Origin: Clostridium sp.
GTDB taxonomy: Bacteria; Bacillota; Clostridia; Clostridiales; Clostridiaceae
Assembly: GCA_029851835.1 (NCBI GenBank)
Contig: JARKVD010000017.1
Location: 124,001 to 188,000, forward strand
Direction: 5' to 3'
DNA length: 64,000 nucleotides
Below the pieces are notes generated by a model, which was given only the letters and a program-made list of their open reading frames with translations, made no database searches and was not told where the DNA came from. A program made the translations under genes and the position numbers. Numbering within the stretch: the first letter of the stretch is position 1; each line of letters begins with the position of its first letter. Positions 1 to 64,000 of this stretch are shown here, piece by piece.

Positions 1-165
1 GCAGTACTTTTGAAACTTATTTATAGTGTTTTCAGCACACTCTTTAGACAAAATACACAAACTAATTTTGTTTCTTTTTATCTCTTCTTCACAGGCATTA
101 TAACCTTCAACTAAATTTCTTGACTTTTTTGCAATACCTAAAAAGTTTAAAAATTTATTCTGCAT
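1..165 (-). CDS. ylxQ: YlxQ-like L7Ae/L30e-family RNA-binding protein (3' end outside window)
   Basis: Minus-strand translation MQNKFLNFLGIAKKSRNLVEGYNACEEEIKRNKISLF...; sits directly after ylxR/nusA as in the nusA-ylxR-ylxQ-infB operon. Confidence 0.75.
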   Translation of the reverse strand, partial: MQNKFLNFLGIAKKSRNLVEGYNACEEEIKRNKISLCILSKECAENTINKFQKYC

Positions 166-424
166 CTGCTATCTCTTCCTTAAGTTTATCATATATTTCG
201 TCATTTATTTTACATTCTAAGTTTCTCTCTAATCTTTTTGTTTTAACAGCTTTTTCAAGGCAGGCACTATCTCTGCATATATATGCTCCCCTGCCTGGCT
301 TTTTACCGTTTAAATCTATTGATATCTCATTTTCTTTATTTTTTACAACTCTGATAAGTTCCTTCTTTGGTTTCATTTCCATGCATCCAGTGCACATTCT
401 TTGAGGTATCTTTTTAACTTTCAT
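155..424 (-). CDS. ylxR: YlxR/RnpM family protein
   Basis: KIPQRMCTGCMEMKPKKELIRVV motif; downstream of nusA; start set at MKVKK after GAGGTGAGCTTT. Confidence 0.9.
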   Translation of the reverse strand: MKVKKIPQRMCTGCMEMKPKKELIRVVKNKENEISIDLNGKKPGRGAYICRDSACLEKAVKTKRLERNLECKINDEIYDKLKEEIADAE

Positions 425-438
425 AAAGCTCACCTCTC

Positions 439-1542
439 TTATAGAGTTTCTTCTTGAGCATCTTCCACTATTTTAGCTTCAGCCGCCTCTGCTTGAGACT
501 TGCTCTTTATATCTATCTTCCATCCAGTCAGCCTAGCTGCTAATCTAACGTTTTGACCTTCTTTACCTATTGCTAGTGATAATTGATTATCATCAACAAC
601 CACCTTAGCACTCTTGCTATCCTCGTCTATATCAACTGATAAAACTTTTGCAGGGCTTAAGGCATGAGCAATATACTCCTCCGGAAGTTTGCTCCACTTA
701 ATTATGTCAATCTTCTCATTTTTAAGTTCGTTAACGATGTTCTGAACTCTTGTTCCTTTAGGTCCTACGCAAGCCCCCATTGGATCAACATCTTCCTCTT
801 TTGAGAATACAGCAATCTTAGTTCTTGAACCTGCTTCTCTTGAAATACTCTTAATCTCAACAATTCCGCTATAGATTTCTGGAACCTCAAGTTCAAATAG
901 TCTTTTAACTAAGCCTGGGTGAGTTCTAGATACAATAATTTGTGGTCCTTTAGAACTCTTTTTAACCTCACAAATATAAAGCTTTAATTTCTCATTGAAA
1001 ATATATGATTCACCTGGCATCTGCTCATTTGGACCTAATACCGCCTCAAGCTTTCCAAGATCTATAAATACATTTCCTCTATCTTTTCTTAAAACTACAC
1101 CTGTTATAATGTCAAATTCTTTAGTTATAAATTCATTATATATAAGATTTCTTTCAGCTTCTTTAATCCTTTGAATTACAACCTGCTTAGCTGCTTGTGC
1201 TGCAACTCTTCCAAAATCTCTAGGAGTTATTTCTATTTCTGCAATATCTTCTAAAGTATATCTTGGATTAATTTCTCTAGCATCTTCTAAAGAAATTTCG
1301 ATAACATCATCAAAAACCTCTTCTACAACTTCCTTTAAAGAATATACGTGAGTTTCTCCATTTTCTCTGTTAACCCACACTCTAACATTTTGTTCCTTAG
1401 CATGAGATTTTGCAAAATTCTTTTTGTAAGCTGCAACTAGTGCATCTTCGATTGTACTAAAAAGCATTTCCTCGCTTATCCCTTTTTCAACAACAAGCTG
1501 CTTTGCTGCCTCAATAAATTCTTCTTTAAATCCGGTGCTCAT
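439..1542 (-). CDS. nusA: Transcription termination/antitermination protein NusA
   Basis: ORF 367 aa with S1/KH-type NusA sequence (DPMGACVGPKGTRVQNIVNEL). Confidence 0.97.
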   Translation of the reverse strand: MSTGFKEEFIEAAKQLVVEKGISEEMLFSTIEDALVAAYKKNFAKSHAKEQNVRVWVNRENGETHVYSLKEVVEEVFDDVIEISLEDAREINPRYTLEDIAEIEITPRDFGRVAAQAAKQVVIQRIKEAERNLIYNEFITKEFDIITGVVLRKDRGNVFIDLGKLEAVLGPNEQMPGESYIFNEKLKLYICEVKKSSKGPQIIVSRTHPGLVKRLFELEVPEIYSGIVEIKSISREAGSRTKIAVFSKEEDVDPMGACVGPKGTRVQNIVNELKNEKIDIIKWSKLPEEYIAHALSPAKVLSVDIDEDSKSAKVVVDDNQLSLAIGKEGQNVRLAARLTGWKIDIKSKSQAEAAEAKIVEDAQEETL

Positions 1543-1558
1543 TTTTTGTACTTCCTCC

Positions 1559-2014
1559 TTATAAAGTTGGGTTTAAAGTAACTATAGAAACCTTTGACAT
1601 TGGTACTGTAACCTCGTTGTTTTCAACTTCTAAAGTTAAGCTTTCACCATCAAACTTCTTTAATACCCCTTCAATTTTTTTCTTTCCTTCAACTAATGCT
1701 GATAATTTTACAGCTACCTCAGTATTCATATATCTTTCAAAATGTTCCTTTGTAAATAAAGTTCTGAATACTCCAGGTGATGAAACTTCCAAAGTGTATT
1801 CTTCCACTATTGGATCTTCAACATCTAGCATTTCACTAACAAGCCTACTAACTGAAACACAGTCATTTAATGCAACACCAGTATCTTTATCTATGTAAAC
1901 TCTTAAAATGTTTTGTCCACCTTCGCGAACATACTCTAAGTGATAAAGGTCAAAGCCTTGTTTAACTACGATATTCTCAATCTTGTCATTTAATCTTTCA
2001 ACAACACTACTCAT
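1559..2014 (-). CDS. rimP: Ribosome maturation factor RimP
   Basis: ORF 151 aa (YVREGGQNILRVYIDK...); upstream of nusA. Confidence 0.95.
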   Translation of the reverse strand: MSSVVERLNDKIENIVVKQGFDLYHLEYVREGGQNILRVYIDKDTGVALNDCVSVSRLVSEMLDVEDPIVEEYTLEVSSPGVFRTLFTKEHFERYMNTEVAVKLSALVEGKKKIEGVLKKFDGESLTLEVENNEVTVPMSKVSIVTLNPTL

Positions 2015-2085
2015 AATTCAACTCCTCCTTACTTATTATATTGCCATTAATACCTAAATAATAAACCTATTATTTATAATTAAAA

Positions 2086-2139
2086 CGCAACTATGAGTTG
2101 CGCTTTAATAAATAGAGAGTAGGCAAAAATCCTACTCTC
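2086..2139 (-). promoter_or_regulatory. rimP-nusA 5' leader with two hairpins, the second terminator-like
   Basis: Minus strand GAGAGTAGGatttttgCCTACTCTC then CGCAACT-CAT-AGTTGCG-TTTTAATT. Confidence 0.6.
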
Positions 2140-2178
2140 CTCAAAATTTATTATCTTCATAGTTTATCTTCAAAATTT

Positions 2179-2207
2179 ATTATACCACACTACTTTTTAT
2201 TATGCAA
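2179..2207 (-). promoter_or_regulatory. Promoter for rimP-nusA operon
   Basis: Minus strand TTGCAT-N17-TATAAT. Confidence 0.75.
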
Positions 2208-2438
2208 CGGTTTCGAGACTTTAATACATATTCTACCACTTTCCTAGAGAAAAAGTGAAAAATAAAGGATGAACAATTATGATAGAAACTCTTACTAAGT
2301 TTCTAAAAACAGCTAAATCAAAGATTCAACTATTTTATTTAACTCTCTCATAATTCAAGCTCACTTATAAACCTAAAAGAATTCCGTAGGAACTATTACC
2401 TAAATCCTTCATATTTAATTTTTAATTTTTAATTTTAT

Positions 2439-5400
2439 TTAGAACAAGCTAAGCTGGTTTGTTTCTGGCAAATCTCCAATAGCTCCATGGCTAGCTAATG
2501 CTTCAACCACAGTTTTAGTAGCCTTGCTTCGAAGTCTAAGATCTTCTTTTGAAATAAACTCTCCATCATTTCTAGCTTCTCCTATAGCCTTAGCAGCATT
2601 TTCACCAACACCAGCAAGACCACTAATGGGAATTCTAATATAATCCCCTTCTATAGTAAATTTAACAGGATCTGATTTATAAACATCTACAGGTAAAAAT
2701 TTTATACCCCTCTTATACATCTCATAACAAAGTTCAAGGGTGGTTAAAAGACCTTTCTCCTTTGTTCCAATGTTATTACCGAGTGCATTAAGTTCATCCA
2801 TAGTATGCTTTATAGCTTCTTCACCTTTTACTACTAAATCCCCATCAAAATCATCTGCTCTTACAGTAAAATAAGTTGCATAATAAGCTTTAGGGTAATA
2901 AACCTTAAAGTATGCTATTCTAATAGCCATCATAACATAAGCAACGGCGTGACCTTTAGGGAACATGTACTTGATTCTCTTACAAGATTCAATGTACCAA
3001 TCAGGAACATTATGCTCTCTCATAATAGCTTCAAATTCCTCTGAAACTCCTTTTCCCTTTCTAACCTTCTCCATAATTGTAAAGGCTGTTTTAGGTTCAA
3101 GCCCCTTATAAATAAGATAAACCATGATATCATCTCTCGTTGAAATACAATCTTTCAGTGTGGTATACCCTTCTTTAATAAAATACTGTGCATTATTAAG
3201 CCAAACGTCAGTACCGTGAGAAAGCCCCGAAATACGCACTAAATCTGAGAAGGTTTTAGGTTGCGTATCTAAAAGCATCTGTCTAACGAATTTTGTACCA
3301 AATTCCGGTATACCATAGCATCCAACTTCACAGCCAAGTTCCTCTGGAGTTAATCCTAAGGCTTCTGTTCCAGTGAATAGACTTAGCACCTTTTCATCTG
3401 ACAATGGAACACTTTGAGGACTTACCCCTGTTAAATCTTGCAACATTCTAAGCATGGTAGGATCGTCGTGTCCAAGAATATCAAGCTTAAGAAGTCTACC
3501 ACTGATAGAGTGATAATCAAAGTGAGTAGTTATTATATCAGAGTTAGGATCATCTGCAGGGTGTTGTATTGGACAGAAATTAAATATCTCATTATCCGCA
3601 GGAACAACCATGATACCACCAGGGTGTTGCCCCGACGTCCTTTTAACCCCTGTGCACCCTATAGTAAGCCTTTCAATTTCAGCATTAGTTGTATTTATGT
3701 TTCTTTCATCTAAATATTTTTTAACATATCCATAGGCTGTTTTATCAGCTATAGTTCCAATTGTTCCAGCTTTAAATGTATGACCTTTTCCGAATAAAAC
3801 CTCTGTATATCTGTGTATATCAGCTTGGTTGTCTCCAGAGAAGTTAAGATCGATATCCGGCTCCTTATCACCTTCAAATCCAAGGAAGGTTTCAAAAGGT
3901 ATATCATGGCCCTCTCTATTATAAGGTGTTCCGCAAACTACACAATCCTTTGGTGGTAAGTCAACTCCAGAGTTAACAGAACCGTCCATAATAAACTCGC
4001 TATTTTTACACTTAGGACATACATAATGTGGTGGGAGTCCATTAACCTCTGTAATATCGGACATGGTTGCAACGAATGAAGATCCAACAGATCCCCTAGA
4101 ACCAACCAGATACCCATCACTGTAAGATTTCGCCACAAGCTTTTGAGCAATTAGATACAGAACGGCATACCCATTATTGATAATGGAGTTAAGCTCTTTA
4201 TCTAATCTCTTTTGTATTACTTCCGGAAGATTATCTCCATAAATAGACCTAACCTTATTCATGGTCATATTTCTTATATCATCTTCTGCTCCTTCAATTT
4301 TAGGAGCATAAGTTTCATCTGGGATAGGCTTCACCGCCTCAACCAAGCTCTCAATATATTGAGGGTTGGTAATTACTACTTCTTTTGCCTTTGCTTCGCC
4401 TAAATAAGAAAATTCCCTAAGCATTTCTGTTGTAGTTTTAAAATAAAGCGGCGGCTGATCATCTGCATCATCAAAGCCTTTACCTGCCATAAGAATTCTT
4501 CTAAATACTTCATCCTTTGGCTCTAAGAAATGGACATCACCTGTAGCCACAACTTTTTTGTTATAATACTCTCCAAGTTCTACTATTTTTTTATTTAAAT
4601 CCCTTAGTCCATCATCATCTTTGACCATACCTTTTTTCTTTAAGAACTCATTATTTCCTATAGGCTGTATTTCTAGATAATCATAAAACTCAACAATTTT
4701 CCTCATATCCTCAACAGTTTTACCACCCATTACTGCCCTGAAAACTTCTCCAGCTTCACAAGCAGAACCTATAATAAGTCCATCCCTATATTCTTCTATC
4801 AAACTCTTCGGAAGTCTCGGTCTTCTTTGATAATAATCTAAGTTAGATTGAGATATTAATTTATATAAATTCTTAAGTCCGCTTTGATTTTTAGCTAGGA
4901 TAATAACATGGTAAGTGGCTGCTTTTTTTACATCAAAGTTCTTTAAATACTCTTTATTAACCATTTCCATATTTTCAATGCCTCTTTCCTTAAGCATGTT
5001 AAAGAACTTCATAAGAATATCTCCTGTAGCCTTAGCATCATCCACAGCCCTATGATGGTTTTCCAGGGAAATATTTAAATGATCACAAAGATTATTTAAC
5101 TTGTGTCTTTTCAGCTCAGGTAGCAAGAATCTAGCCAATGGAAGTGTATCAATTACTCCATTTTTAAATTCAATACCAAGTCTGCTACAGTTAACCTTTA
5201 TGAACCCTGTATCGAAATCAGCATTATGAGCAGCTAATACAGCGCCTTTTGCAAAATCCATAAATCTTGGAAGAACATCATTTATAGTCTTGCAATCTTT
5301 AACCATATCATTGGTTATCCCTGTTAATTCAGTTATCTTGTATGGAATATTTCTTCTAGGATTAATAAGCTCATTAAACCTGTCAACTACCTGGCCATTC

Positions 5401-6779
5401 TCTATTTTAACAGCTCCAATTTCTATGATACTGTCTTCATTACTTGAAAAACCAGTAGTTTCAATATCAAATACAACACAAGGTTCATCAAAACCTTTGC
5501 CTCTACATCCTGTTGCTATAGCTACTCCATCATTTACAAGATATCCCTCTACCCCATAAATAATTTTTATGCCATATTTTTTTCCCGCATCTTGAGCTTC
5601 TGGGAAAGCTTGCGCAACCCCATGGTCTGTAATAGCAATCGCTTTATGTCCCCACTTTGCTGCTGTAGCAACCAATTTAGATGGTGGAACAAGACCATCC
5701 ATAGCACTCATAGTTGTATGGGCATGGAGTTCCACCCTTTTCTCTTCACTACTATCTATTCTCTCTGTCGCTTTAAGCTTAACGATAGATTTGGCATTAA
5801 GAACTAAATCCCTTGAAAATCTATCAATCTCAACTTCTCCATAAACCTTGCAGCAAGTTCCTACTTTAAGCTCCTCAAGAAGTTTTTCTGCTTCCTCATT
5901 AGTTTTTGTATAAAGCTTAACCGTAATAGAACTTCCATAATCAGTAATATATAATGATGGATAAATTCTTCCACTTTTTGCTTCAAATATATTTACCTTA
6001 AATATATCACCTGCAACTGCAACCCTGCCTGACCCCATATTAAGCTCAGACATTTCTGTAGTTTCTTCGTTTATATTTCTATTTCCATAAACCACATTGG
6101 CATCAAGAGGCTCCTTACTTCTGCCTTTATATCCCCCTCTTTCCTGCCATGAACCACCTTTTTTCTCACCCTTATTTTCTTTAGGCTTATCTTTAGGTTT
6201 ATCCTCCGACTTACCAGTAACCTTAGGGGCAGTTGCTATAATTTCTTTTACAATTCTCTTTTCCTCAATTTCTCTTTCCAGGATATAATCTTCCTCTATT
6301 GCAGATTCATCATAGTATATCTCCACACTTGCTCTTATGTTAAACATATTATATATCTCTGAAGCAATTAATCTATCAACACCTTTAGAGGAAAGCATTT
6401 TCGTAATAAAAGCATTAGATAAACCAACTTTTATTTTATCTTCCTCTACAGTTTTTATTGCTTTTAAAAGACTAGTTTTAGAAGATGGAAAAGATGAGGC
6501 AAGAGAGTTTACCACATCTATCCAATACTCTCCAACCACATCTTCTATACCAACATGCTCTACATCTTTATACCATAGAAGGTCAACATTTCCTAAATCA
6601 TTAAGTTTCGCTTTAACAACACAGCCAATATTTTCACGCATGGCTTCATCTAAATTAACTTTATGCTTTAAAACAACCTTAACTCTGTCACTCTGCTTTA
6701 GGTATTGGACCTTATATATATTTATATCTTCATATATAGGAAACCTATTATCATATCCTAGGAGTTCTGCCAGTGTCAT
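2439..6779 (-). CDS. polC: DNA polymerase III alpha subunit, PolC type
   Basis: 1446 aa; PHP ([13 protein letters not shown]) and embedded 3'-5' exonuclease ([10 protein letters not shown]) motifs. Confidence 0.98.
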
Positions 6780-6792
6780 ATAGTACCTCCTA

Positions 6793-7842
6793 TTATAGTT
6801 TCTCTATCTCCTTAATCAGTTCATCAAGCAGTTCATCTTCTTTAACAGTTTTTACAACTTGACCTTTTCTAAAAATAATACCCTGACCTTTACCACCAGC
6901 GATACCTACATCAGCCTCTCTTGCTTCTCCTGGACCATTAACAACACAACCCATAATAGCCACTTTTATATTCTTATTCAAATGACCTAGTCGCTTTTCT
7001 GCTTCTTCAGCAATTTTAATAAGATTTATTTGCGTTCTTCCGCAAGTAGGGCAAGATACAAACTGAATCCCTTCTTTAAGAAGTCCTAGAGATTTTAATA
7101 TTTCTCTTCCTACTTTCACTTCTTCTGTAACATCTCCAGTTAACGATACCCTAATGGTATCCCCTATACCTTGAGCTAGAAGAGCCCCAATACCAACACT
7201 TGATTTTATTGATCCTCTCCAAACGGTTCCCGCTTCAGTTACACCAAGATGTAATGGATAATTAACTTCTTTAGAAACTAAGTTATACGCTTCTATCATT
7301 TGAATTACATCAGAAGATTTTATAGATATTATTATATCATGAAAATCTACAGCTTCTAGTATCCTTACATGACTTAAAGCACTTTCTGCTAAAGCTTCGC
7401 TACAAACTCTTCCATATTTTTCTAATATATCTTTTTCCAAAGAGCCAGAATTAACTCCAATTCTGATAGGAATATTCTTTGCTTTAGCAGCCTTTGCAAC
7501 TATTTCTACCTTTTCCATACTTCCTATATTACCAGGATTGATTCTAATTTTAGATATTCCATTTTCAATAACCTTTAAAGCCAATCTATAATCAAAATGT
7601 ATATCAGCCACTACAGGTATATTTACTCTTGAAACTATTTCTTTTATTGCCTCTGCAGCTTCCATGTCTGGTACTGCACACCTTACTATATCGCACCCTG
7701 CTTCTTCAAGACTTAAAATCTGGGCAACTGTAGCTTCTACATCTCGTGTGTCTGTATTAGTCATAGATTGAACTGCTACTTTGGCCTCTCCACCAACATA
7801 TACATTTCCAACCTTAACTTTTCTCGTTTTTCTTTTTTCCAT
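6793..7842 (-). CDS. ispG: 4-hydroxy-3-methylbut-2-en-1-yl diphosphate synthase
   Basis: [33 protein letters not shown]-terminal CPTCGR / GCVVNGPGE. Confidence 0.97.
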
Positions 7843-7850
7843 ACTTCCTC

Positions 7851-8888
7851 CTAAAACTTAATAGGATTAACAATATCTTTAATTAACACAAAGGCCATTA
7901 AGCCCATTAATATCAAAAATCCATAATAGTTTATCGTTGCAACCTTTTCCTTATCCACTTCTTTTCCCGTAATAATCTGGAATAAAAGAAGGAAAATCCA
8001 TCCTCCATCTAAAGCAGGGAAAGGTATAATATTAAACACAGCCAGCTGAACGCTTAAAAGTGACATAAAAAATAATAGTGTTAATATGCCTTGCTCTGCT
8101 GCTTTGCTCGAAATTTTTATAATACTGATAGGACCACCAACATCATCAGCATTAACTTTTCCTTTAAATAATTGTCCAAAAAAACCAAAGGTCTGTCTTA
8201 TGGTACTACCCGTTTGATTTACTCCATATCCTATAGCTTGAAAGAAATTAGGCCTAACATACTTACTGCCAACACCAATTAAATACCTACCTTCTTCAGC
8301 ATTGTATTTAGGTGTTAAATCAAAGCTCAATTCACTGCCTTCTCTTTTAACTTTCACATTAACTGGATTACCTTCACCAACTATTATCTCATTCAAGAAG
8401 TCCTCCCAAGTAGTTACCATCTTTCCATTAACCTGTTCAATTACATCTCCTGTTTGTAATCCAACTTCCATAGCAGGTGACCCTTCTACAACTGTATCTA
8501 TAATATTTGTTGAATGACCACGTATCCCACCAACTAAAGCAAAGAATATAATAGCCATTATCAAATTCATTATTGGTCCAGCAGCGACAATTGTAAGTTT
8601 CTGAAAAGATGTTTTATTTGAAAAAGCCCTTGAATCTACAACTTCCACATCATCCTCTTCCCCATACATCTTAACATAACCGCCTATAGGTAGCGCTTTA
8701 ATAAGATATTCAGTTTCCTTCCCCTTTACAGAAAACAGCTTTGGTCCCATTCCTAAAGAAAATTCAAGGACCTTTACACCATTAACCTTAGCCATTATAA
8801 AATGTCCAAGTTCATGACCTATAATTAGTACACTAAATGCAAGTAATGCCATTATTGCATATGGTATAAATGTAATTATACTTTGCAA
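7851..8888 (-). CDS. rseP: RIP metalloprotease RseP/YluC family
   Basis: HELGH active site, PDZ segment, FPALDGG motif. Confidence 0.95.
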
Positions 8889-8916
8889 TACTTTTCTCCC
8901 CTTTCTTTAAACCAAT

Positions 8917-10074
8917 CTACTTTACATATTTCTTTAAAACATATTCTCTTACTTTTCTATCTATGTCTAAAACTTGATCTAAAGTAGGGTTTTCTACAAA
9001 TTCAAATTCATTCATTGAGCGCTCTATAATTTCCTCAATTTGAAGATAAGATATCTTTTCATCTAAGAATAGTTCTACTGCAATCTCGTTAGCTCCATTA
9101 TATATTGCTGGCATATTACCACCCATTTTTCCAGCTTTATAAGCAAGCTCCAAACATCTAAATGTGTCCATATCAGGTTCTTCAAAAGTAAGTGTTGATG
9201 CCTCCCTAAAGTTTAAAGAATGAGCTACAGCCTTATTTCTCTTTGGATAGCATAAAGCATATTGTATGGGTAACCTCATATCTGTAGATCCAAGCTGCGC
9301 AATAATTGATCCATCCACATATTCAACCATTGAATGAACAATACTTTGTGGATGCACTACAACTTCTATATTTTCATAATCTACTCCAAATAGGAAGTGA
9401 GCTTCAATTACCTCAAGACCTTTATTTACTAAAGTGGACGAATCAATAGAAATCTTTCTTCCCATATTCCACTTAGGATGCTTTAATGCCTGACTCGGTG
9501 TTATATTTTTCAATTCTTGTCTTCCTCTTCCTCTAAAAGGTCCTCCCGAAGCTGTAAGAATAATTTTATTCACATCACTTCTTTCATTTCCTTGCAGACA
9601 TTGAAATATAGCACCATGTTCTGAATCAACAGGCAGTATCTTTACACCATTTTCTTTTGCTTCTGCCATAACTATATCACCAGCAACAACTAAAGTTTCC
9701 TTATTAGCCAGTGCAATATTCTTCTTTGATCTTATGGCTTTAATTGTAGGCTTTAGCCCCGCAATTCCAACCACTGAAGTAAGCACCGTATCAACTTCTT
9801 CTAAGGTTGCAATTTGCTCTAAAGCTTCTTCACCACCGTAAATTTCGCACTGCATATTGGCCTTTTCACAATATTCTTTAACCCTTTCAAAGCAATCTGA
9901 ATCCGTTACACCAATATATTTTGGCTTAAATTCTTCTATTATATCCACCAGCTTTTCAAAGTTTCTGTGAGCTGTTACCCCTACTAGCCTTACCCCATTT
10001 TCTGCATCCCTAATTACGTCCAAGGCTTGAGTTCCTATGGAACCAGTAACCCCAAGTATACTAATATTTTTCAC
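8917..10074 (-). CDS. dxr: 1-deoxy-D-xylulose 5-phosphate reductoisomerase
   Basis: ISILGVTGSIGTQALDVI; NKETLV; SEHGAIFQCL. Confidence 0.97.
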   Translation of the reverse strand: MKNISILGVTGSIGTQALDVIRDAENGVRLVGVTAHRNFEKLVDIIEEFKPKYIGVTDSDCFERVKEYCEKANMQCEIYGGEEALEQIATLEEVDTVLTSVVGIAGLKPTIKAIRSKKNIALANKETLVVAGDIVMAEAKENGVKILPVDSEHGAIFQCLQGNERSDVNKIILTASGGPFRGRGRQELKNITPSQALKHPKWNMGRKISIDSSTLVNKGLEVIEAHFLFGVDYENIEVVVHPQSIVHSMVEYVDGSIIAQLGSTDMRLPIQYALCYPKRNKAVAHSLNFREASTLTFEEPDMDTFRCLELAYKAGKMGGNMPAIYNGANEIAVELFLDEKISYLQIEEIIERSMNEFEFVENPTLDQVLDIDRKVREYVLKKYVK

Positions 10075-10169
10075 TTGTATCTCTCCTTCACTCTTAGCTA
10101 ACTTATATGGTTAAATATATACATAATTATACCCCATAACCCTTCAGATTACAAAAATATAATATTAAA

Positions 10170-10206
10170 AAGGTGTTAATATTGAGTTCCCCAATATTAA
10201 CACCTT
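10170..10206 (-). terminator. Intrinsic terminator after cdsA (bidirectional inverted repeat)
   Basis: AAGGTGTTAATATT-N9-AATATTAACACCTT perfect stem followed by TTTTAA on minus strand. Confidence 0.85.
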
Positions 10207-10219
10207 AAACCTTTTTATT

Positions 10220-11014
10220 CTATCTAACAAATACACTTAAATAATAAAATACTACAACTGCTGCAAATAAAATACTGTCAAATCTGTCCAGTATTCCACC
10301 ATGTCCTGGAATTAAATTAGAATAATCCTTGACACCTGCATTTCTCTTAATTGATGATGCTACCAAATCACCAAACTGTCCAAAGATTCCTCCTAAAATA
10401 CCCAGTATTACGTAATGATATAATGCTATATTAACCCCATATTTAGAAATTATAAATCCATATACAGTACATCCTATTACGCTTCCTAAAAGTCCTCCCA
10501 GGGAACCTTCAACAGTTTTCTTTGGACTTACTTTCGGAATAAGCTTATGTTTCCCAAAGGCTCTTCCAAAGTAGTATGCTAAAGTGTCACAGCACCATGA
10601 AGATATAAAGATTAGCCACAATAAATATTTTCCATTATCCATCATGCTTATTAGTAAAATAAAACTAAAAAATACCGCTACATAAAAACATGGAAGTATT
10701 GTAAGTGCTACATCTATAAAATTTACTTCTGTATTAAGCACCGGAACAATCATAAGAAGGAAAACCACTAATAAAAATACTCCTACTACTATCTCCATAT
10801 CTAGTCCAATACTTATGTAGATATTATAACCTATGCATAAAATATATCCAATAAGCTCAATAGGTTTATACCCCTTAACCTTTGTCACCTTATAAAATTC
10901 ATACATTCCACCTAAAGATAAAAATAGAACAGATAATTTTAAAAAGTATCCTCCTAAGAATATAAACACTAATAGAGGCACTAAAACTAAAGCCCCAATA
11001 TATCTCTGATTCAT
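10220..11014 (-). CDS. cdsA: Phosphatidate cytidylyltransferase
   Basis: Polytopic; SPKKTVEGSLGGLLG ... LVASSIKRNAGVKDYSNLIPGHGGILDRFDS signature. Confidence 0.95.
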   Translation of the reverse strand: MNQRYIGALVLVPLLVFIFLGGYFLKLSVLFLSLGGMYEFYKVTKVKGYKPIELIGYILCIGYNIYISIGLDMEIVVGVFLLVVFLLMIVPVLNTEVNFIDVALTILPCFYVAVFFSFILLISMMDNGKYLLWLIFISSWCCDTLAYYFGRAFGKHKLIPKVSPKKTVEGSLGGLLGSVIGCTVYGFIISKYGVNIALYHYVILGILGGIFGQFGDLVASSIKRNAGVKDYSNLIPGHGGILDRFDSILFAAVVVFYYLSVFVR

Positions 11015-11030
11015 TTAATCACCTCTTAAA

Positions 11031-11801
11031 TTACACTCCACCAAATCTTCTATCTCTTTTCTGATAATCAGCTATGGCTTTTCTTAAATCCTTTTCTGTA
11101 AAATCAGGCCAATTTATATTTGAAAACCAAAACTCTGAATACGCACTCTGCCAAAGCAGATAGTTACTAAGTCTAAGCTCTCCACTCGGTCTTATAATCA
11201 TATCTGGATCAGGCATATTTTTTGTATATAGATGATTAGAAATTTCCTTTTCATTAATATCTTCTAGTTTTAATTTTCCTTCTGATACTAGGGATGCTAT
11301 TTCTCTTACACCTTTTACAATTTCATCTCTTCCCCCATAGTTCAATGCTATATTTAATGTAAGTCCTTTATTATTTTTAGTCTTTCTCTTTGCTGCTTCA
11401 ATAGATTTTCTAGCTTTATTCGGTAATTTACTAATGTCTCCAATACTATTTAAAACAACCCCATTTTCATGCAGCTCATTCAATTCCTTATCAATAAACT
11501 CTACAACTAGCTCCATCAAAGCTCCAACTTCTTCACTTGGTCTTTTCCAGTTTTCTGTTGAAAAAGCATATAATGTTAAGTATCCAACTCCAAGCTCTCC
11601 AGCTTCCCTTACTATGGTTTTAATAGTTTTCATTCCCGCTCTATGCCCCATAGTTCTTGGAAGTTTTCTCGCCTTTGCCCATCTACCATTACCATCCATA
11701 ATAATAGCAATATGCTTTGGTATTCTTTCCATATCTAATTCTATATTTTCTTCTTTTTTGAATTTAAATAATTTCAAAGTTTTCCTCTCCGATCTAAACA
11801 C
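11031..11801 (-). CDS. uppS: Isoprenyl (undecaprenyl diphosphate) synthase; start may be internal
   Basis: IPKHIAIIMDGNGRWAKARKLPRTMGHRAG. Confidence 0.95.
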   Translation of the reverse strand: MFRSERKTLKLFKFKKEENIELDMERIPKHIAIIMDGNGRWAKARKLPRTMGHRAGMKTIKTIVREAGELGVGYLTLYAFSTENWKRPSEEVGALMELVVEFIDKELNELHENGVVLNSIGDISKLPNKARKSIEAAKRKTKNNKGLTLNIALNYGGRDEIVKGVREIASLVSEGKLKLEDINEKEISNHLYTKNMPDPDMIIRPSGELRLSNYLLWQSAYSEFWFSNINWPDFTEKDLRKAIADYQKRDRRFGGV

Positions 11802-11883
11802 TTATGTCATTGTTTTACACCATATACACCATCGTATACTTGTATATTATAGCATAAATCTCTAGAATTTAATAATTAATAAT

Positions 11884-11908
11884 AAAACCTGCAACATTTG
11901 CAGGTTTT
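11884..11908 (-). terminator. Intrinsic terminator after frr
   Basis: AAAACCTGCAA-ATG-TTGCAGGTTTT. Confidence 0.85.
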
Positions 11909-11916
11909 ATGTAATA

Positions 11917-12474
11917 TTAAACTGTCATTATTTCTTTTTCTTTAGCATCAACCATTTGTTCTAAAGTTTTTATGAATTTATCAGTCTCTTTTTGAATAGT
12001 GTCTTCACCTTTTTTGCATTCATCTTCAGTGATTTCATTATTTTTCTTTAAAGCTTTTATTTTATCATTAGCATCACGTCTAATTGATCTTATAGCAACC
12101 TTAGCATCTTCTCCAAATTTCTTAACATTTTTAACTAAATTTTTTCTAGTTTCCTCTGTTAATTCTGGAACAACAAGTCTAATAACTTGGCCATCACTGC
12201 TTGGGTTAATTCCTAAGTCAGATTTTAGTATTGCTTTTTCTATAGCTTTTATTGTGCTTTTATCCCATGGCTGTATTAAAATTATTCTTGGCTCTGGTGC
12301 TGATACGTTTCCAACCTGATTTATTGGAACCATTGAACCATATGCTTCTACTTGAATTCTATCAAGCATAGTTGGGTTTGCTCTTCCAGCCTTTAATGTT
12401 GATAACTGATGCTGTAAACTTAAAACAGTTTTGTTCATTTTTTCATCAGCATTTTTAATGATATCTTTTATCAT
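11917..12474 (-). CDS. frr: Ribosome recycling factor
   Basis: 185 aa; LKAGRANPTMLDRIQVEAYG. Confidence 0.98.
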   Translation of the reverse strand: MIKDIIKNADEKMNKTVLSLQHQLSTLKAGRANPTMLDRIQVEAYGSMVPINQVGNVSAPEPRIILIQPWDKSTIKAIEKAILKSDLGINPSSDGQVIRLVVPELTEETRKNLVKNVKKFGEDAKVAIRSIRRDANDKIKALKKNNEITEDECKKGEDTIQKETDKFIKTLEQMVDAKEKEIMTV

Positions 12475-12491
12475 AAAATAACCTCCATCAA

Positions 12492-13235
<744 letters not shown>

Positions 13236-13352
13236 TTATATATTTACACTATATTTTATATTTAAAACACAAGTAATCAAACAAATCTTGCCCTATAAAA
13301 ATTATTTCTTTGTATAGTAAAAATAACCCTATATATTTATAAATTTCTAAAA

Positions 13353-13376
13353 AAAAGAGAACCTAGGTTCTCTTTT
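13353..13376 (-). terminator. Intrinsic terminator after tsf
   Basis: AAAAGAGAACCTAGGTTCTCTTTT palindrome followed by T tract on minus strand. Confidence 0.9.
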
Positions 13377-13387
13377 ATTATATTGTA

Positions 13388-14308
13388 TTATTTTCCAGCA
13401 ACTTGTCTTTGAACTTCTTCAGCAAAGTTTTCTTCTTTCTTCTCGATACCTTCGCCTCTTTCGAATCTAGCAAATCTAACAACTTCTACTGCTGCTCCGA
13501 TTTTCTTTCCTTCTTCAGCAACATATTTTCCTATAGTGTAATCTCCGTTTTTAACCCAAACTTGCTCAACTAAGCAAACTTCTTTGTAGTATTTGCTAAT
13601 TCTTCCCATAACCATTTTCTCAACGATGTTTTCTGGTTTTCCTTCGTTAAGAGCTTGAACTCTGTATATTTCTTTTTCTTTTTCTAAAGACTCATTATCA
13701 ACTTGATCTTTGTTTAAGAATAATGGATTAGCTGCAGCTACTTGCATAGCTACATCTTTAGCTACAGTCTTAAGAACGTCATCTTGCTTCTCGCATGATA
13801 ATTGAACTAAAACTCCTATTTTTCCACCACCGTGGATGTAGCTTTGAACAATTCCACTCTCTGCAACAAACTTCTCGAATCTTCTTACAGACATGTTCTC
13901 ACCTAATTTTGCAATTAAAGCTGTTACTGCCTCTTGAAGAGTCACGCTTTCGTCTCCAACATATTTTTCTGCTAATAATTCTTCTACAGTTGTAGCATTA
14001 GAAGCTACTACCATTTTAGCTACGTTATTAGCTAATGCTTTGAAATCTTCATTAGCTGCAACGAAGTCTGTCTCACAGTTAACTTCTACTACAGAACCTG
14101 TTTTCATGTCTTCAGATATGTAAGTTACTACTACACCTTCTGCTGCTATTCTACCAGCTTTTTTAGTTGCTGCTGCAAGTCCTTTTTCTCTTAAAACTTC
14201 TATAGCTTTTTCCATATCTCCGTTTGTTTCGTTAAGAGCTTTTTTACAGTCCATCATTCCTGAACCTGTTCTTTCTCTTAATTCTTTTACCATTGCTGCT
14301 GTTATCAT
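13388..14308 (-). CDS. tsf: Elongation factor Ts
   Basis: [25 protein letters not shown]. Confidence 0.98.
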
Positions 14309-14339
14309 TCTTATTCCTCCTTTAATTTCCTAACAAAAA

Positions 14340-14387
14340 GGTAAATGAAAGATTTCTCTCTCATCTACCTCTGAAATTTCATTTGCC
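14340..14387 (-). promoter_or_regulatory. Intercistronic hairpin between rpsB and tsf (candidate attenuator or processing site)
   Basis: Minus strand GGcAAATGAAA...TTTCATTTaCC stem followed by TTTTTG. Confidence 0.5.
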
Positions 14388-14436
14388 TTACAATCATAGA
14401 TGAGGCTATTATTGAAATTTTGTTAAAAGATATTTA

Positions 14437-15138
14437 TTACTCAGCTATTTCTTCGCCTTGTCTAGCTTCGATTATAGCATCAGCTAATCTTTCAGTTATT
14501 AATTTTACAGCTCTTATAGCATCATCGTTTCCTGGGATTACGTAATCAACGTCATCTGGATCACAGTTTGTATCAACTATAGCTATAACTGGAATTCCTA
14601 AGTTTTTAGCTTCTAATATAGCATTCTTTTCTTTTCTTGGATCAACTACGAATAAAGCTCCTATTTTGTTAGCGTCCATGTTTCTGATTCCGCCTAGGTT
14701 CTTTTCTAGTTTTTCTCTTTCATTTTTTAAGTTTATAACTTCTTTCTTAGGAAGCACTTCAAATGTTCCATCTTCTTCCATCTTATCTAAAGCTTCTAAT
14801 CTAGCTATTCTAGTTTTGATAGTTCTGAAGTTAGTTAACATTCCACCTAACCATCTGTTGTTTACGAAGTGCATGCTTGATCTTACAGCTTCCTCTTGGA
14901 TAGCTTCTTGAGCTTGCTTCTTAGTTCCAACAAATAATATGTCTTTTCCTTCTTCTGCAACTGATTTTATGAAATCATAAGCTTCATCGATTTTCTTAAC
15001 TGTTTTTTGTAAGTCGATGATGTAGATTCCATTTCTCTCAGTGAAGATATAAGGAGCCATTTTAGGGTTCCATCTTCTTGTTTGATGTCCAAAATGAACA
15101 CCAGCTTCTAATAATTGTTTCATTGATATTACTGCCAT
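14437..15138 (-). CDS. rpsB: 30S ribosomal protein S2
   Basis: [27 protein letters not shown]; preceded by CAGGAGGGAAATAATA; the 251-aa ORF in the track runs into the leader. Confidence 0.97.
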
Positions 15139-15165
15139 TATTATTTCCCTCCTGGTTTTTCCTCC

Positions 15166-15220
15166 ACTACTCTCATTCTTATTAAAGACCAAATTGGCAC
15201 CCTTTAATAACTTAAGTAGT
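15166..15220 (-). promoter_or_regulatory. Structured rpsB 5' leader (two-tier stem), candidate r-protein leader
   Basis: Minus strand ACTACT-taag-TTATTAAAG-GGTGCCAATTTGGT-CTTTAATAA-gaatgag-AGTAGT just upstream of the rpsB RBS. Confidence 0.5.
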
Positions 15221-15243
15221 GTGTGTATTTTCTCACTCTATGC

Positions 15244-15272
15244 ATTATATCACATACTAATTTACTATTCAA
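15244..15272 (-). promoter_or_regulatory. Sigma-A-type promoter for rpsB-tsf
   Basis: Minus strand TTGAAT-N17-TATAAT. Confidence 0.75.
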
Positions 15273-15308
15273 TATTTTTTGTGCATAAATGTTTATGTAT
15301 TTCTATTT

Positions 15309-15337
15309 AATAAATAAAGGGGCACCCTTTATTTATT
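15309..15337. repeat. 29-bp perfect inverted repeat upstream of rpsB promoter
   Basis: AATAAATAAAGGG-GCA-CCCTTTATTTATT. Confidence 0.7.
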
Positions 15338-15405
15338 TCACATTTGATAATTATGATAAATATTAGAATTCTTTCTCTTGATATATGACCAATATATTAA
15401 GCAAT

Positions 15406-15439
15406 AAAATAAAAATCCTAATGTTAGGATTTTTATTTT
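15406..15439 (-). terminator. Intrinsic terminator after codY
   Basis: AAAATAAAAATCCTAA-CAT-TAGGATTTTTATTTT. Confidence 0.85.
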
Positions 15440-15457
15440 ATTTTTATTTAAAGTTTA

Positions 15458-16231
15458 CTATCTAAGTTTATTTAATTCATCCATTAACTTTTCGTTAAGA
15501 ATTTTAATATGAGTACCTTTCATTCCTAAAGATCTAGACTCTATAACTCCAGCACTCTCAAATTTTCTTAAAGCATTTACTATAACTGATCTTGTTATTC
15601 CAACTTTATCAGCTATTTTAGAAGCAACTAGTAAACCTTCATTACCATCTAACTCATTAAAAATATGCTCTACTGCTTCAAGCTCTGAATAAGATAAAGT
15701 TCCAATTGCTAATTGAACTATAGCTTTCTTTCTTGCTTCTTCTTCAATTTCATCTGTTTTAGCTCTTAGCATTTCCATTCCAACAATAGTTCCACTGTAT
15801 TCTGCAATTACTAAATCTTCTTCAGTAAACTCTTTGCCAAATCTTGAAATTAGTAAAGTTCCTAACCTTTCTCTATTTCCATTTATTGGAACTATAGTAG
15901 TTTTCATTTCTTTGAAATCACACTCTTCATCTCCAAAAACACATAAACCACTTGAAGCAACATTAGCTTTAGTTTCATCTACATTTAAAAGTCTATTGTT
16001 GTAATCATCAGGAAATCTTTTATTGTCCTCAACATGAACTTTTACCTTTTCACATTCAAAACCATGAGAAAGATTATACCCTAATACCTTTCCCTTTCTG
16101 CTAATTACATATACGTTACATTCTAAAACATCACTTAACAATTCACATATATCAGTAAATACCACTGGTTCTGATCCTGATTTTTGTAGTATTTTATTTA
16201 ATCTTCTAGTTTTTTCTAATAGTGACACCAT
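15458..16231 (-). CDS. codY: GTP-sensing global transcriptional repressor CodY
   Basis: [19 protein letters not shown]...; C-terminal w[45 protein letters not shown]. Confidence 0.97.
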
Positions 16232-16347
16232 CATTCCTCCTAATTCTTTTGTTTGGTAATATATCATCAAATATTTATTCGTCATCTTCAAACAATTCAA
16301 AATATTTATTTAGTTTTCAATTTTCAAATTGTTGTTATGCCTATACC

Positions 16348-16376
16348 ATAATAACATATAGATATTGTTACATCAA
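16348..16376 (-). promoter_or_regulatory. Sigma-A-type promoter for codY
   Basis: Minus strand TTGATG-N17-TATTAT. Confidence 0.65.
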
Positions 16377-16472
16377 TATGTTTTTATGGATTTTCGACAT
16401 GTTTACAATTTTTTTTAAATTATATTCGATTTAAAATATTTTTTTGTTTTAACAATTACAATTAATACACAT

Positions 16473-18560
16473 TTATTCCTGTTTTTCTAGAACCTTCTTA
16501 TGCTTACATTCAGCGTTAATACATTCTAGGTAATCACCTTTAGCTTTACTATAACGTTTAGCCATTACACTTCCACATTCAGGACATTTATTTTCTGTTG
16601 GTTCATGCCAGCTTACAAAGTCACACTCAGGATAATTATCACATCCATAAAAAGTTTTACCTTTTTTACTTCTCTTTTCTAATATCTTTCCACCACACTT
16701 TGGACATTTAACATCTAATTCCCTAGCCATAGTTTTTGTATTCTTACAATCTGGATAACCTGGACAAGCTAAAAAGTCACCAAATCTTCCCTTTTTTATA
16801 ACCATCATTCTTCCACATTTATCACATGGAATATCTGATACCTTATCTTCAATTGTTATCTTAGCTATTTCTTTTTCAGCAATATCAATTGCAGCTCTTA
16901 TAGGTACAAAGAATTCACCCACAACTTTTTTCCAATCAGCCTGGCCTTCTTCAACGCTATCTAGCTTATTTTCCACATCTGCTGTAAACTCTACGTCAAC
17001 AATCTCTTTAAAATACTCACTCATTATTTTGTTAACAATGAAACCTAGTTCTGTTGGTACTAAAACCTTCTTATCGCGTTCAATATATTGTCTACCTAAA
17101 AGTGTAGAAATAGTTGGAGCATAAGTACTTGGTCTTCCAATTCCATTCTCTTCTAAAGTTTTAACTAATGAAGCCTCTGAGAATCTTGCTGGTGGCTGAG
17201 TAAAGTGCTGTTTTCCATTCATATCTCTAGTTTTTAAAACCTCTCCACTTTGAAGACTTGGAAGTTTTGTATTTTCATCCTCGTCATCATTGTCCGTTTC
17301 ATAAACTTTCATAAAACCTTCAAATTTAACTTTATATCCAGAAGCCTTAAACCCATAACTGCCATTTTCAATATTTATTGATGTGGAATCAATTAAAGCT
17401 GATTCCATCTGACTAGCTACAAACCTATTCCATATCAATGTATATAACTTATATTGATCACTAGTTAAAGATTCCTTGGCCACTTGTGGTGTAATCTCCA
17501 CATTAGAAGGTCTTACAGCTTCGTGAGCATCTTGAGAACCTTTCTTTCCTTTATACACCTTCTTAGTTTTGGGAGCATATTCATCTCCATAGGTAGATTT
17601 GATAAAACCTATTGCTGCATCTTGAGCTTCTTCTGAAATTCTAACTGAATCTGTTCTCATATAGGTTATCAGTCCCACTGTACCGTGTCCCTTAACTTCT
17701 ACTCCTTCATAAAGCTGTTGAGCAGTAGCCATGGTTTTTTTAGTTGAAAAATTTATTTTTCTGTATGCATCTTGTTGAAGTGTACTCGTTGTAAATGGTG
17801 GTAAAGGATTTTTTACTTTAGTTGTTTCTTTTACATCCTTTATAATAAACTTACCATTACTTATATCTTTTATAATAGTATTTGCTTCTTCTTCATTGTT
17901 TATAACAATCTTTTTACCATTATTACTATGGAGCTTTATTATAAATCCTCTCGTTTCTCCAACCTTTAAAACTTTTACCTCAACAGTCCAATATTCTTCT
18001 GGAATGAACTCTTGAACTTCCGTCTCTCTATCACATATTATTCTTAATGCAACAGATTGAACTCTTCCTGCACTTAAACCCCATTTAACTTTTTTCCAAA
18101 GTATAGGACTTATTTCATATCCAACTAACCTATCTAAAACTCTTCTTGCCTGTTGAGCATCAAATACATTTTCATTAACCTTTCGCGGAGACTTTAATGC
18201 ATTCTTTACTGCACTCTTTGTAATTTCGTTAAATTCAATTCTACATTCTTCATTGGTATCAATTTTTAAAATTTTAGCTAAATGCCATGAAATTGCTTCA
18301 CCTTCTCTATCAGGGTCCGTTGCAAGATAAACTTTTTCACTTTTCTTAGCTTGTTTCTTTATCTTATCTAAAAGTTCTCCTTTTCCTCTTATAGTTATAT
18401 ATTTAGGCTCATAGTTATTCTCCACATCTACTCCTAATTGACTTTTAGGTAAATCTCTTATATGTCCCATTGATGCTTCTACCACATAATTCTTACCTAG
18501 ATATTTTTTAATTGTTTTAGCTTTAGCTGGTGACTCAACTATAACTAATTTCTGCCCCAT
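16473..18560 (-). CDS. topA: DNA topoisomerase I
   Basis: MGQKLVIVESPAKAKTIKKYL; three C-terminal zinc-ribbon CxxC modules; start at GGAGGGGTAATA-ATG. Confidence 0.97.
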   Translation of the reverse strand: MGQKLVIVESPAKAKTIKKYLGKNYVVEASMGHIRDLPKSQLGVDVENNYEPKYITIRGKGELLDKIKKQAKKSEKVYLATDPDREGEAISWHLAKILKIDTNEECRIEFNEITKSAVKNALKSPRKVNENVFDAQQARRVLDRLVGYEISPILWKKVKWGLSAGRVQSVALRIICDRETEVQEFIPEEYWTVEVKVLKVGETRGFIIKLHSNNGKKIVINNEEEANTIIKDISNGKFIIKDVKETTKVKNPLPPFTTSTLQQDAYRKINFSTKKTMATAQQLYEGVEVKGHGTVGLITYMRTDSVRISEEAQDAAIGFIKSTYGDEYAPKTKKVYKGKKGSQDAHEAVRPSNVEITPQVAKESLTSDQYKLYTLIWNRFVASQMESALIDSTSINIENGSYGFKASGYKVKFEGFMKVYETDNDDEDENTKLPSLQSGEVLKTRDMNGKQHFTQPPARFSEASLVKTLEENGIGRPSTYAPTISTLLGRQYIERDKKVLVPTELGFIVNKIMSEYFKEIVDVEFTADVENKLDSVEEGQADWKKVVGEFFVPIRAAIDIAEKEIAKITIEDKVSDIPCDKCGRMMVIKKGRFGDFLACPGYPDCKNTKTMARELDVKCPKCGGKILEKRSKKGKTFYGCDNYPECDFVSWHEPTENKCPECGSVMAKRYSKAKGDYLECINAECKHKKVLEKQE

Positions 18561-18749
18561 TATTACCCCTCCATTATAGCTTGTTGAATAATTTAAAATT
18601 TCAATCAATATTTATCGCTTTAAATCAACTCTAACTAAATCGACTTATAAATTACTTATCTGTTTTAAATAATTATATTTATTTAAAACCTCTACATCTT
18701 TTAATTAATTTTCGACTTAAATTCAAACTTTATTCTTCAGTTAGAAACT

Positions 18750-19844
18750 TCAATTAATATTCCTCTTTACATTAATCCTAACATAAAAGTTTCCACTTAA
18801 ACATAAAATCTCCTTCTTTGCTTGCAACTCAAATAATAACTTATATAATTGATTTATGTCAATATCAGCTAACTTAATTATATTATCAATATGTATTGGA
18901 TTATCATCAATTATCCTATCAAGTTTATTTTTCAAGGAATTTTCATTCCCTATTTCTTTATTATTATTTATACTAACGGCAGAAATATTCAACAAATCTA
19001 AAATATCATCAATTCCATTATAAGGTGTTGCACCTTCATGAATCAATTTATTGGTCCCTCTACTTTCAAGTGAAAAAATGCTTCCTGGAACAACAACCAC
19101 ACCTTTTCCTTGTGTTAACGCTGTCCCAACTGTAATTAAAGTGCCACTTTTTTCTCCCCCTTCAATCACCAAAAGTCCTTCTCCAAGTCCACTTATTATT
19201 CTATTTCTAATGGGGAAATTATAGCTAACTGGACTTGTTCCCAATGGAAATTCACTTATTACGCAACCACCTTCATTTATAATTTCATCATATAAACTTT
19301 TATTTTCTTTAGGATAAACCACATCAACTCCGCTGCCTAAGACTGCTATTGTTTTTAATCCATTCTTCACTGCGCTTTTATGGGCAGCACCATCTATCCC
19401 CTTCGCCATTCCACTTATTATATTTAAGTCATAAGGCCTCAATTGATTTATAATATGTTCTGTGGCATCTATTCCATACCTAGTACATCTTCTTGACCCA
19501 ACAACACTAAGATTTTTTTTGCTATTTATAATTGAAATATCTCCCTTATAAAACAACCCGAAAGGGCAATCACTAAAATTCCTTAACACTGCAGGATAAT
19601 CTCTTTCGTCAAAGGCCACCATACCTATATGATTTTCCTTCATATAATTTAAAATATCCCACTCCTCAAGTTTTAGATATGTAGCTTTAAATTTTTCTCG
19701 ACTTTCTAAATTCATCCACGAATTTTTATTATAGAAAACTTCATTATAAAACTCTTCAAATGAATTATATGTAATATACGCATACTTTTTATCTCTAAGA
19801 CAAATATCAGTGCTTTGAATCCATAGTTTTAATTTTTCCTTCAT
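18750..19844 (-). CDS. dprA: DNA-processing protein DprA
   Basis: VVGSRRCTRYG ... NIISGMAKGIDGAAHKSA. Confidence 0.95.
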   Translation of the reverse strand: MKEKLKLWIQSTDICLRDKKYAYITYNSFEEFYNEVFYNKNSWMNLESREKFKATYLKLEEWDILNYMKENHIGMVAFDERDYPAVLRNFSDCPFGLFYKGDISIINSKKNLSVVGSRRCTRYGIDATEHIINQLRPYDLNIISGMAKGIDGAAHKSAVKNGLKTIAVLGSGVDVVYPKENKSLYDEIINEGGCVISEFPLGTSPVSYNFPIRNRIISGLGEGLLVIEGGEKSGTLITVGTALTQGKGVVVVPGSIFSLESRGTNKLIHEGATPYNGIDDILDLLNISAVSINNNKEIGNENSLKNKLDRIIDDNPIHIDNIIKLADIDINQLYKLLFELQAKKEILCLSGNFYVRINVKRNIN

Positions 19845-19856
19845 CCTTACACCTCT

Positions 19857-21377
19857 TTAGATAATTTCTTCCCTAACATATCTTCGATATTGAAGAGCTT
19901 CTATAATATGATTTTCTTCAATATCTGCACTTCCGTACAAATCAGCAATAGTTCTAGAAACCTTTAAAATCCTATTATAAACTCTTGTACTTAACCCATA
20001 TTCTTCATAAGCATATTTTAACAAATCCTTTGATTCCTTATTTAATTTACAAAACTGCTTTATATGATTTCCATTCATCTGACTATTATTTGTAATTCCT
20101 TCTTCAGCAAATCTATCTTGTTGAATCTTTCTGACTTTTTCAATTCTATTTCTTATTATTGTAGAAGTTTCACCTTTATCTTCCGCATCTATCTGCTCAT
20201 AAGTAATAGGATTAACTGATGTAAAAATATCAATTCTATCGAGAAGAGGCCCGTTAAACCTAGATAAATATCTCTGCACCTCATAATCAGTACAAGTACA
20301 CCTTCTAATATTACTTCCAAAATATCCACAAGAACATGGGTTCATGGCACCAATCATCATAAACTTAGCTGGATATTCGATGCTACCATTAATTCTTGAT
20401 AGCTTTACCTTTTTATCTTCCATGGGTTGCCTTAAAACCTGCAAAGCCTTTTTGTTAAATTCTAAAATCTCATCTAAAAACAATACTCCTTCATGAGCCA
20501 AGGACACTTCTCCAGCCACAGGCACTCTCCCACCTCCAACAAGTGCAATGTTAGTGATTGTATGATGAGGACTTCTAAAGGGTCTCTTTTTAATTATTCC
20601 ATTTTCCTTTAATTCACCACTAACGCTATAAATCTTAGTAACTTCAAGAGCTTCTCTTTCATTAAGATCTGGCATTATAGAAACAATTCTTTCCGCTAGC
20701 ATAGTCTTTCCAGAACCCGGCACTCCATAAAGAATAACATTATGATTGCCTGCAACTGCAACTTCTAAAGCTCTTTTAGCAGCCTCTTGTCCAACCACAT
20801 CCGAAAAATCTAGTTTATACTCATCTAACATATCTAGTTCTTCGCACCTCTCATAGGGTTGAATATCTCTATGAGTTAAAAAATGAATTACTTCAGACAA
20901 GCTCTCCATTGGATATATATTTATCCCATTAACACAGGCGCATTCATTTCTATTTTCAAAAGGAACAATAAAGTTCTTAATACCATATCTTTTTCCTTCT
21001 ATTATTATTGGTAAAGCACCATTAATTTTGTTTATATCTCCATTTAAGGATAATTCCCCAATAAAAATAATTTCGCTTAATCCATCACATAAAATCTGGT
21101 TAGTTGCTGCTAGTACCCCAACAGCTATAGATAAATCATAATGGGAACCTTCTTTTCTTATATGAGCTGGAGCTAAATTTACAGTTATTCTTCCCACTGG
21201 AAACTCTAATCCTGAATTAATAATTGCAGCTCTCACCCTCTCTTTAGACTCCTTTACTGCCATATCTCCTAAGCCTACTATATTAAAAGTAGGCAGTCCA
21301 TAAGTTATATCGACTTCAACATTAATCAATATACCTTCAACGCCTGAAAAAGCAGCACTTTTTATTTTTATCGACAT
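19857..21377 (-). CDS. YifB/ComM family Mg-chelatase-like AAA ATPase
   Basis: GVPGSGKTMLAERI; FRSPHHTITNIALVGGG; MNPCSCGYFG. Confidence 0.95.
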   Translation of the reverse strand: MSIKIKSAAFSGVEGILINVEVDITYGLPTFNIVGLGDMAVKESKERVRAAIINSGLEFPVGRITVNLAPAHIRKEGSHYDLSIAVGVLAATNQILCDGLSEIIFIGELSLNGDINKINGALPIIIEGKRYGIKNFIVPFENRNECACVNGINIYPMESLSEVIHFLTHRDIQPYERCEELDMLDEYKLDFSDVVGQEAAKRALEVAVAGNHNVILYGVPGSGKTMLAERIVSIMPDLNEREALEVTKIYSVSGELKENGIIKKRPFRSPHHTITNIALVGGGRVPVAGEVSLAHEGVLFLDEILEFNKKALQVLRQPMEDKKVKLSRINGSIEYPAKFMMIGAMNPCSCGYFGSNIRRCTCTDYEVQRYLSRFNGPLLDRIDIFTSVNPITYEQIDAEDKGETSTIIRNRIEKVRKIQQDRFAEEGITNNSQMNGNHIKQFCKLNKESKDLLKYAYEEYGLSTRVYNRILKVSRTIADLYGSADIEENHIIEALQYRRYVREEII

Positions 21378-21528
21378 TCCATCACCTCTACATATTTTTC
21401 CTTTTCCATAGCTGTATTATTGACCATTACTATGCGTATAATCAAAATCATTAAATTTATGTGTTTAAAATTTAATTTTTATGTTCAATCTATTAATAAA
21501 TTGTTTCTATTAATAAAGGAGATTAACA

Positions 21529-21897
21529 TTGAAGCATTTAAATAAAGAAGTGGGAAATTTCGGTGAATCATTAAGTAGAAAATACCTTGAAGAAAAAGGT
21601 TATTTAATAATAGAGGAGAATTTTTCATGTCCAATTGGCGAGATTGATATTATCGCTTTGCATGACAAATATCTTTGCTTTATTGAAGTAAAAACTAGAT
21701 ATACCCACAAATTCGGCTTGCCTTTAGAAAGCATTACACTAGCTAAACAAAGAAAAATTTTTAAAACAGCTCAGTACTTTATGTGCAAGAAAAATCTCCA
21801 TAAATTCTTTTGTAGGTTTGATGCTTTAGAAGTTATTTTCACAGATCAAACCAATTCTCCCAAATTAAATCACATAAAAAACGCATTTTTCTACTAA
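21529..21897 (+). CDS. yraN: YraN/UPF0102 family protein (TTG start)
   Basis: NKEVGNFGESLSRKYLEEKGY...GEIDIIALHDKYLCFIEVKTR; AAAGGAG before TTG. Confidence 0.92.
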   Translation: MKHLNKEVGNFGESLSRKYLEEKGYLIIEENFSCPIGEIDIIALHDKYLCFIEVKTRYTHKFGLPLESITLAKQRKIFKTAQYFMCKKNLHKFFCRFDALEVIFTDQTNSPKLNHIKNAFFY

Positions 21898-21939
21898 AGA
21901 AAATCCATTAAAATTATTAACATAAAGTTAACAATTAAA

Positions 21940-21967
21940 AAGAGACTATAGCTTCCTATAGTCTCTT
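21940..21967. terminator. Bidirectional terminator between convergent yraN and rnhB
   Basis: AAGAGACTATAG-CTTC-CTATAGTCTCTT. Confidence 0.85.
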
Positions 21968-21973
21968 CCATAT

Positions 21974-22795
21974 CTATTTTTCTAATATATTTTTTAAAAA
22001 ACTTTCCCTATGAATTTCACAGCTGCCATGATTTAAGATCGCTTCAATATGTTCTTTAGTTCCATACCCAACATTCTTATCAAAATTGTACTGAGGATAT
22101 ATTTTTCCATACTCCTCCATTAAATTATCACGATATACTTTGGCTATTATAGAAGCACAAGCAATTGCAGCACTTTTCGTATCACCTTTAATTACTGCTT
22201 CATTTCTATATGAAAACTCCTTTATTGTATACCCATCAGATAGAACTAAATCTGGGACTATAGATAGTCCATCAATAGCCTCCTTAAAAATCTCATTATT
22301 ACAAAAACCAATCCCTCTTTCATCTATTTCCTGACTAGTTTTCATTGCAATAGAATAGCTTATTGCTTTTTTCTTTATAATTTCACTCAGTTCTTCTCTA
22401 AGCTCTTTTGATAGTTTTTTAGAATCATTTATTCTTAGAATCAAGTCCTCCGAATCCTTTGGAAGAATTACCGCTGCGGCCACAATAGGTCCAGCTAGTG
22501 GGCCTCTACCAACCTCATCCACCCCTGCTACTACTTCATGTCCAAAGCCTCTATCAAAATCATAAAAAGCCTTAACTCTTTGAATTTCATGATGGTGATT
22601 TGTAATACTCTTTTGAACAGTATCACCTAGTGCTCTAACATTTTTTCTATGGTCTGAAGATAAAATACGGTATATGGCTTCATACTCCTCCTCATGGTGT
22701 ACTATTGGATTTAAAGCCATATAACCTCTTACCGCTGACTTAATGTCATTAAATCTCATAGTACTAATTCCATTTAAAAATTCAATATTACTCAT
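21974..22795 (-). CDS. rnhB: Ribonuclease HII
   Basis: VVAGVDEVGRGPLAGPIVAAAVIL. Confidence 0.96.
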   Translation of the reverse strand: MSNIEFLNGISTMRFNDIKSAVRGYMALNPIVHHEEEYEAIYRILSSDHRKNVRALGDTVQKSITNHHHEIQRVKAFYDFDRGFGHEVVAGVDEVGRGPLAGPIVAAAVILPKDSEDLILRINDSKKLSKELREELSEIIKKKAISYSIAMKTSQEIDERGIGFCNNEIFKEAIDGLSIVPDLVLSDGYTIKEFSYRNEAVIKGDTKSAAIACASIIAKVYRDNLMEEYGKIYPQYNFDKNVGYGTKEHIEAILNHGSCEIHRESFLKNILEK

Positions 22796-23651
22796 TCCTT
22801 TTTTCCTTATCAGGTACCTCTAATGAAATAGGACCTAATTTACCCCCTCTAAATTCATCTAACAGCATCACTGCTACCCTATTATAATCTATGTTGCCTC
22901 CTGAAATTATAGCACCCCTTTTCCTTGCTATTGCATCTAAATTATCAAGAGGATTCTCTGCTAATTCCTTCAACTTATATCTTTCAGTTAATCTGCCACT
23001 ATGGGTGTTTTGAAGTCTCTCAACTAATTTTAAAGCTAATTCTTCAATATCCATTATTTCATCTTTAATAGCTCCAGTAAAAGCTAAATTTAGCCCTACA
23101 GTTTCATCTTCAAACTTTGGCCATAAAACTCCTGGAGTATCCATCATCTCTATACCTACTTTAGTTTTTATCCATTGTTTACTCTTTGTTACACCTGGTC
23201 TATCCCCTGTTTTTGCTATATTATTTCTAGCCATTTTATTTATAAATGTGGACTTACCAACATTAGGTATACCTACTACCATTACTCTTGTGATAATGTT
23301 TACCACACCTTTAGCTCTCATTCTATCATGTTTTTCTTTTAGTAATTCATCTAAAGCTGGCTTTATTTTATTAAGACCTGCTCCTGTGATGCAATTAACA
23401 GAAAGTACTCTTGTATTTTCGTTAGATAAGCTTTTTACCCACTGCTTAGTTACCCCCGCTTCACTAAGATCGCTTTTGTTAAACAAAATCAATCTTGGTT
23501 TACCACTACAAATTTCTTCAATATTAGGGTTAGAGCTTGAGTATGCAATTCTAGCGTCTCTTATTTCTATAACAGCATCAACTAGCTTTAAGTTTTCTTT
23601 TATCTCTCTTCGGGTTTTGGCCATATGACCAGGAAACCAGTTTATACTCAT
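22788..23651 (-). CDS. rbgA: Ribosome biogenesis GTPase RbgA/YlqF
   Basis: MSINWFPGHMAKTRREI; VVGIPNVGKSTFINKM. Confidence 0.95.
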   Translation of the reverse strand: MSINWFPGHMAKTRREIKENLKLVDAVIEIRDARIAYSSSNPNIEEICSGKPRLILFNKSDLSEAGVTKQWVKSLSNENTRVLSVNCITGAGLNKIKPALDELLKEKHDRMRAKGVVNIITRVMVVGIPNVGKSTFINKMARNNIAKTGDRPGVTKSKQWIKTKVGIEMMDTPGVLWPKFEDETVGLNLAFTGAIKDEIMDIEELALKLVERLQNTHSGRLTERYKLKELAENPLDNLDAIARKRGAIISGGNIDYNRVAVMLLDEFRGGKLGPISLEVPDKEKRNE

Positions 23652-23730
23652 ATTCTTCACTCCTGTATTTTAATTTTAAATTATGGTTCTTTACTAATAT
23701 TCTTATATTAAAATGTTATTATAATAAAAA

Positions 23731-23752
23731 AAGGGACCTAACAGTCCCATTT
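23731..23752 (-). terminator. Intrinsic terminator after rplS
   Basis: Minus strand AAAATGGGACTGTTAGGTCCCTTTTTTTA. Confidence 0.85.
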
Positions 23753-23754
23753 TC

Positions 23755-24099
23755 TTACATTCTCTCTTTAACTTTAGCAGCTTTACCTACTCTGTCTCTT
23801 AAGTAGTAAAGTTTAGCTCTTCTAACTTTACCTTTTCTTACAACTTCAACTTTTTCTATAACTGGAGAGTTAACAGGGAAAGTCTTTTCAACACCAACAC
23901 CTGATGTAAATCTTCTTACTGTGAAAGTCTCTCTAGCTCCGCCGTTTTGTCTCTTAAGAACAGTTCCTTCGAAAACCTGAACTCTCTCTTTGCTACCCTC
24001 TTTAATTTTGATGTGAACTTTAACTGTATCTCCAACTTGGAACTCAGGTAAGTCATTTCTTAATTGTTCTGCTTCTATAGCTTTTATTATATCTAACAT
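23755..24099 (-). CDS. rplS: 50S ribosomal protein L19
   Basis: [44 protein letters not shown]. Confidence 0.98.
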
Positions 24100-24119
24100 T
24101 GTGCATTCCCTCCTAAATT

Positions 24120-24179
24120 TTATTATGACGTTCTTAACACACTTCGTGACAGAGGACCGCCCGTACTAGCACAATCCTC
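24120..24179 (-). promoter_or_regulatory. rplS 5' leader, candidate L19-type r-protein leader RNA
   Basis: Minus strand GAGGA-uugugcuaguacgggcgg-UCCUC stem plus CAC-GAA-GTG hairpin between promoter and rplS RBS. Confidence 0.5.
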
Positions 24180-24208
24180 ATTCTAACATAGTTAATTGCA
24201 TTTTGCAA
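24180..24208 (-). promoter_or_regulatory. Promoter for rplS
   Basis: Minus strand TTGCAA-N17-TAGAAT. Confidence 0.65.
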
Positions 24209-24284
24209 CATTATTTATTATTTAATATTAGATCAAATCTTTAATTGTTTTTTAATTTAAAATCAATTTTCTTATAAATAAAAC

Positions 24285-25004
24285 TTACTTTTTAAAATGT
24301 TTTTCTAAAAGTTTTTTGTCTTCTTTTGTCAGTTCAATTTTTTTATATAAGTCTGCTCTTCTGTCTTTTGTTATAAGAAGTGATTGAAGTCTTCTCCATT
24401 TTCTTATATTTTCATGATGTCCAGAAATAAGCACACTAGGAACTTCCTCCCCCTCAAACTCAAAAGGTCTTGTATATTGAGGGTATTCTAAAAGTCCATC
24501 ATAGAAGGATTCCTCCTGAAAGCTTTCATCACAGGATAGAACTCCAGGAATCATTCTTGCAATACTATCTATGACAGGTATACATGCCATTTCTCCACCA
24601 GTAAGTACAAAATCCCCAAGAGATAACTCCATATCAATGTATTTAAAACATCTTTCATCAATACCTTCGTAATGTCCACACAAAAATACAAGTTCTTTCT
24701 CCTTAGCAAGTTCCTTACACAGCTCTTGATTTAAGGTTTTCCCTCTTGGACCTAAAAATATAACTTTCCCCTTGTTAGTTTCTTTAATATGACGTATAGC
24801 ATCAACTATGGGTTGTGGAGCCATAACCATTCCAGCACCACCACCATAGGGATAATCATCAACCTTCTTATGTTTATTAGTAGTAAAATCTCTTATATTA
24901 GTAGCTTTTATACTAAGAATGCCCTTTTCCATAGCATTACCGATAATACTATGATTAAAGATATTAAACATCTCCGGAAACAAAGTTAAAATATCAATCT
25001 TCAT
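24285..25004 (-). CDS. trmD: tRNA (guanine-N1)-methyltransferase
   Basis: [32 protein letters not shown]. Confidence 0.97.
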
Positions 25005-25501
25005 TACTCAGACCATACCTTTACTGGTTTAATAACAATTTTATTATTTTCTATATCAACTTCTTCAACAATAGTTTTTAAAGCTGGAATAAGTACTTCC
25101 TTCTTACCTGGACCTTTTACCCAGTAAACATCGTTACTTCCTGTTTCTATAACATCATAAACCTTTCCAAGCTCTTCACCATCTGTATCATAAACTACAC
25201 AGTCTAATAAGTCTGCTATATAATAGCAGCCTTCCTCTAACTCCATAGCATCTTCTCTTCTCACTTCAAGGTATTTATTTCTATAATCTTCTGCTTGATC
25301 CATAGTGTCTACACCTTCAAGTTTTAATATTGCTCTATCACTTTGAAGCTTAACTGAAGTTATTGCAACTTCCTTTCCATCTATTAAAACCTTATCTAGT
25401 TCTTTAAATCTTTCTAAACTATCTGTTAAAGATAAAACCTTCACTTCCCCTCTCACACCGTGAGGCTTAGTAATTTGTCCAATGCTTATAAATTCCTTCA
25501 T
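25004..25501 (-). CDS. rimM: Ribosome maturation factor RimM
   Basis: [27 protein letters not shown]. Confidence 0.95.
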
Positions 25502-25614
25502 TTTAATACTCCTTATTCTCACATTTGTATTATTGACTAATTGGAACATTTTATAACACTTTGCAATCCTTTAGTCTTACACTTTGCTATTAATTCCTTT
25601 TATGTGTAATTTAT

Positions 25615-25715
25615 ATATAAGTGAACAGCAAAATCTGTAATTGGGTTTATGTAAACTTAAGTGAGAGTCTAAAAGTGATGCTCCCCACTTCCTCAATGTT
25701 CATTTTATGTAATGT
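25615..25715 (+). repeat. Degenerate copy of the dispersed spacer repeat
   Basis: aagtgaacagcaaaatctgtaattgggtttatgtaaacttaag resembles the 58922 unit aagtgaacatccaaatctttgatttggataatgtgaactta. Confidence 0.4.
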
Positions 25716-25870
25716 CCCCCAAACTTACTCAATGTAGTACTTCTTTCATGAAATAAATAGAAGTATCCTTCTACAAAGGACTTTATACAAACTCTTTTTT
25801 GTTCACTAGAATTAACTACTTAATTATATTACCCTTTAATTCATTTCTAGTAAAGACCAATATAAAAAAA

Positions 25871-25896
25871 TAAGAGTTAGGTTACCCTAACTCTTA
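25871..25896 (-). terminator. Intrinsic terminator overlapping the khpA stop codon
   Basis: TAAGAGTTAGGGTAACCTAACTCTTA then TTTTTTTATA on minus strand. Confidence 0.85.
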
Positions 25897-26121
25897 TACT
25901 ATTTCAACAACAACTCTCTTGTTTTCCTTGATAGCTGCTGCTTTTATTACAGTTCTAATAGACTTAGCTATTCTTCCCTGCTTTCCAATTACTTTTCCCA
26001 TATCCTCTTGAGCAACCTTTAATTCTAGAATTATAGAATGCTCTCCAGAAACTTCTTTTACCTCTACGGCACTTGGGTTATCAACTAAAGACTGAGCAAT
26101 AATTGTAAGTAATTCCTTCAT
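25894..26121 (-). CDS. khpA: KH-domain RNA-binding protein (KhpA/YlqC)
   Basis: QEDMGKVIGKQGRIAKSIRTVIKAAA; start after GGAGGCGCAATCC. Confidence 0.92.
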   Translation of the reverse strand: MKELLTIIAQSLVDNPSAVEVKEVSGEHSIILELKVAQEDMGKVIGKQGRIAKSIRTVIKAAAIKENKRVVVEIV

Positions 26122-26149
26122 GGATTGCGCCTCCAATCACTAAACTTTC

Positions 26150-26392
26150 CTATTTTATTCCTGCGTTGTTGAAAAGTCTCTTAACTGTGTCTGTTGGTTG
26201 AGCTCCATTTTGTATCCACTTAGCTGCTTTATCTGCATCGATTTTAACAGTAACTGGCTCAGTAGTTGGGTTGTAGTATCCAATCTCTTCAACGAATCTT
26301 CCATCTCTTGGAGATCTTGAATCAGCAACAACTATTCTGTAGAAAGGAGCTTTTTTAGCACCCATTCTTCTTAATCTGATTTTAACTGCCAT
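26150..26392 (-). CDS. rpsP: 30S ribosomal protein S16
   Basis: [33 protein letters not shown]. Confidence 0.98.
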
Positions 26393-26430
26393 TTGTATTT
26401 CACCTCCTTCAAAGGATAATGTATATTAAA

Positions 26431-27801
26431 CTAGAATGGTAATTTTCCGAATAAACCTTTTTTAGCCATTTTGCCAAACTTTCCGCCTTTTCCAGTCATA
26501 CCCTTCATTTGTTTCATCATTTTTTTCATCATTTCAAAATCTTTTAAAACTTTATTTACGGCTTGAATTGTAGAACCTGATCCATCAGCAATTCTCTTCT
26601 TTCTAGAAGGAGAATTGGAAACAATAGATGGATTTCTTCTTTCTTTTATAGTCATCGAATGAACTATTGCTTCAATCTTAGCCATCTGTTTTTCACCTTG
26701 TGAGAAATCAATACCTTGAAGTTCTTTTGTATTCATTCCAGGCATCATTTCCATGATTTTCCCCATTGGTCCAAGATTTTTCATCTGATTCATAGCTTCT
26801 AAAAAATCCTCAAGATTAAACTCTTGATTCATCATTCTATTTCCTAGCTCTGCAGCTTTTTCTTCATCAATGGCTGCTTGAGCTTTTTCAATCAGTGAAA
26901 GCACATCTCCCATTCCAAGAATTCTCGATGCCATTCTTTCCGGGTGGAATACTTCTAGATCAGACATTTTCTCTCCCATACCGGCATATTTAATTGGCTT
27001 TCCTGTGATAGCTTTAATAGAAAGAGCAGCTCCCCCTCTAGTATCACCATCCAGCTTTGTAACAACAACTCCTGTAATATCTAAAGCATTGTTAAAGCTT
27101 TCTGCTACATTAACAGCATCTTGACCTGTCATAGCATCTACTACTAATAATATCTCCTTAGGAGTTATTGCTGCTTTAATATCCTCCAGCTCTCCCATAA
27201 GAGTTTCATCTATATGTAATCTTCCTGCTGTATCCACAATCACCACATTACAGCCATTGCTTTTTGCATGCTCAATTGAAGCTTTTGCAATATCCACAGG
27301 ACTATTTTTATCTCCCATTGTGAACACTGGAACGTCAATTGACTTTCCAACCACCTGAAGCTGTTTTATCGCTGCCGGTCTATAAACATCACAAGCAACT
27401 AAAAGCGGCTTCTTATTGTTTTTTCTTAGGTTAAGGGCAAGTTTTCCTGCCATGGTAGTTTTACCTGCTCCTTGCAGTCCAACTAACATTATCATAGTAA
27501 TTCCATTATTAACAAACTCTATTTGTTTATCTGTAGTTCCCATAAGTTCAGTTAATTCATCATTAACTATCTTAACTACCTGCTGTCCAGGAGTTAAGCT
27601 TTCCATAACCTCATCTCCTAGGCACTTTTCACTTACAGACTTAACAAAGTTCTTAACAACTTTATAGTTTACATCAGCTTCTAAAAGAGCAAGTTTTACC
27701 TCTCTCATAGCCTCTTTGATGTCTTTTTCTGAAAGCTTTCCTTTACCTTTTAGCTTTTTAATGGTATCTTGTAATTTCGAAGCTAATCCTTCAAAAGCCA
27801 T
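26431..27801 (-). CDS. ffh: Signal recognition particle protein Ffh
   Basis: GLQGAGKTTMAGKLA; Met-rich C-terminal M domain. Confidence 0.98.
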   Translation of the reverse strand: MAFEGLASKLQDTIKKLKGKGKLSEKDIKEAMREVKLALLEADVNYKVVKNFVKSVSEKCLGDEVMESLTPGQQVVKIVNDELTELMGTTDKQIEFVNNGITMIMLVGLQGAGKTTMAGKLALNLRKNNKKPLLVACDVYRPAAIKQLQVVGKSIDVPVFTMGDKNSPVDIAKASIEHAKSNGCNVVIVDTAGRLHIDETLMGELEDIKAAITPKEILLVVDAMTGQDAVNVAESFNNALDITGVVVTKLDGDTRGGAALSIKAITGKPIKYAGMGEKMSDLEVFHPERMASRILGMGDVLSLIEKAQAAIDEEKAAELGNRMMNQEFNLEDFLEAMNQMKNLGPMGKIMEMMPGMNTKELQGIDFSQGEKQMAKIEAIVHSMTIKERRNPSIVSNSPSRKKRIADGSGSTIQAVNKVLKDFEMMKKMMKQMKGMTGKGGKFGKMAKKGLFGKLPF

Positions 27802-27812
27802 GTCAAAACCTC

Positions 27813-28160
27813 CTATATATCATTCTCTATGTTTTCAATTATAAGTGTTATTGTTTCCTTTTCTTCTAGCTTTGAAACAATATTCTGTAACTGCTTTAAC
27901 TTGTCAATAATCTTTATCTTAGAGCTTTCTATAGATGAAGTTTTTTCCATTAAGTGAAGTTTGCTTTCATATTCTTCTAAAAGATGACCGCATCTTTTAA
28001 TTAAATCATGAATTGCCTGTCTGCTAGTGTTATTTAGCTCTGCAATCTCTGCCAAAGATAAATCTTCATTATAATATAAATCCATAATGTTTCTTTGTTT
28101 CTCTGTCAGTAATCTGCTATAAAACTCTAGTAAAATTGATATTTCAACTCTTTTTTCCAT
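27813..28160 (-). CDS. ylxM: YlxM family putative DNA-binding protein
   Basis: [40 protein letters not shown]; next to ffh. Confidence 0.92.
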
Positions 28161-28184
28161 ATGATCACCTAACTCACAAAAACT

Positions 28185-28213
28185 ATATTAACAAATTAAA
28201 GTATGACTGTCAA
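28185..28213 (-). promoter_or_regulatory. Promoter for ylxM-ffh
   Basis: Minus strand TTGACA-N17-TAATAT. Confidence 0.75.
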
Positions 28214-28251
28214 GTATTTTTACTTAACAGTCAAGTTTTTTTACTTTACAC

Positions 28252-29163
28252 CTAAAATAGCGCTTCTACAAACTCTCTTGAGTTGAATTCCTGAAGATCA
28301 TCTATTCCTTCTCCCACTCCAATATATCTTACAGGAATGTTTAAAGTATGCTTAATTGATATAACTATTCCACCCTTTGCAGTTCCATCTAATTTAGTTA
28401 GAATTATTCCGTCAATAGGACAAACTTCCATAAACTGCTTAGCTTGGATAACAGCATTCTGACCTGTAGTAGCATCAAGTACTAATAAAGTTTCCTTCTT
28501 AGCTTCTTCAAACTCTCTATCTATTACCCTATTTATTTTCCCAAGCTCATCCATAAGGTTCTTTTTGTTGTGAAGTCTTCCTGCTGTATCACAAAGTAGC
28601 ACATCTGTTTTTCTAGCCTTTGCCGCTTGAACAGCATCATAAACAACCGCTGCCGGATCAGAACCCTCTTGATGCTTTACTATATCAACATTAGCCCTTT
28701 TGCTCCAAACCTCAAGCTGATCAATAGCAGCAGCTCTAAAAGTATCTGCTGCTGCAAGAAGAACTTTATGATTGCTTTCCTTAATTCTAGCCGCCATCTT
28801 TCCGATAGAAGTTGTTTTTCCAACTCCATTAACCCCTATAATTAATCTAACCTCTGGAGTATGCTCTGGAACGATAGATGTTTCATAATCACCCATCATT
28901 TCCATGATTATTTCTTTCATAGCAGGAAGTATGTTATCCGGCTCACTTATTCTTTCAGAAATAACCTTTTTTCTTAATCTTTCAATTATCTCTACTGAAG
29001 TCTCAACGCCGATATCACTTGTAATTAGAATTTCTTCTAGCTCTTCATATAAATCTTCATCAATCTCTACTGCAAGCTTTAGTACTTGAGTTACAGCATC
29101 ATTTATTGTATTTCTAGTCTTTGTTAATCCATCTTTTATTTTATCAAAAAACTTACCAAACAT
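28252..29163 (-). CDS. ftsY: SRP receptor FtsY
   Basis: GVNGVGKTTSIGKMA; DTAGRLHNKKNLMDEL. Confidence 0.98.
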   Translation of the reverse strand: MFGKFFDKIKDGLTKTRNTINDAVTQVLKLAVEIDEDLYEELEEILITSDIGVETSVEIIERLRKKVISERISEPDNILPAMKEIIMEMMGDYETSIVPEHTPEVRLIIGVNGVGKTTSIGKMAARIKESNHKVLLAAADTFRAAAIDQLEVWSKRANVDIVKHQEGSDPAAVVYDAVQAAKARKTDVLLCDTAGRLHNKKNLMDELGKINRVIDREFEEAKKETLLVLDATTGQNAVIQAKQFMEVCPIDGIILTKLDGTAKGGIVISIKHTLNIPVRYIGVGEGIDDLQEFNSREFVEALF

Positions 29164-29178
29164 TTTGAACCCTCCTTA

Positions 29179-32100
29179 TTATTTTGTTAATTCTAGGGAT
29201 ACAACCTTTGAAACACCCTTTTCTTCCATGGTTACACCATAAATCATATCACTAGTTTCCATTGTTCCTTTTCTGTGGGTAATTACTATAAACTGCACCT
29301 TCTCTGAGAACTTTTTAAGGAATTCACCATATCTAAGAACATTAGCATCATCAAGAGCCGCTTCAATCTCATCAAGTATACAGAATGGTGTAGGCTTCAT
29401 CTTTAAAATAGCAAATAAAAGAGCAATTGCAGATAAAACCTTCTCTCCTCCTGATAAAAGATTAATATTTTGAAGTTTCTTTCCTGGTGGCTCAACATTT
29501 ATTTCTATTTTACATGTTAACTCATCATCCCCTTGAAGAGTTAAATCAGCGCTTCCACCTTTAAACAGTTCTCTGAAGGTTTCATTAAAGTATTCTCTAA
29601 GCTGCTTAAAATTACTCATAAATACAGTTCTCATTTTTTCTGTCATCTCAGTAATGAAGCTCTCTATTTCCATCTTAGATTCTACTAAATCTTCACGCTG
29701 ACCATTCATAAAGGTATATTTTTCATTGACTTCTTTAAATTCTTCAATTGCACCCAAGTTAACTGTTCCAAGATCACTTATTTTTTTCTTTAAAGCAGTA
29801 ACCTCACCTTTTAGTTTAACAATATCACTATCTTCAACCTTATAACTTAATCCCTCCGCAAAGGTTAAATTATACTCTTCATTAAGCTTTTTAAGGAGAG
29901 CTTCTTCTTCTGCTTCAATCTTAGCTAAAGCAATTTCATTTTTATGGACTTCCTTTTCTAATTTTTCTAACTGAAGATTTATATCCTCAATTTTAGATGT
30001 AATCATAGGAAGCTTTTCTTTAATTTTTATTTTATCTATCTCCGCATCCTCAAAGAATTTTTCGAACTCCTTAAAACTCTCTGTAATGTCCTTAACACTG
30101 CTATGATTATTTTCAATTTCATTTTTCAATGTATCAATGGAGTTTTTAGATTTTATAATTTCTTCTTCATGATTAAGAATTAAATTCCTTTCTTGCTTTA
30201 TAGAATTTTCAATTCTACTCAAATCAGATAGATTATTATTAATCATCTCTTTAACTTTAGCTTTACTAATCTTGATAGTTGTTAGCTCTTCGCGTAACTC
30301 TTCAATATAAGAGTTTTGTCCATTAGTTTTTTCATGAACTTCCTCATACTCACTATTTATTTTAGCCATTTCTTCGCTTAATCTTATCAACTCATCTTCA
30401 GTTTTCTTAAGGTTTTCTTTTAACACTTTAAGCTTCTGATCTTCTTTAGCTAAGCCTTCACTAGCTCTTTTAAGCTCTCGCTTATTTCTTTGTTCCTCTT
30501 CCTCAACCTTAGATATTTCACCATTTATCTTGGTAGTATTAATATTTTCAAAGTGAATTTTATCTCTAAGATCTAGACCTTCATCATCAAATTTTTTTAT
30601 TTCTTCATTTTTTTCTGCAATACTTGATGTTCTTCTTTTAATTACTTCCTTAGCTTCCGTTACCTTTTCAGTAAGTTCTTCAATCTCTCTTTTTCTTCCA
30701 ATAACGTTAGCATTTTTAGCATAGCTACCTCCCGTTAAAGATCCTCCTGGATTAAATACCTCTCCATCTAAAGTAACAATTCTATATTTGTAACCACTTA
30801 TTTTAGAAATATGTAAGCCATTATCCATGGTATCACATACTAAAGTTTTGCCTAAAACCTGATCAACAACACCTTTAAATTTTGCTTCAAACTCAATAAG
30901 TTCACTAGCTATTCCTATATATCCCCTGGCATCTAGAACATTTCTATCAACAGAAATATTCTTTCCTCTCACAATGCTTAAAGGCATAAATGTAGCTCTT
31001 CCTAGCCTATTGCTTTTCAAATAATTAATCAAATTTTTAGCTATATTCTCATCTTTGGTTACAATATTGGAAATACTAGCTCCCATCGCTATCTCAATAG
31101 CCTTCTCTACTCTTTGGGGAACCTTTATTATATCCCCTAAAACAAAGCAATCATCATTAATTTTATAATTCTTACTTTGCTCAATATATTGCATAAGCAG
31201 CTTTACAGATTTATTATATCCTTCATAGGAATGTTCTAAATTCACCAAAGCATTCAACCTAGCTTCATTATTTCCTTGAACCTTAACCATCTCTCTAAGC
31301 TGTCTTTCCATATTCTCAAGTTCATGTCTTGCTTTAATTATCTTTTTTCTATTTTCTTTTATCTGCTCTTCATATTTTTCAACCTTATCATTGGCAGCAG
31401 TCTTCTCTTCTTCTAAATGAGCTTTAGTCTTGGTATTTATAAGAATTGAATTTTTAAAAGTCTGAACATCTAAAATTAATTTTTCAAGACTTTCATCACA
31501 AAGTTCAATGTTATTTTTAAGTATTCCTGCCTCGTTATTTTTAGAATTCATTTCATTATAATACTTAAATTTATCGCTTTCTAAAGCCTTCATTTTTTCA
31601 TTAAATTCAGTTACATTCTGAGCTACCCCAGAAATCTCCTTCTCCTTTAATAATATTTTTTCATCTATATCCTTTTCTTCCTGCTTTAACATCTCTAAGT
31701 TATGCTGCTTACTCTCAAAGGACTTCAACTGCTCCTCAATTATTAAAGATTTCTCTTCACTTTCATTTTTCAATCTATCCATGGTTTCAGTTAAGTGTAT
31801 AATTTTTTCTTCATATAACTTAACTTCTCCAAGAATGGCTTGATGCTGGCTTTGAGCCTCATAGTAAAGTCTTTTCTTTTCATCTACAGCACTATTAATT
31901 TTCTCCAGCTTTTCATTTTTCTCATCTAAAGCAATTTTTAACTGATTTTTTTCACTATTTAAATTTTCTTGAGATAATGTAACAGATTTTATATCTCCAT
32001 TAATCTTATCAATAGTAAACTTAGTTTTCTCGAGAAAATCTATGATAATATTAACTTCTTTAATTTTTATCTGTTCTGAAGCCTCTAAAAAAACCTTTGC

Positions 32101-32733
32101 CTTTTCACAATCCGCTTCTAATGCTGGTAATCTTTCTTCGTAGGTAGAAATTATATCATTAATTCTTAACAGGTTTTGTTCTGTATTTTCAAGTTTTCTC
32201 TCTGCTTCTTCTTTCCTGGTCTTATACTTTACAATTCCAGCGGCTTCTTCTAAAAGCTTTCTTCTATCTTCAGATTTAGCACTAAGAATAGCGTCAATTT
32301 TACCTTGCCCGATAAGAGAATATCCTTCTTTACCGATACCAGTATCCATAAATAAAGCTTGTACATCTTTAAGTCTACATACCGTATTATTAATTAAGTA
32401 TTCACTGTCCCCTGACCTATACAGCCTTCTTGCCACGGTAACTTGAGAATAAGCAATATCCAAATCCGAATCGCTGTTATCTAAGGTTAATGAAACTTGT
32501 GCAAGACCTACTGGTTTTCTATACTGAGTTCCTGCAAAAATAACATCCTCCATCTTATCTCCTCTAAGATTTCTTATGCTCTGCTCTCCAAGAACCCATC
32601 TAACAGCATCTGAAATATTACTTTTTCCACTACCATTAGGTCCTACAACAGCTGTCACCCCTTGCTTAAAAGTTAATTCCGTCTTATCAGCAAAGGATTT
32701 AAAACCTCTTATCTCAATAGATTTTAAAAACAT
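29179..32733 (-). CDS. smc: Chromosome segregation protein SMC
   Basis: 1184 aa; N-terminal GPNGSGKSNI, coiled coils, hinge, C-terminal LSGGEKVLSAIALLFA. Confidence 0.98.
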   Translation of the reverse strand: MFLKSIEIRGFKSFADKTELTFKQGVTAVVGPNGSGKSNISDAVRWVLGEQSIRNLRGDKMEDVIFAGTQYRKPVGLAQVSLTLDNSDSDLDIAYSQVTVARRLYRSGDSEYLINNTVCRLKDVQALFMDTGIGKEGYSLIGQGKIDAILSAKSEDRRKLLEEAAGIVKYKTRKEEAERKLENTEQNLLRINDIISTYEERLPALEADCEKAKVFLEASEQIKIKEVNIIIDFLEKTKFTIDKINGDIKSVTLSQENLNSEKNQLKIALDEKNEKLEKINSAVDEKKRLYYEAQSQHQAILGEVKLYEEKIIHLTETMDRLKNESEEKSLIIEEQLKSFESKQHNLEMLKQEEKDIDEKILLKEKEISGVAQNVTEFNEKMKALESDKFKYYNEMNSKNNEAGILKNNIELCDESLEKLILDVQTFKNSILINTKTKAHLEEEKTAANDKVEKYEEQIKENRKKIIKARHELENMERQLREMVKVQGNNEARLNALVNLEHSYEGYNKSVKLLMQYIEQSKNYKINDDCFVLGDIIKVPQRVEKAIEIAMGASISNIVTKDENIAKNLINYLKSNRLGRATFMPLSIVRGKNISVDRNVLDARGYIGIASELIEFEAKFKGVVDQVLGKTLVCDTMDNGLHISKISGYKYRIVTLDGEVFNPGGSLTGGSYAKNANVIGRKREIEELTEKVTEAKEVIKRRTSSIAEKNEEIKKFDDEGLDLRDKIHFENINTTKINGEISKVEEEEQRNKRELKRASEGLAKEDQKLKVLKENLKKTEDELIRLSEEMAKINSEYEEVHEKTNGQNSYIEELREELTTIKISKAKVKEMINNNLSDLSRIENSIKQERNLILNHEEEIIKSKNSIDTLKNEIENNHSSVKDITESFKEFEKFFEDAEIDKIKIKEKLPMITSKIEDINLQLEKLEKEVHKNEIALAKIEAEEEALLKKLNEEYNLTFAEGLSYKVEDSDIVKLKGEVTALKKKISDLGTVNLGAIEEFKEVNEKYTFMNGQREDLVESKMEIESFITEMTEKMRTVFMSNFKQLREYFNETFRELFKGGSADLTLQGDDELTCKIEINVEPPGKKLQNINLLSGGEKVLSAIALLFAILKMKPTPFCILDEIEAALDDANVLRYGEFLKKFSEKVQFIVITHRKGTMETSDMIYGVTMEEKGVSKVVSLELTK

Positions 32734-32746
32734 TTATTTTTCACTC

Positions 32747-32854
32747 CTACATGCCAAAGATAATAGGGATAACAATAGTAAAAAATAAAGCACCACAAAC
32801 TACTGCCGCTAAAATTCTAGTATACATTTCCCTTTTTTTCTTTGTTGTTTTCAT
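32747..32854 (-). CDS. Untracked 35-aa single-TM peptide MKTTKKKREMYTRILAAVVCGALFFTIVIPIIFGM
   Basis: ATG start, GGAGT RBS, basic N-terminus plus hydrophobic segment; fills the gap between the radical SAM gene and smc. Confidence 0.65.
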   Translation of the reverse strand: MKTTKKKREMYTRILAAVVCGALFFTIVIPIIFGM

Positions 32855-32875
32855 AATATCACTCCTATATTAGTG

Positions 32876-33973
32876 TTATATATCATTATATTTTGACTTC
32901 AAATAATCCTGTTGATTAATTATATCTAATTTCAAACCATTATAAAACCCTAAAGCCCCTTTTTTAACTTCATTGCTTTGAATGATATTAAGCTTCTTCA
33001 CTCCAAGGTTATTAATAAGTTTCTTGAAATAATTTTTCTTATCAGCATATAGCTTTGATATTTCTTTAGGGTTTATAAACACACTCTTTATATCGCTATT
33101 TGCTTTAAGATACTCTTCTATTATATCACAATATATACTGCTTTCTACTAACTCTCTAAAAGCTGGATGGAATGGTCCTTCAACAATATCTCCATCCACA
33201 TTGATTTCTTCTGTTGGCTGAAGTCCAATACGAATAACTTGAACTCCATTAATTTCATACATGCCATAAACAACTTTACTAATCTCTACAGCTGATTCTA
33301 AAGAATATGGTTTATAATCACCCCTATTAAGCAATTTTTCCATAGGAGTATCCTTTATAACTAAAGCTGGATATATCCTAGCTATGTCAGGCTTCATAGA
33401 AATACTTTTTTTAACTGACTCAATATCCTTTTCTTTTGTATCACCTGGAAGTCCAAGCATAAGTTGATGCCCTAATGTAAAACCATATTTCTTAATCAGT
33501 TTAGATGCTTTAATAACATCCTCTTCAGTGTGCCCTCTTCCAGACTTATGGAGTACTTCCTCATCAAGTGATTGCACTCCCAGTTCAATTATATCAACAT
33601 TAAAACTTTTAAGATGTTCCATTATATCTTCATCTATATAGTCAGGCCTTGTAGACATGTGAATATAATCAATTTTACCCATACTTTTAAAGCTTTGTGC
33701 TACTGATAATAACTCTCGCTGCTTACACATATTAATTCCTGTGAAAGTACCACCAAAGAAAGATACCTCTACAACAGCTTCTTGCCTATCTATAGTTTCA
33801 AGATATTCCTCAATAGTTTTTCTTACAAACTCTCCATCTACATTCCCTGTACTTCCTGCCACACCTGCATCACCAGTTATACTGTCTTGATTGCAAAATA
33901 CACAGGTATGAGGGCATCCAATGTGTGGAACAAAAATTGGAATTATATAATGTTTTTTACTCACTAATATCAC
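32876..33973 (-). CDS. Radical SAM protein (Elp3-like/YhcC-like); GTG start overlapping rnc
   Basis: PHIGCPHTCVFCNQDSITG CxxxCxxC motif. Confidence 0.9.
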   Translation of the reverse strand: MILVSKKHYIIPIFVPHIGCPHTCVFCNQDSITGDAGVAGSTGNVDGEFVRKTIEEYLETIDRQEAVVEVSFFGGTFTGINMCKQRELLSVAQSFKSMGKIDYIHMSTRPDYIDEDIMEHLKSFNVDIIELGVQSLDEEVLHKSGRGHTEEDVIKASKLIKKYGFTLGHQLMLGLPGDTKEKDIESVKKSISMKPDIARIYPALVIKDTPMEKLLNRGDYKPYSLESAVEISKVVYGMYEINGVQVIRIGLQPTEEINVDGDIVEGPFHPAFRELVESSIYCDIIEEYLKANSDIKSVFINPKEISKLYADKKNYFKKLINNLGVKKLNIIQSNEVKKGALGFYNGLKLDIINQQDYLKSKYNDI

Positions 33974-34655
33974 CTCTGCTTATCAGCACTTCTTTTGCTG
34001 CCATTTGTTCAGCTTCCTTTTTACTAAATCCTGATCCATTTCCTCTTACTTCTCCATTAACTGAAACCTGTACAAAAAACTCTCTTCTATGAGGAGGACC
34101 TTCAAAACTTACAAGTTCATATGAAATATCCACGTCCCCCTTCTTCTGAAGAATCTCTTGTAACTTAGTTTTATAATCAAGGATGATTTTGTTTTTAACT
34201 GCCTTTTCAATTATTCCAGCAAAATTTCTAAGTACAAAGTTCTTTGCCGTTTCAAATCCTTGGTCTAAGTATATAGCAGCTATAATAGCCTCAACTGCAT
34301 CAGCTAAAATCGATACTCTATCTCTACCACCGGTTAACTCTTCCCCTTTACTCATATATATATATTTTCCTAAACCCCATCCCTTTGCAATTTCAAATAA
34401 AGAATTCTCACAAACAATAAGTGCTCTCACTTTAGTTAAATATCCCTCTGATTCTTCTTTATGATTAGTAAATAAGTACTCAGATATAATAAGCTCCAAA
34501 ACTGTATCTCCCAAAAATTCTAATCTTTCATTGAAAGCAACATTTTTCTCATTAGCATAGGAGCTGTGAGTTATTGCAGTCTGTAAAGCCTCTGTATTAT
34601 TAAAATCTATCTTTAACTTTTCTTTAAGTTCTAATGTACTTTTAAATATTTTCAT
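33957..34655 (-). CDS. rnc: Ribonuclease III
   Basis: NERLEFLGDTVLELIISEYLF; C-terminal dsRBD; start after AGGAGGAAGTAGATTA. Confidence 0.96.
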   Translation of the reverse strand: MKIFKSTLELKEKLKIDFNNTEALQTAITHSSYANEKNVAFNERLEFLGDTVLELIISEYLFTNHKEESEGYLTKVRALIVCENSLFEIAKGWGLGKYIYMSKGEELTGGRDRVSILADAVEAIIAAIYLDQGFETAKNFVLRNFAGIIEKAVKNKIILDYKTKLQEILQKKGDVDISYELVSFEGPPHRREFFVQVSVNGEVRGNGSGFSKKEAEQMAAKEVLISRGDISE

Positions 34656-34705
34656 TAATCTACTTCCTCCTAGAAGTTTATTCTTCAATTTACTAAGATG
34701 AATAT

Positions 34706-34779
34706 AAGTGAGCCTCCAAATCTGTGATTTGGTCAGTCGAACTTACTCTTTGAGTACTCCTTCGAATGAATATGAGACC
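34706..34779 (+). repeat. Dispersed spacer repeat, single copy truncated in hairpin 2
   Basis: aagtgagccTCCAAATCTGTGATTTGGtcagtcGAACTTACT...ACTCCTTCGAATGAATATGAGA. Confidence 0.7.
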
Positions 34780-34876
34780 AAAGAAATTCCCTAGGAATTT
34801 CATCCACAATTCTACATTCTAATTTCTTAATTCTAAATTCTTCTTCAATATATTCAAGAATAAACCTAAAAATAAG

Positions 34877-34902
34877 GTTCCGCATTGCTACGGAACCTTT
34901 TA
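34877..34902 (-). terminator. Intrinsic terminator after acpP
   Basis: AAGGTTCCG...CGGAACCTTTT inverted repeat. Confidence 0.85.
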
Positions 34903-34905
34903 TCA

Positions 34906-35136
34906 TTATTCATCCACTCTAGTTTTAATGTATTCTACTACATCACCTACAGTAGTTATTTTTTCTGCATCTTCATCTGGAATCTCCATATCAAATTCCT
35001 CTTCAAGTGCCATGATAAGTTCCACAATGTCTAGTGAGTCTGCACCTAAATCATCAACGAATCCAGAATCCATAGTTATCTCGTTTTCATCTATGCTTAG
35101 TTGCTCTGCGATTTTTGATTTTACTTTTTCAAACAT
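34906..35136 (-). CDS. acpP: Acyl carrier protein
   Basis: [18 protein letters not shown] (phosphopantetheine Ser). Confidence 0.98.
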
Positions 35137-35176
35137 TTTGTTTACCTCCTAAAATTTAAATATAATATCTCTATTT

Positions 35177-35205
35177 AATATAATAGCATCTTATATAATA
35201 ATCAA
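35177..35205 (-). promoter_or_regulatory. Promoter for acpP
   Basis: Minus strand TTGATT-N17-TATATT. Confidence 0.6.
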
Positions 35206-35252
35206 CTATTTTTTATAAATACTCTATTATAATGTACTAATTTTATAGAATT

Positions 35253-36266
35253 TTATTCATTAATCTTTAAAGTTTCTTTTTCTTCAGCAAAAGCAGATTT
35301 CATTTTTTCTAAAACTCCAGTATCATAATAAGCTTTAGATACCTTTATAGCATTTTTCAAAGCACGGGCATCAGAAGACCCATGAGCTTTTATACAAATA
35401 CCATTAACACCTAAAAAAGCTGCTCCGCCATATTCCTTATAATCATAATGTTTTTTAAATCTCTTAAATACAGGAGTTAATAACGCTCCACCAATTTTAG
35501 TTACGAAACTTCCCATTATTTCTGTTTTTATTTCACTAAGGATAGTTTCAGCAACCCCTTCATACATTTTAAGAACTGTATTTCCTACAAATCCATCACA
35601 TACTAATACATTAACCTTCCCCTTAGGAATATCCCTTGGTTCAATATTTCCGATGAAATTAATATCCTGTTCTTTTAAAAGCTGATAAGCTTCCTTCGTA
35701 AGTTCATTTCCTTTTTCTTCCTCTTCACCAATGTTAACAAGGCCCACAGTTGGATTATTAACACCAAGAACATTTTCAAAATAAACCTTACCCATTTGAG
35801 CAAATTGTGTTAAATATTGTGGCTTACAATCAGCATTGGCTCCTGCATCTATAATCATAAAGGGCCCATTTTTACCTGGCATTACTGGCGCAAGTGCAGG
35901 TCTGCTTATACCTTTAATTCTTTTTACAATCAATGTACAACCTGCTAAAAAAGCTCCTGTACTTCCAGCGGAAACAACAGCATCAGCTTCTCCACTTTTC
36001 ACAAGTTCTAGTGCTTTAACAAGTGATGAGTCCTTCTTTGTCTTTAAAGCTTTAACTGGCGCTTCATTTGTAGATATCACTTCCCTAGCATCAATTATAG
36101 ATATGGCACCTTTATTATATTCATACTTAGTAAGTTCCGCTTCAATTTTCTCCTTAGGCCCCGTAATTATAATATCAATACCATACTCTTTTTGTGCTAG
36201 AACGCAGCCTTCTACTATAGCTTGTGGTGAATTATCTCCACCCATTCCATCTACTACTACTTTCAT
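35253..36266 (-). CDS. plsX: Phosphate acyltransferase PlsX
   Basis: [20 protein letters not shown]. Confidence 0.97.
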
Positions 36267-36295
36267 AATAAAACCTCTCAGTATTTTCTTTTAAT

Positions 36296-36438
36296 ATGAA
36301 ACTCCTTTTCATATACATTCAAAGGAGTAAGTTCTACTACCCAAATCACAGATTCGGAGTATCACTTATGAAACTCCTTTTCATATGCATTCAAAGGAGT
36401 AAGTTCTACTATCCAAATCAAAGATTCAGAGTATCACT
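36296..36438 (-). repeat. Two tandem copies (36296-36367, 36368-36438) of the ~72-bp dispersed spacer repeat
   Basis: Direct comparison: about 5 differences over 72 nt; each copy has ACTCCTTTTCATAT..AAAGGAGT and CCAAATC..GATT dyads. Confidence 0.9.
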
Positions 36439-36513
36439 AAAAAAAAACGTTTAAATACATTATATATTTATTTTATTATAATTTCCACATAAAAATAGTT
36501 CTTTACAAAAAAT

Positions 36514-36539
36514 AAAAGAAAGTCAAATGACTTTCTTTT
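36514..36539 (-). terminator. Intrinsic terminator after rpmF
   Basis: AAAAGAAAGTCATTTGACTTTCTTTT. Confidence 0.85.
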
Positions 36540-36722
36540 TTATTCCTCAGTTTTTATAACTTCTTTGTTATTGTAGTAACCACAGTTCTTACAAACTCTG
36601 TGTGCAAGCTTCATTTCGTGGCACTGAGGGCATTCAATTATTCCTGGTAAACCAAGTTTAAAAGTTTGAGCTCTTCTTGAATCTCTTCTTGCTTTTGAAA
36701 ATTTTCTAGCTGGATTTCCCAT
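36540..36722 (-). CDS. rpmF: 50S ribosomal protein L32 (zinc-ribbon form)
   Basis: [25 protein letters not shown]...CKNCGYY. Confidence 0.98.
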
Positions 36723-36724
36723 TA

Positions 36725-37234
36725 TTACACCTCCTTATGGTTAGAAAACATTTGTGTCAGCTTTTCTAGTCTAGGGTCTACATAAAAATCTGCACAAGAA
36801 CATTGTCCATGATTTAAATCCTTCCCACAAGTCTGGCATAAGCCTTTACAGTCATCATTGCACAGCCTTTTTATAGGTAGTTCAAGGATAATGCAGTTTT
36901 CAATAATCTCATAGATATCTATATTATCAGTATTGATTGAGATAATCTCACAATCGTCAGTATCTGATAATTCTTCCTCAATATGAATATTTACTTCATA
37001 AGGAAAAACTTGCATACATCTTCCACAGTTTAATAACACCTGTGTTTTCACGTCTCCAATAAGGACCAATGGACCTTTTTTACGACGTAAATATCCATCA
37101 AACTTAATAGGTTGGGAATATGTTACAATCTCACTTCCATCAAAAAAACTATCCTTCTCAATAATAATATTGATATCCCTTTTTTCATAGCTTTTATCAT
37201 TTAACTCATTTATGTCTATTATCATAATATCCAC
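36725..37234 (-). CDS. YceD/DUF177 family protein
   Basis: C-terminal [23 protein letters not shown]...DPRLEKL; directly upstream of rpmF. Confidence 0.92.
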
Positions 37235-37365
37235 TCTGAAAAATTACAATATGTAATTTCTCTCATATAACTAGATACTAGTCATACATAATGCAAAATG
37301 CATAGCTTGAGTAAAGCTCCAACGTCCCTCCTTAAGTTCATAAATGTATCATTCAAACACAAGTT

Positions 37366-37394
37366 ATTATATAAATTATACTAGTAAAAGTCAA
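37366..37394 (-). promoter_or_regulatory. Promoter for yceD-rpmF-plsX
   Basis: Minus strand TTGACT-N17-TATAAT. Confidence 0.8.
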
Positions 37395-37480
37395 GAACAT
37401 TTGTACATGTATATTTTTTCCTTAGGGAGAAACGTTGAAAACTCTAGATTTTATTTAAAATATTTTTATAGAAACGTCAA

Positions 37481-38674
37481 TTAAACAGTTAAAGCTTTAG
37501 TATCTCTTGCTATAACTAACTCTTCGTTTGTTGGTATAACAAATACTTTTACTTTAGCTCCATCTTTGCTTATTTCTCTAGCTTTTCCTCTTACATTGTT
37601 CTTCTCTGCATCTAATTCAATTCCTAAGAACTCTAAGCCTTTGCAAATATCAAGTCTAGTTTCGATAGCATTTTCTCCTAAACCTGCTGTAAATACAACT
37701 GCATCTACTCCACCCATAGCTGCTGCGTAAGCACCTATCATTTCTCTTACTCTGTAGTTGAATACATCTAATGCAAGTATAGCTCTTTCATTTCCTTGTG
37801 CTGCTGCATCTTCAATATCTCTGAAGTCGCTGCTTACACCAGAAATTCCGAATACACCTGATTTTTTGTTCATTAGGTTATCAACCTCTGCCGCACTCAT
37901 ATTACACTCTTTTTGTAAGAATGTAACTATAGCAGGGTCTATGTTACCACATCTTGTTCCCATAGCTATACCTTCAAGTGGAGTGAATCCCATACTTGTA
38001 TCTATACATTTACCATTTTTTATAGCTGCTAAGCTAGCACCATTTCCAAGGTGACAAGTGATGATTTTAACGTCTTTTATATCTTTTCCTAACATCTTAG
38101 CGCACTCAGCTGATACAAATTTGTGAGAAGTTCCGTGGAAACCGTATTTTCTTATTCCGTGGTTCTCATATAATTCATATGGAAGTGGGTAGATATAAGA
38201 TGTTTTTGGCATTGTTTGATGGAATGCTGTATCAAATACTGCAACCATTGGAGTTGATGGCATTAAGCTCTTGCAAGCATTAATTCCGATTATGTTTGCT
38301 GGGTTGTGAAGCGGTGCAAGTTTAACACACTCTTCTAAGCTAACCATAACCTCATCGTTTATTAATACAGACTCAGCATATTTTTCTCCACCGTGAACAA
38401 CTCTGTGTCCTACTGCAGATATTTCATCCATAGAAGCTATAACACCATGAGTCTCATCAACTAATGCATCCAAAACTAATTTTATAGCGTCTTTGTGGTC
38501 TGCCATTGGTTGCTCTACTATGTATTTATCTTTTCCTGGAACCTTTTGAGTTAAAACAGACCCTTCAATTCCTATTCTTTCTACTAATCCTTGTGCTAAA
38601 CTCTCTTCATTTTCCATATTTATTAATTGGTATTTTAATGAAGAACTTCCACAGTTTATTACTAATACTTTCAT
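37481..38674 (-). CDS. ackA: Acetate kinase
   Basis: [18 protein letters not shown]. Confidence 0.98.
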
Positions 38675-38774
38675 TACTTAATTCCTCCTATCTTTTATCT
38701 AATATGATAATATATCATTATATTAGATTACCTTATATTGAACCTTTAATCAACATTATATTTCTTGGTATATA

Positions 38775-39773
38775 TTAGCTATTTTGAGCTTGAACTGCTG
38801 TAATTGCTACAACATTTACTATATCATCTACACTACAGCCTCTAGATAAGTCATTGATTGGCTTAGCAAAACCTTGACAAACAGGTCCTATAGCTTCTGC
38901 CCCTGCAAATCTTTGAACTAATTTATATCCAATATTTCCAGCTTGTAAATCTGGGAATATTAGAACGTTAGCATTTCCTGCTACTTCGCTTCCTGGTGCT
39001 TTTAAGCTTGCAACCTTACCAACTATAGCAGCATCTAATTGTAATTCTCCATCTATAGCAAGGTCAGGTCTAGCTTCTTTAGCTATTTGAGTAGCTTCAA
39101 CAACCTTACTTACATTTTCATGCTTTGCACTTCCCATTGTTGAGAAAGAAAGCATTGCAACCTTTGGATCCATTCCACAAAGTGCTTTAGCGTTTTCAGC
39201 TGTGCTGATTGCTATTGAAGCAAGCTCTTCTGCTGTTGGGTTTGGGTTAACTGCACAGTCTCCGAATAATAAAGTTCCTTCAGAACCGTATGGTGAGTTT
39301 GGAACTTCCATAACGAAGAAGCTTGATACAACTTTTGTTCCAGGTGCAGTTTTTATTATTTGAAGACCTGGTCTTAAAAGATCTCCAGTGCTATGTATTG
39401 CTCCAGATACTAATCCGTCTGCATCTTCCATTTTAACCATCATTGTTCCATAGTAAACAGGATCTTTAACTGTTGCTAAAGCTTTTTCTTCAGTCATACC
39501 TTTATTTTTTCTAAGCTCATAGAAAGCATTTGCATATTCTGCTGTTTTCTCAGATGTTTCCGGATCTATTATTTTAATCCCTTCAATATTCACTCCGAAA
39601 GATTTAGCATTAGCTTTAACTGTAGCTTCATTTCCTAATAAAACTACATCAGCAATTTTGTTTGTGTGGATTATCTCCGCAGCTTTTAAATTTCTTTCTT
39701 CTTCCCCCTCTGGAAGTACTATTGTTTTCACATTTTGTTGTGCTAATTTCCTAACTTTTTGTGTAAAACTCAT
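38775..39773 (-). CDS. pta: Phosphate acetyltransferase
   Basis: VLPEGEEERNLKAAEII...GDLLRPGLQIIKTAPG; upstream of ackA. Confidence 0.97.
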   Translation of the reverse strand: MSFTQKVRKLAQQNVKTIVLPEGEEERNLKAAEIIHTNKIADVVLLGNEATVKANAKSFGVNIEGIKIIDPETSEKTAEYANAFYELRKNKGMTEEKALATVKDPVYYGTMMVKMEDADGLVSGAIHSTGDLLRPGLQIIKTAPGTKVVSSFFVMEVPNSPYGSEGTLLFGDCAVNPNPTAEELASIAISTAENAKALCGMDPKVAMLSFSTMGSAKHENVSKVVEATQIAKEARPDLAIDGELQLDAAIVGKVASLKAPGSEVAGNANVLIFPDLQAGNIGYKLVQRFAGAEAIGPVCQGFAKPINDLSRGCSVDDIVNVVAITAVQAQNS

Positions 39774-39817
39774 TATGTTCTCTCCTCTCAGTAAAAAAAT
39801 TCAAAATATCCCTTATT

Positions 39818-39847
39818 AATATACCCCTTTTCACATATATTTTTCAA
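39818..39847 (-). promoter_or_regulatory. Promoter for pta-ackA
   Basis: Minus strand TTGAAA-N18-TATATT. Confidence 0.5.
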
Positions 39848-39885
39848 CCTTTATAGCGATTTTTTTTTATTTAGTATATAATAAT

Positions 39886-39920
39886 TGCTAATATGACATG
39901 CTTTTATTGTTATATTAGCA
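39886..39920. promoter_or_regulatory. Inverted repeat in the divergent pta/tmcAL region
   Basis: TGCTAATATgACA-N9-TGTtATATTAGCA, 12/13 arm match. Confidence 0.5.
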
Positions 39921-39963
39921 GATTATAACAATTAATTGTAAATTATATACGGAGGTAGATTAA

Positions 39964-41184
39964 ATGAAAATTTCCGGCATCATTGTTGAGTATAACCCTC
40001 TACACAACGGACACCTTTTCCATATCAATAAAACAAGAGAATTAACAAATAGCGATTTAGTCATCGCCGTTATGAGTGGTAACTTTAACCAAAGAGGCAT
40101 ACCTTCTATTATAGATAAATGGACAAAAACAAAATTAGCTCTTGAAAACGGTGTCGATATCGTATTTGAGCTTCCTTCAGTTTATGCTCTTTCATCTGCA
40201 GAGTTTTTCTCCTATGGAGCTACAAGCCTTTTAAACAGTTTAGGTGTTGTTGACTCTATCTGTTTTGGAAGCGAAGCCGGAGATATAACTCTCCTTGAAA
40301 CCATCGCTGAAGTTTTGGTCCATGAACCAGAAGAGTATAAAATTTTTTTAAAGAAAGAACTTAATAAAGGTCTTTTGTTTCCTAAAGCTCGTTCATTAGC
40401 TTTGATTGACTATTTAACTGTTAAGACGGATTATGATAAGGATTATTTATCTGAGCAATTGAACTCATCAAATAATATACTTGGTATAGAATACATTAAA
40501 AGTTTAAAAAGATTAAATAGCTCTATAAAGCCCTACACAATAAAACGCCTTGGCGGTTCTTATAACAGCGAAAACTTAAATAACATTTTCTCCAGTGCAA
40601 CTTCGATAAGACGCGCTTTAAACAATAATGAGGATATCTTAAATCTAAACCACCATGTACCTGAAAGTGTTTATTTAGAACTTCTTGCATTAAAGAATAG
40701 TAATTACACCTTTGCTTTTGAAGATATGATGTATCCTTATATAAAATATAGGGCACTTTCCAGCAGGCATAATCTATTTGAAAACCTTCCCGATGCCTCC
40801 GAAGGACTTCACAATAAAATACTTTCATCTATTGAAAACTCATCCTCATATGAAGAATGTATTTCTAATTCAAAAAGCAAAAGATATACCTATACTAGAA
40901 TAAGCCGTATACTCTGTCAGTATTACCTAGGCTTTCACCATTATAATATAGTTAATATGCGTAAAGCACCTTGCCCTTATGCACGTATTCTAGGTTTCAC
41001 TTCTTCTGGTGCATCAGTCTTAAAATCTATAAAAGAAAACTCCTCAATCCCTATGTACTCAAAGCTACCGAAGAAAACAAACCCAACATTAGATCTTGAT
41101 TTACAATGTACAAGAGGATATAGCATACTTAATCCTTATATAAGATTTAATGAAGATAGGTTAAGAAGTCCTATTATAAGATAA
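39964..41184 (+). CDS. tmcAL: tRNA(Met) cytidine acetate ligase TmcAL (YlbM)
   Basis: MKISGIIVEYNPLHNGHLFHINKTRE; ATACGGAGG RBS. Confidence 0.92.
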   Translation: MKISGIIVEYNPLHNGHLFHINKTRELTNSDLVIAVMSGNFNQRGIPSIIDKWTKTKLALENGVDIVFELPSVYALSSAEFFSYGATSLLNSLGVVDSICFGSEAGDITLLETIAEVLVHEPEEYKIFLKKELNKGLLFPKARSLALIDYLTVKTDYDKDYLSEQLNSSNNILGIEYIKSLKRLNSSIKPYTIKRLGGSYNSENLNNIFSSATSIRRALNNNEDILNLNHHVPESVYLELLALKNSNYTFAFEDMMYPYIKYRALSSRHNLFENLPDASEGLHNKILSSIENSSSYEECISNSKSKRYTYTRISRILCQYYLGFHHYNIVNMRKAPCPYARILGFTSSGASVLKSIKENSSIPMYSKLPKKTNPTLDLDLQCTRGYSILNPYIRFNEDRLRSPIIR

Positions 41185-41258
41185 ATATTCTCATATAAAG
41201 TACTAACTTAAACTTATTACCCTTAAATAATCAAAAATCTTCTTATTTAAATACTAAA

Positions 41259-41293
41259 ACTTCCAATATGGATTAATTTCATATTGGAAGTTC
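41259..41293 (+). terminator. Intrinsic terminator after tmcAL
   Basis: AACTTCCAATATG...CATATTGGAAGTT then CTTATTTTT. Confidence 0.85.
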
Positions 41294-41376
41294 TTATTTT
41301 TAAATCATTCTTATCATAACAATTAATGATTTTAAATATATTTAATATTATAATCTCTATGAAAGGACTGAGTTAA

Positions 41377-42567
41377 ATGAACACACTCTTATCCATTGTT
41401 ATAATAGCAATTATAATTCTTTTGTACCTATTTATAAAGAATCTAAATTTTAATTCCAATGCTAAAAATCTAATATACACTTTAGCATTATCTGCATTAA
41501 TATTATACATAATTCTAAACCCCAAAAACTGTATAGAATACACTTTAAATGGAGCAAAATTATTTTTTAATTCCGTATTTCCTTCCCTATTTCCTTTTCT
41601 AGTAATAGTAAATTTAATTTTTGCTTTTGGAGGCATGGAAATCTACTCTAAATTTTTGGGAAAGATTCTTTGTTCACCTCTAGGATTACCAAAGGAATGC
41701 AGTGTAGTTTTGCTCTCTAGTATATTTTGTGGCTACCCTCTCGGTGCTAGATATGCTGGGAAACTATATGAAAACAACATTATAGATAAAAAAACCCTAC
41801 AACGCTTATTAAATATTGCTACTAACGGAAGTCCTCTTTTTATAATAGGAACTGTTGGTACTGCAATGCTGCATAGTTCCTTTTTAGGATATGTGCTTTT
41901 AATTTCTAACACTATTTCATGTTTTATGATGGGCTTTATACTTCCAGGAAGACATAAGGCTAAAAGAAACATAAATTATTCCCATCCTTCAGTGGCCGTT
42001 ACATCTTTAGAAAGTAATTCTCCCAATCTAGGCGTTGCACTGAAAAGCTCCCTTGAAGATGCAGTAAAAACATGCCTCTCCATAGGAAGCTTTGTAATAA
42101 TTTTCTCAGTAATTATTAACATAATAAAAAACAGTGCAATATATTACACTGCTTTAAATCAAATATGCAACTCACTTTTAATACCAACTGAAATAATTAA
42201 TGGATCTTTTCTAGGTTTTATTGAAATCACCAATGGATGTAACATTCTTGCACTAAGTAACCTTTCATCAACTATAAAAACTGTAATTTGCAGCTTCTTA
42301 GTAGGTTTCAGTGGTCTATCTATCACAGCACAGGTTTACTCTTTTATATATCCTTACAAAATCTCCATGAAAAAATATATGTTCTTCAAAGTGATTCAAG
42401 GTATTATTGGTGCAGTTATCACATTTTTAATATTAAAAATGCCATTTACAATGATAGAACAGGAAACCTTTATTTCAAGTAATACCATAATAAAATCAGA
42501 AACTCCAATTTTAATTATACTGTTAGCACTCCTTATCTTGCCTTTATTATCCAAAAAACTAAAATAA
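41377..42567 (+). CDS. ylbJ: Sporulation integral membrane protein YlbJ family
   Basis: Polytopic; NSVFPSLFPFLVIVNLIFAFGG...SIFCGYPLGARYAGKLYE; next to ylbM/tmcAL. Confidence 0.88.
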   Translation: MNTLLSIVIIAIIILLYLFIKNLNFNSNAKNLIYTLALSALILYIILNPKNCIEYTLNGAKLFFNSVFPSLFPFLVIVNLIFAFGGMEIYSKFLGKILCSPLGLPKECSVVLLSSIFCGYPLGARYAGKLYENNIIDKKTLQRLLNIATNGSPLFIIGTVGTAMLHSSFLGYVLLISNTISCFMMGFILPGRHKAKRNINYSHPSVAVTSLESNSPNLGVALKSSLEDAVKTCLSIGSFVIIFSVIINIIKNSAIYYTALNQICNSLLIPTEIINGSFLGFIEITNGCNILALSNLSSTIKTVICSFLVGFSGLSITAQVYSFIYPYKISMKKYMFFKVIQGIIGAVITFLILKMPFTMIEQETFISSNTIIKSETPILIILLALLILPLLSKKLK

Positions 42568-42574
42568 AGTAAGG

Positions 42575-43132
42575 TTATTCCTTTGAGTTTCCTAACTCTT
42601 TATTGTTCTCTCTAATCCTAGTTGTTGTGGAAGAAATTTCTTTGTAAATTTTTATAAGCATTTCTTCCATTTCATTTTGTACAATCTTTAAGGATTCTTC
42701 CCCTATTAAATCAATATCCTTTTGAAGTGTACTTAATGTATTATCAGCATAGTTCATAACACCATATCTTAATTCTTTAGCTTCTTTAATAGCAGCAGCT
42801 TTTATCTGATTTGCTTCACTATTTGCTTTTTCTAAAATTTCATCAGCTTCTCTTCTTGCAGCTAATAGAACATCACAGTTTTCATATTCCTCTTGAGCTC
42901 GTTTTCTACTATTTTCGATAATAGCTAATTCTTCTTTACGAGCTTCACTGAGAATTGTATCTCTTCGTCTAACTAAATTTTTTGCTTCCTCTAATTCATC
43001 AGGAAGAGCTCTTCTAATTTCATTTAACGTAGATAAAATTTCTTTTTTATTAATTGATATCTTACCAACTAAATTTTTAGGTGACATCTCAATATTTTGT
43101 TGTAAATAATCTATTAATTCTATTACCTTCAT
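42575..43132 (-). CDS. Coiled-coil protein (F0F1-ATPase b-subunit-like), function unknown
   Basis: 185 aa, charged helical ARREADEILEKANSEANQIKAAAIKEAKELRYG; start overlaps end of coaD. Confidence 0.75.
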   Translation of the reverse strand: MKVIELIDYLQQNIEMSPKNLVGKISINKKEILSTLNEIRRALPDELEEAKNLVRRRDTILSEARKEELAIIENSRKRAQEEYENCDVLLAARREADEILEKANSEANQIKAAAIKEAKELRYGVMNYADNTLSTLQKDIDLIGEESLKIVQNEMEEMLIKIYKEISSTTTRIRENNKELGNSKE

Positions 43133-43627
43133 CTATTTTTCCTCCTCAAACATTATTGCTCTTTTCCTTATTTCATCTTCCAGTTCCCCAGGTATTAAGC
43201 CTTCCAAATTTCCTTTAAATGTAGCTACCTGTTTTATAGCTGAAGAACTAAGATATGAATATTTAGAGTTAGTCATCATAAACATAGTTTCCTTAGTTTC
43301 ATTCAGCTTTTTATTCATTAACGCCATCTGCATTTCATAGTCAAAATCCGTCATTGTTCTAAGTCCTTTAACTATAACATCAATATCTTCATCATCCATT
43401 AAATCAACTAAAAGTCCTTCAAAACTTCTTACCTTTACATTGCCAAGATATGAAGCAACTCTTTCTATCATAGCTACTCTTTCATCTGGTTTAAACCAAC
43501 CTTTTTTATCTGGATTTACCAACACCGCAACTACCACTTCATCAAAAACATATGAACATCTTTTTATAATATCTAAATGACCATTTGTAATAGGATCAAA
43601 ACTTCCTGGATAAACTGCTTTACTCAT
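43133..43627 (-). CDS. coaD: Phosphopantetheine adenylyltransferase
   Basis: [24 protein letters not shown]. Confidence 0.98.
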
Positions 43628-43630
43628 ATC

Positions 43631-44185
43631 TTACTCCCCAAACTCATATAAACACACAGTGGTGTTTCCATACTTTCTTTGTTTAACTAAAACTATATCT
43701 TCATATCCTCCACAAATTTCCTCCTCTGAATCAATCTTTGTTACTATTAATCCATCAGCGCTAAGCAAATTATACTTCTTAATTAATTCCAATGATGGAG
43801 GTATCATATCCTTTGCATAAGGTGGATCTATAAAAATCAAATCAAAAACTTTTCCTTGCTTCCCAAAAGTTTCAAGATATTTAAATGAATCACCCTTATG
43901 TGCTGTACAAAAGTCCTCAAACTTTAAATCTATGATATTCTGTTTTAATTTACTAAATGTATCATCTCCCATGTCTATAAGATGACATTCCTTAGCTCCT
44001 CTGCTGGTAGCTTCAAGGCCAAGACTACCTGTACCAGCAAACTGATCTAGAACAATGCTACCTCTAACATTGTTTTGTATTATGTTGAAAATAGATTCCT
44101 TCACTCTATCTAGGGTTGGTCTTGTTCCTAACCCTTCCGGAGAAAGAATCTTTCTTCCTCTAGCTTTTCCGGCTATTATTCTCAT
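43631..44185 (-). CDS. rsmD: 16S rRNA (guanine966-N2)-methyltransferase RsmD
   Basis: MRIIAGKARGRKI...FIDPPYAKD. Confidence 0.96.
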   Translation of the reverse strand: MRIIAGKARGRKILSPEGLGTRPTLDRVKESIFNIIQNNVRGSIVLDQFAGTGSLGLEATSRGAKECHLIDMGDDTFSKLKQNIIDLKFEDFCTAHKGDSFKYLETFGKQGKVFDLIFIDPPYAKDMIPPSLELIKKYNLLSADGLIVTKIDSEEEICGGYEDIVLVKQRKYGNTTVCLYEFGE

Positions 44186-44201
44186 TTTATTCTCCTTTTC
44201 C

Positions 44202-46235
44202 TTAGTTAAAGCATATATACTTTGTGCTTCTTTCTAGGTTCATAATTATTTCTTTTAAAATTCTTTGATTTTCCTCATCTTTTTTATCAAAGAATTTTTT
44301 TGCTTCAACATTTGCAAGCTTAAACAATTGAAAATCTTCACTTAAGTCACTAAGAATTAAACCATTATCTCCAGATTGTCTCATACCAAACATTTCTCCG
44401 CTTCCTCTAAGCTGCAAGTCCTGTTCAGCTATATAAAAGCCATCACTGCTTCTCTTCATAATTTCCATCCTTCGCTTGGTTGTTTCACTTTTGATATTGG
44501 CAACCAGAACACAGTATGATTTAAAATCTCCTCTTCCCACTCTGCCCCTAAGTTGATGCAGCTGAGATAAGCCAAATCGTTCCGCATTTTCAATTATCAT
44601 CATAGTTGCATTAGGGACATTTACTCCTACCTCTATTACTGTAGTTGAAATTAAAACCTTAATCCTTCCTGCTTTAAATTCTCCCATGATAAAATTTTTG
44701 TCCTTATTACTCATTTTACCATGAAGAATGGCGATTTCCACACTTTTAAAGTAACTTTTTTTAAGTTCTTCATATAAACTTTCTACAGAACTTAATTTCA
44801 TGTCCTCATTTTCTTCCACAAGAGGGCATACCACATATACCTGTCTTCCCTTTGCAATTTCTTGGAGAGCAAAATTATACACTCTACTTTTTTCCTCCAT
44901 AGATAGATAATAAGTATCTATTGGTTTTCTTCCTGGCGGTAATGTATCTATGATTGACACATCTAAATCACCATACATATATAAGCACAGAGTTCTTGGT
45001 ATTGGTGTTGCACTCATAACTAGAACATCTATATCTTCCCTTTTATTACCTAACTTAGTTCGTTGACCTACCCCGAATCTATGCTGTTCATCAGTAATAA
45101 TAAGTCCTAAATTATTAAATACCACATTATCTTCAATGAGGGCATGGGTTCCAATTATTATATCAATTTCTCCCTTAGCAAGCCTCTCTTTAATAATCCC
45201 TTTATTTTTTTCAGTTGTACTTCCTGTTAAAAGTTCAACTTTAATATTAAAATCTTTATATAGCTTTTCAGCTTCATAAAAATGTTGTTTTGCTAATATT
45301 TCTGTAGGTGCCATCATAGCGCCCTGATACCCATTCATCACAACATTAAATAAAGCTATTAAAGCCACTATAGTTTTTCCACTTCCAACATCTCCTTGAA
45401 CCAATCTATTCATAGGTGCAGAAGATTTTTGATCTCTTAAAATCTCTCTTACAGTTCTTGTTTGAGCTTCAGTTAGGGTAAAAGGCAATTTTTTCTTAAA
45501 CTCCTTTAACTCTGAAGAAATATTAAAGCTTATCCCCTTAGAACTAAGATTTCTATTCTTTAGTGCAATCAATTTTAATGAATATGTAAAAAGCTCTTGA
45601 AACTTTAATCTTCTTCGTGCTTCATCTAAAAGTCTTAAACTTTTAGGATTATGTATATTTCTAATGGCCTCATTCAGCGAAATAAATTGCTGTTCTTTTA
45701 CAATCCATTGCGGAAGATTTTCCTCAATGGTGACTAAATTTAAGACCTCCGTAACAATTTTATTTATAAAAGTATTTGATATGTCATCTTTAAGGGAATA
45801 CTTAGCCATTATATCACTACTTTCAGCAGTAGTATTTCTCATTATAACTGCATTCATTATAACAAATTCTCTTCCCTGCTTTTCTAATTTACCATTAATA
45901 ACATACTTCGAACCAACTTTAAATCCCGTTTTTACATAGGGCTGATTAAACCATAAGCCTTTGATTAAAATTCCATTATGGGAAAACCTTATTGTTGTCA
46001 TAACCTTTCTAGTTTTAGTTCTTATATCAGGAAGTATCCTATCAACTTCAACCTCTAGAATCACCTTTTCTTTACCTTTTATATCATTTAAATCATCAAC
46101 AATAAATATGCTTTCATAATCTCTAGGAAAATATAATAGCAAGTCTAAAACACTATATATTCCACATTGTCCTAGCTTTTCAGCCATCTTAGGCCCTACC
46201 CCTTTAATAGCTGTAACACTACTATAAATATTCAC
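44202..46235 (-). CDS. recG: ATP-dependent DNA helicase RecG
   Basis: RLVQGDVGSGKTIVA; TDEQHRFGVGQR; QLRGRVGRG. Confidence 0.97.
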   Translation of the reverse strand: MNIYSSVTAIKGVGPKMAEKLGQCGIYSVLDLLLYFPRDYESIFIVDDLNDIKGKEKVILEVEVDRILPDIRTKTRKVMTTIRFSHNGILIKGLWFNQPYVKTGFKVGSKYVINGKLEKQGREFVIMNAVIMRNTTAESSDIMAKYSLKDDISNTFINKIVTEVLNLVTIEENLPQWIVKEQQFISLNEAIRNIHNPKSLRLLDEARRRLKFQELFTYSLKLIALKNRNLSSKGISFNISSELKEFKKKLPFTLTEAQTRTVREILRDQKSSAPMNRLVQGDVGSGKTIVALIALFNVVMNGYQGAMMAPTEILAKQHFYEAEKLYKDFNIKVELLTGSTTEKNKGIIKERLAKGEIDIIIGTHALIEDNVVFNNLGLIITDEQHRFGVGQRTKLGNKREDIDVLVMSATPIPRTLCLYMYGDLDVSIIDTLPPGRKPIDTYYLSMEEKSRVYNFALQEIAKGRQVYVVCPLVEENEDMKLSSVESLYEELKKSYFKSVEIAILHGKMSNKDKNFIMGEFKAGRIKVLISTTVIEVGVNVPNATMMIIENAERFGLSQLHQLRGRVGRGDFKSYCVLVANIKSETTKRRMEIMKRSSDGFYIAEQDLQLRGSGEMFGMRQSGDNGLILSDLSEDFQLFKLANVEAKKFFDKKDEENQRILKEIIMNLERSTKYICFN

Positions 46236-46264
46236 TTTATCACTCCATACTCCTTAATATAGAA

Positions 46265-46282
46265 AAAAAGCCCTAAGGCTTT
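46265..46282 (-). terminator. Short intrinsic terminator at the end of the DAK2/FakA-like gene
   Basis: AAAAGCCTTAGGGCTTTTTTTCT on minus strand. Confidence 0.75.
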
Positions 46283-47934
46283 TATTCTACTGATGTAATA
46301 AAATAGTATAATGGTTGCTCTCCGCTAAAACATTGTACATCCATTTCAGGATATAACTCTTCTAGCTCAGCAACTAACTCATCAACCTTTTCTTCTTCAC
46401 AGTCTTCACCGTAGAATATAGTGATAAGCTCACTGTCATCATTTACCATTGAAGCTATTAAATCTTTGCAAACTTCATAAACTTCATTACCTATATTATT
46501 TATTTTACCTTCTTTAATACCAAGGATATCGCCTTCTTTTATAGCTCTGCCATTATCCTCCGTATCCTTAACTGCATAAGTAACCTCTCCTGAAGTAACA
46601 TTTGCTATAACCTCTTTCATGGTTTCAACATTTTCTTCTGCAGTTCCATCATGATTAAACATAGTTATAGCTGTAATTCCTTGAGGAATAGTTTTAGTTC
46701 CAATAACAATCACTTTCTTATCTTCAACTAAATCTACAGCTAATTCTGCTGCCATTATTATATTCTTATTGTTTGGTAATACATATACTACCTTTGCATT
46801 AACTTTATTTACGCTGTTAACAATATCCTCTGTGCTAGGATTCATTGTCTGACCGCCTTCAATAACTTCATCTACTCCTAAGTCCCTGAATATTGAAGCT
46901 ATTCCATTACCTCTAGCTACTGTAACAAAGCCAAAAGGTTTTGGTTCTTCTTTAATCTCTTCTACAGCAGCCTGCTCATTACTGCTTTCATCAATACCTA
47001 ATAAAGACTGATGTTGTTCTCTCATATTCTCTATTTTGATTTTTGAAAGAGGCCCAAAAGTTACTGCTTTAGATAAAACTGCTCCTGGATCATTAGTATG
47101 AACGTGTACCTTAGTTATGTCTTCTAAACCAACAAGCACTAAAGAGTCTCCTATGCCTTCAAGGAAATTCTTAAAGTTTGTAACATCCTTAACTTCATTC
47201 ATTATGATAAACTCTGTGCAATATCCAAATTTAATGTCTGCGGGATCAATTTCAGCTCCTGGTATATCATACTGCTCTTCACCACTATTAGTTTCACCAT
47301 CTTTATTAAGAAGTACATCTTTGCCTAATTTTAAGGCTTCAACCATTCCTCTTAAAATAATTAGAAGACCCATTCCACCTGCATCAACTACTTTAGCCTG
47401 TTTTAATTGTGGTAACATTTCTGGAGTTTTATCCAACATTTTTTTACTTTCTTCACAAATTTCTTCATAAAGCTCGATCATATCTTCGGCTTCACTACAT
47501 GTAGCAGCCTCTCCAGCAGCTCTTATAATCGTTAAAATAGTTCCTTCTGTTGGTCTCATAACTGCTTTATATGCAAAATTTGAACCTTGAACAAAAGCTT
47601 CTTTAACTTCATCTATAGTTGCTTCTTCTTTATTCTCAAGCCCTTTTGCTATTCCTCTTAAAATCTGTGAAAGAATAACTCCTGAGTTTCCTCTTGCACC
47701 CATTAGTGCACCTTTTGCTAATTTTTTCGAAATTTCTCCAATAGATTTATTTTCTAGTCCTTCAATCTCTTTAGCAGCAGCTTTAAAAGTTAAAGACATG
47801 TTAGTTCCTGTATCTCCATCCGGAACTGGAAAAACGTTTAATGAGTTTACATATTCCTTTTGTTTTTCAAGTGCATTTGAAGCACTTTTAATCATATTAG
47901 AAAAATCACGACCATTTATAGTTGTATAAGTCAC
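46282..47934 (-). CDS. DAK2/DegV-like fatty acid kinase family (YloV/FakA-like)
   Basis: NVFPVPDGDTGTNMSLTFK; GARGNSGVILSQILRG. Confidence 0.92.
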   Translation of the reverse strand: MTYTTINGRDFSNMIKSASNALEKQKEYVNSLNVFPVPDGDTGTNMSLTFKAAAKEIEGLENKSIGEISKKLAKGALMGARGNSGVILSQILRGIAKGLENKEEATIDEVKEAFVQGSNFAYKAVMRPTEGTILTIIRAAGEAATCSEAEDMIELYEEICEESKKMLDKTPEMLPQLKQAKVVDAGGMGLLIILRGMVEALKLGKDVLLNKDGETNSGEEQYDIPGAEIDPADIKFGYCTEFIIMNEVKDVTNFKNFLEGIGDSLVLVGLEDITKVHVHTNDPGAVLSKAVTFGPLSKIKIENMREQHQSLLGIDESSNEQAAVEEIKEEPKPFGFVTVARGNGIASIFRDLGVDEVIEGGQTMNPSTEDIVNSVNKVNAKVVYVLPNNKNIIMAAELAVDLVEDKKVIVIGTKTIPQGITAITMFNHDGTAEENVETMKEVIANVTSGEVTYAVKDTEDNGRAIKEGDILGIKEGKINNIGNEVYEVCKDLIASMVNDDSELITIFYGEDCEEEKVDELVAELEELYPEMDVQCFSGEQPLYYFITSVE

Positions 47935-47947
47935 TTTGCGTTCCCCC

Positions 47948-48298
47948 CTAGACTCTTATGCCTTGAATATTAACTGTTACTTGAGAAACTTTGATACCAG
48001 TTAAGTTTTCTAAGTTATATCTAACTGTTTGTATTATATTATTAGCTATAACCGCAATTTTAGTTCCATATTCAACAATTATATATAATTCAATAGACAC
48101 TGCATTATCTTTTTGTGTAATCTTTACGCCTTTAGCTAAATTTTCAGCCTTTAATAATTCCCAAAGGCCATCTTTAGCATTCTTTAAAGCCATACCTACA
48201 ACCCCGTAGCATTCCATGGTGGAGACACCTGCTATATTAGCTATTACATCTTCAGAATAATATATATTTCCTATTTCAGTTGTTATATTAGCTTTCAT
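47948..48298 (-). CDS. Asp23/Gls24 family protein (YloU-like)
   Basis: MKANITTEIGNIYYSEDVIANIAGVSTMECYGVVGM. Confidence 0.92.
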   Translation of the reverse strand: MKANITTEIGNIYYSEDVIANIAGVSTMECYGVVGMALKNAKDGLWELLKAENLAKGVKITQKDNAVSIELYIIVEYGTKIAVIANNIIQTVRYNLENLTGIKVSQVTVNIQGIRV

Positions 48299-48533
48299 AA
48301 TCAATTCCTCCTTAATCATACCTTATTAATTATTTTATATTAACTTATGATTTAATTCAACCGATATAATATAATATATTCATATCTATTATTGAATTTT
48401 ACCATGATTATATGTATAATAATAGGGGTATATGTTTATTTTTCTTAATACTTGCAACGGACATGTTACTTGTGTTAAAATAACTTATGTTTGATTTATA
48501 GCAGTATGTTGGAATTTCGAGGAGGTGTAATAT

Positions 48534-48725
48534 ATGTCAAGAAGATGTGAAATATGTGATAAAGGTGTAGTATCTGGAGTACAATTCTCTCACTCTCACC
48601 GTCAATCAAAAAGAAAATGGGCTCCAAACTTAAAGAAAGTTAAAGCTGTAGTAAACGGATCACCTAAGACTGTACACGTATGTACAAGATGCTTACGTTC
48701 TGGTAAAGTACAACGTGCTGTTTAG
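48534..48725 (+). CDS. rpmB: 50S ribosomal protein L28 (zinc-ribbon form)
   Basis: MSRRCEICDKGVVSGVQFSHSHRQSKRKWAPNLKKVKA; CTRC. Confidence 0.98.
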   Translation: MSRRCEICDKGVVSGVQFSHSHRQSKRKWAPNLKKVKAVVNGSPKTVHVCTRCLRSGKVQRAV

Positions 48726-48732
48726 TTAATAA

Positions 48733-48766
48733 AAAAATGCAACTATTAATTTAGTTGCATTTTTTT
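48733..48766. terminator. Bidirectional terminator between rpmB (+) and spoVM (-)
   Basis: AAAAAATGCAACTA...TAGTTGCATTTTTT. Confidence 0.9.
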
Positions 48767-48776
48767 ATGTGTAATT

Positions 48777-48857
48777 TTAATCAATATGTTTCTTCCTAAC
48801 AAAAATCTTAACAATTTTAGATAAAAATTTTGGTAATTTTATTACTTTAATTGTCAC
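48777..48857 (-). CDS. spoVM: SpoVM-like 26-aa sporulation peptide MTIKVIKLPKFLSKIVKIFVRKKHID (GTG start)
   Basis: AAGGAGG RBS 7 nt before GTG; same length as B. subtilis SpoVM and same IKLPKFL core at residues 6-12; same thiN/rpmB neighbourhood. Confidence 0.85.
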   Translation of the reverse strand: MTIKVIKLPKFLSKIVKIFVRKKHID

Positions 48858-48884
48858 TCTACAACCTCCTTATATATTACTCTT

Positions 48885-49043
48885 CTAGCGAAATTTATTC
48901 ATAATAAACCATCCAATGCCTATTATTGCGCAGCCCCCTATAAAAAGCCAACCCCATATGGGAACCAACACTGCTAAAACTATTCCAGCACCAATGGCAC
49001 AAACAATCATTCCTAAACTTCTCATAGGACGTTTTCTACCCAT
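48885..49043 (-). CDS. Untracked 52-aa membrane protein MGRKRPMRSLGMIVCAIGAGIVLAVLVPIWGWLFIGGCAIIGIGWFIMNKFR
   Basis: ATG with G-rich RBS, two hydrophobic segments; 27 nt upstream of spoVM, after the thiN terminator. Confidence 0.75.
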   Translation of the reverse strand: MGRKRPMRSLGMIVCAIGAGIVLAVLVPIWGWLFIGGCAIIGIGWFIMNKFR

Positions 49044-49248
49044 CTACACCCCCCCATTCTTTCATTATTAGTATATGAAACATATAAATATTGGTTCAAA
49101 AATATTTTATACATTTACTTCAACCCTTTAGTTCAACTTTATAAATATAACTCCATCAAAGCAATGTGCCATGAAGTTTACTATAATATATTCATATAAC
49201 TTTTTAACCATTTTATTCTTAACAATTACAAAATAATCCTTAAATAAC

Positions 49249-49281
49249 AAAAGAGAAAGGCTACTTTTTACCTTTCTCTTT
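49249..49281 (-). terminator. Intrinsic terminator after thiN
   Basis: AAAGAGAAAGG-TAAAAAGTAG-CCTTTCTCTTTT on minus strand. Confidence 0.85.
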
Positions 49282-49290
49282 ATATATAAT

Positions 49291-49920
49291 TTATAAATTT
49301 TTAAATACTAATAAGCATCCTCTTTCAAAAGAAACTTCTACCTGTGCCTTCAAAAACTCATTTGATACTGTTAGATTATCCCCTTGTTTAAGTTCATAAT
49401 TATTCAAAGGATATTTAGCTCCATTTATAGTTAATCCTATAGTATTTTCACAATAACTAAATAAAGAAAACACCTGCCCCTTTTTACCATTAATTATTGT
49501 TGGTTTATCTATTATATAAATTTCATTCATTTCATCTACTATATATCCCTTTAGTCCCTGTTCCATTATCAGTTTTAGCAGACATAAATTAGCCATGAAG
49601 TGATCTATACGCTTTCCTGTACAACCTAATAGTACTATTTCATCTACCCCCATATTTATTGCATTTAAAACCGCTATGTGAGTATCTGTAAAATCTTTTT
49701 CTCTCGGAAGCTTTGTAGTTTTAACTCCTTTTGTAAGTTTTTCTAAAACTTCTTCATTAATTGAATCAAAGTCCCCAAGCAAATAATCTGGCTCTATATC
49801 ATATTTATTGAGAACATCTGCTCCACTATCTGCAGCAAAAATTATATATTCCCCTGTCATATATCTCTTAAGTAAACCCTTTTGTGGAGGTATTCCTCCT
49901 CCTACAATTATTGCCCTCAT
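49291..49920 (-). CDS. thiN: Thiamine diphosphokinase
   Basis: FAADSGADVLNKYDIEPDYLLGDFDSI. Confidence 0.95.
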   Translation of the reverse strand: MRAIIVGGGIPPQKGLLKRYMTGEYIIFAADSGADVLNKYDIEPDYLLGDFDSINEEVLEKLTKGVKTTKLPREKDFTDTHIAVLNAINMGVDEIVLLGCTGKRIDHFMANLCLLKLIMEQGLKGYIVDEMNEIYIIDKPTIINGKKGQVFSLFSYCENTIGLTINGAKYPLNNYELKQGDNLTVSNEFLKAQVEVSFERGCLLVFKNL

Positions 49921-49921
49921 T

Positions 49922-50572
49922 TTAGAAATTGTCCTTCAACGCTTTAATATTTTTTTCTATTTCATCATTTTTAAACACTGCAGAACCTGCAACAATTGAA
50001 TTAGCTCCACAATCTATAACTTTTTTTACGTTTGATGCATCTATGCCACCATCAACCTGTATATAAAGCTCTTTATTATACTTTTTCTTTAAAGCCTTTA
50101 CTTGTTCTATTTTCTTCCCGGAGAATTCAATGTATTTTTGCCCTCCAAAGCCAGGATTAACTGACATGATAAGCACCATATCAAGGTCTTCAATTAAATC
50201 CTCTATTAAATTAACTGGAGTTCCTGGATTTAATGCTATACCTGCCTTTACTCCAAAACTTTTTATATACTTTATAGTTCTATGAATATGTTTATCTGCT
50301 TCATAATGAACAGTTATCATATCAGCGCCAGCATCCACAAAATCCTTAACATATCTAGATGGATCCTCTATCATTAAATGTACATCAAATACCATTTTAG
50401 TTAATGGTCTTATAGATTTCATTATAGGTGCTCCAAAGGATATATTCGGTACAAACATACCATCCATAACATCTATATGAACCCAATCAGCCCCAAATTT
50501 CTCAATAGCTGAAATATGCTCCCCTAATCTTGAAAAATCTGCTGATAAAATTGATGGTGATAATTTAATCAT
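49922..50572 (-). CDS. rpe: Ribulose-phosphate 3-epimerase
   Basis: KLSPSILSADFSRLGEHI; WVHIDVMDGMFVPN. Confidence 0.97.
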   Translation of the reverse strand: MIKLSPSILSADFSRLGEHISAIEKFGADWVHIDVMDGMFVPNISFGAPIMKSIRPLTKMVFDVHLMIEDPSRYVKDFVDAGADMITVHYEADKHIHRTIKYIKSFGVKAGIALNPGTPVNLIEDLIEDLDMVLIMSVNPGFGGQKYIEFSGKKIEQVKALKKKYNKELYIQVDGGIDASNVKKVIDCGANSIVAGSAVFKNDEIEKNIKALKDNF

Positions 50573-51441
50573 TTTCTATTCCCCCTATTAATAATCTCCT
50601 CTAATGTTCTTATATAAAACTCATATCTGCTTTCGTTAATTTTTCCTGCTTCAACCATTTCCTTAACTTTGCATCCAGGTTCCTTATAGTGAACACAATT
50701 ATTAAATTTACATTCTTCATTGAAAGATTCAAACTCTGGAAGAAGATACTTAAGTTCATCCTTTTCAATAAAATCTAACTCTAAAGATGAAAATCCAGGA
50801 GTATCAACTAAGAAACCGCCTTCAACTCTCACAAGTTCACTATGTCTTGTGGTATGTTTCCCTCTTTTAAGCTTATCACTAATATCCCCTGTTTTCATAG
50901 CTTCTCTGCCTAAAACCTTATTCAGAATAGTTGATTTACCAACCCCCGAAGGTCCGCAAAACACTGTAATGTTATCATGTATTTTCGACTTTAGTCCTTC
51001 AATTCCTACTCCATGTTTACCTTGTAGGTATAAAACTTCATATCCTGATTTCTCTAGCATTTCTCCTACTAATTTACTATTTTCACCTTCTATGTCCATT
51101 TTATTAAAGCATATTATTGGCCTTACCTTGTTATACTCACATAAAAGTAAAAACTTATATAGAAGTGTTAAATTCAAATCTGGATTTTTGCTACTAACAA
51201 CTACAAAAGCTTGAGTAACATTAGCTACCGCAGGTCTTAAAAGCTGGTTCTTTCTATCTAAGATTTTTGAAATTACTCCCTTACCCTCATGGTCATTATC
51301 ATCTTCTATAACAACTTCATCACCAATCATAGGTGTAAGTCCTTTATGTCTAAACTTTCCTCTAGCCTTGCACTCTACTATTCTATCTTCACAATCTACG
51401 TAATATAATCCTCCGATTCCCTTTACGATTACTCCTTGCAT
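50569..51441 (-). CDS. rsgA: Ribosome small subunit-dependent GTPase RsgA
   Basis: VFCGPSGVGKSTILNKVLG circularly permuted GTPase; C-terminal Cys/His zinc motif. Confidence 0.96.
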   Translation of the reverse strand: MQGVIVKGIGGLYYVDCEDRIVECKARGKFRHKGLTPMIGDEVVIEDDNDHEGKGVISKILDRKNQLLRPAVANVTQAFVVVSSKNPDLNLTLLYKFLLLCEYNKVRPIICFNKMDIEGENSKLVGEMLEKSGYEVLYLQGKHGVGIEGLKSKIHDNITVFCGPSGVGKSTILNKVLGREAMKTGDISDKLKRGKHTTRHSELVRVEGGFLVDTPGFSSLELDFIEKDELKYLLPEFESFNEECKFNNCVHYKEPGCKVKEMVEAGKINESRYEFYIRTLEEIINRGNRK

Positions 51442-51465
51442 ATATGCCTCCTAAATAATTCCAAA

Positions 51466-51498
51466 TAATCCTTAGGCAGTTAGTCTGCCTAAGGATTA
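51466..51498 (-). terminator. Inverted repeat after prkC, probable terminator
   Basis: TAATCCTTAGGCAG-N5-CTGCCTAAGGATTA; weak T tail. Confidence 0.65.
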
Positions 51499-51511
51499 AT
51501 CACTTCTTTTG

Positions 51512-53527
51512 TTATGGATTTGTTTTTTCTTCATCCTCACCTGGTTTTACCGGTTCTGGATCCTTAACTGTTAATGTAATAGCATCCTCTGGATTCAATT
51601 TCCCACTTAAAGGGCTTTGATATATTACAACATCATTATCTAATACTGAACCAGCAGCACTTTGATATTTAGCTGTAACATTGGTGAATCCTAAAGACTT
51701 AAGTTCACTAATTGCTTCTGCCACTGTTTTCCCAGTAACATTTTTAACTTCAATCTTTCCTGCATCAGGATCTACATATTGATAGTAATTAACATCTATT
51801 GCTGTACCTTCTTGAACCTTAGTTCCTTTTTCTATACTTTGATTAAATATCTTTCCATCCTTGCTCTTATCATCAGTTTGTACTGGACTTTGATTTCCAA
51901 GCTTTAAATTTGAAACTGCTAAGATGGATTCTGCTTCACTAATAGTTTTATTGGTTAGATCTGGAGCCTTTGAATAATTTACTTTAGACCCCTTACTAAT
52001 AACTATATTTACTGTTGAGCCTTTTTTAGCCATTGTACCTGGAGCTGGGTCAGTGCTGATTACTGCATCTACAGGAACCTCATCATCATAATCTTCAGTA
52101 ATTGTTCCCACCTTAAATCCAGCGTTTACTATTTGATTTTGAGCTACACTCTTTCCAAATCCTAGAACCTCCGGAACCTTCTTTTCTTCTGGCCCCTTGC
52201 TTATTCTTACTCTAACTTCACTTTTCTTTTTAACTTCTGTACCTTCATTTGGGAAAACAGCAATTACTGTACCAACAGGCTCATCACTTTTATCTTTTCC
52301 TAAAACTACGAAAGTTAACTCTAGCTCTTCAACCTTAGCTTTAGCATCGGCTTCTTTAAGTCCCATTATTGCTGGAACTTTAGGATTTTCATTCTTGCTA
52401 GGCTTATCTCCACTAGTATTATTATAGATAAGGTTCCCAGCAAATACACCTAATAATATGAAAAGAACTAAGGCTCCTCCAATAAGAAGAATCTTTTTCC
52501 ATACACTAGTTCTATCATTGTCATCTTCGTATTCTTCTTCATCTTCATAGTCATCTTCTTCATCTTCATAGTCATCTTTTTCATTCAGTGCAGATTGTAT
52601 GTCTTTTTTCACCACATTAACAGTGTGTTGGATTTGTGTTGCATCCATCACTGTAGTATATTCATTTTCCACATTAGCTGGTGTAACTATATATCCCTTA
52701 TTTTTTTCAATTCTTATTAAATCTATAAGCATATCAGTTACATTGTTATATCTCTTAGATACTTCCTTTTGAGTTGCCTTTAAAATAAGATTATTAATAC
52801 TTCTAGGAAGGCTTGGCACTAAGTTTATTGGTGGTATCATTTCATCTTGGATATGCTTTAAAGCAACTGATACTGCAGTTTCACCATCAAATGGAACTCT
52901 TCCTGTAACCATCTCATAAATTACTATACCAAAGGAGTATATATCTGTTCTGGTATCAACAATTTTACCTTTAGCTTGCTCTGGTGAAAAATAATGAGCT
53001 GAGCCAATAACCTTATTTGTATGTGTGATTGTTTCTGCTGATGCTGCCTTAGCAATCCCAAAATCAGTTACCTTAATTATTTCTTCCTCAGTGATTAAAA
53101 TATTATGTGGCTTTATATCTCTATGAATAATTTTATTCTTATGTGCACATTCTAAAGCTTTAGCTATCTGTATAGATATCTTAAGTGTAGTTTCCACATC
53201 TAGTGGTGCATTTTCTCTTATGTATTCCTTAAGAGTCTTGCCAGTTACTAGCTCCATTACTATATAATTAATGTTATCTTCTGATCCAACATCATATATA
53301 CTAACTATATTATTGTGAGAGAAACTCGCAGTTGCCAATGCTTCTCTTTGAAATTTGTCCACAAAATCTGCATTATTAGAGTACTCTGGCTTTAATATTT
53401 TAACAGCAACAAATCTATTTAAAATAGTACATTTTGCCTTATATACAATGGCCATTCCGCCTTCGCCGATTTTTTCTAAAAGTTTATATCTATTACCTAA
53501 TATTCTTCCTATCATCTGCTTCGCCAC
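51512..53527 (-). CDS. prkC: PASTA-domain Ser/Thr protein kinase (PrkC/Stk)
   Basis: HRDIKPHNILI kinase, single TM segment, four PASTA-like repeats. Confidence 0.96.
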   Translation of the reverse strand: MAKQMIGRILGNRYKLLEKIGEGGMAIVYKAKCTILNRFVAVKILKPEYSNNADFVDKFQREALATASFSHNNIVSIYDVGSEDNINYIVMELVTGKTLKEYIRENAPLDVETTLKISIQIAKALECAHKNKIIHRDIKPHNILITEEEIIKVTDFGIAKAASAETITHTNKVIGSAHYFSPEQAKGKIVDTRTDIYSFGIVIYEMVTGRVPFDGETAVSVALKHIQDEMIPPINLVPSLPRSINNLILKATQKEVSKRYNNVTDMLIDLIRIEKNKGYIVTPANVENEYTTVMDATQIQHTVNVVKKDIQSALNEKDDYEDEEDDYEDEEEYEDDNDRTSVWKKILLIGGALVLFILLGVFAGNLIYNNTSGDKPSKNENPKVPAIMGLKEADAKAKVEELELTFVVLGKDKSDEPVGTVIAVFPNEGTEVKKKSEVRVRISKGPEEKKVPEVLGFGKSVAQNQIVNAGFKVGTITEDYDDEVPVDAVISTDPAPGTMAKKGSTVNIVISKGSKVNYSKAPDLTNKTISEAESILAVSNLKLGNQSPVQTDDKSKDGKIFNQSIEKGTKVQEGTAIDVNYYQYVDPDAGKIEVKNVTGKTVAEAISELKSLGFTNVTAKYQSAAGSVLDNDVVIYQSPLSGKLNPEDAITLTVKDPEPVKPGEDEEKTNP

Positions 53528-54243
53528 TCTCCTTTAAAAATGATAACAGAAATATTATCTCTACCACCATTTTCCTTACTCATATTTATTAACTGTTGAC
53601 ATGGATTTTCATCATTTGATTTTAACACCTTTAATATCTCATCTTCACTAACCTCATTTGTTAAGCCGTCACTGCAAAGAAGCACCTTCTCCACATCTTT
53701 TAAATTCAAATCATAATAATCAGCTCTAACAACTGGATTAGTTCCAACAGCTCTTGTTATTACATTTCTATTGGGGTGGTTTTTCGCCTCTTCCATTGTA
53801 ATGGTTCCATTATCTAAAAGTTCTTGGACTAAGGAATGATCTTTAGTAACCTTAATTAACTGTCCATCTCTTAATACATATACCCTGCTGTCACCAACAT
53901 TCACTACAGTCAATTCATTCCCCCTTAATAAAGCTCCCGTAATAGTTGTTCCCATACCATTACATTCTTCATTTAAAAGCCCTTCTCTGTAGATTCTTCT
54001 GTTGGCATTTTGCAGAGCTTCATTTAAAATCTCCTCTGGTGATTCTTCATCTCTATGATTAAGTACATAATTAATCACCACATCTTTGGCCATCTTGCTT
54101 GCGACTTCACCAGCATTATGGCCTCCCATTCCATCGGCTACGATATATATTCCAAAATCCTCATGCTCATAATATCCAACAGAGTCTTCATTAAATGATC
54201 TTTTGTTCCCCACATCGGTTCCGATTCCCAGTAATCTCCCCAT
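53512..54243 (-). CDS. prpC: PP2C-family protein phosphatase (PrpC/Stp)
   Basis: VADGMGGHNAGEVAS; GDSRVYVLRDG; overlaps prkC start. Confidence 0.95.
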   Translation of the reverse strand: MGRLLGIGTDVGNKRSFNEDSVGYYEHEDFGIYIVADGMGGHNAGEVASKMAKDVVINYVLNHRDEESPEEILNEALQNANRRIYREGLLNEECNGMGTTITGALLRGNELTVVNVGDSRVYVLRDGQLIKVTKDHSLVQELLDNGTITMEEAKNHPNRNVITRAVGTNPVVRADYYDLNLKDVEKVLLCSDGLTNEVSEDEILKVLKSNDENPCQQLINMSKENGGRDNISVIIFKGEWRSR

Positions 54244-54249
54244 ATAAAG

Positions 54250-55317
54250 CTACAACTCCCTTTTTTCTATATAACTCTTTCTCAGCTGCCCACAGGCTGC
54301 ATTTATGTCTATTCCCATCTCTTTCCTTACAGTGGTTTCAATTCCATGCTTCGTTAGTATATTCTTAAAAGTTTTAACAGCTTCTTCATTTGATCTTTTA
54401 AGCTCATTTTCATTAATTTCATTTATCGGAATAAGGTTAACGTGGCATAACATTCCTTTAATTAACTTACCAAGCTTATCTGCATCCTCTTTTGAATCGT
54501 TAACACCCTTTACTAATGCATATTCGAAAGTAATGCGTCTACCTGTCTTGCTGATATAATAGTTACAACTATCAATTAATTCTGCTATTGAATATACCTT
54601 TGCAATAGGCATTGTTTGAACTCTCAACTCATCCGTAGGAGCATGAAGAGAAATAGCCAATGTAATTTGAAAATTCAAATCAGCTAATTCTTTTATTTTT
54701 GGTACAATACCACATGTTGACAGTGTTATATGTCTTTGACCTATGTTTAATCCATTTTCAGAATTAACATCTTTTATAAATTTTATCACATTATCGAAAT
54801 TATCTAAAGGCTCTCCGCTTCCCATTAAAACTATATTAGAAATTCTTTCGCCTAACTCTTTTTGTGCCGCCATAATTTGTCCAAGCATTTCTCCACTAGT
54901 CAAGCTTCTTACAGCTCCACCCAAGGTAGATGCACAGAATTTACATCCCATATTACATCCTACTTGAGTAGATATGCATATGGAGTTTCCATGGGAATAT
55001 TGCATAACTACACCTTCAACAACATTTCCATCCCTTAAAAGGAAAAGATGTTTTCTAGTTTCACTATTTTTTGATTTAAGTGTTTCTACAATCTCTGGAA
55101 CACCTATATAAAAATTCTTTTCTAATCTCTCTAAAGTTATTTTTGGAACATTATTCATTTCATTGAAGGTAGTGACATCTTTATATAGCCATGAAAACAC
55201 CTGTTTAGCCCTAAACTCTTTATCACCATTCTCCTTCATCCAAGATTTTAACTCATTTAAATCAAAATCTAATATATTTCTTTTTCCATTTAAATCTATC
55301 TTCAATATATTTTTCAT
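54250..55317 (-). CDS. rlmN: 23S rRNA (adenine2503-C2)-methyltransferase
   Basis: [31 protein letters not shown]. Confidence 0.96.
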
Positions 55318-55329
55318 CTTTTCTCCTGT

Positions 55330-56658
55330 TTATTTTCTTTTTAATTTGGCGATAAAGAAACCATCCATGTATTCATTAGGTAATACCGTTACACATCCTT
55401 TATCATCGTAAACGAGATTCTCAACCCTTCCAAAGTTCAATGGTTCAACCTGAAATTCTTGGAACTTCTGTAAAAACCACTGGATATTATTCTCATTTTC
55501 CTCCTTGTTAATTGTACAAGTTGAATATAGGAGTATACCGCCTTTTTTAACATACCCCGCAGCATTTTCCATGATTTTTCTTTGAATAGCTACTATTTCT
55601 TTTAACTCTTTTTCCCTTTTAGTGTATTTTATCTCTGGTTTTTTCCTTATGATTCCAAGCCCTGAGCAAGGTACATCGATAAGGACTCTATCACCTAATT
55701 CTTTTAGTTCTTCTGACCTCTCAGTTGCATCTAAAATACCTAATTCAATTGTATTAAGCCCTAGTCTATCACTATTACTTTTTATCAGTTGTAATTTATG
55801 CTCATATATATCAAAACCATATATTTTCCCTGTATTATTCATTAACTCCGCAATGTGTGTAGTCTTTCCCCCTGGAGCACTGCATAAATCTAAAACTGTC
55901 ATTCCTTCTTCTAAATCCATGGCTGGAGCAACGAGCATAGCACTTTCATCTTGTACTGTAAGCACTCCTTCTCTAAACATTGGATTATCTTCTACACTGC
56001 TGCCTTTTACTATTCTAATAGCTTCTGGACATATAATGCCTTCTTCTACATTATAGCCATTTTTTATTAATTCATCAGCAACATCTTCGAAATCAGCCTT
56101 GGTACTATTAACTCTTAAGGTAACTGATGGCCTTTTATTTAAGCCTTCTAGTATTTTTTCACCTATTTCCTTACCATATTGAGAAACAAATAATTTAACC
56201 ATCCACTGTGGATATGAGTAAATGAAGGCTAACTTCTCACTGAAATTATTATCATCATAATACGTTTTATCTTTATCTCTTAAATAATTTCTTAAAACTC
56301 CATTAACTAATTTTGATGCTCCTACCGATACATGTTTTTTTGCTAAGTTGACACCTTCATTTACAGCTGCAAATTCAGGTATTTTATCTAAATATCTAAG
56401 CTGATAAATACATACCCTTAAAAGGTTAAGTACGTATTTATCTGTTTTATCAAATTTCTTATCTAAAAAAGTCTTCAATATTTTATCAATGGAATACTTA
56501 TATTTAATAGTACCATAGACAAGCTCTGTAGCTAATCCCTTATCCTTATCAATGAGGTTACTCTCATTTAGATTCTTATTTAAAGCAATATTGGAATAAG
56601 CTTTGTTCTCAAACACCTGCATTACCGTATTAACTGCTACTTCTCTAGCACTTGTCAT
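55330..56658 (-). CDS. rsmB: 16S rRNA (cytosine967-C5)-methyltransferase RsmB
   Basis: DLCSAPGGKTTHIAELM; DVPCSGLGIIRKKPEIK. Confidence 0.96.
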   Translation of the reverse strand: MTSAREVAVNTVMQVFENKAYSNIALNKNLNESNLIDKDKGLATELVYGTIKYKYSIDKILKTFLDKKFDKTDKYVLNLLRVCIYQLRYLDKIPEFAAVNEGVNLAKKHVSVGASKLVNGVLRNYLRDKDKTYYDDNNFSEKLAFIYSYPQWMVKLFVSQYGKEIGEKILEGLNKRPSVTLRVNSTKADFEDVADELIKNGYNVEEGIICPEAIRIVKGSSVEDNPMFREGVLTVQDESAMLVAPAMDLEEGMTVLDLCSAPGGKTTHIAELMNNTGKIYGFDIYEHKLQLIKSNSDRLGLNTIELGILDATERSEELKELGDRVLIDVPCSGLGIIRKKPEIKYTKREKELKEIVAIQRKIMENAAGYVKKGGILLYSTCTINKEENENNIQWFLQKFQEFQVEPLNFGRVENLVYDDKGCVTVLPNEYMDGFFIAKLKRK

Positions 56659-56688
56659 TCATATCATCCTATCCGCTTTTCTTTATTT

Positions 56689-57411
56689 TTAACTGTTATT
56701 CCTATCTCTGATAGCAATTAATCTTAGAAGCTGTGCAATAGCCATAACTGCTGCAGCCACATAAGTTAAAGCCGCCGAAGTAAGTACACTTCTAGCACCT
56801 TTTATCTCCTCATCATATAAAATATTTTTTGCCTGTAATATTTCTAAGGCTCTCTTAGAAGCATTAAACTCAACTGGCAATGTCACTAGTTGAAATACTA
56901 CTGTTGCAGAGAATAAAATAATTCCAAAATTTACCAAGGGTGTAAAAGACATTACTATACCTAAAAAGAATAAAATCCAAGAAGCTTGTGATCCAATATT
57001 AGCAATTGGAACTAAAGCCATTCTGATTTTTATTGGAACATACCCAACACTATGCTGAATTGCATGCCCTATCTCGTGAGCTGCAACACCGATAGAAGCA
57101 AGTGAAGAACTGTTATATACATCATAGGATAGATTTACTACTCTTTTTGATGGATCATAATGGTCTGTTAAATGCCCTCTAATAGAGTATATTGGAATAT
57201 CATAAAGTCCATAAGCATCTAATATCATTCTTGCTACCTGTGCTCCTGTATAACCATTACGACTGAAAACTCTAGAGTATTTTGCATAACTACTCTTTAT
57301 TTTCATCTGTGCCCATAGTGAAATTAATAAAGCTGGTAATATGATAATATATGTTGGATCAATTCTAAATCCATAAAAAGGACTAAAATACATACTAAAA
57401 CTTCCTTTCAC
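56689..57411 (-). CDS. Zinc metallopeptidase, YugP family
   Basis: GVAAHEIGHAIQHSVGYVPIKIR (HExxH). Confidence 0.92.
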   Translation of the reverse strand: MKGSFSMYFSPFYGFRIDPTYIIILPALLISLWAQMKIKSSYAKYSRVFSRNGYTGAQVARMILDAYGLYDIPIYSIRGHLTDHYDPSKRVVNLSYDVYNSSSLASIGVAAHEIGHAIQHSVGYVPIKIRMALVPIANIGSQASWILFFLGIVMSFTPLVNFGIILFSATVVFQLVTLPVEFNASKRALEILQAKNILYDEEIKGARSVLTSAALTYVAAAVMAIAQLLRLIAIRDRNNS

Positions 57412-57429
57412 ATTTCTAATAAATTACTT

Positions 57430-58362
57430 CTAAACCCCCAAAACAACCTTCTCATCAATAGTGTTACCTTTAATATACTCTCCTACAGGAAGAGGCTTTT
57501 TATTAGGAAATTGCACTTTAGTTATTAATATATTTTCATCTTGAGCTGCAACTAAAATTCCATGCTTATCAACCTTTACTATTGTACCTGGCTCCAGCTT
57601 TGCCTTTTCCCCTGTAAGGCGAGTTTCTATAACCTTCATTGGTACTTCATTGTATGTTGTATGCGCTATAGGGAAGGAATACAAACCTCTTACAAAGTTG
57701 TGAATCTCTTGGGCATTTTGCTTCCAATTAACTTTAGCCATCTCTTTGTTTAGCATACTTGCATAACAAGTTTCACTTTCACCTTGCTTTACAGGTTCTA
57801 TTTCCCCTTTGTACACTCCGTCAATAGTCTTTACTAAAAGCTCTGCACCCGTATCCTTTAAAACATCATATAGCTCTGCAGTAGTCATATTCTCTTCAAT
57901 TACAACTTCATTTTTAAGAAGCATATCTCCTGTATCTAGGCCAATATCCATAAGCATTGTAGTATTTCCACTAACCTTTTCTCCATTCATAATTGCATAA
58001 TGAATTGGTGCAGCCCCCCTATACTTTGGAAGTAAAGAACCATGTAAGTTTATGCATCCATACTTAGGTATATCTAAGACTTCTTGTGATAATATTTGAC
58101 CATAAGCTACTACTATAATGAAATCTAAGTCCATGGACTTTAGCTTTTCAATAAGCTCTGGCTCTTTTCTAAGCTTTTCTGGTTGGAATACAGGTATATT
58201 ATACTCAACAGCCACCTCCTTAACTGGAGACATGGCCATAGCTTTTCCTCTTCCCTTTGGTCTATCTGGTTGTGTTAAAACAGCTTTAACTCCAAACCTT
58301 TCCACAACCGCTTTTAATGAAGGTACTGCAAAATCTGGTGTTCCCATAAATACTATATTCAT
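57430..58362 (-). CDS. fmt: Methionyl-tRNA formyltransferase
   Basis: [35 protein letters not shown]. Confidence 0.97.
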
Positions 58363-58393
58363 TCTATCAACTCCTCAAATAATCTTTAGTAAA

Positions 58394-58834
58394 TTATTTT
58401 TCTAATTTATCAATATATAAAATTCCATTTAAATGGTCAATCTCATGACAGAAGGCTCTAGCTAATAAGTCCTCTCCTTCCATCTCAATAGAATTTCCTT
58501 TTCTATCTTGCGCCTTAACTTTTACATACTGTGGTCTTATTACATTACCATCTTTTCCAGGGATACTTAAACACCCTTCTTTTTCATTTATCTCACCCTT
58601 GGTTTCAACAATCTCTGGATTAACTAAAACTATTGGACCTTCTCCAATATCTATAACTACTATTCTTTTTAAGATTCCAACCTGTGGAGCTGCAAGTCCT
58701 ACTCCATTAGCATCATTCATTGTTTCTATCATATCATCTATAAGTGTTTGAGTTCTACCCTCAAAATTTGCAACAACTTTACTTATCTTTCTTAATATTG
58801 GATCTCCATCTTTTCTAATATTTCTAATTCCCAT
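58394..58834 (-). CDS. def: Peptide deformylase
   Basis: [61 protein letters not shown]. Confidence 0.97.
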
Positions 58835-58847
58835 AATACTTCTCCTT

Positions 58848-58994
58848 AAATGAGCGCCCAAATCTACCATTTGGCTTGCACGAATTTACTCCTTCGAATG
58901 AATATGAGAAGGAGTTTCCTTAAGTGAACATCCAAATCTTTGATTTGGATAATGTGAACTTACTCCTTCGACTGTTTTTGAGAAGGAGTTTCCT
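58848..58994 (+). repeat. Two tandem copies (about 58848-58921, 58922-58994) of the dispersed spacer repeat between priA and def
   Basis: Each copy: aaRtga..CCAAATCT..ATTTGG....ACTCCTTCGA..GAGAAGGAGTTTCCTT. Confidence 0.85.
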
Positions 58995-61190
58995 TTATAA
59001 TAAACTATTAGGATTTATATCTATTCCTATTCTTATACTTTTATAATCAATACATTCATAAACTATTTCTTTTATGCTTAGAGCAAGGTCTTCCGTAAAA
59101 TCACCTTTAAGAATAATCTGCCACCTATATGAGTTTTTGATCTTAGAAACACCACAAGGACATGGTCCTAACATTTCAATTTTATCATTTTCCTGTATTT
59201 TTATCTTTATTTTCTCAGATAAAGTTTGTATATTTTTTATTAATTTTTTCTCGTCCTCGCTACTTAGATTAATAGCTAAAATTTTTGAAAATGGTGGATA
59301 GTTTCTAAGTCTTCTAATTACAATTTCTTCATTAAAAAAGCTTTCATAATCACCTTTCGCTGCATGAATTATACTATAATTTTCTGGGCTGTAAGTTTGC
59401 AAAATTACCTTTCCTTCTTTTTTGCCTCTACCAGCCCTTCCAGCAACCTGTGTAACAAGCTGAAAAGTCTTTTCTGCAGCTCTATAGTCAGGAAGATTTA
59501 ATGATAAATCCGCAGCTATTACTCCAACCAATGTAACATCTTTAAAATCTAAGCCTTTAGCAATCATCTGAGTTCCTATCAAAACATTAAATCGCTTAGA
59601 AGCAAATGCATTATAAATCTTCTCATAAGCATCCTTACCCCTTGTAGTATCAAAATCCATCCTTAAAGGTCTACTGCTAGGAAAAGTTTTTTTTACGCTT
59701 TGTTCAAGCTGCTCTGTTCCCACTCCAAAATATTTTACATATTTGCTTTTACATTTTGGACATGTATTTATAGCTCTTTGACGTGCTCCACAATAGTGAC
59801 AGCTCAAGTTATTATCTCGATGATAGGTCAAAGATATATCACAATTTTCACATTTAAATACATATCCACACTCCCTACAGGAAACAAAAGTAGAAAATCC
59901 CCTTCTATTTAAAAACATAATAGCTTGCTCATCTCTATTTAAAACACCACACATGGCTTCATGAAGACTTCTGCTGAACATGGTTTTATTCCCAACTTTA
60001 AGCTCATCTCTCATATCCACAATTTCTATCTCTGGTAATTTTGCACCATCTGCTCTTTCATTTAATGTTATAAGCTCATATTCTCCTTGTGTTGCAGCAT
60101 AGTAGGTTTCTATGGATGGTGTAGCTGAACCTAACACAACCTTACATCCCTCTAGCTGTGACTTTAGGCTTGCAATATCCTTTGCATTATACTTTGGATC
60201 ACTGTCTGACTTATAACTGGTTTCATGTTCTTCATCTATTACAATAAGCCCTAAATTGGAAAAAGGTAAGAATATTGCTGATCTGGCTCCTATGGCAACC
60301 TTAACATTTCCCATCTTAACTCTCATCCATTCATCAAAACGCTCACCCGTGGATAATCTACTGTGAAATATGGCTACATCTCTTCCAAATCTTCCTTTGA
60401 ATCTTTCAACCATTTGTGGAGTCAATGCTATTTCTGGAATTAAAATTATAGAATCTCTTCCTGCCTCCATTGTTTTTTTTACAAGATTCATATATATCTC
60501 AGTCTTTCCACTGCCTGTAATTCCATGGATAAGAAATTTATTTTTCATACTATGAATTAAAATTTTATCTACACATTTTTTCTGTATAGTATTTAATTCT
60601 TTTTCACCATAGGTTTTATATTCATCGTCATTAAATCTATTTACTACAGATTGTTCAACACCTAAAAAGCCGTGCTTGATAAGAGTATTAATAGTTGAAG
60701 TTGATATCTTGAAATTATTGCTTAACTCAGCCTTACTATATCTTCCATTATTCGCCTTGATAAAGTCCATTATTTTTATATAGTTTTCCTTATAATACTT
60801 ATCACTTAAGGGCTTTATAAAAGTAATTACATTTTTCTTTTTAAAGGTAGCTCCTTTAGTTATTCCACTAGGAATCATTACTTTTATACACTCTAAATAT
60901 GTACAAAGATATTTTCTTCTCATAAGCTTAATCAATTCTATATTTTCCTTTGTAAGATACTCCATACTATCATCTATAGAAGTAATATCCTTAAGCTTAG
61001 TATTATCTTCAACCTTATAAAATATATCCACTATAAACCCATATATCTTTTTATTTCCATTTCCAAAAGGAACAGTTACCATCCTTCCTATCTTCACCTT
61101 TGATTGAAGATTTTCAGGAACCCTATATGTAAAAATGTTATCTACTTTTACAGCTTCATTATTTACAATTATCCCTAAATACATTTCCAT
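58995..61190 (-). CDS. priA: Primosomal protein N' (PriA helicase)
   Basis: ITGSGKTEIYMNLV; DEEHETSYKSD; zinc-binding Cys cluster. Confidence 0.97.
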   Translation of the reverse strand: MEMYLGIIVNNEAVKVDNIFTYRVPENLQSKVKIGRMVTVPFGNGNKKIYGFIVDIFYKVEDNTKLKDITSIDDSMEYLTKENIELIKLMRRKYLCTYLECIKVMIPSGITKGATFKKKNVITFIKPLSDKYYKENYIKIMDFIKANNGRYSKAELSNNFKISTSTINTLIKHGFLGVEQSVVNRFNDDEYKTYGEKELNTIQKKCVDKILIHSMKNKFLIHGITGSGKTEIYMNLVKKTMEAGRDSIILIPEIALTPQMVERFKGRFGRDVAIFHSRLSTGERFDEWMRVKMGNVKVAIGARSAIFLPFSNLGLIVIDEEHETSYKSDSDPKYNAKDIASLKSQLEGCKVVLGSATPSIETYYAATQGEYELITLNERADGAKLPEIEIVDMRDELKVGNKTMFSRSLHEAMCGVLNRDEQAIMFLNRRGFSTFVSCRECGYVFKCENCDISLTYHRDNNLSCHYCGARQRAINTCPKCKSKYVKYFGVGTEQLEQSVKKTFPSSRPLRMDFDTTRGKDAYEKIYNAFASKRFNVLIGTQMIAKGLDFKDVTLVGVIAADLSLNLPDYRAAEKTFQLVTQVAGRAGRGKKEGKVILQTYSPENYSIIHAAKGDYESFFNEEIVIRRLRNYPPFSKILAINLSSEDEKKLIKNIQTLSEKIKIKIQENDKIEMLGPCPCGVSKIKNSYRWQIILKGDFTEDLALSIKEIVYECIDYKSIRIGIDINPNSLL

Positions 61191-61227
61191 AACTCTTCCC
61201 TCCTTCCAATAGTTTATATAATAAAAA

Positions 61228-61244
61228 AAGCGACTTAGTCGCTT
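61228..61244 (-). terminator. Intrinsic terminator after coaBC
   Basis: AAGCGACTAAGTCGCTTTTTTTAT on minus strand. Confidence 0.85.
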
Positions 61245-61247
61245 CTT

Positions 61248-62432
61248 TTACTTATTCCCTAATATCATATTAAAAAGCTCATGACCAACTAATCTTTTGC
61301 TCATATTATCAAGAGATTTACTGCTTCCATCTCTTTTTATAATTGTCACTCTGTTAGTATCTGTTCCAAAGCCAGCATCCTTCTCTGTTATATTGTTAGC
61401 AACTATATAATCCAGATTCTTACCTTCCAGCTTTTTATGAGCATTTTCTAATACATCATTGCTTTCAGCTGCAAAGCCAACTAAAATTTGATGTTTCTTA
61501 TTTTCACCTAAAGTTTTTAATATATCACTATCCTTGGTTAGTTCTATTACTAAATTCCCTGGACCTTTTTTTATCTTCTGCTTCGAATAATCCTTAGGCT
61601 TATAATCAGCAACAGCAGCAGATTTAACCACTATATCACTAGTTTCATACTCAGCAAGAACAGCTTTCAGCATTTCTTCATTAGTTTCAACACTAACGAA
61701 TTTTATTCCTACTGGTGCTTTCTCACTACTAGGACCGCTAACTAAAACTACTTCTGCACCTCTATCTCTTGCTTCAGTGGCAATAGCATAGCCCATTTTA
61801 CCTGTTGATTTATTGCTTATAAATCTAACAGGGTCTAGATTCGCTCTTGTTGGGCCAGCTGTCACCAAAACTTTTTTTCCAACTAAATCCTTAGGCTCAT
61901 GAAGACTTGATAAGATATAGTCAACTATAACCTCAGTATCTGCTAATTTTCCATCACCCACGTCACCACAGGCTAATCTTCCACTAGCTGGATTTATAAA
62001 TTCGTACCCAAGGCCCTTTAGTTTAGAAATATTATCTTGAACTATTGGATTTGTGTACATATTAGTATTCATTGCTGGAGCAAAAATAACCTTTGCTCTT
62101 GTTGCCATAATAGTCGTAGACAGCATATCATCTGCAATACCATTGGCAACCTTGCCTATAATATTTGCAGTAGCAGGTACTACCACAAGTAAATCCGCTT
62201 TTTTAGCCAAAGATATATGTTGAATTTCAAATGCTTTAGGCTCTTCAAACATATCCTTAACAACCATATTTTGACTTAAAGATTGAAAACTTAATGGAGT
62301 AACAAATTCTTGAGCTGACTTTGTCATTATAACATGAACATTTATGTCATGCTTTTTAAGCTTACTTACCACATCAAGTGCTTTGTAAACCGCAATTCCA
62401 CCACTTACTCCTATTACAACATTCTTACTCAT
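61248..62432 (-). CDS. coaBC: Phosphopantothenoylcysteine decarboxylase / phosphopantothenate-cysteine ligase
   Basis: VVIGVSGGIAVYKALDVVSKL; APAMNTNMY; VTAGPTRANLDPVRFISNKSTGKMGYAIA. Confidence 0.97.
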   Translation of the reverse strand: MSKNVVIGVSGGIAVYKALDVVSKLKKHDINVHVIMTKSAQEFVTPLSFQSLSQNMVVKDMFEEPKAFEIQHISLAKKADLLVVVPATANIIGKVANGIADDMLSTTIMATRAKVIFAPAMNTNMYTNPIVQDNISKLKGLGYEFINPASGRLACGDVGDGKLADTEVIVDYILSSLHEPKDLVGKKVLVTAGPTRANLDPVRFISNKSTGKMGYAIATEARDRGAEVVLVSGPSSEKAPVGIKFVSVETNEEMLKAVLAEYETSDIVVKSAAVADYKPKDYSKQKIKKGPGNLVIELTKDSDILKTLGENKKHQILVGFAAESNDVLENAHKKLEGKNLDYIVANNITEKDAGFGTDTNRVTIIKRDGSSKSLDNMSKRLVGHELFNMILGNK

Positions 62433-62433
62433 A

Positions 62434-62745
62434 CTAAACTAATCCTTCTTCCACACCTTCAGCATTTCCTGGAACTTCAGCTTCTTCTAGCTCTTCAGTA
62501 ACAGCCTCTACACCTTCTTCAGTGGTAAGAATTTCATCTCTTTCTGTTACATCAATTGTACCTTCATTAACTTCATTTATAGCAATTGTTAATGGTTTAG
62601 CATCCTTATCATCAGTTTGTGGCTCTTTACCATCAATAAGCTGTCTTGCTCTTCTAGAAGTTGCTACAACTAAAGAATATCTGTTATCAACTCTTTTTAA
62701 TAAATCTACAATAGATGGGTTTATCATTGAATTATTTTTATTCAT
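62434..62745 (-). CDS. rpoZ: RNA polymerase omega subunit with acidic C-terminal extension
   Basis: MINPSIVDLLKRVDNRYSLVVATSRRARQLIDG; located between gmk and coaBC. Confidence 0.93.
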   Translation of the reverse strand: MNKNNSMINPSIVDLLKRVDNRYSLVVATSRRARQLIDGKEPQTDDKDAKPLTIAINEVNEGTIDVTERDEILTTEEGVEAVTEELEEAEVPGNAEGVEEGLV

Positions 62746-62750
62746 ATTAA

Positions 62751-63350
62751 TTAGAACCTCCCTAATAGTTCATCTTTTATTTTAAACACTCTGCATTTCT
62801 CAGCAATTATAATACTTTCAATCTTCTTAACAGCTTTGTCAACTTCATCATTAACAACAGCATAATCATACTTAGAAGCAAAACTTATTTCATCATAAGC
62901 AGCTTCAAGTCTCGTTTTAAGAGACTCAGGAGTTTCACTGCCTCTATTAGTTATTCTATTTCTAAGCTCCTCCATAGACGGCGGCATAATAAAGATAAAT
63001 ACTCCCTCTGGATAGGACGACTTAATTTTTAATGCACCCTGTATATCTATCTCTAATATTACATCTTTACCTTCATCCAACAATCTTAATACTTCTGATC
63101 TTGGTGTTCCATAAAAATTACCATAGACCTCAGCATATTCTAAAAATTCATCGTTGTCTATTCTCTTTAGAAATTCTTCTCTTTCTATAAAGAAATAGTT
63201 AACTCCATCAACTTCTCCTGTTCTCGGCTTACGAGTAGTACAAGAAGTAGATATCCATATTGGATTTTTTTCAATTAAAGCCTTACATATAGTTCCTTTG
63301 CCAGCACCTGATGGTCCTGATACAACTAATAGTTGTCCTTTAGTACCCAT
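62751..63350 (-). CDS. gmk: Guanylate kinase
   Basis: MGTKGQLLVVSGPSGAGKGTICKAL; start trimmed from the 237-aa track ORF. Confidence 0.96.
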   Translation of the reverse strand: MGTKGQLLVVSGPSGAGKGTICKALIEKNPIWISTSCTTRKPRTGEVDGVNYFFIEREEFLKRIDNDEFLEYAEVYGNFYGTPRSEVLRLLDEGKDVILEIDIQGALKIKSSYPEGVFIFIMPPSMEELRNRITNRGSETPESLKTRLEAAYDEISFASKYDYAVVNDEVDKAVKKIESIIIAEKCRVFKIKDELLGRF

Positions 63351-63351
63351 A

Positions 63352-63642
63352 TTATTCATCAACCTCATCAATATTTTCTTCTTCCTTAGCTGCAAGCTCT
63401 TCTTTAGATGATAATCTATGTGCAACTGTTTCCGGCTGTACTGCAGATAATATGATATGATCACTATCTGTAATTATTACCGCTCTAGTTCTTCTTCCAT
63501 AAGTAGCATCTATAAGCATACCTCTGTCTCTAGCTTCTTGAATTATTCTTTTTATTGGTGCTGACTCAGGACTTACTATAGCTACTATTCTATTTGCTGA
63601 AACTATATTTCCAAATCCAACATTTATAAGTTTTACGCCCAT
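63352..63642 (-). CDS. remA: RemA/DUF370 family regulator
   Basis: [27 protein letters not shown]. Confidence 0.93.
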
Positions 63643-63656
63643 GGCTGACCTCCTAA

Positions 63657-64000
63657 TTATTCAACGTTTTGAACTTGCTCTCTAATCTTTTCAATGTCAC
63701 TCTTTATATCTAAAGCAACATTAGTTAATTTTAAATCATTAACCTTAGATGCAATTGTATTTGCTTCTCTATTCATCTCTTGAACGATAAAGTCAAGTTT
63801 TCTTCCTATTGGCTCATTCATCTTTAAAGTTTCGAGAACTTGATTCACATGACTTTTAAGTCTAACGATTTCTTCATCAATGCAGGTTTTATCAGCCTGT
63901 AATACTACTTCCATAGCAATACGACTTTCATCGATATTTCTTTCTGTAAGAATCTCCTCAACTTTTTTAAGAAGTCTCTTTCTATACTCTTCTGATATTT
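63657..64000 (-). CDS. YicC/YloC family endoribonuclease (5' end outside window)
   Basis: Frame stays open to window edge; C-terminal [21 protein letters not shown]. Confidence 0.92.

Follow-up and report, generated by a model that had tools for sequence, protein, structure and literature searches.

On the minus strand of the window (the whole 64,000-nucleotide stretch of Clostridium sp. DNA analysed here), positions 48857-48777 almost certainly encode SpoVM, the SpoIVA-holding anchor of the spore coat, as the second gene of a unit that begins with a small upstream gene, here called ORF52. Family assignment, reading frame, synteny, co-occurrence with SpoIVA and a promoter-like motif were all computed for this gene; its membrane targeting, SpoIVA binding and timing would follow by analogy with B. 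subtilis and C. difficile. The window spoVM is in itself ordinary: it is a known gene, the gap in its annotation has been known since 2012, and its novelty is small because its rare annotation was documented by Galperin et al. (2012; PMC3533761). The original prediction held that annotation misses such ORFs, which is true and had already been published in that study, and the window gene belongs to the same family, with the same annotation gap, as the clostridial SpoVM described there. The part of the analysis deserving specialist attention is ORF52 and its phylum-wide linkage to SpoVM. A small-protein family that has been studied once, in C. difficile, and was thought to be lineage-specific is widespread and travels with the coat anchor, and none of the databases searched gives it a family name.

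The spoVM frame, from GTG to TAA, comprises 26 codons and specifies the peptide (M/V)TIKVIKLPKFLSKIVKIFVRKKHID. Since an in-frame TAA lies five codons 5' of the GTG, this codon is the sole possible start; GTG starts are also found in the spoVM of three further members of the genus. A ribosome-binding site, AAGGAGG, is read directly on the same strand at 48865-48871, 7 nt before the GTG, and direct reading thus bears out the predicted 26-amino acid, GTG-start, minus-strand ORF behind AAGGAGG-N7. On the 3' side of spoVM, a terminator-like inverted repeat (48731-48766, also read directly), with A/T-flanked arms at 48760-48753 and 48744-48737, is a putative terminator and separates spoVM from a convergent gene at 48534-48725 on the plus strand. 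From its synteny and from what is established about spoVM neighbourhoods we take this gene to be rpmB, encoding ribosomal protein L28; the upstream neighbour at 49291-49920 on the minus strand is, on the same grounds, presumably thiN. The name rpmB for the gene beside spoVM is also supported by PMC5607322. The thiN-spoVM-rpmB neighbourhood that had been claimed is shared, but thiN is not the direct neighbour of spoVM, a conserved 52-amino acid ORF being placed between them.

The window peptide matches the NCBIfam model SpoVM_broad with an E value of 1.1e-4 and 22.1 bits, about 9 bits short of the curated cut-off of 31. A stricter NCBIfam SpoVM model gives an E value of 0.016, a Pfam scan (SpoV) of the peptide returned no match, and the only match in a PDB search, the SpoVM chain 2mvh, has an E value of 0.55 and is not significant alone. 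There is thus a match to a SpoVM profile, but one below the curated cut-off, and the B. subtilis sequence given in the original prediction is right, as it obtains the full score with the SpoVM models. The curated cut-off is a poor criterion of membership, because just 27 of the 148 Clostridiaceae genomes reach it as against 143 with a match at the permissive limit of E<=1, whose weakest matches were not individually confirmed, and because the experimentally studied SpoVM of C. difficile scores 29.1 bits and likewise falls under it. The 31-bit cut-off of NCBIfam NF033436 excludes most clostridial SpoVMs, that of C. difficile included. In view of the sub-cut-off score, orthology rests on several combined lines: presence throughout the genus, synteny, frame-specific selection and a SpoIVA gene in the same genome.

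The claimed likeness to B. subtilis SpoVM (NF033436, NF011327, PF08183; PDB 2MVH) holds in each respect, the length of 26 amino acids, the IKLPKFL core and Pro9 all being present, and Ile6 and Ile15 are retained as well, with Pro9 lying in a basic amphipathic segment. The window copy also shares the thiN/rpmB neighbourhood of B. subtilis spoVM. It differs from the B. subtilis gene in that an extra gene separates thiN and spoVM, and its product in having 42% identity, a GTG start, scores below the model cut-offs and Thr rather than Lys at position 2. This Thr2, together with Lys or Arg at position 4, is common to five of the seven genus members. In B. subtilis the substitutions K2A and I15A block cortex formation, and Ile6 contacts SpoIVA (PMC5607322); because Pro9 is the single residue that this study lists as invariant throughout the family, we do not take Lys2 as defining SpoVM. 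The partner protein is encoded in the window's genome, 3.6 kb beyond the window (E 1e-244), and ends in ...NEGNGGLICIII. Since its 492 codons fit the 492-position SpoIVA model without net gaps, Gly486 appears to be kept, the numbering being taken from that gap-free profile match; the SpoIVA of C. difficile differs in having Asn at this position. Across 392 genomes of the class, SpoVM tracks SpoIVA (Fisher p 1e-26), as does ORF52 (Fisher p 1e-12), with genomes counted as independent though they are related.

ORF52 (48885-49043, minus strand) lies between thiN and spoVM, 27 nt upstream of the latter, and encodes a 52-amino acid hydrophobic protein with a basic N-terminus, a GxG motif and a P-x-W-G-W turn. 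It shares with its family a length of about 50 amino acids, a hydrophobic segment, the conserved residues Gly11, Pro28 and Gly44, and a position directly 5' of spoVM. No Pfam or NCBIfam model matches the family; when ORF52 and 27 relatives were scanned against Pfam, the matches were scattered and weak and had no family in common. A single-sequence structure model contains one helix, residues 9-51 (pLDDT 85, pTM 0.37), and would be compatible with either one long helix or a hairpin. In 74 of 117 Clostridiaceae loci the gene immediately 5' of spoVM is homologous to ORF52, and A1, a profile built from ORF52, matches 88 of 392 class genomes, a few weak matches in long frames being false.

The same arrangement occurs in C. 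difficile, whose genomes were identified through a tpi primer sequence. Its spoVM, MKVVTIKLPKWISNIVLKFMRKSKND, is about 50% identical to the window SpoVM and is preceded by a 50-amino acid ORF, MRNNKSKVLLGILCLATGMAVILSMLLPGWIWSALTALILIGCGALLFFC, whose size and location identify it as CD25622; as in the window, a hydrophobic protein of about 50 residues and SpoVM form a two-gene unit next to rpmB. Judged by its profile score, CD25622 is a homologue of ORF52. In C. difficile the two genes are cotranscribed under sigmaE dependence, SpoVM binds SpoIVA, and CD25622 was reported as unique to the Peptostreptococcaceae (PMC5607322). On the profile matches collected here that restriction no longer holds, as the family occurs across the Clostridia and beyond. 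A literature search for CD25622 under other names found nothing. CD25622 insertion mutants, which are polar on spoVM, are no worse than spoVM mutants, and heat resistance falls by no more than 3-5 fold when spoVM is lost (PMC5607322). Because these polar mutants are no worse, CD25622 is unlikely to play a large independent part in the heat resistance of C. difficile, and the same double-mutant phenotype speaks against a strong backup role for the ORF52 family in that organism.

The linkage of the two genes extends well beyond the Clostridiaceae. We fetched 73 loci outside this family with the ORF52 profile alone and ran the SpoVM profile on a 3 kb six-frame translation of each. The best SpoVM match lay on the same strand no more than 150 nt downstream in 44 of the 73 (about 2 expected), as did all 29 of the SpoVM matches at E<=0.01. 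When broader SpoVM and ORF52 profiles were run separately on the same 392 class genomes, SpoVM was detected in 218, ORF52 in 160 and SpoIVA in 282. In every one of the 78 class genomes with both positions listed the two genes were adjacent on one strand with ORF52 first, and this remained so in 51 of 51 after the noted profile-source genomes were dropped, the source list being approximate. In a sample of the phylum, the pair was also found outside the class Clostridia. ORF52 marks the unit and provides a handle for finding SpoVM where its sequence alone fails. This handle bears on a question from 2012, whether distant SpoVMs exist in clostridia where none had been found: unlike Galperin et al. 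(PMC3533761), who reported no SpoVM in several clostridia, we find divergent SpoVM-like peptides behind ORF52 in many further families.

Three other readings of these data were weighed. That the 26 codons are a chance ORF with a SpoVM-like heptapeptide would be in keeping with their shortness, their place in an AT-rich spacer and a profile score under the cut-off, and yet this has virtually no probability. The same frame, place and core occur in all seven genomes of the genus, as expected of a real gene in the original prediction, and in nearly all of the roughly 115 fetched Clostridiaceae loci, where spoVM lies between thiN and rpmB and asp23 is also part of the conserved synteny. Changes in spoVM are mostly synonymous (pS 0.76 and pN 0.02 against the closest relative), and the pooled pN/pS is 0.27 as against 1.06-1.93 in the control, wrong frames, a frame-specific purifying selection that refutes a chance ORF; the strong ribosome-binding site and the conserved upstream promoter motif count against it as well. 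A second reading, in which the peptide is homologous to SpoVM but has taken on a different task, such as one in the assembly of the cortex instead of the coat, would be consistent with Thr2 and Lys/Arg4 in five genus members and with a SpoVM largely dispensable in C. difficile (PMC5607322), but it is very improbable given that Ile6, Pro9 and Ile15 are kept and that SpoIVA is present with Gly at the Gly486 position. Profile match, synteny, selection in one frame, these three residues and the SpoIVA gene together support the predicted identity as SpoVM.

The third reading concerns ORF52, which is short and hydrophobic and whose long-range identity within the family is only 19-55%, so that it might be an unrelated hydrophobic ORF linked to the others by shared composition. 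We regard this as very improbable. Against A1, CD25622 scores 24.4 bits, above the maximum of 19.5 from 5000 block-preserving shuffles, and other distant members score 30-51 bits; the adjacency to SpoVM is without exception in the 78 genomes, and the pN/pS of ORF52 is 0.29. Membership in a SpoVM-linked family is thus well supported for ORF52, while its function is a guess.

SpoVM of the window would be a short amphipathic helix with a kink at Pro9 that the mother cell produces while the spore is forming. Embedded in the outer forespore membrane, whose curvature is positive, it would keep SpoIVA in place as the coat's basement layer. It may contribute little in this Clostridium, because loss of spoVM in C. 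difficile has so mild an effect on heat resistance. The two genes would form a unit with a putative mother-cell sigma promoter in front and a terminator at the end, and, as a further step, ORF52 may be a small membrane protein at the same place, accessory to SpoVM. The putative promoter, of sigmaE/sigmaK type, lies at 49070-49095 on the minus strand and consists of AC (49095-49094), a 16-nt spacer and CATATACT (49077-49070). The motif CATAYANT is present upstream of the unit in 66 of 111 Clostridiaceae regions (2.4 expected). Its end lies a median of 32 nt 5' of the first start codon, and a conserved AAC-like element precedes it at 16-17 nt. In scans with the established consensus sequences, the sigmaE signal was barely above shuffles; a sigmaK-like consensus was clearly enriched, as was the CATAYANT core. 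Outside the Clostridiaceae CATAYANT was not enriched (3 of 72, 2.0 expected). CATAYANT is a putative -10 element of sigmaE/sigmaK type, and the -35 element looks more like that of sigmaK, unlike the sigmaE-dependent unit of C. difficile.

In one lineage, f21, ORF52 occurs in a different context. All 18 fetched loci (L128-L133, L135-L138, L140, L141, L145, L146, L153, L154, L156 and L179) carry ORF52 either flanked by thiN and rpmB or next to rpmB, and no SpoVM-like peptide follows it. SpoIVA is present in 17 of the 18 genomes, in which the SpoVM search across the class returned a single weak match (G479, E 0.013). From these searches SpoVM seems to have been lost in f21. Galperin et al. (PMC3533761) did not find SpoVM in C. 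phytofermentans and C. saccharolyticum, and our guess is that f21 is the group to which these belong. It is possible, though on balance doubtful, that ORF52 is a Bacillota-wide small membrane protein of the coat basement that acts with SpoVM in the outer membrane of the forespore, and that in f21 it anchors the coat alone or with another factor.

Two further variants of the unit were observed. Very divergent SpoVM-like peptides, for example MKIVVYKPGKFMRMILKTIFKV, with Pro at position 8 and an adjoining Gly, follow ORF52 in four loci of family f39 (L144, L147, L160 and L167), and rpmB is not the unit's neighbour in L147. Four f23 genomes (G202, G228, G255 and G299; loci L148, L149, L158 and L152) each have two ORF52-profile matches that share a contig, with the second lying a few hundred nucleotides upstream of the first, an arrangement that points to a possible tandem duplication of ORF52.
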